Source of the DNA: Amia ocellicauda
Taxonomy: Eukaryota; Chordata; Actinopteri; Amiiformes; Amiidae
Length of the DNA stretch: 64,000 nt
Direction: 5' to 3'
Assembly: GCF_036373705.1 (NCBI RefSeq)
Contig: NC_089850.1
Coordinates: 34,644,233 to 34,708,232, forward strand
A model generated the notes under the pieces. The model saw nothing but the letters and a program-made list of their open reading frames with translations. It ran no database searches and had not been told where the DNA came from. Position 1 is the first letter of the stretch; every line of letters starts with the position of its first letter. This document shows positions 1-64,000 of this stretch, piece after piece. The translations under genes were made by a program, and so were the position numbers.

Positions 1-338
1 GTGTTAAAAACCATGTCTATGTCTTTGTCTTTTGTTGTAAGTCGCCCTAATAATAATAAAAAAATAAATACAACATGATTCCCAATTAAAAGAAAAATGC
101 TGCTTAACCTCCCTTAACTTTTCTAAAGGAGTTGTTGTTGGAGCTAAAAGATTTATAAACTGGAGAGGAAAAAGTGTGAAGAATTGAACTCTCGATAAAT
201 AAGCAAAAAGCACTTCAACAGAACTGTGGAAATACAATTTAAACCAAACCATCAACATTATATTTAATTAATGCATTGTTTATTTCACAATTGACAGTTA
301 GTTCAATCACAATTAACAGCAATACAAATATACAGCTA
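1..338. other. intronic flank with a SINE-like tail
   Basis: AT-rich DNA, presumably part of a RAB3GAP2 intron. At about 31-60 it carries 'gttgtaagtcgcccta' followed by AAT repeats. This matches the 3' tail seen again at 20896-20963 and resembles the tail shared by many fish SINEs. No gene is visible. Confidence 0.4.
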
Positions 339-545
339 CAGTGAGGGAAAAAATTATTTGATCCCCTGCTGATTTTGTACGTTTGCCCACTGACAAAGAA
401 ATGATCAGTCTATAATTTTAATGGTAGGTGTATTTTAGCAGTGAGAGACAGAATAACAACAAAAAAATCCAGAAAAATGCATTTCAAAAAAGTTATACAT
501 TGATTTGCATGTTAATGAGGGAAATAAGTATTTGACCCCTTCGAC

Positions 546-1559
546 TTAGTACTTGGTGGCAAAACCCTTGCTGGCAATCACAGAGGTCAGACGTTTCTTG
601 TAGTTGGCCACCAGGTTTGCACACATCTCAGGAGGGATTTTGTCCCACTCCTCTTTGCAGATCCTCTCCAAGTCATTAAGGTTTTGAGGCTGATGTTTGG
701 CAACTCGAACCTTCAGCTCCCTCCACAGATTTTCTATGGGATTAAGGTCTGGAGACTGGCTAGGCCACTGCAGGACCTTAATGTGCTTCATCTTCAGCCA
801 CTCCTGTGTTGCCTTGGCTGTGTGTTTTGGGTCATTGTCATGCTGGAATACCCATCCACGACCCATTTTCAATGCCCTGGCTGAGGGAAGAAGGTTCTCA
901 CCCAAGATTTGACGGTACATGGCCCCATCCATCGTCCCTTTGATGCGGTGCAGTTGTCCTGTCCCCTTAGCAGAAAAACACCCCCAAAGCATAATGTTTC
1001 CACCTCCATGTTTGACAGTGGGGATGGTGTTCTTGGGGTCATTCCTCCTCCTCCAAACACGGCGAGTTGAGTTGATGCCAAAGAGCTTGATTTTGGTCTC
1101 ATCTGACCACAACACTTTCACCCAGTTCTCCTCTGAATCATTCAGATGTTCATTGGCAAACTTCAGACGGGCCTGTACATGTGCTTTCTTGAGCAGGGGG
1201 ACCTTGCGGGCGCTGCAGGATTTCAGTCCTTCACGGCGTAGTGTGTTACCAATTGTTTTCTTGGTGACTATGGTCCCAGCTGCCTTGAGATCATTAACAA
1301 GATCCTCCCGTGTAGTTCTGGGCTGATTCCTCACCGTTCTCATGATCATTGAAACTCCGCGAGGTGAGATCTTGCATGGAGCCCCAGACCGAGGGAGACT
1401 GACAGTTATTTTGTGTTTCTTCCATTTGCGAATAATTTCACCAACTGTTGTCACCTTCTCACCAAGCTGCTTGGCGATGGTCTTGTAGCCCATTCCAGCC
1501 TTGTGTAGGTCTACAATCTTGTCCCTGACATCCTTGGACAGCTCTTTGGTCTTGGCCAT
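546..1559 (-). CDS. Tc1-like transposase, intact 337 aa
   Basis: This is a DDE/D transposase that cuts and pastes its own element into TA sites. The N-terminal third is a helix-turn-helix DNA-binding region ([18 protein letters not shown], then a GYKTIAKQL helix). The catalytic residues are visible in order as the D of WSDETK, the D of HDNDPKH and the E of NPIENLW. The frame is open from the ATG at 1559 to the stop beside the right-hand terminal repeat. It lacks three residues in the RRRN-DPKN segment compared with the form I remember, and the 45148 copy lacks the same three, so this is likely a family variant. Whether it is active cannot be told from sequence alone. Confidence 0.93.
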
Positions 1560-1601
1560 GGTGGAGAGTTTGGAATCTGATTGTTTGATTGCTTCTGTGG
1601 A

Positions 1602-1699
1602 CAGGTGTCTTTTATACAGGTAACGAGCTGAGATTAGGAGCAGTCCCTTTAAGAGAGTGCTCCTAATCTCAGCTCGTTACCTGTATAAAAGACACCTGG
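1602..1699. repeat. Internal hairpin in the Tc1 leader
   Basis: Two roughly 40-base arms beginning 'caggtgtcttttatacagg' are near-perfect reverse complements around a 15-base loop. The hairpin lies between the terminal repeat and the transposase start. One arm is also present in the 45.0 kb copy. It would fold in the transposase 5' leader RNA. Confidence 0.8.
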
Positions 1700-2429
1700 G
1701 AGCCAGAAATCTTGCTGATTGATAAGGGATCAAATACTTATTTCCCTCATTAACATGCAAATCAATTTATAACTTTTTTGAAATGCGTTTTTCTGGATTT
1801 TTGTGCCATTATTCTGTCTCTCACTGTTAAAATACACCTACCATTAAAATTATAGACTGATCATTTCTTTGTCAGTGGGCAAACATACAAAATCAGCAGG
1901 GGATCAAATACTTTTTTCCCTCACTGTATATATGTGTGTGTGTGTTGTGTGTATATATAGTTAAAGTGAGAAATAAATGAATAAAAACGTGATGTTTTTT
2001 TTTTAATTAATATATGTTATATACATTTATTGAAAACAAGAAAGATGCATAATCCAGCGTTTGTTAGACACCGGTTTTTGTTTACATGATTATGCAAATC
2101 AACCCGGCGAGTATTTGAGACCTGGCAAGTATTGGAAGTTTTATGGTGTATATATATATTTATTTAACCCTCATCAACTACTATCATTGCACTGGTACTG
2201 TATGTATTGTACTGGCATCAAAATTATTTAACAATTCAAACAGCTTGAATACATAATATTTGAATTAGTATTTGAACTAGTCACAATTTTATAATTTGTT
2301 TGGTATACTTGCCATGAAAATGGGTCTTCCATTTTCTAAAGATTGGTGTTACATGTGCTCAGCTGAGAGCAGCAGGAACCATGAGTACACTGCGCTCTGT
2401 TGTGGTTAACCTCCCTTCCTCTCCCTCAG

Positions 2430-2642
2430 GGCTGTTGCGCTCCGTGTGTCTGCGGTTCCCCTTCTCTCTGAGTGCTGACCTGCTGTCGGCGCAGTGCTGC
2501 TGGGAGTACGTGGTGCAGTGGAACAGAGACCCCGAGGCAAGGCCTACGCCCCACATACGCACACACACACACGCACAAGCACACAGACACGCATACGCAG
2601 ACACACACACAAACACAGACACGCATACGCAAACACACACAC

Positions 2643-2679
<37 letters not shown>

Positions 2680-3374
2680 CGCATACGCAGACACACACAC
2701 AAACACAGACACAGACACGCAGACACACACACACAAACACAGACACGCATATGCAGACGCAGACACACACACGCATACGCAGACACGCACGCACACAAAC
2801 ACAGACACGCATACACAGACACACACACGCACACAAACAGACACGCATACGCAGACACATGCACGCACACAAACATACACGCATGCACACAAACAGACAC
2901 GCATACGCAGACACACGCACACAAACACACACGCATACACAGACACGCATACGCAGACACACACACACAAACACAGACACAGACACACATACGCACACAA
3001 ACACAGACACGCATATGCAGACGCAGACACACACACGCATACACAGACACGCACACAAACAGACACGCATACGGAGACACGCACGCACACAAACAGACAC
3101 GCATACGGAGACACGCACGCACACAAACATACACGCATACACAGACACACACGCATGCACACAAACAGATACGCATACGCAGACACACGCACACAAACAG
3201 ACACGCATACACAGACACACACATGCACACAAACACAGACACGCATATGCAGACACGCACACAGACACGCATACGCAGACACACACACACACAAACACAG
3301 ACACGCATACACAGACACACACAAACACAGACACAGACAGACATGCACACACAGACGCTCGCACAAACACACAT

Positions 3375-3416
<42 letters not shown>

Positions 3417-3767
3417 CCACCACTCCATTCCCATTCCAGCTGCTGTACTGCGTTGACAAGTTGCAGAAAAGGATACAGTGATGGCAATGATACACTGAAA
3501 CTTAATATTTACCCCCTTCCCCCTTCCTCTCCCATCCTGTCTCCCTCTTTCCCTCCCTCTCTTCTATCTTTTCACCTCTCCCTCCATGTCCTTATCCGTC
3601 CTTGTCTCTGTCTCTCTGCAGGAGGGCCGGTTCCTGTCCTGGTCAGTGGAGCACCTTCGAATGATCTCTAACCCTCACACCCAGCACGGTGAGAGAGAGA
3701 GACCCACACACTGACTGACCGACACTCTGACTGACTGACTTACTGACTTACTGATACACTGACCCCC

Positions 3768-3817
<50 letters not shown>

Positions 3818-5918
3818 GCATTGCGGTGATGATGTGGAGCACTTTCATCGTGAAGCGCTTCTCTGCAGCAGCCTTCCTCATGGAGAAGGTCAGAGGCCGA
3901 GAGAGGGATGAAGGGAGGGGGGGAGTGAGGGAATAGATGTTTTGGTTTCTAGCCTGTCATCTCTGTGACGAGTGACCTCTGACCTCTCTCTCCTGCAGGT
4001 GGGCAAAGCACCAAAGGACCGACTATGCAGGCGGGTGAGTCACTTTGTGTGTCATTAGGTGTGTGTGCGTCTCTGTGTGAAGGTCTGACAGTCTGTCCTC
4101 GTCTACCCCTATCTGTCTGTGCCCCTGCATGTTAGTGACAGTCTGTCTCTCTCTGCAGGATGTGGGGATGGGAGACGGGCCGTTGACGTCGTTCCTGGGC
4201 TCCTGCACCCAGGTGCTGCAGATCCTGATGGAGGTAACGCCATAGCCTTGTCATGACACCAAACACATACTGAAACTACATCTCAATCTGAAACTCTCCT
4301 CCCTTTCCTTCCTCTTTCCTTCTCCATCTACCTCATCCCTGCTTCTGTCATATTCAAATTCCAAAGGGGCTTTATTGGCATGACGCATTTACACAAGTGT
4401 TGCCAAAGCGCTTACAGATACAGTAACGAGAATAGAATAAATACAGTAACAAAATAAGTTAAATTGCTGTACAAAGCTTGGTGGATGTTATGAGTGTACG
4501 GTTGTGTTATTTTACATGTTCATCTCCTTCTCCCCTCGCATCCCGCCCCCCCACCAGGCAGATGCGGGCCGCGACGAAGTGCCCCCCCCAGCGCTGAGTG
4601 TGGAGGAGGTGTGGGGGGGTGTGGAGGGCCCGAGCTCAATGCTGGAGCTGGCCCTGGAGCAGCGCTCGGTCCACTACCCCCTGGTCCAGCACCACGCCCT
4701 GCTGGCCGCACTGCTGTTCGCTGCCATGACCTTCAACATCCGCCCTGCGCGGCCCCTCGGGCTGTTCGACAGCAAGGTCAGAGCGGAGGAGAGGGAAGGG
4801 AAGGAAGAGAAGGGAGGACGAAAAGGAGAGAGGGAGGGGAGGGTCTTTACATCTGTGTGAAAAGAGTTTAATATTTTGCCCTGCACTGTCCATCATTTCC
4901 TGTCATTCTCTGTCACCAGGGCAAGAATGCCTTCTTTAAAGACCTGACGTCCATCCAGCTGCTGCCCAGCGGAGACACCGACCCCGGACTGGTGTGTCTG
5001 AGGCAGGAGGTGAGAGCCCCTCCCACACCGACGCACTGACCCTCTGACGCACTGACCCTCTGACGCACTGATTGACGCACTGATTCTCTCTCTCTCTGCC
5101 CCAGTTCCTGCTGAAGGTGATGAGTGGCTGGGTGCAGTCTCTGGTGGAGGTGGGAGAGGAGTATCCCCCCCCCAGTCCCCCTGGTGGGGAGCAGTGGTCC
5201 GCGCTAGTGCTAGAGCTGGCCCCCCCGCTGCAGGTGAACTCTGACCTCCTGAGGAGACACCTGGTGTGTGAGCTGTACAGCCAGGGCCTGGACCGCCGTG
5301 CAGAGGAGGTACTGCCCTCCCTGAAGACTCGCACCCTGAACACTGCTCCCCAAACCTCAACACTGAACCCACAGCTGCAGCATTCACACTGTACCCTTCT
5401 AATACTGCACTGCGATACACTAACATCACTCTTCTTCTCTCCCTGCCCCTCCCTTCCTTTCCTCACCTCCGCTCTGTCACCCCTGCCCTCAGGTGATGTT
5501 GGAGGTGGAGGACCGGGAGGTTCTGGGCTCTCAGTTGCTGGTTCTGACAGGTCAGCGCCTATCCTACTCCCTGCTGCACACGCAGACCCGCGCCGGCATG
5601 GAGCTGCTGGCCAGACTGCCCCCTGTGCTGTGCACCTGGCTCAAAGCCATGGTAATGCCCCCTGTGTACACTGCCCTACATTGTTTGGGTTTCATTTATT
5701 CTGGTGATGTCATTGTTACCTCATCCCTCTCCACTGCTCCTCCTCTCCTCTCTCCCTCCTCTCAGGACCCCGTGGAGCTGCGCTGCCCCTCGGTGCCGCT
5801 GTCTCTCACCAGCCGCCTGGTCACCCGGCTGATCGAGATGCTGCCCGAGAGTCACGGCCAGTACAGCCTGGCCCTCCACCTGATGGAGGCTGTGGAGGCC
5901 CTGGACACCGAGCCCTGA
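2430..5918 (+). CDS. RAB3GAP2: RAB3GAP2, C-terminal ten exons (partial)
   Basis: This is the non-catalytic subunit of the Rab3 GTPase-activating complex, which with RAB3GAP1 acts on Rab3 in exocytosis and as an exchange factor for Rab18 at the ER. Exons are 2430-2536, 3622-3688, 3818-3888, 3999-4034, 4159-4233, 4558-4776, 4920-5009, 5105-5308, 5493-5651 and 5766-5918, all in phase, giving 392 residues to the stop. Recognisable stretches are [53 protein letters not shown] and [17 protein letters not shown]. The first intron inside the window uses a GC donor (GAG|GCAAGG). The earlier exons lie to the left of the window. IARS2 follows on the opposite strand, as in human 1q41, with one extra gene between them. 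Confidence 0.95.
2560..3415. repeat. AC-rich microsatellite/minisatellite in RAB3GAP2 intron
   Basis: About 850 bp of (AC)n is interrupted by recurring 'acgcatacgcagacac' and 'acacaaacacagac' blocks, ending in pure (AC)n. The long open frames on both strands (Cys-Val or His-Thr runs) are by-products of the repeat. It fills most of the intron between 2537 and 3621. Confidence 0.95.
4349..4480. repeat. Interspersed repeat fragment in RAB3GAP2 intron
   Basis: The segment begins 'attcaaattccaaaggggc' and includes 'tttattggcatgac'. I recognise this as a repeat common in fish genomes. It is a short fragment whose family I cannot name. Confidence 0.4.
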
Positions 5919-6105
5919 GAGATGGAGGGCATAGGAATGAGAAGAAGAAGAAGAAGAAGAAGAAGAAGAAGAGAGGAGTAGAGTGTGACAGTGATGGGAA
6001 GCTGAGGAGAGAGAGAGCTGGGGAGACAATTATTGACAGCAGTCCTACATTATATACTCCTGTACCCTGAGGCCAACAGTCTGTGTGCGTTACCAACCCC
6101 TGTTC

Positions 6106-6903
6106 AGCACACACTCTCAACAGTATACTGTCCCACACACTGTACACAGCACACACTCTCAACAGTATACTGTCCCACACACTGTGTACAGCACACACTC
6201 TCAACAGTATACTGTCCCACACACTGTGTACAGCACACACTCTCAACAGTATACTGTCCCACACACTGTGTACAGCACACACTCTCAACAGTATACTGTC
6301 CCACACACTGTACACAGCACACACTCTCAACAGTATACTGTCCCACACACTGTGTACAGCACACACTCTCAACAGTATACTGTCCCACACACTGTACACA
6401 GCACACACTCTCAACAGTATACTGTCCCACACACTGTGTACAGCACACACTCTCAACAGTATACTGTCCCACACACTGTACACAGCACACACTCTCAACA
6501 GTATACTGTCCCACACACTGTACACAGCACACACTCTCAACAGTATACTGTCCCACACACTGTACACAGCACACACTCTCAACAGTATACTGTCCCACAC
6601 ACTGTACACAGCACACACTCTCAACAGTATACTGTCCCACACACTGTGTACAGCACACACTCTCAACAGTATACTGTCCCACACACTGTACACAGCACAC
6701 ACTCTCAACAGTATACTGTCCCACACACTGTACACAGCACACACTCTCAACAGTATACTGTCCCACACACTGTACACAGCACACACTCTCAACAGTATAC
6801 TGTCCCACACACTGTGTACAGCACACACTCTCAACAGTATACTGTCCCACACACTGTGTACAGCACACACTCTCAACAGTATACTGTCCCACACACTGTG
6901 TAC
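6106..6903. repeat. 42-bp minisatellite, 19 copies, in the RAB3GAP2 3'UTR
   Basis: The unit starts agcacacactctcaacagta and is 42 bases long. Nineteen copies are almost identical. They come in two forms that differ only near the unit end ('ctgtacac' or 'ctgtgtac'): ten of the first and nine of the second. Because 42 is divisible by three, several frames stay open along the array. None looks like a real protein. Confidence 0.95.
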
Positions 6904-7177
6904 AGCACACAGCCAGTCCCCTCACCCCCTATATCAATTCTGTAACAAACACTCAGCGGTACTTTTATTAGTTCATCTGCTGAACAGAGATTGGTCTGTG
7001 GTCCCCGCGGTGCAGACTCATCCCCTGCGTCTCTCTCCTCTCTCCTGCCAGCCCAGCCTGATGTATTATAGAGCTGTCGCTGGTCCGTGTGGGGTCTCTG
7101 TGTGCTGCCCCGGTGTGTGTGTGACCCGCAGAGAGCCTGCAGCGCGTCCTGCTCTGCCCGGGCCGAGAGACGCCGCT

Positions 7178-7183
7178 AATAAA
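7178..7183 (+). terminator. poly(A) signal, RAB3GAP2
   Basis: AATAAA is followed by a GT-rich stretch ('actgtgtt'). It is the first canonical signal after the stop codon. Confidence 0.7.
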
Positions 7184-7323
7184 CTGTGTTAACACACGGA
7201 GCAGAGTCCCGGTTTCTCATTTGCAGTGAAGAGAAAGCTGGCTTCTTGTTCCTTTGATTTGTTCAGCGATGGTGGGGATATTCTTTACAGGTTTCCTGGA
7301 ATATTCCTTCCGAACCTCTAACA

Positions 7324-7613
7324 CAGGGGTTCCCAAAGTGCGGCCCAGGGGCCAAATGCCTCGAGGATGGTTGGTGTGGCCCCCCACAGGCAACCTTCAA
7401 CCACCACTTTTCTAAAGCTTTTCTAGGTTTACACTGTATGACAATTTTCTGTAACAAATTGCACATGTAATTTGGGGAAAAATAATACAACAACAATTAA
7501 AGTTAATGTTCCCTAACAGAAATGTATAGGAAATAAAAAATTCTACTGCGGCCCCCCCATCCCATGCAACCTCGTGAAATTGGCCCTCCATCACCAGACA
7601 TTGGCAACCCCTG
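7324..7613. mobile_element. Non-autonomous hAT element, 290 bp
   Basis: The ends are CAGGGGTTCCCAA and TTGGCAACCCCTG, inverted with 12 of 13 matching. Flanking octamers are CTCTAACA (7316-7323) and CTCTAACG (7614-7621), a typical 8-bp hAT target duplication with one change. There is no coding capacity. Confidence 0.85.
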
Positions 7614-7621
7614 CTCTAACG

Positions 7622-9776
7622 GGAACCAAAAACCAAATTATACAGGCAAATATCAGTGTGATCCCAGCCGAACACTAAGACTAGAACAAATAAAAACAGT
7701 GCCATCTAAATGGCAGGGCACACAGAGCAGCACAGTCTGATCCAGTCTTTCCATTGCAGTCCAGGAGAGTCTCAGTGGCAAAATAACTAGAGTTCGATTT
7801 GAAATGGGTCTGAAAAAGGGAATTAGAATTAGAGTGAAACTGACCCCAACCCTGCCGATAAGCACGGCTCTATATGATACAAATAATACTGATGTTTCAA
7901 CAGCCACATCCTTCAGCTTTTCAGGGAAACTGCAAAGACATGTCAGCACACAGCAAAACTCTGTTGACTTCATCCAGAGTTGTGACCGGGTGTGTAACAC
8001 TGACAAAAAGTCTCCTTGCACAATCCACGTTGCAAGATACAGTAACCCAATAAACAATGTTATATTTCAGGAGAAATGCGCTCAGTTTACAGTTTTAGGA
8101 AGTTTGCAATTATGGAGTATTCATCACAAATGAAGAAACAGTAGACAAGTATTTCTCGATGTAGTTTACACAACTACACTTAGGAATATGAGCAGAGTTA
8201 GTGGGGAGAACAGGTGCATCTCCGCTGACCCCCATAGCCGAGCAGAAATAAGATGCTAACTGCAGCCCCGATGTCAATGCTGTTATAAGAAAGGATTACA
8301 GCTTTCAATCAGCAATCAAATGGAGAAAAGCTGCAGCCCTGATTCGGCATATCACGACTGAGCTGGAGAGAAGGTGGGTTCTATAGTAAACGGGAAGCAT
8401 GCAGATTTCTGATGGGTGAGATATGTAGGGAACTGATATTTGCTGATTTGTAGTTCTCTGTCTCTCTCTACACTTTAAAAATAAAGATTAAACAACCTAA
8501 CACTTCGTGATGCCAGGCACAAGAGGTTACATGTACGATGAGTGACCCTTGACCAGCAAAGCAGCCAACAGAGGTCGACAGAAGTGCAAATTACCTTGTT
8601 CACCTGAACCTACTGGGAAATACGAGCATCCCCTCTCCTCAGCAGAGCGTCAGAGAGGCCAGGAGGGTCTTCAGAACAAACACGTTTCTCTCACTGTACA
8701 GAAAAACATCTCATTGAGTGGCAGCATCTCATTTAAGGACCACCACACTGAGATACACTTGATTATTATATAGATCCCAGTGTGCATGTCAAATGATCAC
8801 AGCTGTCCACTGCACCATTCACATTAGAGACTGGCTTTGCACTTACGTATTCTCACTGCTTCGCCAGACAATGAGAGCCAACATGTTTCAGCCACACCAG
8901 GTACTTCATATATTTGCAGACTCACAAGGGTCAGAATGACAGGATCGCTGTGGACATGAACGTGTTGCTCATGCCTCCGTTCTACTATACAATAGACATC
9001 TGTACTCAGTGGACACTAGACTATAAAAACAGTGTGGATCTTGCACCTACATTGTAAGTGCTCTGGTTTCTTAGCATTTGCATTAATTCAGCAAATGTAT
9101 TCTATGTCTGAACTACTGCTATTCAATACTACTCCAGTCTCTTTACAAACCCCATTCAACGCTGCTCTGATGGCAGTTGCACACAGAACTGGGGCTCCTG
9201 ACAGTAGAAGCAGTCGAATCAGTGAGCCCAGACTGTCCAGCAGGGCTGCTCTCTGTATGATAGCTAATGAAGATCTTGTTAATGTTAGCCTTCACTATCC
9301 CTGGGCCAGTCTTTTAGTTTAGCCCTAAAATAACCAATTTCAGAATGGGAAGTGGGTCCCAGAGAGCGCCAGTCCAGCAGGTTTGATATCTTGTGCCCAA
9401 ACTGCTGTATAAAGAGTCGGGAGCACTGATTTTTCCTCAGGGGGGTGTTTTGGTACATTCACTCATTCTGAGAACAGCGGGAACTAACAGCAGCCCACCG
9501 AGCGCCAGTGTGGAAGACCAGCCCAGGACTGTCAAACAAGGGGCCGTTTCACACAGGCTTCAAATCAAACGACAGCTCTGGAAAGTGTCCATACCAATAT
9601 CAGTTCTTTAAAGCTGGTGATTAATATACACATTTTGTAAGCAGAAAGTGATATCAAAACTGGAAAGTCTGACATGAGTCACAACATAAGCACATTTGGC
9701 AACAAGGTTGTGTAATGTTGAAATTCTCAGAAGCGGCACTTGCATTAAAAGGTTCGGTCACACCTACTGACTCTGC
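7622..9776. other. Intergenic DNA, no gene recognised
   Basis: This 2.1 kb lies between RAB3GAP2 and the TenA-like gene. There are no splice-bounded exons, no repeats I recognise, and only short frames that do not resemble proteins. It should hold the distal promoter of the gene that follows. Confidence 0.5.
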
Positions 9777-9784
9777 TATATAAA
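9777..9784 (+). promoter_or_regulatory. TATA box of the TenA-like gene
   Basis: TATATAAA lies 80 bases upstream of the ATG. Transcription would start near 9808, giving a short leader of about 55 bases. A strong TATA box suggests tissue-restricted or inducible expression rather than housekeeping use (inference). Confidence 0.7.
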
Positions 9785-9863
9785 TCCTGCAAGGCGTCCC
9801 AACCGCACACAGCCAACGAAGCATCATTCAACGAGCACTGGACACCACAGCGGCCCTGCCAAG

Positions 9864-11633
9864 ATGAAATACTGCCTGATCTTCAGTCTGTTGTGCACAT
9901 GGTAAGACTGTTTTATCAATTCCGTCGCATCTTAACAATGACATCACAGCTAATATCACCATAGAGGTTTGGCACAAGGAAATGGACAGGTTATTGTGAG
10001 AAGTATTGTAATTCACACACAAAGACCACAATTAAACTGTTGTCTCCGTTATACTGTGTTTCTAACCACAGCCGCCTGTTACACAGCTCTGAGTGACATT
10101 TCTGGGCTTAACGGTCCCTCATTTTGCTAACTGGGCTGCTCCCCTTTCCTTTTCTTCCAATGAAGGTCAGTTTTTGCTCTGCCTCCAGATAACAACTGGC
10201 CATCAAGGAACAGTGAGTATCATATAACTCTACCTCAGGATCAGTTTTGGTAGAATTTAAGTCTCTTTAGCCAATAAAAATAACCATGTAGAGTAAGCAA
10301 AAAGAGAAAGTGATGACATTAAAGCATTTGACATTATTCAGGCAAGTAGATTAATTCCAGTATGTATTAATTTTGACATTTTTCACATTAAACCCCTAAA
10401 CAAACGGTTGCACTCAAGCAATTGAGAAGGCATTGTCCTTTTTATCCACCACCTATTTGATCTTGATGATGCATTTTCCCGTGACATGACGTTTTGGCTC
10501 CCCAATGCATAATAAAGTGTAATTAATTAATTTTCAATAATCAAATTAATATTTCAGAACATACATTAAAATAAAATGTTCTATGGATGACAGTAGAATG
10601 GATTCTTTGCTATGTGTTGCTGCAGTCCTTGCTGAGGACCGATAATTACATACAGAAAGGTACCTGAAACCTGCTCTACTGTGCTTCTGTTCTCGCTCAG
10701 GCAGGTTGAATGGCACCTTTCTCTATGACGAGCTCTGGGACAGCAACATGGACATTGCTAATAAAACACTGGAAACCGATTTCCTGAAAAAAATGGTTGC
10801 TGGAACCCTTCCAACAGAGTGCTACATGAAATTCACCCTCCAGGATATCTACTATTTGGTGGGAGTCACAAAAATACTGAAACATCTGAAGAAGCAGAAG
10901 GAGCCCCGTGAGGATGTGAAGGATTTCCTGATTGAAAGATATAACAGTTACAACAGATTTGCCCAGGAGACTCTAAAACAGTATAATCTCAAGGTAAGAG
11001 TCTAACACCCTCTGTTTATGGACTTACAACTACTGTCAATCTAACTTCATAATTTAATTTGGTTCTAATACAGCAGTTAAACCCGGGCGGAGGATATTCA
11101 GACAGCAGGGACTGTATATGAAGACAAATCACTGAAGCAGCTTAGGGTTCTGGGGTTGTTATGAAATTATCTTATTAAATCTCTTTTTCTGCTTCCTGGA
11201 TATAAGGAAAAGTTTTTTTTTATTACCCATAAAATGTCACAAAGCTGTATTTTTTCAAAACAATTGAAACTTTCCTCAACTGTCCCTAATGTTTGGTCCA
11301 CAGAATGCAAATGACATCCAACCCTCCAAAGCAACGGCCAGCTACCTGAAGAGTTACAACCAGATAGCCCAGAATATCGCCAAGAAGGATCACATGTACT
11401 TCGCAGTCGCCCTGCTGCCCTGTGCCAGACTTTGGCCTTACCTGGCTGAACATCTCAACATCTCATCCAGCAGCCCCTACTACGCGTTCAAGAGGGACAA
11501 TGAGGGAGGCAGCGCTGAAAAGCACTACAAGAACCTGCTGGAGAAGCACCGCCACAGCATGAAAGAATCCATAGTGAGAACCATCTTCAAACAGCACATG
11601 ACCTACGAGAATAAATTCTTTGTGTCGGCATGA
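9864..11633 (+). CDS. Secreted TenA/thiaminase-family protein, 235 aa, complete
   Basis: TenA-family enzymes hydrolyse thiamin or its aminopyrimidine breakdown products. Exons 9864-9901, 10166-10212, 10701-10993 and 11304-11633 join in phase; the acceptor at 10165 is chosen because the later AG at 10188 would create a stop. Residues 1-17 form a signal peptide (MKYCLIFSLLCTWSVFA, then LPP). The rest resembles bacterial TenA in length. The catalytic triad appears kept: Asp77 in TLQDIYYL, Cys166 in ALLPCARLW and Glu228 in TYENKFF, at spacings close to Asp44, Cys135 and Glu205 of Bacillus TenA. Tyr80 also corresponds to an active-site aromatic. Three N-glycosylation sequons (Asn32, Asn49, Asn178) fit the secretory route. 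I recall a report that a zebrafish TenA relative has thiaminase I activity. No frame damage is seen. The substrate is unproven. Confidence 0.88.
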
Positions 11634-11908
11634 TTTGACTGCTTTTCCGCTCCTCAGCAACTAGTTCTTGACTAGAAGACCTTCCACAAGCAGCCCATTA
11701 ATCCCAGGGAACTCTGAGGCCGTAATTAGAGTTTATCGCATCAACCCAAGTTTCTTTTATATATAGTTGAATTTTAGTTATTAGTTACTGTGTTCAAACT
11801 TGGTGGTAATGATGTGTTGTGCTCAGAGCTAAAGCCAAACTTTGAGTATGCAGCTGACAAGGCCAACCCAAGCCTTTGTACACACTTCACTGCTTTAGAA
11901 AGCATTTT

Positions 11909-11914
11909 AATAAA
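11909..11914 (+). terminator. poly(A) signal of the TenA-like gene
   Basis: AATAAA lies about 276 bases after the stop codon, which implies a short 3'UTR. Confidence 0.7.
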
Positions 11915-11984
11915 CATTATCCCATCAGTCTATAACGGAAGTTGTGTGTTTTATTTTCTAAATCTGAGGTTTTTGTCCAGCTGT

Positions 11985-12110
11985 ATCTTGAAGGATCAAG
12001 GGTCTGTGCTTCAATGACTTGTCTGGGTCACTTCTTCCAGACTCCCACCACCCTCTGTGTAAAGAAGTATCTCCTGTTTTCAGTCTTAAAAGTATTTCCC
12101 CTTAAATCTC
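11985..12110 (+). repeat. Degenerate fragment of the 54-kb interspersed repeat
   Basis: 'ccctctgtgtaaagaagta' and 'ctcctgttttcagtctta' parallel the 'ctctgtgtgaagaagtgtc' and 'cttgttttccactttgaa' of the longer copy at 54050-54640. It is an old, partial copy. From 12111 to about 12985 I see nothing identifiable. Confidence 0.5.
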
Positions 12111-12989
12111 CACTGATGTGCTCGTCTGACTGTCACTGTGCATCTAAATCTCCCTTTCAGCTCTTTTATCAAAGATGCATAATAGCTTTAGTGGTGTGAC
12201 GTGGCTGTTCCAGGTTTGCCCAAGCAATCACAGGGCATCCCAGCGCAAACACAACACAACAGTCCACATGGGCAATAAACTATAACAGAAGCTATAACAT
12301 GAGCTTCACACTCAAAATACAATGTGCATCAGTAACTGCATTTAAAAACTCCAGGGTAACAGTAAGTGTCATCTCCACTCCACAATTCCACTGTTCGCCA
12401 CCAGAGGTCGTCATCCTCCAAACTCTAACCCGTCTTTCTCCTTCACCAGCACCAATCATCACTTAACATTCCACAGCACCATGTGCACTTGCAACACTCA
12501 ACCTCTCCCCTCATTGGCTCAACACCTCACATCCCTGTTCCCTGTGTCACTCTGCTCTCCATTTAAACCCCTTTTGTCCCTGCATTTAATGCTAAGTCTT
12601 GTGCTTCCCTGTGTTGACATTTCTAAGAATTCTTCCTAGTAAATTACCTGTGGTAGGGACCATATTCTTTGAAAAATCTTGCTTATTTGGCATACAGCAT
12701 TCAGCTATTTAACAGATGTACATTAATATACAAAACACATTCTGTTCAGTATGGGTTTAAAACACAAGGATGACCTGACCGCAGTAAATCCCTTCCACTG
12801 GATGATTTAAAAGCACAGTGCAGCTTACAGTTTCAATTGTTTTTACAATTAAACAATCTACCCCAGCCTCTCATATATTAGTACATGCAGGTTACTGCAA
12901 TGCTCTGAAATTATATTTTGCTGAGTATATGGGCCCGAATACTTAACACACATGCATACACATACATATACTTTTTCTATTCTGGTTAG

Positions 12990-13440
12990 AGCCAGTTTGC
13001 GCTGTTCTGTGAAGGGAGTAGTACACAGCGTTGTACAAGATCTTCAGTTTCTTGGAAATTTCTCACTTGGAATAGCCTTCATTTCTCAGAAATAGACTGA
13101 TGAGTTTCAGAAGAAAGTTCTTTGTTTCTGGCCATTTTGAGCCTGTAATTGAACCCACAACTGCTGATGCTCCAGATTGCAAAAGGGTTTTCTAATAATT
13201 AATTAGCCTTTTAAATGATAAACTTGGACTAGCAAACACAACGTGCCATTGGCACACAGGACTGATGGTTGCTGATGATGGGCCTCTGTACACCTATGTA
13301 GATATTCCATTACAAATCAGCCGTTTCCAGCTACAATAGTCATTAACAATGTCTACACTGTATTTCTGATCAATTTAATGTTAGTTTTGAAAACAAGGAC
13401 ATTTCTAAGTGACCCCAAACTTGTATTTTTTCCAGAGCTG
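12990..13440. mobile_element. Tc1-like remnant, third family
   Basis: The text 'ctttgtttctggccatttt', 'gatggttgctgatgatggg', 'gtctacactgtatttctga' and 'catttctaagtgacccc' is the non-coding end of a Tc1 element common in fish. Only this terminal part remains, with no transposase and no second end. Confidence 0.75.
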
Positions 13441-13511
13441 TATACATGTATACATACACACACAGTATACATATACACATATATACATATATACATACAT
13501 ATACATACACA
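13441..13511. repeat. CA/TA dinucleotide tract
   Basis: Alternating 'atacatacacacacagtat' and 'atatacatatatacat' abut the Tc1 remnant at its outer end. Confidence 0.8.
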
Positions 13512-13512
13512 T

Positions 13513-14401
13513 CAGTGGCAGCTGGTGACTCAAAAAATTGGGGAGGACAGGGGGAAAACCAACCCACTGTGTCGTTATTTTACACTAGTTGGCTGCTTAT
13601 CTCTACTTTCTTGTGTTCAAGTTATGTTATGTTCTTATGTTCAAATGTAGCGATAATCCAACTAGCAACCTAATGCAAACTTACTATACAACTAAGGTAA
13701 GGTAATGCACCCGAAGTTTATCCCCATCTTCCATAAGGAACAAATATCATATTATCATATATCATATTACAAGACAAAGGATGAATATAAAAGGGGCCAG
13801 GTGGACGAGAGGGAAAGACGCATCTAATCACTGCGGCTCTGGATGGGAATGAGCCTCGTGTGTGTAATGTGTCACTAGAAGCCTGTCTGTCAGTCCTGTG
13901 TATCACTATCTTTCGCTTCACCCCCAGTTCATCACTCACGTACAATACAGTGGTAGAGAATTTAAGATGATATTTGGAAATTATCATTGGACGAACGCGA
14001 TGTCAATATTGTATTCTGGTTGTTGATTGGTTAGGGAGGACATACTCCCTTGGAGCATCATTTTACGTGTTATAGCCAATGACAGATTACCATGAAAATC
14101 AAGTGCATTAAATTGATATAAGAGATCCCGCCATAAGGACAGCAGGAGCCTGTCCTCCTCTGCCCCCCACCTCACACAGCCTGCCTTCCCCTCTGCCTGC
14201 AGGTGTCATTGTTTAAGCATTTTAATCAGAATTTCAATAATGGATTTTTTCCAAAGAAGAGAGAAATTATTTTATAAATCATACTGAGATTTGGTAATGG
14301 TTTATTTAATCCAATACTGTTTTTAAAATTTTGATCTCCCTCTTGCCTCTCAGAAATAGAGGAGGAGCAACCTCCTCTGCCTCTATAGACCAGCCTCCTC
14401 T
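13513..14401. mobile_element. Possible non-autonomous DNA transposon
   Basis: The left edge CAGTGGCAGCTGGT and the complement of the right edge (CAGAGGAGGCTGGT) agree at 11 of 14 bases. The right edge is rich in 'cctcctctg' words that recur at 14155. No clear target duplication was found, so the borders are tentative. Confidence 0.35.
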
Positions 14402-15006
14402 GCTTTGGATACACAGAATTGTGAGCAAAGGAACTGCATTTTAGATTTGTTGAGGACAGATTTGTAGTAAGAATAATTATTCAGGAGCACCGTAATCATT
14501 CAATAATCATTTTTTGAGAGAGAAAGGAACTGAATAACAATAACTGGAATCAAAAGCTGAATAATGCTGCCTTGAATTCTAAAGGGTTTACAATGACTTT
14601 TGTAGAATTTGTCTGCTGATTAGAAGAGACAAAATATCAGATTTGTTGTATATAAATCAGAAGTAAATATATGTATATGTTTCTTAGGCTGCATAATTTG
14701 TCAGTGCTGATATTCTTCTGATATCCTTTGATTATCATCACGTTGCTTCTTATTTCAGTAACTGGTTTAGAAATGTATAATTTATTGTTTAATTTATCCA
14801 TGTTTTTCTAGCCTAAGCCAAGATACATAGTATTTTATTCAATACAATATGTTTCTCTATGCCAGTATATCTCATACATCCTTATAGGATAAAATTAAAT
14901 AATCTTCTTGTCAAAACAATATTTTTGTCAGTACAAAATGCATATAATATATGTTTGTATTTCTTTTTTTTGTAAAAAAATGCAGTGTTCTCCACCATAT
15001 ACATAT
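14402..15006. other. AT-rich intergenic DNA, nothing recognised
   Basis: No exon, repeat unit or regulatory motif stands out in this stretch. Confidence 0.5.
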
Positions 15007-15423
15007 GTCACGGCTACCATCTAGCACTTCCACTTTCCCCCACTAGATGTCACCGTCACCCTTCCTTATCAGTCACAGTTCCCTTCAATCATTCAATTGA
15101 CATTCCTGGAACCCTTGTGCGCTCCTGTGATCACCCCCTGCACCTCCCATCTTGTTTCTCTGCCCCACACATAAACCCTTCACTCACTCCCAGTCCCTGC
15201 GAAGTTTTGTCACTTTTTACTGCATCTTAATGCCTTATTATTGCGTTGTTCCCTGGATTCCTCGACTGACCTCCTGACCACGACTTTGCACTTTCCTCTG
15301 GACTGTTTGCCTGTGATCACGACCCCGTCTCCGCCTTGCCCTGACTGCCCTGTCCTGCTGGGACCGACCCCCACCTGTCTGAGCACCTCTATCAGCACCG
15401 CAACTGCGTCCCTGGTACGTTAC
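15007..15423 (+). repeat. Possible solo LTR or LTR-like repeat
   Basis: The segment starts TGTCACGGC, ends GTACGTTACA, and has the C-rich 'ctgaccacgactttgcact ... ctgactgccctgtcc' style common near fish LTR ends. I could not find a target duplication, so an LTR origin is only suggested. Confidence 0.35.
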
Positions 15424-15444
15424 AATTAAATCTATGTTTATGTA

Positions 15445-16665
15445 TACTCACCTAAAGGATTATTAGGAACACCATACTAATACTGTGTTTGACCCCCTTT
15501 CGCCTTCAGAACTGCCTTAATTCTACGTGGCATTGATTCAACAAGGTGCTGAAAGCATTCTTTAGAAATGTTGGCCCATATTGATAGGATAGCATCTTGC
15601 AGTTGATGGAGATTTGTGGGATGCACATCCAGGGCACGAAGCTCCCGTTCCACCACATCCCAAAGATGCTCTATTGGGTTGAGATCTGGTGACTGTGGGG
15701 GCCAGTTTAGTACAGTGAACTCATTGTCATGTTCAAGAAACCAATTTGAAATGATTCGACCTTTGTGACATGGTGCATTATCCTGCTGGAAGTAGCCATC
15801 AGAGGATGGGTACATGGTGGTCATAAAGGGATGGACATGGTCAGAAACAATGCTCAGGTAGGCCGTGGCATTTAAACGATGCCCAATTGGCACTAAGGGG
15901 CCTAAAGTGTGCCAAGAAAACATCCCCCACACCATTACACCACCACCACCAGCCTGCACAGTGGTAACAAGGCATGATGGATCCATGTTCTCATTCTGTT
16001 TACGCCAAATTCTGACTCTACCATCTGAATGTCTCAACAGAAATCGAGACTCATCAGACCAGGCAACATTTTTCCAGTCTTCAACTGTCCAATTTTGGTG
16101 AGCTTGTGCAAATTGTAGCCTCTTTTTCCTATTTGTAGTGGAGATGAGTGGTACCCGGTGGGGTCTTCTGCTGTTGTAGCCCATCCGCCTCAAGGTTGTA
16201 CGTGTTGTGGCTTCACAAATGCTTTGCTGCATACCTCGGTTGTAACGAGTGGTTATTTCAGTCAAAGTTGCTCTTCTATCAGCTTGAATCAGTCGGCCCA
16301 TTCTCCTCTGACCTCTAGCATCAACAAGGCATTTTCGCCCACAGGACTGCCGCATACTGGATGTTTTTCCCTTTTCACACCATTCTTTGTAAACCCTAGA
16401 AATGGTTGTGCGTGAAAATCCCAGTAACTAAGCAGATTGTGAAATACTCAGACCGGCCCGTCTGGCACCAACACCCACGCCACGCTCAAAATTGCTTAAA
16501 TCACCTTTCTTTCCCATTCAGACATTCAGTTTGGAGTTCAGGAGATTGTCTTGACCAGGACCACACCCCTAAATGCATTGAAGCAACTGCCATGTGATTG
16601 GTTGGTTAGATAATTGCATTAATGAGAAATTGAACAGGTGTTCCTAATAATCCTTTAGGTGAGTG
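15445..16665 (-). mobile_element. Tc1/mariner element, family B, copy 1 (defective)
   Basis: It is 1221 bp with short inverted ends (about 29 bp, core ACTCACCTAAAGGATTATT) and flanking TA dinucleotides. Its transposase frame is broken by one stop. Related copies are at 26900, 35988 and 49017. Confidence 0.92.
15477..16517 (-). pseudogene. Family B Tc1 transposase with one nonsense codon
   Basis: The frame is full length (346-codon equivalent) from the ATG at 16517. A CAG-to-TAG change in the N-terminal SQSAQLLG helix (about 16427-16431) stops translation early. After it the frame is open to the normal end, with the catalytic motifs WSDES, QQDNAPCH and NPIEHLWD intact. Confidence 0.9.
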
Positions 16666-16667
16666 TA

Positions 16668-18306
16668 TATTAAGATTACTATGTATATTTCTATGTATAA
16701 AATAATTTGTGCTTTGAAATTATAAAAATAAATATCTGAATTTCTAATTGTAATACTATCTATTAAACAAAATGCAAACTGCCCTTCCTCCTTTTATACA
16801 ATAAAAGTATACAAATGAAAAGGATAAATCATAAGGCCATGCTTGTAAACACATGTATTTTGAAACACATGGGAAGATAGGAAGCAGATTTTAGTATTTT
16901 CCATGAAAATCGCTCCAATTCATAACACGAGAGGAGAAGACCTAAATTGTAAATGCAATACAATCTTCAGTGTTGAATTAACAAAGATTTGTGTCGGAAG
17001 ATATAATCTCAAGTGCGAGTGCGATCACGAAGAAATTCGTTTTATTAGAGTGAAATCACGTACAGAGACAGTGACTGATACAGTTCATATCAGCGCATTA
17101 AACACTGTGATTCACAGACTAGTTACAATAAACTGCAGGATAATAACCGCAGCAGCAGCCGATGGTATTAATACTGAAGGACAGCTGTGTTGTGTGAAAG
17201 TTCAATTAAAGCTGCTATATTGTGTCTGGATGAATAACGGTGAAACGTGTGCATTTTGTTTCAACTGTAATTTGCCCTGGTTAAGGACGTCTGATAAGTA
17301 CATTATAACTAAAACGCATAAAGTATCGTTTGCAGCTACAGATCTGTAGTAAGAGGACGGTGTTAAAGTCAGTTTGAATGCAATGCAATGCGTGAATGCA
17401 AATGTCTGTATCTTCACCAGCTTTCACATGAAGAGGACCAACTGTGATTTCTTTCACAGCCTTTATTTGACCTGTGAATCAGAATCATTTGTGAAAATCA
17501 ATAACATACCGCATATATGCAACCAAACTCCCGGAATCATTGGAAAAATATGTATCTCGCTAACCACAGCAGATACAGGGTTCAAATATACTATTATTTA
17601 AAAAAATACCAATTGTGAATTGTTTCACAGTCTCTGCTTTACCTGTGAATACTAAGAATAATTTAAATCAACAAAGTGCTTTATTAGGGTACTTTTTATG
17701 TTAGGTTTCTTTCAAATGTCTTTGGAAAAGTTTTGTGTACGAATATGTTGTTGTTGTGCTTATTGTCTTTGCTATTCATGAAGACTGTGTGTGAGAGGGG
17801 TTACTGCTTTTCACAACAGATTACTAGGCATAAATAAAACAGACTGAAGATTCCCACTGTCTCTCATGATTTGTGTTTGTATTATTGATTTTAATTGTAA
17901 ATCCATACTATTCACAAGTACAAAACATTGTGAAACAATTAACAACTGGCCTTTTTCACATAAAGTTATTTTTAAAATGCTAGTGTCTGTGGGAGCACCC
18001 GATGATACACTGTTGCTAGATGGTGGTTAGGGATATCAAGCAATTTCAGGCATGTCACAAATGATTCTTACCGCGGTAATGGACCATATTTATTTGTATT
18101 GTTGCACATGGAAACGGTTTCTTATGGGGACGTGCTTGTCTGAATATAATGTTGTCTATTCACGTTTAGCTCTTCCTAATATCTCTGAACAGAAACGTGC
18201 TTGAGCTTTATTTTCTGAACATATTTTGGATGTCCAACACTTATAGACCCAGATTATATATTCATGAAAACACTGACCCAAGTCTCTCCAGTATGTGAGT
18301 GCAGTA
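16668..18306. other. Unassigned intergenic DNA with one 148-codon open frame
   Basis: A plus-strand frame at 16903-17349 is open for 148 codons, is not low-complexity and has many cysteines (CKC, CECD, CAFCFNC). I recognise no family and see no clear splice or promoter context, so it may be chance. At 17431-17505 and 17608-17675 lie two diverged copies of one segment ('gtgaattgtttcacag' type). Confidence 0.4.
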
Positions 18307-18922
<616 letters not shown>

Positions 18923-18928
18923 TGTTTA
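18923..18928 (-). terminator. poly(A) signal, IARS2
   Basis: TTTATT on the plus strand is AATAAA for the minus-strand IARS2, about 350 bases after its stop at 19279. The 3'UTR would span roughly 18905-19278. Confidence 0.65.
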
Positions 18929-19278
18929 TTAGCTTTATAGATATATACATTGTTCCAGCAGTAGCACTGATTTTCACACCAATGTACAGAAGTCACACTG
19001 TGGCATTGCCCACTTGCCCTTCATTATTAACACAGCCATGCAGCTCCACCAGAACATAAATAGTCCATCCGAGAACAAAAAAACTAACCAATGCAGAATG
19101 ATTTATACAAGCACACAAGAATCCTGTCAAAGCAATCTGACCCACTCCCCACTGCCCTGCCCTGGGGTGACTGACAGTGAGGGGTGTGCGGAAGGGGGGG
19201 TATTGAGAGAGGGAGACTGTGAGTGCAATGAGGGAGGGGATAGAGCAACTAGGGTAAAACCCAGGAGAGGGGTGGTGC

Positions 19279-29734
<10,456 letters not shown>

Positions 29735-29956
29735 GCTGACGGACTGAGCGAGGAGCTGTGCTGGGGCAGGGGACTCGGGACTCACAGTCGGGCTGCGCAG
29801 TGTTTATCTGCCCTCTTTCTGCAGCTTCCAGGCTAAACCCGTCTGATGCTTCTGGCGGAAGGGTAAAAGGGGAGGACATCTACGGAGCGTCGTAAAGGAC
29901 AAATGTTATTAAGACAGGAAAGCGCGTTCTCCTCTTCTTTGTTGTTCGTGTGGGTA

Positions 29957-30002
29957 TGACGTATGAGAAAGCTGGGTTTATGGGAAATGTAGTTTCCGGA
30001 TT
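29957..30002 (-). promoter_or_regulatory. IARS2 promoter motifs (CRE, ZNF143/THAP11-type, ETS)
   Basis: About 220-270 bases upstream of the IARS2 ATG are a CRE-like TGACGTA (29958-29964), TGGGAAATGTAGT (29981-29993, complement ACTACATTTCCCA, the ZNF143/THAP11 motif shape) and an adjoining TTTCCGGAT (ETS core). This TATA-less combination is common at nuclear genes for mitochondrial proteins. Binding is inferred from motif form only. Confidence 0.55.
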
Positions 30003-30517
30003 ATTTTTCCGTCTCGTTCAGAACTGGATTAAAATATATTTCCCTCTATGTCCTGAAAAATCTTGAATACTTCTGTGTCATCCTTAGACAGTTGTATCCC
30101 CAACAGCTGTAGTAGACCCTGCCTGCCCCTCACAGTGATCGGGCTGCACACACCTGCCCCAGACACGTCACCTGTACTCTCCTTATCACACTAACTTAAC
30201 AACACACAGTGAAGCAACACAGCAAACTCAACAATACACTGGACAATGTATGTATTTATTTATTTTATTTCCAGGCTAATACAGCAGTACCTTGATTTTT
30301 GTTTCTTCTCCCTGAGCATTTCAGATCCATTCCCACCACACAGCTAAAACTACAACCCTGCGATCACTGTGTCAAGTGAGAGCTCACACACAGGTGTCTT
30401 TTAATAATGATATGGATTAAAATATCTGATCTGATCAAAAGCAAAACCATGAAAATGCAATAAGACATACTAAACGGCAACAGAAAAACTGATTTATCAG
30501 GAGTCCACCACTATATA
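30003..30517. other. Intergenic DNA upstream of IARS2
   Basis: Nothing beyond the promoter motifs above can be recognised. Confidence 0.5.
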
Positions 30518-30710
30518 CAGTGAGGGAAAAAAGTATTTGATCCCCTGCTGATTTTGTACGTTTGCCCACTGACAAAGAAATGATCAGTCTATAATTTTAA
30601 TGTTAGGTGTATTTTAACAGTGAGAGACAGAATAACAAAAACAAATCCAGAAAAACACATTTCAAAAAAGTTATAAATTGATTTGCATGTTAATGAGGGA
30701 AATAAGTATT
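30518..30710. mobile_element. Lone Tc1 family A terminal repeat
   Basis: About 190 bases starting CAGTGAGGGAAAAA match the terminal repeat of the 339-1926 element and stop abruptly at 'aataagtatt', where the inverted-repeat element begins. The rest of that Tc1 copy is absent. Confidence 0.9.
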
Positions 30711-31419
30711 TTCAAAACTTTTGAGAAAAAAATTCAAAACTTTTGAGATTTAAAGTCAAAATAAACTTTTGAGAAAAAAAAGTCAAAAGTTTTGAGATGT
30801 AAAGTCGAAATAAACTTTTGAGAAAAAAAGTCAAATGTTTTGAGATTTAAATGCGAAATAAACTTTTGAGAAAAAAAATTGAAAGTTCAGGTTCAAACAC
30901 AACAGCATCGATATGGTGTTATAAGGGGACTGGGTAAAACCCGAAATGGGTTCTAGATGAGGAGAAGGTTATCGTGAAGTTAAAAAGACTGTGTAGAGCT
31001 GTATTGAACTGAAATGTAGGTATAAAAGGAAATTATTAATATCTAAATTACTGAAAAGTGTGCCTCGGAACGCTAATAAGCCTTATTAATCGCTCGAATG
31101 GACAAATACTGTAAACTATTTTGGGTGTATGTTTCCAGTTCCAAAAATAACTCCCCAGCAAAAAACTACTGTACCTTAAAAAGGACTATGATGATTTTGG
31201 GGAGTTGTCTTTTCAATATTAGAAAGCAACCCTTGGAAAGCTAACAACCCAATCTAAGACACAAACTCATGGCATTGGGGACATTTATTTGGTTGTCTCT
31301 TCCCAGTCCGACAAATAGCTCCCCAGCATGAAAGTGTTGTAGCACTATTGCACCTTAATACCACTATTACTTTTACAAATCATGTTCAGTTTAACAAATT
31401 GTAGAAGATGTGTATACAT

Positions 31420-31470
<51 letters not shown>

Positions 31471-31840
31471 TTTATTGGTGTTGTTAATGTTATTATTAGT
31501 ATTAAAGTTCATTATTAATATTATTTACATTATGTAATACAATATTTGCAATTAAAACACACGTTTCTGAAAGCCCAGAATAAGTATTTTTCTGTTTTAG
31601 ACGTCTTTGCAAATCTTTCCATTGTTCCGGCGTTTCGGGTTTTACCCAGTCCCTATCGACGCCATATCGACGCTGTTGGTGTTTGAAACTGAACTTTCAA
31701 CTTTTTTTCTCAAAAGTTTATTTTGCCTTTAAATTTCAAAACTTTTGACTTTTTTTTCTCAAAAATTTATTTCGCCTTTAAATCTCAAAACTTTTGACTT
31801 TTTTTCTCAAAAGTTTTGAATTTTTTTCTCAATATATATA
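30711..31840. mobile_element. Long-inverted-repeat element with repeat-filled arms
   Basis: The left arm (30711-30945) and right arm (31633-31840) are reverse complements. The outer part of each arm is itself built from tandem 'acttttgagaaaaaaagtc' modules. The inner part is unique ('gactgggtaaaacccgaa' and its complement). The 690-base core has no coding capacity and includes (AAT)n at about 31422-31470. The form is that of a foldback or MITE-type element. I could not place it in a named family. Confidence 0.7.
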
Positions 31841-32228
31841 TATATTTTCTCTCTCTTAAGTGACCCTAATGCTCTTCGGTAGCTTTTGGCATTCTAGTAC
31901 ATGATAAATAGCAATTATGGACACTATATTTAAATGACATTGTTCTGAATAACTGTGTTCACGTGTAGGATTAGCAGTAATAAATGTATCCCACAATTAC
32001 ACAATGTTTCTTTCACAGTAGAAAATGTAAAAAGCACAGAGCAATACAAAAAGACACCCAACAAAAGGAATCTGGTGTGACATGACAGGTCAACTTCGCC
32101 CCCTTTACAAATGTGAAATATCCATAAGTACAATAGTACAATCAATACTGAATAATATTACACAATGAAAAAATAACATTAGAATAAATTACACAACAGA
32201 CTAATGTGACAGGTAGTGACAGACTCAC
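31841..32228. other. Region downstream of the NLR exon
   Basis: Leucine-rich-repeat exons of the NLR gene would be expected here or further left. I see none before the IARS2 promoter. Confidence 0.5.
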
Positions 32229-33931
32229 CTGAGAAATGCAACATTGTGCAAGCAGCCCAGGAACAGCTTCAGGCCCGTGTCAGACAGAGTGCAGTTCTGC
32301 AGGTTCAGATTGACCTTTGCCCCCTGCGACTGGCTAATGACATAGGAGACTGTGCAGCACTGGTGAGGATCAAGCTGCTCGTCACTCAGGTCAAAGCGAT
32401 ACTCAATTCTCTCCAGAAAGTACAAACAAGCGTCCTGTGACTGTGACTCGTACAAGCACTGACACACAGAGATGATGTTCTCAGGGTCCTCGAGCTCATC
32501 TGGGTCCTCGTCCAGGAGACTATCTATGACTTCCTTAAGGTATCTGGCAGAGTTTTCCCTGATCTTGTTCTCTGGAATCAGACATCTCACAAGCCTGGTG
32601 TTTTTACTGGACAGAAGCCCACACAAGAACACAACCATGTACTTCAGATGCTTCTCCTCGTCAGTCCTGCACTGACGCAGTATCTCTCTGATTTGGTCAG
32701 GTTTCTCCAGCAGCCAAAGAGCAGCCCAGAACTCCTGCACTGTGTTGTGGAGAAATGCACAGATGGTTTCTATAGATGTTAGTGAATCTCTGACATCTGT
32801 TGACCATAAGAAAGCTTGCTGTACACTACTTTCCTCAATACTGACACCACATAAATTGACACTCTTTTGCAGCATTGCCTGTAAAGAGGCTTCAGCTAAA
32901 GTCATAATGTCCTGCCTGTTTTCCTCAATGTATTTATCCAGATGCTTCCTCACAGACCTCCCTCTCTCCTTCTCAGCATGTCTTTCCATGCAGTGGCGGA
33001 AGATGTGCAGGTATAGTTCAGTTATACTGGACTGCTGTCTGCCAGCCTCAGGAGATGTAAATAAAATGTTGGCAGAGACTATGAAGGCATACATTGGGAC
33101 ATGACAGAGACTGAGCAGCTCCAGGTTCTCCAGGACTCTGCCTGCATCTCCACCCTTGGTGCTTCCCAACACAGTCTTAAAGTAAACACCGATGGATTCC
33201 TCACTGAAGCCCAGCACCTCTACTCTGTAGCTCGGCCAGTCAGAAAGATCTGACAGGAGATACTCTCGTTCTGGGCGGCAGGTAATGACAATCTTGGCCT
33301 CTGGCAGAAGCTCCTTCTTCACAATACTGTAAACCAGTGATCTGATGGTGACGTCTGCAGTGTTTGAAGTCTCAATGTCTGAATTCAGCATGCTGTCAGT
33401 GATGCCATCGATAATGATGACCACAATATCTGAATTCTCAGCAATATCCTGAAACACTTCATCAGCTCCTTCCCCTGGGAGTCGGTACTTATTAAACAGA
33501 AGGGATCTCAGGCTGATGGGATTTGAGATGCGGCTCAAGGTTTCCACAGGAAAGTAAAACATGTAGTCCAGATCACGATTCTCTCTCTGTGCCCAGAGAC
33601 TCAGCATCTGCAGAGCCACAGAGGTTTTCCCTATGCCAGGTTTCCCAACCAGAAGAATTTTTCTCCCATAGGTTTTAAGAAAGTCCTCAGGATGCACTTT
33701 TCTCCTGTCAGGTGGGATGTAAGCCCTTCATCTTCTTCCAACGAGATTTCTTGTACTTTTTGCATTTATAAACCTCTGACTTGTCTGTATCCAAAACCAG
33801 AGGGATGTAGGTGAAGTTTGGCACTTGGTTCTCATCCTTGATAAGATTTCTACTCTTCATCCATTCATCATTAACAATTTGTTTGGCTTTTAATTTCAGT
33901 TGTATCTGGTATCTGTGACAAGGCTTTGAAC
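32229..33931 (-). pseudogene. NLR (NACHT) gene fragment with one frameshift
   Basis: NLRs are cytoplasmic innate immune sensors. One exon, from an acceptor at 33932-33933 to a CAG|GTGAGT donor at 32229/32228, carries a short lead-in, then a NACHT ATPase: Walker A GKPGIGKTS, Walker B VVIIIDG, sensor ITCRPE, helical segments, and the start of an LRR (LNLQNCTLSDTGLKL). The lead-in and the NACHT part are in different frames. One extra G in the GGG at 33714-33716 accounts for the break, because dropping it would join the frames smoothly. It could be real decay or a sequencing error. The LRR exons expected after the donor are not seen. It resembles fish NLRC3/NLRC-type genes, but I cannot assign a subclass. 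5' exons are unknown. Confidence 0.8.
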
Positions 33932-34331
33932 CTAGAGAACACAAAACAAAAATGAGTCACACTCCGTCTTTATTGGTATTTATTATTCCCAACACAACAG
34001 TGGAAACTCAAGCCTTCTTCACAACCCGATCCTCGTGTCATGTTACAATGTCTCACACAAGTATCTTAGGAAGTTTATTAAAGTCTCTGTCCTTTGTACC
34101 CAGTTCTGTTACCCGAGGTTATATATATATATATATATTATTTTTTTCCCCTGGCAGCAAAAAATACCTGAGAAAAAAAAAAAAAAAAAAAAAAACTGGC
34201 AACAAAACACCCCCAAAATACGGAAAAAAATAAATAAAAACTTCAATGTTTTTTTTTTTTTTTCTGTGGTAAACGTATTTTTTTTCGTGTGGCAGTAATA
34301 CGCTTCCCTACCGTAGTAATAAGCTTCCATA

Positions 34332-34374
<43 letters not shown>

Positions 34375-34546
34375 GGCGCCACCAGGTTAAATGAGAAACC
34401 GTGAATATAAACCCACCAGTAAAGTGCAGAGTAATTCTGCTGCCAAAACAGAAAAATGATTTGAATGAGTGAATGAAACGGATTGAAAAGTAATTCAATA
34501 TATAAAAATGAATAGTTACCGCTATTCTTTCGAGGCCGCCTCAGTC

Positions 34547-34692
34547 GAAAGTGAAACTTGTATTTATAGGATACAATGCCCGGTGTGACGTGGCGGTGAT
34601 TCAGGAGTCTGGGGCTGGCCTGGTCATTTTGCCGGGCTAGTCAGTGTGTCTGAAGTACCCAGCAATACCCAAGACCTAATTTTCACTTTTCC
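34547..34692 (-). promoter_or_regulatory. Candidate interferon-responsive promoter of the NLR gene
   Basis: GAAAGTGAAACT at 34547-34558 is a perfect ISRE. TATTTATA at 34561-34568 reads TATAAATA on the minus strand. A second IRF-type site lies at 34680-34692 (complement GGAAAAGTGAAAA). A possible 5' leader exon could end at the GGTAAC donor near 34518. The ISRE-TATA pair could also be read on the plus strand, where I see no gene. Confidence 0.5.
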
Positions 34693-34699
34693 ATGCAAA

Positions 34700-35987
34700 C
34701 TAAACATTTAACGTTAATATTTGTCTAAATACAAATGTAAATCTGGTGCTGGTCCTCTCACAGCAGTGGGGTGGTACTTCAGTAAACGTGAATGTGAGCT
34801 GTGTTGGTGCATCTGGGCATCAGACTGGCGCAGGGGTTGTGTGGCCGAGGCCCATTAGGAAACACCGCCGTGTGCGTCAGCAATGGATTTCGCTCATCCT
34901 GCCATCTGTGCGCCGCCATTCATTGGGCAGACACTTTCTTGTTATTCGAGACGAAATGGAGATATACATTTATAATATTAATCAACTCTACCATTAGCAA
35001 AGAAATGTAAATGTGCCTAGTGTATTAACGTTGTATAAGTATGTGTAAATACATAGAGGACAGCTGTTCCCTAGTGGAAATTCCAGTAGAATTTTTTCAG
35101 CTGGTATCTACTGGTGACTTGTACCAACTGGTTTCAAAAGTTTTTGGACAGCTGAACTGGTCTATTGGTTTGAGCTGGAAACAGTAGCTCTACTGGTCTG
35201 TGCTGTTAATGGTCACCCGGTAGATCTACTGGGGCTTTTAAGACCATCTTTTAGGTCTTAGACTTAAATTTAAGCCCAAAATAAATAGGCCTGTTGCACA
35301 AAAAAACTGAAAATCAGTTTGGTCTTAAATTGAAGTCACTTTTTAAGCCTACCCTACACCAGGCTTAAATGGGGAAAAGGTATCTCTTGCTATAGAAACT
35401 GACATGAAACCAACATGGCAGCACATATGCCAGGTAATTTAGCTTTTGTATATGAAAGGGCATACATACAAAGTAATGGAAGTTTAACTAATAAATGTTT
35501 AATTGAATGAATAAAAACTGTATTAATACTTTAGGTGAACTATTACAAATCTATTATCTATTATAAAGAATGACAACTGTATTTACAACCAACAACTCTT
35601 AATAAATTGCAATACTTTTCTCCTTCCACCTTTAACTCGAATCTCGCCATTTATAACTTTAACATTTTGATTTCAAGATCAAGTTTTTCCCTTTACAACA
35701 AAAGATTTCCCTTCTGTAGTTCCAACAATTTAATGTAAAGGTCCTCTCTTTGAACCTAGTTTTTATTTTTTTTTAGTTTGAATGGGGCAGACATCTTCAG
35801 AATCTTATTAATAGTATTATTAAATATGTAAATGTCCTGTTGTTATGTAGTCGGTAAAACAGCTGTAAAATAAGCTATATATATATATATTAATAATTGT
35901 AACTATACAATATATGCATATGTTAAAATGAGTATTTGTATTAAACACCACTCCCAAACAATATGCATATTATGTGACGCATTTATA
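34700..35987. other. Intergenic DNA between the NLR and MROH copy A
   Basis: Around 35080-35240 short 'ctactggt/ccagtag' words recur in both orientations. Around 35240-35370 'ttaagcc/ggcttaa' words do the same. These may be decayed repeats. No gene is seen. Confidence 0.4.
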
Positions 35988-37205
35988 CACTCACCTAAAG
36001 GATTATTAGGAACACCTGTTCAATTTCTCATTAATGCAATTATCTAACCAACCAATCACATGGCAGTTGCTTCAATGCATTTAGGGGTGTGGTCCGGGTC
36101 AAGACAATCTCCTGAACTCCAAACTGAATGTCTGAATGGGAAAGAAAGGTGATTTAAGCAATTTTGAGCGTGGCATGGTTGTTGGTGCCAGACGGGCCGG
36201 TCTGAGTATTTCACAATCTGCTCAGTTACTGGGATTTTCACGCATAACCATTTCTAGGGTTTACAAAGAATGGTGTGAAAAGGGAAAAACATCCAGTATG
36301 CGGCAGTCCTGTGGGCGAAAATGCCTTGTTGATGCTAGAGGTCAGAGGAGAATGGGCCGACTGATTCAAGCTGATAGAAGAGCAACTTTGACTGAAATAA
36401 CTCGTTACAACCGAGGTATGCAGCAAAGCATTTGTGAAGCCACAACATGTACAACCTTGAGGCGGATGGGCTACAACAGCAGAAGACCCCACCGGGTACC
36501 ACTCATCTCCACTACAAATAGGAAAAAGAGGCTACAATTTGCACAAGCTCACCAAAATTGGACAGTTGAAGACTGGAAAAATGTTGCCTGGTCTGATGAG
36601 TCTCGATTTCTGTTGAGACATTCAGATGGTAGAGTCAGAATTTGGCGTAAACAGAATGAGAACATGGATCCATCATGCCTTGTTACCACTGTGCAGGCTG
36701 GTGGTGGTGGTGTAATGGTGTGGGGGATGTTTTCTTGACACACTTTAGGCCCCTTAGTGCCAATTGGGCATCGTTTAAATGCCACGGCTTACCTGAGCAT
36801 TGTTTCTGACCATGTCCATCCCTTTATGACCACCATGTACCCATCCTCTGATGGCTACATCCAGCAGGATAATGCACCATGTCACAAAGGTCGAATCATT
36901 TCAAATTGGTTTCTTGAACATGACAATGAGTTCACTGTACTAAACTGGCCCCCACAGTCACCAGATCTCAACCCAATAGAGCATCTTTGGGATGTGGTGG
37001 AACGGGAGCTTCGTGCCCTGGATGTGCATCCCACAAATCTCCATCAACTGCAAGATGCTATCCTATCAATATGGGCCAACATTTCTAAAGAATGCTTTCA
37101 GCACCTTGTTGAATCAATGCCACGTAGAATTAAGGCAGTTCTGAAGGCGAAAGGGGGTCAAACACAGTATTAGTATGGTGTTCCTAATAATCCTTTAGGT
37201 GAGTG
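35988..37205 (+). mobile_element. Tc1/mariner element, family B, copy 3 (defective)
   Basis: It is 1218 bp with inverted ends and TA on both sides (35986-35987 and 37206-37207). Relative to copy 2 it has a 3-base deletion (one Thr lost) and a stop codon. Its right end marks exactly where homology between the two MROH copies begins. Confidence 0.93.
36136..37173 (+). pseudogene. Family B transposase with one nonsense codon
   Basis: The same frame runs the full length except for TGA at 36736-36738, where the other copies have TGG after VWGMFS. The N-terminal DNA-binding part and the first two catalytic residues are separated by the stop from the NPIEHLWD part. Confidence 0.92.
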
Positions 37206-37207
37206 TA

Positions 37208-39340
37208 TATGTATTTGAAAACAAAATGCAATATGTTCATCTTGTGTCAGTGTAATTTGTTCTAAATATGGCCTGATAGGGTGTTACTGTACTAGCAGAA
37301 TGCATTGATACTGTATTTATTTTTTACACTCCAATTCAATATATAAAATCAATGTGAATAATGGAATCATGTACATATTTGTTTTAACATTCTTTTAACC
37401 CATTTTTAATTATTCATTTTGCTAATGAGTATATCACCCTCATTTGCACGGGTTCTCAATGATTTAACAAATTAGTCAGTTGCTTAAATTTGTTTTTGCT
37501 TTGCTTAACTGTGTTTTTATATTGTATTATGCAGAAGAATAACAAATGAAGAGGATGGTAAAACAAGGTAAAATGTATTTATTATGTAACGGCTTTGGGA
37601 TGCCGTTTCTGTAGGAGTCTGTCATTCTCCTTCGCTTGACCTATTCTGTAAGATAACTTTTAAAAAAAGAACACAACTAAACATGGGCTTTTGTTTAATA
37701 ATACCCACCCAATCTCTGAAGTGCGAAGACAGTCATAATTCCCTGGTGGCATAGGCATAGGGAATCAAAATGAACATCGGGAGTACAGTCACTGTGTCTG
37801 AATATCTTCTGACAGAACTGATGTGCGTCTCTCTTCCAGGCAACACTTCTTCTTCCTGTGATGCAGATGAGGAAGCGGACCTTCAAAGTCAGTTAGACTG
37901 CCTCGAGAAATGTCTTCACAATAAGCTGCCATTCTTTGAGGAGTACCTGGCCAAGAAACCTTTTCTTCCTCTTTCTTCCATAGGCGCCTTGTGATTCTTG
38001 AGGCAGTGGAGACAGTGGCCAGAAACAAGCCACTTTCTGACATTGAGAGATTGAAGGCTTCAATAATTTCTGTCGGACTCTCTGAGATGCCAAACTTGGA
38101 GGGAGACTTCAGGAATGAGGTACAAAATCGTTTTGTTCACACATGCCTACAGAATAGCAATTGTGTTTTTTAAGATGTGAAACTGCTAACACTATTTAAG
38201 CCCAGATGGATCTGTACATGTTACAGTCCTGGATAAATTAACATTTGATCATTGTATGTTCTGTTTCATGTTCTCCTGTATCTTTCTGTTTTCATATAGT
38301 ATTTTGGAATTGCCTTCAATTCCAAATGAAGTTCCTCCAATCTTGGTTAACCTTATCCATTTTCTCCGGCAGACCAATGTGCTCAGCAGAGTGGTACTGT
38401 GCTATGGGTTCATAGCCCGCATGAGCCCTAAATCAGACGTTGAAGAGGTCCTCAAGTTTGACATTTTGCACAAAATGAGTGCCTTCTTCAGCTACGAGGT
38501 AGGCAAAATATATCTTAAACAAGTAAACCAGTGTGATTGTGCATGACAACCTTAAGTATGTTGTGTCATTAGTCACAAATACCATGATGTGAAAGTGTCA
38601 GAAACCCGTTTTCTTCCACCCCCCTCAGACCTTGATCAAATAACATTTCTCAGTGTTAAATAATAATAATAATGTTGGTGAATTAACAATACTATGCAAT
38701 CAACTGTGCTATATCTCCTGTGAGAAACAAGAGTCCAGGGAGGAGAGATTGTCTACAATACTCAGAGTTGTAAGAGTGTAGTAGTGCTCATCGTCATCAA
38801 GAACTGTTCACATGAATATATCGACATGAATGTGATTACAAATGTTCCATTCACATCTGTCACACAGATAGTGTACATTGTATTTGATTGCTGTCTTGTC
38901 TAGGAGGTGTACTCTGCCAATGCAAGGAGTCTCTCTGCCCTGCTCAGAGCCATGCTACGGCTGGACTTCACCCCCGACACCCTCCTGGAGCTGCTGAAGG
39001 TGAGACCCTTTACCTTGCCTTAAAGCAGAGTGACCATCGAGTTTTGGGCTGTTCAAGAGACGGGGCAAGGCTGATTGCGTAGATGGGCTGATTCAGTCAG
39101 TTAGGCTGGACAGATCACTGTATCCTTGTACAAATTATGACCTCAAATCTTGGAATCAACCTAACATTTCTATATATAAGCTTGTGTCCCTCTGTTCCTT
39201 AAAGAGTTAAGTCCTTACATTGATAAATCTTTTAAATGTGTTTTTCTGTTCACTTTTTTCCCCTCCCCTCTGTCTCCCTCTCTCCCCCCCCGTCATCCCT
39301 CCCTCCTCAGCCGCTGCAGGCATTGGGCTTGTCTCTAATT
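37208..39340 (+). repeat. Left copy of a direct segmental duplication
   Basis: This sequence matches 58747 onward with only a few per cent differences, apart from several deletions. It covers the second exon through the start of the 'PLQALGLS' exon of the MROH-like gene. The match runs to the window end on the other side, so the full extent is unknown. Confidence 0.93.
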
Positions 39341-42300
39341 GATGTCAAATGAATGAGGGCCATGGCGATGATCACCGCTCTCCTGGAAGGTTACTGGATG
39401 GAGGCTGAATCCATGCACGTGAGCCAGGAGTCAGGCCTCTCAGTGTGGCTCGGTGTTTCCATGTTGATTTTCACACGTTGGGTACTGCAGTACTGCAGAC
39501 AGTAATTCGTTTGCACTTTACATTGTGTGTCTGTGTCTATCAGTGTACAAAGCTTTAGGTTTTCATTTTTTGTTTTCTTTACAGGTTTTGAATTTGGCAG
39601 GAACAAGTTGGAAGACCTGATCCGATGTATTGAACGGAGCCGCTCTGTCCCGGACACCTGTGCTGCTCTCCTCCAGGTAAAACCGTGCCTCCATGCCCGT
39701 CGTGTCTACAGTCTGCCTTCTACAGATTCCAGAGTCATGCGCTGAGGCACGTCTGTAACACGCTTGTAGCAACTGCATAGTCTAATGAGTTGACGGTGAC
39801 TTTAAGAGTGTCTGCGCTGGGTTGATGACTGAGCGGTGAGTGCGTTTCTGTGTTTCAGATCGTCGGCAAGTGTTTCCCTCGGCAGGAGAAGGAGAGACTG
39901 ATTGAGGGTTTGCGTCAAGGACTCAAAGACAACCAGACCAGCTCTGCCCAGGGGTCCTGCACTCTCTTGTGCAGCATCTTGGAAGCTCACCCCACTGAGC
40001 TCACTGGATTGGTGAGAGGAACAGTGCTTTAATGTTATAGCGTCAGTTACAGCTCTGAACTTCTGTATAGCAAGTGTTTGGGCTTCTGGTCAGCTGGACA
40101 GCAAGTTCAGCTCAGGCCACACGTCTGTCTTGCAGCTTGAACCACCCAACCCAATATGCAGCAACCCTGTTAGGGAATAAGAGCCTTAGAAGTCCTCCAA
40201 TCTGACTTTTTATAGAATCTTTTGCAGGCAGAAATAGGAGTGTATGCAGGGAAACCATTTTTGGATTATAACCTGCTCTCTCCTTTGTGCTATAGCTTCC
40301 TCAGGTGCTCCATGCATTTCTGGGCTTGAGGGATGCGGAAGAGAGGGTGAGAGAGAGCGCGAAGGAGGGTGTTCTCCAACTGTTCCGACTGGACAGTGTG
40401 ACGGTCGTCAACTCCCTCATCAACTACTCGTCTGCCTGTATATGTAGTTTCTTAAGAACAACTAATAAATGTATATATAAATACAGCTACAACACTTTGG
40501 GATCCATAAGTTACTCAGTTTTAAACTACAGACATTTAAAGTATTTTGAGAGATTTCTCAAGACATTGGGACATTTAATTTCACTCCAGGATGTTTGATC
40601 ATAGTCATACATGTTTGCATGTATTTATTCCCCAAAAAATGAATGTATTTTGTCCGGCACAGTATTGCAGTCCAATGCAGTCCTTTCTCCAGCAGGATTT
40701 TCGTGATCTTATCAAACGCTTTTAAATGTCTTCCTGCTCCAAGCAATTGATCCTGCAGTGTCTCAGACTTACCCATGTCTTCCCTTTTCAAAGCTTCTGC
40801 AACACCCACACCTGACTGATCACATCTGGTCACCAGGCGTCATGGAGAGGCTGTTGGCGATCTGTGGAGAGTCCTTGGAGGACATTGACAGTCTGGCAGT
40901 GCGAGGGCTGCAGACTCTGCCCAAGAAGGAGGTAAAGAGAAATGACTAGAGTAGTTTTGGAGTCTAATGTCGGAATTGGATGAGTCTCTGGTCGGTTGAC
41001 AGCATATGTGTGTAGATGGAGGCTGAGCACGGCCCTCTTCTCTGCTCAGATTCACAGATACGCTACAAAGCAACTGGAGCAGATGACCGGTGCCCTTTCC
41101 ATGTCGGAGGAGCAAGGAAAGCCAGTTATCTTGAGGGCCATCTCTGGTTTGGGGACCAGCCTCCAGTTTTGTGAGAATGGAACAGCCAAGAAACTTATCC
41201 CCAAAGTTTACCACCAGGCAAAGGTTTGCATAGAAAAGGTATGTCTTAGAATGTTTCCTTGGTTTCATTGTGAAGATTATGTTTTTTCTTGGATCTGGTC
41301 ATTCTCCCACTCGCTGTGATGTCGACCACATTCTTCTGTGGAGTTTAAGTGTAGCTCCTCGTACGCCTTTCTACTCATTTACTTCAAGCTGTATTACCGA
41401 ATGACGACAGGCCAGTGCTGACGTGCCGCGTCTGTCCATGTGCTTGTGTTGCAGGCGGACCCGGAGATCCGCAGGGCCACGGTGGTTCTGCTGGGAGCGC
41501 TAGTGAAGAGGGCTGTTGGGAATGAAGTATTAAAGAAGCAGTGTCACGGCTCCCTGGCCAGGCTGCTGCTCCACCTCGAGGACTCCAACCCAGCAGTCTC
41601 CCAGGTAAATACGCTGGGCAGTGAAGACCCACAGTGGTATGTTTTTAAATGGCACCATGTGGAAATTGAATATAACGGGGGTAAAGACCATACAGCCAAC
41701 CTGACGACCTCTGAGCAAAGAACAAATGGCAGTTCTCTTTGTATTACTCAGTGTGATATGACTCTTCCCCCCCCAGGCCTGCCAGCGGACTCTGCAGCAG
41801 TGTGCGCCAGCTCTGAATCGCACAGCCTTCACCAGTCTGATTGAGGAGCACTTTGGACGAGTGCCCTTGGAACTCCCCTCCTTCATCAAGGAGGTGACCG
41901 CTGTCCTTGTAAGTCGCTGTTCACGACTTTCCTCTTGGCATTCTGTTTGGGTTCCGCTCATCATGTGTGGGAATGTTTTCCAAGCCTGGTTGTCTGATGC
42001 TGTTTTCAGACCACTGGTTCTTGTATTTCCGCTGAAAGATGTTATTTTACTCTTAGCAACAGACCTTCCCCGGTGCGATGGGGGTGTACCGGGACGTTGT
42101 CCTACGCTACCAGAAGAGCCGTGACCCAGAGCTCAGAGCGAGTGCTGCTGTGTTCATCGGTAAGAGAGCCAGAGCAACAGAGCTCTGTCAAGAAAGCTTC
42201 TGTCCCACTATGTAAAGCAGTCGCACTGTCTCACACCTGTTGTTCTTCTGTGTCAGGGGCTCTTCTTGAGAAGATGGAGAAAGGCTTCTTCAACTTAATT

Positions 42301-42584
42301 CCTAGGATGAGACTCAACAAAGGTACGTGAACGTCTCTAGTTCATCACTTTGACGGCAGTGTTTTTGCTATTACTCTGATGCCAGAAGTTTTCACAGTTT
42401 AATAAACATGAAAGAATCAAAAGCTTTTGATTTGAGACCCTGTCATTCATCAGTGAATCTGCCAAGCAAAGTGTATCTACAGCATTTTCCTCTCGTCACA
42501 GGTCTCTCTCGCCTTCTAAAGGACCAAGATTCAAGGGTCAAGAAGAAGGCAGCAGAAGCCATGGTCCGCTTCCTGCAGGCCTAA
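37535..42584 (+). pseudogene. MROH-like (maestro HEAT-repeat) gene, copy A, promoterless and partly deleted
   Basis: MROH proteins are alpha-helical HEAT-repeat scaffolds of poorly known function. Recognisable exons: 37535-37567 (ATG 37546), 37840 to about 37960, about 37984-38117, about 38310-38498, 38904-38999, 39311-39418, 39585-39676, 39859-40011, 40296-40437, 40794-40931, 41050-41238, 41455-41604, 41777-41908, 42057-42159, 42257-42322 and 42502-42584. Against copy B it has lost the donor and intron after KKP, the acceptor of the next-but-one exon, and three exons between FFSYE and EVYSAN. TGA at 39350-39352 is in frame. From 39859 on, the exons read cleanly (for example CHGSLARLLLHLEDSNPAV). 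Either the whole copy is a pseudogene or only its 3' half is used. Confidence 0.75.
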
Positions 42585-42819
42585 TGCATGGGCCCGGCCC
42601 CTCCCCCCGAGGGGCTCTCCGTTTCAACGTGTTGGAATTCCAGGCAGTAGTATGGGGGGGCGCCGTTAGGGACATAATTCACCCCATGGTACATACACTA
42701 TACACACTCCAGATTGTGTCTCAGAATATAGTGCGTTCATCTCAGTATTATGGGGGCCAAACAGGCCATAATACATCAGATTGTGTGCATACTATATTTG
42801 GTTCACAACTTTGCATGCA

Positions 42820-43030
42820 TACTGTAATGGTTTGTGTGAGTACTATGTTGGTTTGTGTGAGTACTGTAATGGTTTGTGTGAGTACTATGTTGGTTTGTGT
42901 GAGTACTGTAATGGTTTGTGTGAGTACTATGTTGGTTTGTGTGGGTTTGTGTGAGTACTGTAATGGTTTGTGTGAGTACTATGTTGGTTTGTGTGAGTAC
43001 TGTAATGGTTTGTGTGAGTACCATATCGGT
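42820..43030. repeat. 21-bp minisatellite in the MROH copy A 3'UTR
   Basis: About ten copies of a 21-base unit alternate 'gtactgtaatggtttgtgtga' and 'gtactatgttggtttgtgtga' forms, so the effective period is 42. It lies between the stop codon and the poly(A) signal. Confidence 0.92.
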
Positions 43031-43419
43031 TGTTCACGTGACTCAACTGGGCGGGGCAGGACTAGGGACGAAGGGAAATCAATGCGGAAGCAGCAGTGCG
43101 AGCTTTGTCCTCAAGCAACACATTACTGAATGACTTGACATGTCATTTGAGCGAGACATCACAGATTACTTTTTTAATATTGATCACACCATGTCTATGG
43201 TTGACACTTATGGGGCGCTGTTTGTGTCAGACAAAATGTCATGCATGAAAGCGTTTTTGTGCGGCAATCTTGTCGACCAAAATGTACAGTTCATTCACAT
43301 AATTCCCATTAATTAATTAATTTGTTTTTTTACATGAGTTAGTACAATATTTAATGATTTACCTTGTAAGGCCATTACTTTATGACTAAATATTACCTTT
43401 GATATCTTATTTGCACTTT

Positions 43420-43425
43420 AATAAA
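43420..43425 (+). terminator. poly(A) signal, MROH copy A
   Basis: AATAAA lies about 835 bases after the stop codon, with 'gtgaatatgtttcatt' following. Confidence 0.6.
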
Positions 43426-44988
43426 GTGAATATGTTTCATTCACATGAAGGAATGAAGAGCATCTCCAACCTGTAGACACCCAAAGAAGTTTAGACCCAC
43501 AGTGATTTATTGCATTGGGAAAAGCTTTGAGAAGCAGCCAGTCCAGCAGTTTCCAACTCAAGAGTGAGAGGACAGAGTAGCAGCTTTGGTCTGAAATCTC
43601 CTACAGGAAGCCATACATACAGAGGGACAAGGCTAGCCCAGACATATTACTCTTCACAGAGACAGAAATAAATGCCTTCAAAGTGTCAGTTTCTTTACTA
43701 CAATTAGCACAAAAAGGCCTCCCCTCCTACTTCACAAGCCTCTAGTGCTAACATAACCATTAATTGATTTTACACAAAACCATGTTGTTATATCACTTAA
43801 CATTCTATGTACATCATGTTTTATCATCATGTCATTTTATGTTTCTTTGTTAGTGTGGTGGTCCCAACATCAGACAGTTACAAAAACAGGGACATTTATT
43901 GTCTTTCGGTCACCAACCCACCCTCAAAACAAGACCACAAACTGGCAGATGTTAACCACCACACAGTTCTCCCCTACTGAACCCCTTGACTCAGCTCTTA
44001 TACTGTTGTAAGATTAGCCCCACCCACTAGACCCAACCATTAGAGAATAAGGGTGACAAAAAAAACATTAAGAACATACATCCCTGAACATATTTCCGAA
44101 ATAGGTTTACATCAAAATACCAAACTTAAATAAAGGTGATGCATGACTATAAAATCAATCTAAACTATAAACAAAATAAGTAAACACTAACCAATAGTAT
44201 GAACCCCCTCCCATGTCAGCAATAAAGTGACCCAGGTCTCTAAAGTCCCTTCCCAAGATGGCCTCTGTAAGCTTCCCCTACTTTCCCCAAGACGGCTGCT
44301 CTCAACCCCACCTCAGGTAAGCCTTTGTTTGGAAGGTTTATTTTTTTGTTCCAAACATCTTAACAAAGGGATGGGTCTACTCCATCACAGTTAGGTTTAC
44401 ATATGCTAGAAGAATACCTTTGCCAAACATATCTCTCTCTGTGGATAAACCAGTATACAAATGTTTACCTTGACATGTTCTTTAAAAAGATTTCAACTTG
44501 TTTACATTGTTTTAAAACAAAAAATGGTCATCTGAAGATTTCAGATAAATATTGAACTGAATAAATATTGTTTGAATAGGGTGAAATACTGTACACTCCA
44601 ATCTGCAATACAGCCTAAGATTACAAGAGAGCAGAGTAAGTGTTGTAAAATAATAAAAGTACAAAATACTCATTCAATTTAGACAGACAGACAGTGAGAT
44701 ATACATAAAGGTAATCCACATATACACAATTTAGATAAATAGGTCATGTTTAAGAATGAGATTGTATAAATGATCAGGACTGAACATTTCTAAACAGATC
44801 TAATACATAGGAAAGAAGAGAAATGCTCATGCAATACCACAACATCAAAGTATGTTTTTTTGTTTTACTCAATGTACATATATCAATATAGGGTGAGAAA
44901 GTATAGGACTGTTTTGAATAAAAACATTTTTAGTAAAAAAAACAGAGACAATCTGAGTACTGGGTTCGTAGGACTGCTACATAAACTA
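43426..44988. other. Intergenic DNA, nothing recognised
   Basis: This 1.5 kb is AT-rich with no exon-like frames. It includes some (ACAG)n-like words near 44685. Confidence 0.5.
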
Positions 44989-46367
44989 CACTGAGGGAAA
45001 AAAGTATTTGATCCCCTATCAATCAGCAAGGTGTCTTTTATACAGGTAACTCTCTTAAAGGTAGTGCTCCTAATCTCAGCTCATTACCTGTATAAAAGAC
45101 ACCTGTCCACAGAAGGAATCAAACAATCAGATTCCAAACTCTCCACTATGGCCAAGACCAAAGAGCTGTCCAAGGATGTCAGGGACAAGATTGTAGACCT
45201 ACACAAAGCTGGAATGGGCTACAAGACCATCGCCAAGCAGCTTGGTGAGAAGGTGACAACAGTTGGTGCGATTATTCGCAAATGGAAGAAACACAAAATA
45301 ACTGTCAGTCTCCCACGGTCTGGGGCTCCATGCAAGATCTCACCTCGTGGAGTTTCAATGATCATGAGAACGGTGAGGAATCAGCCCAGAACTACACGGG
45401 AGGATCTTGTTAATGATCTCAAGGCAGCTGGGACCATAGTCACCAAGAAAACAATTGGTAACACACTACGCCGTGAAGGACTGAAATCCTGCAGCGCCCG
45501 CAAGGTCCCCCTGCTCAAGAAAGCACATGTACAGGCCCGTCTGAAGTTTGTCAATGAACATCTGAATGATTCAGAGGAGAACTGGGTGAAAGTGTTGTGG
45601 TCAGATGAGACCAAAATCGAGCTCTTTGGCATCAACACAACTTGCTGTGTTTGGAGAGGGAGGAATGACCCCAAGAACACCATCCCCACCGTCAAACATG
45701 GAGGTGGAATCATTATGCTTTGGGGGTGTTTTTCTGCTAAGGGGACAGGACAACTGCACCGCATCAAAGGGACAATGGATGGGGCCATGTACCGTCAAAT
45801 CTTGGGTGAGAACCTCCTTCCCTCAGCCAGGGCATTGAAAATGGGTCGTGGATGGTATTCCAGCATGACAATGACCCAAAACAGACAGCCAAGGCAACAA
45901 AGGAGTGGCTCAAGAAGAAGCACATTAAGGTCCTGGAGTGGCCAAGCCAGTCTCCAGACCTTAATCCCATAGAAAATCTGTGGAGGGAGCTGAAGGTTCG
46001 AGTTGCCAAACGTCAGCCTCGAAACCTTAATGACTTGGAGAGGATCTGCAAAGAGGAGTGGGACAAAATCCCTCCTGAGATGTGTGCAAACCTGGTGGCC
46101 AACTACAAGAAACTTCTGACCTCTTTGATTGCCAACAAGGGTTTTGCCACCAAGTACTAAGTCGAAGGGGTCAAATACTTATTTCCCTCATTAACATGCA
46201 AATCAATGTATAACTTTTTTGAAATGCATTTTTCTGGATTTTTTTGTTGTTATTCTGTCTCTCACTGTTAAAATGCACCTACCATTAAAATTATAGACTG
46301 ATCATTTCTTTGTCAGTGGGCAAACGTACAAAATCAGCAGGGGATCAAATACTTTTTCCCCCCACTG
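44989..46367 (+). mobile_element. Tc1/mariner element, family A, copy 2 (defective)
   Basis: It is flanked by TA. The left terminal repeat is cut short: after about 25 bases the sequence jumps to the internal leader, losing roughly 200 bases. The right terminal repeat is complete. The transposase has a frameshift. Confidence 0.92.
45148..46160 (+). pseudogene. Family A Tc1 transposase with a frameshift
   Basis: From ATG 45148 the frame matches the 337-aa protein until about 45852. There one G is missing compared with the intact copy ('ggatggtattcc' for 'ggatgggtattcc'), and the rest continues in another frame to 46160. All three catalytic motifs remain readable across the two frames. Confidence 0.92.
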
Positions 46368-46369
46368 TA

Positions 46370-46843
46370 GATCTCTCTGGCTCTGTCATGGGGTTGATAT
46401 GGCTATGCCTGGTTGCAGGGCCTTATCTAGAATGTAGCCATTGCTTACTACTGATAGCCACGTTCAGGGCTCTGCCGCTTCACACCCAAGTATGTGCTGT
46501 CATTTTCCAGGACACTGATCCAGAGAGAAAACTAAGAATAACAATAAAAGAAAGAATATGTAATCAGACCGGGTTTCATGGCTTTTTACTACAGAGCAGT
46601 TTGATTATTGCTGCACAGTTTACTTATTTGAATAGCACAAATGAGTTGTTTCTATACAGTTCCCTTTAAGAGCTCAATATTGACACATTTGGTTAAATCC
46701 CTCTCACTTTGTAACTTTTACTAGGAAGTCAAATTGAGATTTTAAAAGTTGGTACATGTGAGACACAGCCAAAAAGTTAAACAACAACATGGCTGGGGAG
46801 TTTGTTCCATACTCTTTGTGTATGATATAAAACACAAGAGCTC

Positions 46844-46888
<45 letters not shown>

Positions 46889-49016
46889 TGATAAGAAAAA
46901 ACTACATTAAAGACTAGAAAACTTTTTAAAACTCTTGCCCTTGTCAACTAAAAAAGCATGCCACTGACTCTTGAATTCAGCTACATGTCATTGTGACTAG
47001 GTTTAATTCAGACTGTAAGTTGTTTATGTACATGGGTAAATTACTTATGATAGCCTAGTATACTACTATAAACCAATGTTTTATTGTCCTTCAGGCTACA
47101 ACATTTTGTATAACAAACAATGGTGAGTGCCATATTCTGAGTAATGTACTTAAACTAGTGCTAATCATGCTCTGAAACCATAGAGAACAATGTGAAATCT
47201 GGATGAATGGCAAAGCACAGCCATAAACTGTCAACATAATCAACCTGAGGTAGAAATATAGATGTCTAATTATTTTGAGCACTAACCTTACATTTCATAA
47301 AGAAAAGCATTTCATTCTAAGCAATTGTTAGGTGTATCAAGTTAGTTCACTGTAATGATTGAAATGATTGAAGTTCATTTCTTTAGCACACTCACAGAAA
47401 ACCATTTTTTTTCTAAACAGTTACTAGATAGCCAGTTTAGGCCTTCATCTTAGTTATTTCTAATAGCCAGTAAAAGCCTAATAAAATAACATTTAATTCA
47501 AGCAATAACAGAGTAGCCTAAATATACAAGATATCTTAAAGTACAAGGCATCTGAAAGTTGTGTACAGTCTCAATGCTTATAATGCTGTGGATTAATTAA
47601 ACTGAAAATGGTCAAAACAGACACTGGACAGAAACACCCTCTGAGACTGAGAATTCATGTTTCTGCCCTTGTGTTACAAGTCACTGACAAACTGTTGACA
47701 CAGTGCACAAGGGTGTCAGGGTGAGTTTTGTTTAATGTTTTTTAATTATTATTATATAGTATTTGTTATTTTTCTATATATTTGCAATTTAAAAATATGA
47801 TACAATTATGTTTAACACCTTAAATCAAAAGTATAAACCACATTAACGTACATAGTAATACAAAATGATACATATGATATAAAAAAACACGCCTTAGCAT
47901 TTTAGGGGTTGGAGGCTGATTTGAAAATGTGGTAAAGTTTTGAAGCCCTGGCCTAGAGTCATTTTAAACCCCAGCGCACAGCAGTGTCTAAACCCTGCTA
48001 CCCACAGTCAATGCAGTTGTTAGCTCTGTATTAGACAAGTGTCTAAAAGTTGCATGAATAGATTAATAGATTAATAATACCCCGGTGCTACTGGTAAACC
48101 TTTAAGTTTACATAATATTTTTTGTAAGTGTTGGAACATGTTGAGGATGAACCTATCTGTTTCTGTTTCTGTTTCTGTGTCTGTAAAATAAGCCATTTTA
48201 CAAAACATAGAGTTTGTATTGATTTTTCAGAATTTCAGAGTTTTGTAGAATGCAGTCTTGGGTCATATAAATACAACATTGTGCTTATTTCTGTCTGCTG
48301 TGCGTGTTTCCTGAAGACTGATTGCATTTTTCACTATGTAGTTTGCAGATTACTCCTAGAAGTCATATAAATAATTTTACAAAACATAAACTTTGCAGTA
48401 AAATACCATTTGTGGTTATTATATCCTTGCAATGTGGTCCCTATTTCTGTGTTTTGTATGCGTTTATATAATAATATATAATTATATATAATAATAAGGT
48501 ATTTCCAAAGGAATAGAAACTTAAGTGTTTCTCACTTTATTTACAATATATACCGGATGTACTTTGTTGCCAGAATCGTGTATAACTTTGAAAAAGAAGC
48601 CAACAGTAAAATACTTAATAGAATATATATGGAATATGTTGGAAATGTTATGGAATGACATTACTCCATACAGGTCAGTGTTTCTTTCTGTCCAATGTTG
48701 GTGTTGTGAGCCAGTGATTTCAAGTATTGTTTGGAGTCTTTTTCTACTTCTGAGTATGTTTCATGTTGTAAAATCATGTTGTAAAATGCTTGTTTGTCAC
48801 AATAAAAGTCACCATCATGTGTGTGTTTGTGTATTTTCTTAATTTGAGCATGAACAAATTATATTATATATGCATATATTATATATTATTTTACAAATAT
48901 TATTATTCACAAATTCTGCTTCACTTTGTCTCTCTAAGAAAAGTGGTGTACATGTCTTTAGTGTCTATTGATAAATAAAACGATTATATATGTGTGTGTG
49001 TGTGTGTTTGCTACTA
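46370..49016. other. Intergenic DNA, nothing recognised
   Basis: This 2.6 kb holds a (CA)n run at about 46846-46885 and TA-rich stretches near 48470 and 48860. There are no splice-bounded exons. A 119-codon frame starting in the Tc1 end at 46310 does not look like a real protein. Confidence 0.5.
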
Positions 49017-50233
49017 CACTCACCTAAAGGATTATTAGGAACACCATACTAATACTGTGTTTGACCCCCTTTCGCCTTCAGAACTGCCTTAATTCTACGT
49101 GGCATTGATTCAACAAGGTGCTGAAAGCATTCTTTAGAAATGTTGGCCCATATTGATAGGATAGCATCTTGCAGTTGATGGAGATTTGTGGGATGCACAT
49201 CCAGGGCACGAAGCTCCCGTTCCACCACATCCCAAAGATGCTCTATTGGGTTGAGATCTGGTGACTGTGGGGGCCAGTTTAGTACAGTGAACTCATTGTC
49301 ATGTTCAAGAAACCAATTGGAAATGATTCCACCTTTGTGACATGGTGCATTATTCTGCTGGAAGTAGCCATCAGAGGATGGGTACATGGTGGTCATAAAG
49401 GGATGGACATGGTCAGAAACAATGCTCAGGTAGGCCGTGGCATTTAAACCATGCCCAATTGGCACTAAGGGCCTAAAGTGTGCCAAGAAAACATCCCCCA
49501 CACCATTACACCACCACCACCAGCCTGCACAGTGGTAACAAGGCATGATGGATCCATGTTCTCATTCTGTTTACGCCAAATTCTGACTCTACCATCTGAA
49601 TGTCTCAACAGAAATCGAGACTCATCAGACCAGGCAACATTTTTCCAGTCTTCAACTGTCCAATTTTGGTGAGCTTGTGCAAATTGTAGCCTCTTTTTCC
49701 TATTTGTAGTGGAGATGAGTGGTACCCGGTGGGGTCTTCTGCTGTTGTAGCCCATCCGCCTCAAGGTTGTACGTGTTGTGGCTTCACAAATGCTTTGCTG
49801 CATACCTCGGTTGTAACGAGTGGTTATTTCAGTCAAAGTTGCTCTTCTATCAGCTTGAATCAGTCGGCCCATTCTCCTCTGACCTCTAGCATCAACGAGG
49901 CATTTTCGCCCACAGGACTGCCGCATACTGGATGTTTTTCCCTTTTCACACCATTCTTTGTAAACCCTAGAAATGGTTGTGCGTGAAAATCCCAGTAACT
50001 GAGCAGATTGTGAAATACTCAGACCGGCCCGTCTGGCACCAACAACCATGCCACGCTCAAAATTGCTTAAATCACCTTTCTTTCCCATTCAGACATTCAG
50101 TTTGGAGTTCAGGAGATTGTCTTGACCAGGACCACACCCCTAAATGCATTGAAGCAACTGCCATGTGATTGGTTGGTTAGGTAATTGCATTAATGAGAAA
50201 TTGAACAGGTGTTCCTAATAATCCTTTAGGTGA

Positions 50234-50236
<3 letters not shown>
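49017..50236 (-). mobile_element. Tc1/mariner element, family B, copy 4 (defective)
   Basis: It is 1220 bp with TA at 49015-49016 on the left; the right end runs straight into a TG/TA microsatellite. One base is deleted in the transposase. Confidence 0.92.
49049..50088 (-). pseudogene. Family B transposase with a frameshift
   Basis: The N-terminal 200 or so residues read from 50088. At about 49470 one G is missing ('aagggcc' for 'aaggggcc') and the C-terminal part continues in another frame. Otherwise it is close to the intact copy at 26932. Confidence 0.92.
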
Positions 50237-50296
<60 letters not shown>

Positions 50297-51050
50297 TACA
50301 TAAATATGTAATGAAATGCAATACATTCATATGATCTATGTTAAGTCTACATTTGAGCATTCACAAATTTAACAAAAATTATAAGTACAGGGCTGGTCAA
50401 AATATACATATATAATTCTATACATTTCACTAAGAAAGTGTCTGTTGATGAATATAGCATAAGATATATATGTGTGTTTGTTATATATATATACATATAT
50501 ATATATGTATACATATATATATGTGTGTATATACACAATGAGATGCAATATATTATAAAAAGTCTATACATTTCTTAATTGATTTTTTCTCATCTTTTAA
50601 TTTTGCTAACAGTATCATCCTAAGCCTAAACATATAAACTAAAAACACATGGATTATATGTCTGCTTGGGTTCGAACCCCACTCTGGTAAATACTTTTTA
50701 AATTTTAAACTTTTCATAAAACATATAACCTAAAATAAAATAATTTTTAACTTTTTGTCATTCTCTTTTTATTTTTTAATTTGCTAACACTGTATCATAA
50801 AACATGATAACCTAAAAAATATATAAGTATTTAAAAATGTGTTAGTCTTTTTTATTCTTTAATTTATTTTACCAACACTGTACCGTAAAACATATAACCT
50901 AAAAGAAAATAGAAAAAATATATATATATATATATTTTACTAACACATTACCATACAACATTATAACCTAAAATAAAATAAGTATTTAAAACTTTTTTTT
51001 TTCTTTTTGTTTTAATTTTTACTAACACAATATCATAAAACATAACCTAA

Positions 51051-51104
<54 letters not shown>

Positions 51105-51286
51105 CATAAATATGTAATGAAATGCAATACATTCATATGATCTATGTTAAGTCTACATTTGAGCATTCACAAATTTAACAAAAATTATAAGTACAGGGCT
51201 GGTCAAAATATACATATATAATTCTATACATTTCACTAAGAAAGTGTCTGTTGATGAATATAGCATAAGATATATATGTGTGTTTG

Positions 51287-51323
<37 letters not shown>

Positions 51324-51808
51324 TGTATGTGTGTATATACACAATGAGATGCAATATATTATAAAAAGTCTATACATTTCTTAATTGATTTTTTCTCATC
51401 TTTTAATTTTGCTAACAGTATCATCCTAAGCCTAAACATATAAACTAAAAACACATGGATTATATGTCTGCTTGGGTTCGAACCCCACTCTGGTAAATAC
51501 TTTTTAAATTTTTAACTTTTTGTCATTCTTTTTATTTTTTAATTTGCTAACACTGTATCATAAAACATGATAACCTAAAAAATATATAAGTATTTAAAAA
51601 TGTGTTAGTCTTTTTTATTCTTTAATTTATTTTACCAACACTGTACCGTAAAACATATAACCTAAAAGAAAAAAGAAAAAAAATATATATATTTTACTAA
51701 CACATTACCATACAACATTATAACCTAAAATAAAATAAGTATTTAAAACTTTTTTTTTTCTTTTTGTTTTAATTTTTACTAACACAATATCATAAAACAT
51801 AACCTAAA

Positions 51809-51839
<31 letters not shown>

Positions 51840-52025
51840 ATCTATATATATGTATTTAAAACTTTATTTTATTTTTCTTTTATTTTTTATGTATTTTACT
51901 AACACTGTACCATAAAACATTATAACCTAAAATTAAATAATATATAGGTAGATAGATAGATGTATTTAAAACTTTAATTTCGTATTCTCTTTATTTTTTA
52001 ATTTACCAACACAGTATTATAAAAC
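50237..52025. repeat. 806-bp tandem duplication built from shorter units
   Basis: The segment at about 50296-51060 recurs at about 51102-51830 (offset 806) with few differences, flanked by (TA)n. Inside each copy a unit of about 85 bases with core 'cataaaacatataacctaaaa' repeats four to five times, so this is a higher-order array. A further partial series runs to 52025. Each copy also holds 'gggttcgaaccccactc', a tRNA T-arm-like word. Confidence 0.88.
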
Positions 52026-52256
52026 ATATAACCTTAAAAGCACAGTTTAACCCATTAAACAATACACCCCCACACCAACAGGGTGTGGTAGCGGTGACCT
52101 GTTGTCAGGTGGCCCTTGCACCCTCATCAAGATGGATATCATCCTAACAAAATGGCTACCACCTTCTCAGATGACCTTGTGACCTTACCAAGATGGATGT
52201 CAGCCATTTTGGATGACATCCTAAGGCGGGACTTCCAGTTTTGATTACTAAATCTG

Positions 52257-52979
52257 TAATACTGCACTTAACACTGTATGCATGTACGTGTATATTTAAT
52301 ACATTTAGCTGATTGATCTGTGCAACATTAATCATACAATTGTGCATAAAACGGAGTACGTAGACTACATTAACTCAAGTTCGTGTCCTGTATGAGCAGC
52401 AGGTCTTTCATGAAAGCGTTTGTCATTCCTGTCCTCTATACCATAGCCTGTATGTCAATGCACGTTTCAATGCCATGGATGTGGTTAAATATAGCGCACA
52501 TCTAGTTTTACTATCACAGACAGGTGTGTCAGAAAAGCTTTATTGACTGGCCTGGGGTAATCGTAAAGCACGGGTACCTGGGGTAATATACTCGCCTACA
52601 CCGCTGTATTGATGACCGGGCTTTTCACACAGATTCAGAGCTCGGGTATTGCAGTGCGTCTGCTCTGCATGCAATATAAACGCAGCTTCACTGAATATTG
52701 TGAATATATGTCATATGTGTGACTGAACTCAGAAAGGACTGCATTGGTATGAATACAGGCTTGAATGCAGCCTTTAAAGTAGTGTTCATGTATGTTAAAA
52801 AAACTGCAAGACCGTATGCTGTAGGTTCTTACATTAACAGCGTACATATGTAGCCACTCGATGCACAATTGTATGATTAATGTTGCACAGGTGAATCAGC
52901 TAAATATTAAACATATACACGTACATGCATACAGTGTTATACTGTTTTAATCATTGTATTAAGTGCAGTATTATAGTGT
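52257..52979. repeat. Inverted repeat with 100-120-base arms
   Basis: 'cattaatcatacaattgtgc' (about 52326-52345) is mirrored near 52862-52882. The match extends through 'gtatgcatgtacgtgtatat' and 'actgcacttaa' to the outer edges. The spacer is about 500 bases without a recognisable gene. It may be a foldback or MITE-type element. From 52026 to 52256 there are also 'caagatggat...' words of unknown origin. Confidence 0.7.
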
Positions 52980-53419
52980 TATACAGGCTCTATCCTTCTC
53001 TCCTCCTTCAAAACGAATTCCCTCCGTCGCTCTTTCAAACCTGCAGGGCGGTTGAAAGCGGACTCCTCCTCTTTGCAATTTGATTGGATGGATTCAACGA
53101 CTACCCGAGGTAGTTTTGTGAGTCGCAGGCTCAGCCACATGGTTTAAAATGTGATTTGGATTTGAAGCAAAGAAAATGTTAAATACATAATAAAAGTGTA
53201 TGCAGCCTCAGTATATAGTGTATGCTTCTCATATGTCTAAGAGCCAGCTCGCACAGCAGAGGACCCGAATCTATTTATAAACATATAAACAAATTAAGAT
53301 ATGAATAATCAAAATATTTACATGAATAGAATTAACTAATTCCAACTCACTCACAGCAGCCGAGGAGAGAGAGGAAGGACAGCTGTGAAAACAACAGCTG
53401 GAAAATGATTATATGATGC

Positions 53420-53745
53420 AATATTCTATTTTGTCTGTCAGATTGCATTCGTTTTGAATTGTTACATTTATATGCACTTTGCTTATATGCATTAAAAAAG
53501 TTATACTTTAAATTCACGTGTATTAGCATCCTTCTTTTTTACATTTATTTCAATTAATGGGATGCTGCTGTTTTGCAAATTGTTATTTATTTTTCTTTGA
53601 TAAGGTGCAATATGCTGTTATGCTGTTCAGATTGTATTAGTTTTGAATGGTTAGATTCATATGCACTTTGTTTGTATACATTAAAAAGTTAAACTTTAAA
53701 TGCAAATGTTTAATAGCATTCCTTTCATAACAAACCAATGCATTT
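53420..53745. repeat. Diverged tandem duplication, period about 193
   Basis: 'cagattgcattcgttttgaa' at about 53440 and 'cagattgtattagttttgaa' at about 53628, each followed by 'catatgcactttg' and 'gttaaactttaaat'-like words, show two diverged copies. Confidence 0.7.
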
Positions 53746-54049
53746 TTAAATACATTGCGGTTAAGGTAGAGTATGATTTCATGTAATAATTTAATTAGAA
53801 TTGTTTTAACAAAAATCATAGTCAAACTATCGCAAACTGTTTGACTTTATTGTTAAAGAGCCGTTTGGTAGCCAAAAGAGCATTGCTAATGTTAGCAATG
53901 TTACAATTTCCCAAATTACTTAGCTAGCAGCTAGCGTTAGCTAACGTTAACTAATTTGGCTCAGACTACAGTGCGTGCGGACGCCCGCAGTTTCACGCAG
54001 CAATGACGCAGTGACGCAATTCGAACGGGCTGCGCTTATTTCTGGGATA

Positions 54050-54640
54050 TTCTTAAGAACAAAAGAACATTAGAAAGTTTACAAACGAGAGGAGGCCATT
54101 TGCCCCATCGTGCTCGTTTGGTGTCCATTAATAACTGAGAGATCCAAGGATCCGCTCCAGTCTGTTTTTAAATGTTCACAAACTTTCAGCTTCTACCACA
54201 TCGCTGGGGAGTTTGTTACGACTCTCTGTGTGAAGAAGTGTCTCTTGTTTTCCACTTTGAATGCCTTGAAGCCCAATTTCCATTTGTGTCCCCGGGTGCG
54301 TGTGTCCCTGCTGATCTGGAAAAGCTCCTCTGGTTTGATGTGGTCGATGCCTTTCATGATTTTGAAGACTTGGATCAAGTCCCCACGTAGTCTCCTCTGT
54401 TCCAGGGTGAAAAGGTTCAGTTCCTCAGTCTCTCAGTAGGACTTTCCCTTCAGACCTGGAATAAGTCTGGTTGCTCTCCTCTGAACTGCCTCTAGAGCAG
54501 CGATATCTTTCATGAAGTGTGGAGCCCAGAACTGTCCACAGTATCCAGATGAGCTCTAACTAGTGCATTGTACAGTCTGAACATCACTGCCCTTGTTTTA
54601 AATTCTACACTTTTGACAACGTACCCTAACATTGTGTTTG
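54050..54640 (+). repeat. Old interspersed repeat, about 590 bp
   Basis: The series 'aggaggccatttgcccc', 'ctctgtgtgaagaagtgtc', 'gacctggaataagtctgg' and 'ctctaactagtgcattgtac' follows an order I recognise from a repeat family widespread in sharks, sturgeons and gars. A small decayed copy is at 11985. I cannot confirm the family name; a CR1/L2-type LINE 3' region or a SINE derived from one is possible. Confidence 0.6.
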
Positions 54641-56366
54641 CCTTTTTATTGCCTTTTTATCTTGGTTGTTCCATGGTGGGGATAAGGTGGGGCTAACGAT
54701 TCTTGGTGGGGCTGTAGGTGTCCTGTTTCAGTTAACTGCTTATGGTTTGATACAGCTCTGTCTCTACATATTGTATTCATTTTGTATATGTCTTTCATTT
54801 TATATTATTAGGTGTGAATTTGGATACTTTAGTTAACTTTGTGATGTAGATAAACACAGTGTGTTAGCTTAACTGCTGTTAGCCTAGTCTTATGCTAGTT
54901 GTTAGTGGGATTAGTGGGAGTAATATTTCATACTATCTTTCAGTGTAGCTGTTTAAACAAATGCATTAAGATTGTAGTAAGATATGTGAATTATCTTTCA
55001 TCGACTCAAATACCGATGTATCTAGCCTTTACTTTAGAGTAGATTGAATTATTTCTTATGTAGACATTGTTGTTTTGTTGTCCAGTTTCACGCTGTTTCA
55101 TGTTATTGATCCCTGTGGAAATGAAGATCGTGTTTCCGGTTCCTTGATGTGAAGGTGTTGAAATATGCACAGTAATGCATACGGAGAACAGTACACTATA
55201 CTTCAAGGCCTATGACACTTGCCATCCCAATGTAACTTAATGACATTACTTTGACATGAAATGTGCTCTGTATTAAACCATTCATGTTAATACACTGAAA
55301 TAAAATATTAAGTACACCATGGTGTGTTCTGTGGTTTTAACATTATTCTGTAATTTTCTTTTCCTGGATTTTCACATGCACACACAAACACCTGCACACA
55401 TCTACAGCAGGTTATATACTGAATAGATTATATGCGTTCATGTGCATTTACCTCTTGAGTACATGTTGTGCATTTCACTTTCAGTGCATATATAATGGCA
55501 TCATTTAGCAAGAATGTCAATGGAAATAACTATAAAACATGAAAGGAAATGCTGAAGGTGAAAATACTTCTTTATTACTTAATGGAACCATAACAGAGTT
55601 ATAGTAAGGTGTATATATAACTGTTAAAGATACGCCTTTTAGAGTTATAAATAACAATAAATATCACAAATAAGTCCAGGCTGGGGGTAGAAACCCACAA
55701 CGTATGGCAGGCAGGGGAAGCCCCTTGCCTTTAAGGTAGCTGCAGTCTTGGGGAAGATCATTTCATATACAGTCAGGAGTTGCTTTCACAGAATACACTT
55801 GGGATTCACCACACACATCAGCTGGGTATGACTGTCAAGCACCAGCAGCCTGATGTGACTGCGCTGCGCTCGGTGGTTTAAAGGGCTCTGAATTCCTGCA
55901 GCGGTGCCAGGGCACAGGTTTCCCATTCAGAAACTGGCTGCTCTCACACACTTATATGATTCTGGCTATATCGGCAATCGACACAGGCACATGTTTGCAA
56001 ATTAAATAACATGCTAATGAAAAGTACCCTCTTGGAAACAGCATCCATATCTCAAATGTACTTTATTATATATATGCAACACAATATATTAAATATTGTG
56101 TTGCGTTTTGTTGAACACCTTGTGTAGTTTCTGCTCTCCCCGAAACATTCAGGAGTTTGCCTTATGCTCAGTAATGAAACCGCATCCAAATAAGTCATAT
56201 AAGCAATATGACTGGGTACATTTATTGCAAAAAATAAAATGCATTGAAATATATAATGTTATTAATATCCATTTTATTATGTATACAATTATATTTGGGA
56301 GACACGCTGGTGCGCCGCACGCCTAAAGCGGATGCTAATAACAGGAAGTAACAGTAACGTCGTGAG
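54641..56366. other. Intergenic DNA, nothing recognised
   Basis: No gene or familiar repeat was found in these 1.7 kb. Confidence 0.5.
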
Positions 56367-57359
56367 CAGGGTTGCCAGACACTTCTCTCAAAATTCCCCT
56401 ACTGGTGGAAAAAAAATCCCCCATTTTCAACTGTTTTCAGAAATTTTCCCCCATAAGTAAATGTGAATAAACAATACCATTTTTTTTGTGTGTGTATTAT
56501 TGGGTATACCTTGCACGGATAAAATGTGAGAATAAATGCAGTTGCCAATGAAAAATGCTTTACAAACTTAGGCTTCCACAAATAGAGCATCCAGACAGCC
56601 CTGTTCTTGCTGACATTGTACATGTTGCTGTTCAACTTCTGCAGCATCTGTGGAGTTGGCTGAAAGCTCCTGCAGTCCTGTCCCTTCCACTCCGAGCAGT
56701 ATGTGACTTGCAGCAGACTTTCCAAAGTCTTGGACTGAAGTCTGTTTCTTAGTTTTGTTTTCATCAGTGTGACAGTGCTGAAAGTAGTTCCATTGCTGCA
56801 GTTGAAATTGGTAGAGTTAACATGGTGAGGGCAAGCTCACTACCACACTGCTTGTTCCCGGCAGCATCCGTGTCTTCGCACACCCCAATCCAGAAGGATG
56901 ACTCATCAGCTGTTTTGTTCCAGGCCTTGTTGGTTAAATTGGACCAGTGTTGTTCAGTTCCTCCTATGTCTTGGCTTGCATACCACCTGGAATTCGTTCG
57001 CAATAGCTGTGATGGGTCTCTTGATCTGTGATAATGCCTCTTTTGGGTGCAGCATGTCCAGTTTTTCCAGTATGTTGATGTTGGGTGGCAGTCGAGCCTT
57101 CAGTTGATGTGCCATCTGCACCAGCATCGCCTTGCACTTCTCCTTCCCTGACTCTACAGCCCCTTTAAGCCTGTCTGCATAGGAAGTGAAATCATAACAT
57201 AATCATAACTAGTAGAAAGAATGAAAAATATGAATAAAATATTACAGAAATCCCCCATTTCAATCTGAATCCCCCCATCTGAAAAATATTATCCCCCATG
57301 AAATCTTTCCCCTATTTTTCCCCCCATGGCTTTGATTTCCCCCCAATCTGCCAACCCTG
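56367..57359 (-). mobile_element. hAT transposon remnant with transposase tail
   Basis: The ends are CAGGGTTGCCAGA and TCTGCCAACCCTG (inverted, 12 of 13). Flanking octamers GTCGTGAG and GTCGCCAG agree at 6 of 8. At 993 bp it is far shorter than an autonomous hAT and has lost most of its interior. C-rich 'atcccccat' words recur near both ends. Confidence 0.88.
56564..57003 (-). pseudogene. hAT transposase C-terminal dimerisation domain, broken
   Basis: The frame to about 56775 reads SELALTMLTLPISTAAME, the start of the hAT dimerisation region. One missing base after 'atggaac' then shifts the frame, and the next frame continues with MKTKLRNRLQSKTLESLLQV. The catalytic part of the protein is absent. 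Confidence 0.85.
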
Positions 57360-57677
57360 GTCGCCAGTATGGCAAGCCAGCGAGCTCAGAAAGCGCGGAC
57401 CGCGGGCGATTAATCGTGAGTTTCGCGGGTGGGGCCAGCGATTATGGCCAGTTTACGAGTTTGAATGAGGTTTAGGTCGCCATCAACCGACAGATCTTGC
57501 GATCCCCCAAAAAGGATAATAAAGGAAAGAACAAGAGCCTTTACCGCAACTTGGAAAATCGCTCTTTTGTTTTGACCGTGTGGACAAACTCTGGCAATAA
57601 GGACATGATAAAAACATGGTATTTGGGACCCCAGAACAGCCCAGAAGGAGCGGTTAGATTGTACGTGTCAAGTGAAC

Positions 57678-57756
57678 ATGGCGGACATTAAAGCGCAGGC
57701 GTTGCCGTGCAGGCAGACGAGACAGCCGACGTGTATACAAAATGAATCAGCTCTCG
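57678..57756 (+). CDS. Candidate alternative first coding exon
   Basis: ATGGCGGAC in good Kozak context (AAC before ATG) opens 26 codons plus one base, ending at a CTCG|GTGAGA donor. The leftover single base fits the phase of the MROH copy B exon at 59385, which starts with GC. It could instead be the first exon of an unrelated gene or a chance fit. The 57360-57677 upstream stretch is moderately GC-rich and otherwise unremarkable. Confidence 0.35.
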
Positions 57757-58193
57757 GTGAGATCTTTTGAATTCATTATTATACAGATACACTTAGCAGT
57801 ATTGTGTCTGTAGGCTATTACAGTCGTGAAGATATTTGTGTTTGACACATTCATTTGTATTCCACAAATAAACTGGTATTTCGTTATATGCCTATGTGTT
57901 GTGACATATAATGTAGGCTATTCTTTGTATATGTACAGTTGATTATGTGTGTGTTTTTTACGATAATATCACGTATTTTGTTTTTATTTTCCAAAGAACA
58001 GCATTTTGGCAATTTAAACACAATTTAATCGTATTATAATACAATCTGAATGTTGTCATATAATGGTACTGCTGTATATTTACGACAGTTGCTTTTCATT
58101 GTGGGTAGAGGGTGACTTACGTCAGTCCGGAAGTGAAACGCATTACTCAATAATTCATGTTTTTCACGCGTTATTTATTTATCAATGCATATA

Positions 58194-58316
58194 CAGTGTC
58201 AGTATAACGATAACGATGATGATGATGATGATGATGAAGATTATATCGCATGTTTATGCGATATAATCTTCATCATCATCATCATCTTCATCGTCGTTAT
58301 GGTTATACTGACACTG
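58194..58316. repeat. 123-bp near-perfect hairpin
   Basis: The two arms (about 58 bases each, starting 'cagtgtcagtataacgataa') are reverse complements around a 4-base loop GTTT at 58252-58255. Small mismatches fall in the GAT/ATC repeat section. It sits about 60 bases upstream of a TATA box. Confidence 0.93.
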
Positions 58317-58340
58317 TGACACTGTGACACTGGGCAATTG

Positions 58341-58438
58341 TTACGTCATCATAGCATGCCTTGCAAACAATAGCATATAAAACGCTGGCAAAGAATCATT
58401 AGCTGTGCTTTCAGTCAGAAGAACCTATTCTGGAGTTG
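58341..58438 (+). promoter_or_regulatory. MROH copy B promoter and 5' leader exon
   Basis: TTACGTCA (58341-58348) is a CRE-type site and TATAAAA (58376-58382) a TATA box. Transcription would start near 58407, and a leader exon could end at GGAGTTG|GTGAGA (58438). This block has no counterpart upstream of copy A. Its assignment to MROH is by position only. Confidence 0.5.
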
Positions 58439-58687
58439 GTGAGATTGTATTTAATTTATTTTTGTTCTGTTTGTGTATTAATATCTTATATCATCGGATA
58501 GATTTAGTAGGGCATTGTATTGGTCATTTGCAGTTTAGAAGTTATAAGCAGCTCCGCTTTAATTGATGATACTATTGTAATATCCTACTGACAAGAAATG
58601 CAGCTTACGCGACTTACCTGTAGTTTTCTATTGGAAATGTTGATTTTGAAGGAAATGAAATGAGATTTGCAAAGTATTTTCTAATTA

Positions 58688-58691
<4 letters not shown>

Positions 58692-58745
<54 letters not shown>
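58692..58745. repeat. (TA)n microsatellite at the duplication edge
   Basis: Pure TA ends where similarity to copy A begins. In copy A the corresponding edge is the right end of a Tc1 element. Confidence 0.95.
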
Positions 58746-58747
<2 letters not shown>

Positions 58748-59086
58748 GTATTTGAAAACAAAATGCAATATGGTCATCTTGTGTCAGTGTAATTTGTTCT
58801 AAATATGGCCTGATAGGGTGTTACTGTACTAGCAGAATGCATTGATACTGTATTTATTTTTTACACTCCAATTCATTATATAAAATCAATGTGAATAATG
58901 GAATCATGTACATATTTGTTTTAACATTCTTTTAACCCATTTTTAATTAGTTATTCATTTTGCTAATGAGTATATCACCCTCATTTGCACGGGTTCTCAA
59001 TGATTTAACAAATTAGTCCGTTGCTTAAATTTGTTTTTGCTTTGCTTAACTGTGTTTTTATATTGTATTATGCAGAAGAATAACAA

Positions 59087-61423
59087 ATGAAGAGGATGGT
59101 AAAACAAGGTAAAATGTTTTTATTATGTAACGGCTTTGGGATGCCATGTGTTTCTGTAGGAGTCTGTCATTCTCCTTCGCTTGACCTATTCTGTAAGATA
59201 ACTTTTAAATAAAGAACACAACTAAACATGGGCTTTTGTTTAATAATACCCACCCAATCTCTGAAGTGCGAAGACAGCCATAATTCCCTGGTGGCATAGG
59301 CATAGGGAATCAAAATGAACATCGGGAGTACAGTCACTGTGTCTGAATATCTTCTGACAGAACTGATGTGCGTCTCTCTTCCAGGCAACACTTCTTCTTC
59401 CTGTGATGCAGATGAGGAAGCGGACCTTCAAAGTCAGTTAGACTGCCTCGAGAAATGTCTTCGAAATAAGTTGCCATTCTTTGAGGAGTACCTGGCCAAC
59501 AAACCTCAGGTAAAGTACAGCCTCAACAAAGCTTACCCCCCACACACTTTTTGATGCATTTATATATATATATATATGTATATATGTGTAGCGTAAGGTA
59601 CACTTATAAATTTCAATTAAAGAAGTGAATTTATAGTATCACCTTATCACGAATCCTGGAATCTTGTAGAACTCAATTTCTGTAATAATTGGACGCAGAC
59701 ACCAATTCCAAAGATATAAATTGTCAAATGTATTCAAAACAAAGACTAAATGTAGCACTACACTAATTATACAAAAGGGAAAAACTAATTAAAATTCAAC
59801 TCTAGATCAACAAATCAAAGACAAATCACTTCCGTGACCAAATCAAAGACCATGGGATCGCATATGATAACACAAATCGTTAAACAAAAAAGGTTATAAA
59901 CACATTGACTACAATACCGGTTAGTAATACGAAGGTGAGTCTCTCGTTAGTATTATTAGTCAGACATTAAATAACTACGCAGGTTAGTGTTTATGTCAGG
60001 TAACTTCTCGTTATATATATATCAGTCTCATTTACGTTTAGGTGCCGAGAAAGATCCTATCGTTACTTGTTACCACAATTTCTCTTAACTGATTATTATT
60101 CAATGATTAAGGATAGGCAGGGCCACCAATAATCTAATGTCTATTAACTTGTGTCAATTTCAGACTAAACAGTTAAACAGGATTGAGAAGATATTTCTCG
60201 GCGTTGACAGATTTTATTTCTAAAATTATCAACAAAACAGTTTAATGCAACACACATTTATATTTAAGAAAACTAAATGATATTACACATTCTAGAGTTA
60301 TGAATCACAGATTAAAATTTCGAATTGATTTCTCAAATGTCATGAATCACGAACTCCAAACTGTTAAACTTATCTGAACTTCGTCGCAGAGAGGCCTCTC
60401 TGTCTTCGGGCTCAGATAACAGCACACGGCACGAGGTCCGTGTGGTTTGGAACAAAGGCAGTCCGGTTCGGCTTTGTCCAAGAACTTCCACTCAGTCGAT
60501 GCACCTGGAAGTTGGGGTTTCGTGAATGTAGAGTCGTTTCCAAACAGATTTTCCACTGGTTTGAAGGCTCCAAGGTTGTGCACAAAATCTTCTTTGTAAG
60601 CAGGGGTTCCACCGTAGTTACTTGAAGACGAAGTCTTTGAGGAAAGCAGGGCCCTGTTTGTTCCAAGGGTCAAGTTTCTTAAGACTCAAATAGCTATTTA
60701 AATGACTGACACTTTCGTATACAGTCGACTTAGTCAATTGTCCAGCTGTAAAACTCCACTGATCAGGTGGGCACAGGCGGGCAGCGCAGTCTGTAAAGTT
60801 CTTTATTTAATAAAGTCCTTTAAAAGAATTCTTCGTACGGCTCAATCTCCTTCTCCCAGTTTAACTCTTCTGTTGCCGGCAAAGACTTAGTTGGGTTCTG
60901 GTTCTGGTTCTGGCAACAGAGCTACAGGTTGAGCTGTGGCAGCGAGTTTCTGGTTTAGGTGAGAGAGAGAGAGAGAGAAAGAAAGATTGTCCGCTGTTCC
61001 TTATAGTCTGTCAGATCAATAGGTGATTGGTTCCTGAGTTCTTGAGATTGGATTTCGGTTTCAGCCCCCAGTGTCCTATTGGAGGGGGGCTTGATTTATG
61101 ACTGATGTCAATCCATGCCATCTTTTGGAAATGCCGGTTGGCCTGGGTTCGTAGCTCTATGTCGGGATTTCGGCTCTCATCCACTTCAAAGAGTTTTTAT
61201 CACCTACAGGCCCCTTTCTCCAGACATCTCATAGCAGAATTCCAAACTATTTGGCCTCTTCTCGGTGCCATCCTCCCCAAAACTGTCACTTTGATGCAAA
61301 CCAGTTCCAAGCTGATGAGCTAAGGAAATCTGATAACTTTGGGGGGGAGAGGTCTTCTTTAGATCAGTGCTTCAGCTCAGAGCCCAAATGCTCTTATCCA
61401 AATACACCCAACATAACACTACA

Positions 61424-61458
<35 letters not shown>

Positions 61459-64000
61459 TGTATTAAGTATACACTTGCATATACAGTGCAGCACACAAGT
61501 ATTTGGACATTGACACCATTTTTGTTGTTTTAGCTCTGTACTCCAGCACATTGGATTTGACCAATGACCATGACCTGATCCCCTAAAATGGGGGGCAATG
61601 TATGAAAAGGGCCGTAATTCCTACACGGTAAAATCCAATAGGCTGGGGTACAGAGCTAAAAAAGTGTGTCACTGTCCAAATATGTATCATTTCACTGGAC
61701 TGTTTTAAAGAACAGGGTTCAAATGAAGATCAAAGTAATCTAAAGTTAGTATAAGACTGTCAATCTGTCATTTGCCCGGACTGGAAACCAACACAGAGGG
61801 TATTATTTTTTTCCTTTTCTTCCTCTTGCAATAGGTGGCTTCAGAAGATCGCCTTGTGATTCTCGAGGCAGTGGAGACAGTGGCCAGAAACGAACCACTT
61901 CCTGATGTTGAGAGATTGATAGTGTCAATCATTTCTGTCGGACTCTCTGAGATGCCTGTCTCCATCCCAAACTTGGAGGGAGACTTCAGGAATGAGGTAC
62001 AAAATCGTTTTTGTTCACACATGCCTACAGAATAGCAATTGTGTTTTTTAAGATGTGAAACTGCTGACACTATTTAAGCCCAGATGGATCTGTACATGTT
62101 ACAGTCCTGGGTAAATTAACATTTGATCATTGTATGTTCTGTTTCATGTTCTCCTGTATCTTTCTGTTTTCATATAGTATTTAGCAATTGCCTTCAAGTC
62201 CAAATGAAGTTCCTCCAATCTTGGTTAACCTTATCCATTTTCTCCGGCAGACCAATGTGCTCAGCAGAGTGGTACTGTGCTATGGGTTCATAGCCCGCAT
62301 GAGCCCTAAATCAGACGTTGCAGAGGTCCTTGAGTTTGACATTTTGCCCAAAATGAGTGCCTTCTTCAGGTCCGAGGTAGGCAAAAGATATCTTAAACAA
62401 GGAAACCAGTGTGATTGTGCATGACAACCTCCAGAGACTGAGATGCTGTGCTCTTTCTCACCCAGGACCCCACAGTCAGAGCGAGCGTGTGCGTCAGTCT
62501 CGGCCTCATGGCACGGACAGTCAAGGACGCTGGACTCACCTTCCCTTTCAAAGAGGAGCTTCTGGGTGAGCTGGTGGTAAGTAGGGTTTCCTTGTGTGCT
62601 GGGAAAGATCAGTCTCCTGTGAGTATTGTCACCTGGCACTGGCACCGCCTTAAGTATGTTGTGTCATCAGTCACAAATACCATGATGTGAAAGTGTCAGA
62701 AACCTGTTTTTTTCCACCCCCTCAGACCTTGATCAAGGATCGGCCCACAGACAGTTCCAGCCCGTCCCTCTGCCAGCGGGCGCTGGACACGTGCACCATC
62801 CTGAGGTAACTGTCCCTGTAGCCACATGACTGAGATGTGTTTCAACTCTTGATAGTCAGTCAGGGCCTGGTTTCTTTTCCCCCATGTGACGCACCACTCG
62901 CCTAAAACATTGAGAACCCTGAAATGTGTTCTGTTGACTAACAAGCCTCACAGTAAATGGGTATAGAAAACCTAGACCAGAATTTGGGTGGGTCTTGTAT
63001 TATGAAAATGTGATGGGTTTCATTAGTTCAATGTTTTGGCTGAAATTATCAATTTAAAGCAACATGGATTAGATTTGTGTGCTCTGCTGAAGTTCCTATA
63101 ACCGCACACTCTCTCTCGTTTCCCCAGCCGAGCCAAGCCCTTCCTCAGGAGACAGCAGCTGCATCTTGTGTGGCTGATTGTCGAGGATGTCTTAACTCTT
63201 CCCTGGCTGGCCCCCAATGGGGATTCACTCCAGGTAAGGATCTGTTTTGACACTTTCAATTGATAATGAATATTTAAACATTTCCAAAGCTGAAAATAAC
63301 ATTTCTCAGTGTTTAATAATAATAATAATGTTGGTGAATGAACAATACTATGCAATCATCTGTGCTGTATCTCCTGCGAGAAACAGGAGTCCAGGGAGGA
63401 GAGATTGTCTACAATACTCAGAGTTGTAAGAGTGTAGTAGTGCTCATCGTCATCAAGAACTGTTCACATGAATATATCGACATGAATGTGATTACAAATG
63501 TTCCATTCACATCTGTCACACAGATAGTGTACATTGTATTTGATTGCTGTCTTGTCTAGGAGGTGTACTCTGCCAATGCAAGGAGTCTCTCTGCCCTGCT
63601 CAGAGCCATGCTACGGCTGGACTTCACCCCCGACACCCTCCTGGAGCTGCTGAAGGTGAGACCCTTTACCTTGCCTTAAAGCAGAGTGACCATCGAGTTT
63701 TGGGCTGTTCAAGAGACGGGGCAAGGCTGATTGCGTAGATGGGCTGATTCAGTCAGTTAGGCTGGACAGATCACTGTATCCTTGTACAAATTATGACCTC
63801 AAATCTTGAAATCAACCTAACATTTCTATATAAGTCATAGCTTGTGTCCCTCTGTTCCTTAAAGAGTTAAGCCCTTACATTGATAAATCTTTTAAATGTG
63901 TTTTTCTGTTCACTTTTTTTCCCTCCCCTCTGTCTCCCTCTCTCTCCCCCCCCCCCTGTCATCCCTCCCTCCTCAGCCGCTGCAGGCATTGGGCTTGTCT
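59087..64000 (+). CDS. MROH-like (maestro HEAT-repeat) gene, copy B, 5' part (runs off the window)
   Basis: Exons 59076-59108 (ATG 59087), 59385-59509, 61835-61996, 62185-62376, 62466-62576, 62726-62805, 63128-63233, 63560-63655 and 63977 onward all join in phase, giving 306 residues inside the window with no stop. The start is MKRMVKQG joined to NTSSSCDADEEADLQ. HEAT-like helix pairs follow (VLSRVVLCYGFIARM, DPTVRASVCVSLGLMA, LSALLRAMLRLDF). With the 3' half modelled from copy A the protein would be roughly 750 residues, shorter than human MROH1, so this may be a compact paralogue. Family placement rests mainly on the C-terminal exons of copy A. Function is unknown. Confidence 0.75.
59587..61423. 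mobile_element. Possible solo LTR, about 1.8 kb, in MROH copy B intron
   Basis: The block begins TGTAGCGT and ends ACACTACA (TG...CA with inverted octamer-like ends, one mismatch), with TA repeats on both sides. It contains an AATAAA near 60808 and no coding frame of note. Such features suit an unusually long solo LTR, but no family is identified. Copy A cannot help to date it because that intron is deleted there. Confidence 0.4.
61491..61686. mobile_element. Tc1-like MITE remnant
   Basis: 'acaagtatttggacattgac' at the left and 'gtgtcactgtccaaatatgt' at the right are inverted partners. Between them are 'ctgtactccagcacattgg' and 'cgtaattcctacacggt', words I recall from a fish Tc1-type miniature element. 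It lies in the same MROH intron. Confidence 0.65.

Follow-up and report, generated by a model that had tools for sequence, protein, structure and literature searches.

Zebrafish carries a gene of the tenA-like kind that encodes an active thiaminase I, as established with recombinant protein (Richter et al. 2023, PMC9839694); co-substrates of the recombinant enzyme are pyridine and nicotinic acid (PMC9839694). The proteins from alewife and carp were insoluble when produced in E. coli and their activity was not assayed, so that a single recombinant protein carries the evidence for activity of this family in fishes (PMC9839694). The reaction reported for the zebrafish enzyme is of the same type as that of thiaminase I from Paenibacillus thiaminolyticus, a protein with which, by the account in PMC9839694, the zebrafish genes share no sequence similarity. 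Thiaminase-positive fishes, scored by activity or by sequence, made up 119 of 300 and ranged from bichir to livebearers (Rowland et al. 2023, PMC10598016); the sequence criterion in that paper combined an identity of 35% or more to NP_001314821.1 from zebrafish with the presence of its Cys153. The same source cites a lysosomal localisation of fish thiaminase, with activity being highest in immune tissues, and the reason why fish make thiaminase is still open according to its discussion.

Fish and invertebrate proteins have been placed in the lineage of the bacterial protein BtTenA (BT_3146, PDB 2a2m/2a2o), a lineage in which the pair of active-site Glu residues is reduced to one (Stentz et al. 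2023, PMC10277260). BtTenA has reported thiaminase activity and is carried by extracellular vesicles; the active site of B. subtilis TenA contains the catalytic Cys135 and Glu205 in the numbering of that paper (PMC10277260). A TenA gene in a vertebrate is thus already known, since these three papers of 2023 report fish members (PMC9839694, PMC10277260, PMC10598016).

Here, we describe a gene in a 64-kb stretch of DNA from the fish Amia ocellicauda, the whole of which we call the window. Judging from its sequence, it is in all likelihood an ordinary gene, intact and protein-coding, of the TenA-like thiaminase I kind published for fishes, belonging to the BtTenA lineage of the TENA/THI-4 proteins.

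Structure of the gene

Splice reconstruction joins four exons on the + strand into 708 nt, which correspond to 235 codons and the stop codon TGA. The presence of the gene in the window, and the four in-phase exons encoding 235 residues that were described in an earlier note on this DNA, are confirmed by the open frame and the GT/AG introns. The features are listed below, with a slash at each splice junction.

9777..9784, + strand: TATA-box-like TATATAAA, a match to TATAAA about 80 nt 5' of the start codon
9864-9901, + strand: exon 1, start ATG with A at -3, donor CATG/gtaagact; holds most of the signal-type sequence
10166-10212, + strand: exon 2 (47 nt), acceptor cttccaatgaag/GTCA, donor AACA/gtgagtat; holds the last of the signal-type sequence and then the first mature residues
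10701-10993, + strand: exon 3, encodes the first (N-terminal) half of the TenA domain, Asp77 and Tyr80 included, and residues 34-51, which match the cornetfish Edman N-terminus (see below)
11304-11633, + strand: exon 4, encodes the second (C-terminal) half of the TenA domain, including Cys166, Tyr186 and Glu228; stop codon TGA
11909..11914, + strand: polyadenylation-type signal AATAAA, with no earlier AATAAA or ATTAAA past the stop codon

All three introns start with GT and end with AG, and the coding sequence contains neither an internal stop nor a frameshift. Three acceptors were tried for exon 2, one of which (AAG/GTCAG at 10166) keeps the frame open, while the two alternatives each break it and were rejected. 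The homology to bacterial proteins spans exons 3 and 4, and in the alignment with 2a2m it runs without a gap across the joint between them. Homology support is confined to these two exons, and exons 1 and 2 are supported by their splice sites, the frame, the upstream TATA-like site and hydrophobicity. Just 5' of exon 3, and in frame with it, a short ATG frame (10598-10645, + strand) reads MDSLLCVAAVLAEDR followed by TAA and resembles a signal peptide; it may be either a chance occurrence or the remnant of another first exon.

A tblastn search of the window gave six matches, four of which (E < 1) are the exons of the gene itself, while the others have E values of 5.4 and 6.8. A second copy was therefore not found in the 64-kb window, although a much diverged copy could escape such a search. 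The zebrafish genes, by contrast, are two adjacent paralogues with three exons each (PMC9839694), as compared to the one copy with four exons in Amia. A search against Rfam at the gathering threshold gave no matches across the window.

Membership in the TenA superfamily and conservation of the active site

The earlier note had assigned the product to the TenA family and proposed a profile search against TenA/THI-4. In this search, residues 55-232 match Pfam PF03070 (TENA_THI-4) with 33.6 bits, as compared to a curated cut-off of 22. The assignment is further borne out by a phmmer search of the PDB, by the invariant residues and by the profile comparison described below. The best PDB match is 2a2m (BT3146 from Bacteroides thetaiotaomicron), with E = 2.3e-18 and 29% identity over residues 35-234. 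With an E-value limit of 10, the search gives seven PDB sequences, four of which (2gm7, 4fn6, 2qzc and 3no6) are named TenA or thiaminase. The remaining matches are 2a2m and two "transcriptional" proteins, 1udd and 1rtw, which we take to be TenA-like proteins. These matches to solved TenA structures suggest that the fish protein would adopt the haem-oxygenase-like, all-helical fold.

The fish protein and BtTenA share an LPCxxLWP motif, and a DNA pattern written for it (about LPCxxLWP[YCW]xA) picked out 38 loci. At two of these, the encoded protein is a TenA relative (E up to 0.01), and the other 36 were dropped. The two are a BtTenA-like gene from Symploca, a cyanobacterium (L012, 5534-6256, + strand), and another from an Atopobiaceae genome labelled sheep ileum (L017, 6436-7170, - strand). 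Neither of these names was met in the parts of PMC10277260 that were consulted. Plasmid relatives of the fish protein were found in five records, each annotated as TenA, with 23-26% identity, and a plasmid search with the BtTenA stretch gave one record at E up to 0.001. Phage sequences gave no match, and the search for related loci confirmed none of 151 genome-contig stretches and none of 56 viral-contig stretches.

In the alignment of the fish protein with BtTenA, L012 and L017, 25 columns are invariant in all four rows, among them Asp77, Tyr79, Tyr80, Tyr140, Cys166, Tyr186 and Glu228. Counted from the alignment, Asp77, Cys166 and Glu228 correspond to residues 91, 176 and 241 of the 2a2m chain, the latter two being offset by a constant +12 from the BtTenA numbering of PMC10277260, in which they are Cys164 and Glu229. 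The residues that define TenA_C, the class with an active-site cysteine, were mapped through the BtTenA alignment: Cys166 aligns with BtTenA Cys164, and Asp77 and Glu228 are invariant in the four rows. The active-site Asp of B. subtilis TenA is presumably Asp44. The three residues are thus present as the earlier note had said, and only its statement that their spacings match those of TenA needs to be relaxed. The spacings are 89/62 in the fish protein as compared to 85/65 in 2a2m and 93/71 in 4fn6, which makes the match approximate. Since spacings vary from protein to protein, it is the alignment that shows the correspondence of the triad. A profile built from the four rows matches three plasmid-borne TenA proteins with a probability of 98.9 and E = 1.6e-17 over 197 columns.

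Placement in the BtTenA lineage

A tree was inferred from 10 rows, in which the fish protein, 2a2m, L012 and L017 form one group apart from the canonical TenA proteins with a support of 100/99, with the caution that the rows are few, that some are cut short, that the branches are long and that the tree output warns of possibly false joins. The row nearest to the fish protein by tree path is 2a2m, while in the tree alignment the highest identity to the fish row, 27% over 135 columns, is shown by 1udd, a row that is truncated, and not by the BtTenA rows. That L012 and L017 fall into this group is partly a matter of selection, because both were picked by the shared motif. The link between the fish protein and BtTenA is not, because 2a2m was the first of seven matches in an open search of the PDB.

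Relationship to thiaminase I from fishes

The Edman N-terminus of thiaminase I purified from red cornetfish, as printed in PMC9839694, aligns with residues 34-51 of the Amia protein, with 9 of 18 residues identical and a BLOSUM62 score of 53. None of 2000 shuffles of the protein reaches this score, the highest being 34, and the runner-up among the 2255 stop-to-stop translations made from the window scores 22. In zebrafish, the cornetfish peptide aligns at a similar N-terminal place, residues 25-40 (PMC9839694). Two of the three internal cornetfish peptides were also compared, the third being left out with its five residues. Both match weakly at residues 79-89, with 21 and 18 of 2000 shuffles scoring as well, and this is not the place at which PMC9839694 aligns one of the two in zebrafish (residues 195-204). 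These matches are given no weight. Compared by published description, the zebrafish protein si:ch1073-67j19.1 (NP_001314821.1) and the Amia protein are both TenA-like, with a signal sequence and a cysteine at the active-site position, which in the Amia protein is Cys166. The link to fish thiaminase that was drawn in the earlier note is thus well supported by the TenA matches, the cornetfish N-terminus and the published work on zebrafish (PMC9839694).

The protein could also be a TenA-fold enzyme that acts mainly as a thiaminase II or aminopyrimidine hydrolase, with water as the acceptor, and not as a base-exchange thiaminase I. The fish protein belongs to the same Pfam superfamily as bacterial TenA thiaminase II (TIGR04306; 4fn6 is named thiaminase-2), the Asp, Cys and Glu residues align, and the two activities are not separable by sequence alone. 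Most bacterial TenA enzymes are thiaminase II or aminopyrimidine hydrolases. However, the fish protein scores 34.2 bits against TIGR04306, the bacterial thiaminase II equivalog, far under the cut-off of 130, which a canonical plasmid TenA used as a control (L040) passes with 140.7 bits. It also contains LPCARLWP where 4fn6 has APCPYIYA. Furthermore, the relative tested from zebrafish behaves as a thiaminase I that accepts pyridine and nicotinic acid, and the matching cornetfish peptide was obtained from a thiaminase I preparation (PMC9839694). We consider a predominant thiaminase II activity unlikely, and thiaminase I is favoured for the Amia protein because this is the activity of the recombinant protein from zebrafish (PMC9839694).

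It would be more surprising still if the gene encoded a TenA-fold protein that had diverged or been recruited and that cleaved thiamin poorly or not at all, for example a binder of thiamin or pyrimidine. Such a reading fits an identity to the three lineage rows (BtTenA, L012 and L017) of only 28-29% and the demonstration of recombinant activity for one fish member (PMC9839694), but Asp77, Cys166 and Glu228 are all retained, and the frame and the splice sites are intact, and we regard it as very improbable.

Predicted destination of the product

For the thiaminase I kind of protein that we favour, the N-terminus is of interest. The mean Kyte-Doolittle hydropathy of residues 3-17 is 1.87, as compared to 1.35 for the highest-scoring 15-residue window among those that begin after residue 21, which is found at residue 159, and VFA/L at residues 15-18 agrees with the -3,-1 rule. 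By hydropathy and by this fit, the first 17 residues are signal-like, so that the signal peptide of the earlier note is retained as a prediction. Its three glycosylation sequons are present at N32, N49 and N178. Removal of residues 1-17 would leave a chain of 25.7 kDa with a pI of 9.25, as calculated from the sequence.

We infer, on sound grounds, that the product enters the secretory pathway. The N-terminal sequence would route it there, and the protein would be trimmed to about 25 kDa and glycosylated, with the lysosomes or the outside of the cell as its final site. Lysosomes and the cell exterior are equally likely end points, because PMC10598016 cites a lysosomal localisation and the highest activity in immune tissues. 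The earlier note had the product working outside the cytosol, in contrast to bacterial TenA, and its interpretation is partly supported. Secretory entry is upheld as a prediction, while the contrast is too strong, because BtTenA, the closest solved bacterial relative found, goes into extracellular vesicles (PMC10277260). The difference that remains is one of route, in that the bacterial protein is exported in vesicles, whereas the fish protein has a predicted eukaryotic signal sequence.

Genomic surroundings

The gene is located between sequences related to RAB3GAP2 and to isoleucyl-tRNA synthetase. In a Pfam scan of 20 ORFs in the window, picked by codon scoring with a human codon table, 10 were above the cut-off of a family. 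Those flanking the gene are as follows.

3763-3933, 4450-4857 and 5084-5704, + strand: three ORFs matching the RAB3GAP2 C-terminal family in profile order, upstream of the thiaminase gene
28947-29150, 28602-28943 and 20447-20734, - strand: tRNA synthetase class I or anticodon-binding domain, above the Pfam cut-off, downstream
28102-28389, - strand: tRNA synthetase ORF just under the cut-off (22.2 vs 22.7 bits)

PDB searches with two of the RAB3GAP2-region ORFs gave three unrelated weak matches in one case and none in the other. With an E-value limit of 0.01, the ORF at 28602-28943 has 11 PDB matches, all of them isoleucyl-tRNA ligases, with the one named "cytoplasmic" in tenth place, and the downstream gene is probably IARS2, which encodes the mitochondrial enzyme. 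In human 1q41, IARS2 and RAB3GAP2 are convergent neighbours, and the thiaminase gene would therefore lie where the 3' ends of two genes, probably neighbours of old, face each other. This position was not met in the literature consulted, but since the literature search was not aimed at fish synteny, we do not claim that it is absent from print. What is new at this locus is local: four exons as compared to three in zebrafish, a single copy in the window and the position between RAB3GAP2 and IARS2.

Bacterial contamination of the assembly, or a pseudogene, is hardly credible and was rejected: the relatives found are all bacterial or archaeal, but in collections that apart from the PDB hold no animals, while contamination is already contradicted by the intron structure (three GT/AG introns) and further by the TATA-like site, the polyadenylation-type signal and vertebrate-type genes on both sides, and a pseudogene by a coding sequence free of stops and frameshifts.

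Several other elements were observed in the window. Just 3' of the RAB3GAP2 matches, a 42-bp tandem repeat extends over 6105-6911 with 19.2 copies and 97% matches. A 500-codon open frame at 32228-33727 (- strand) contains NACHT and NLRC4 HD2 domains and represents an exon of an NLR-type immune receptor. Tc1-type transposases with a Sleeping Beauty HTH domain are found at 549-1676 (- strand) and 44995-45969 (+ strand), the first of which is open over 376 codons. A second family of Tc1-type transposases is represented at 26935-27972 (- strand), where 346 codons are open and Pfam transposase families are matched, and by copies at 15480-16427 (- strand), 49052-50088 (- strand) and 36136-37170 (+ strand), which were recognised by eye from their near-identical translations. 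The Tc1-type transposases and the NACHT/NLR frame are in keeping with a ray-finned fish.

Proposed mechanism and role

For a fish thiaminase I of the BtTenA lineage, a mechanism can be proposed from TenA enzymology and from the zebrafish enzyme. Cys166 would attack the pyrimidine of thiamin, while Asp77 and the tyrosines would hold the pyrimidine ring and Glu228 would move protons. The thiazole would depart, and an organic base, in the case of thiaminase I, or water, in the case of thiaminase II, would take the pyrimidine off the enzyme. The most likely purpose, which is one published proposal, may be the degradation of free thiamin against microbes in immune tissue. We offer with considerable doubt a fuller scenario, in which a bacterial-type enzyme in lysosomes or secretions would deprive microbes of vitamin B1 and so provide nutritional immunity, with the RAB3GAP2-IARS2 site as an old ray-finned home of the gene and the zebrafish pair as the result of a later move.

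Fish thiaminase leads to vitamin B1 deficiency in predators and in farmed animals, and its gene family was reported in 2023 (PMC9839694). The locus described here leaves the knowledge of the enzyme unchanged and, as a further intact member, helps to trace which fishes carry the gene and where in their genomes it is located.
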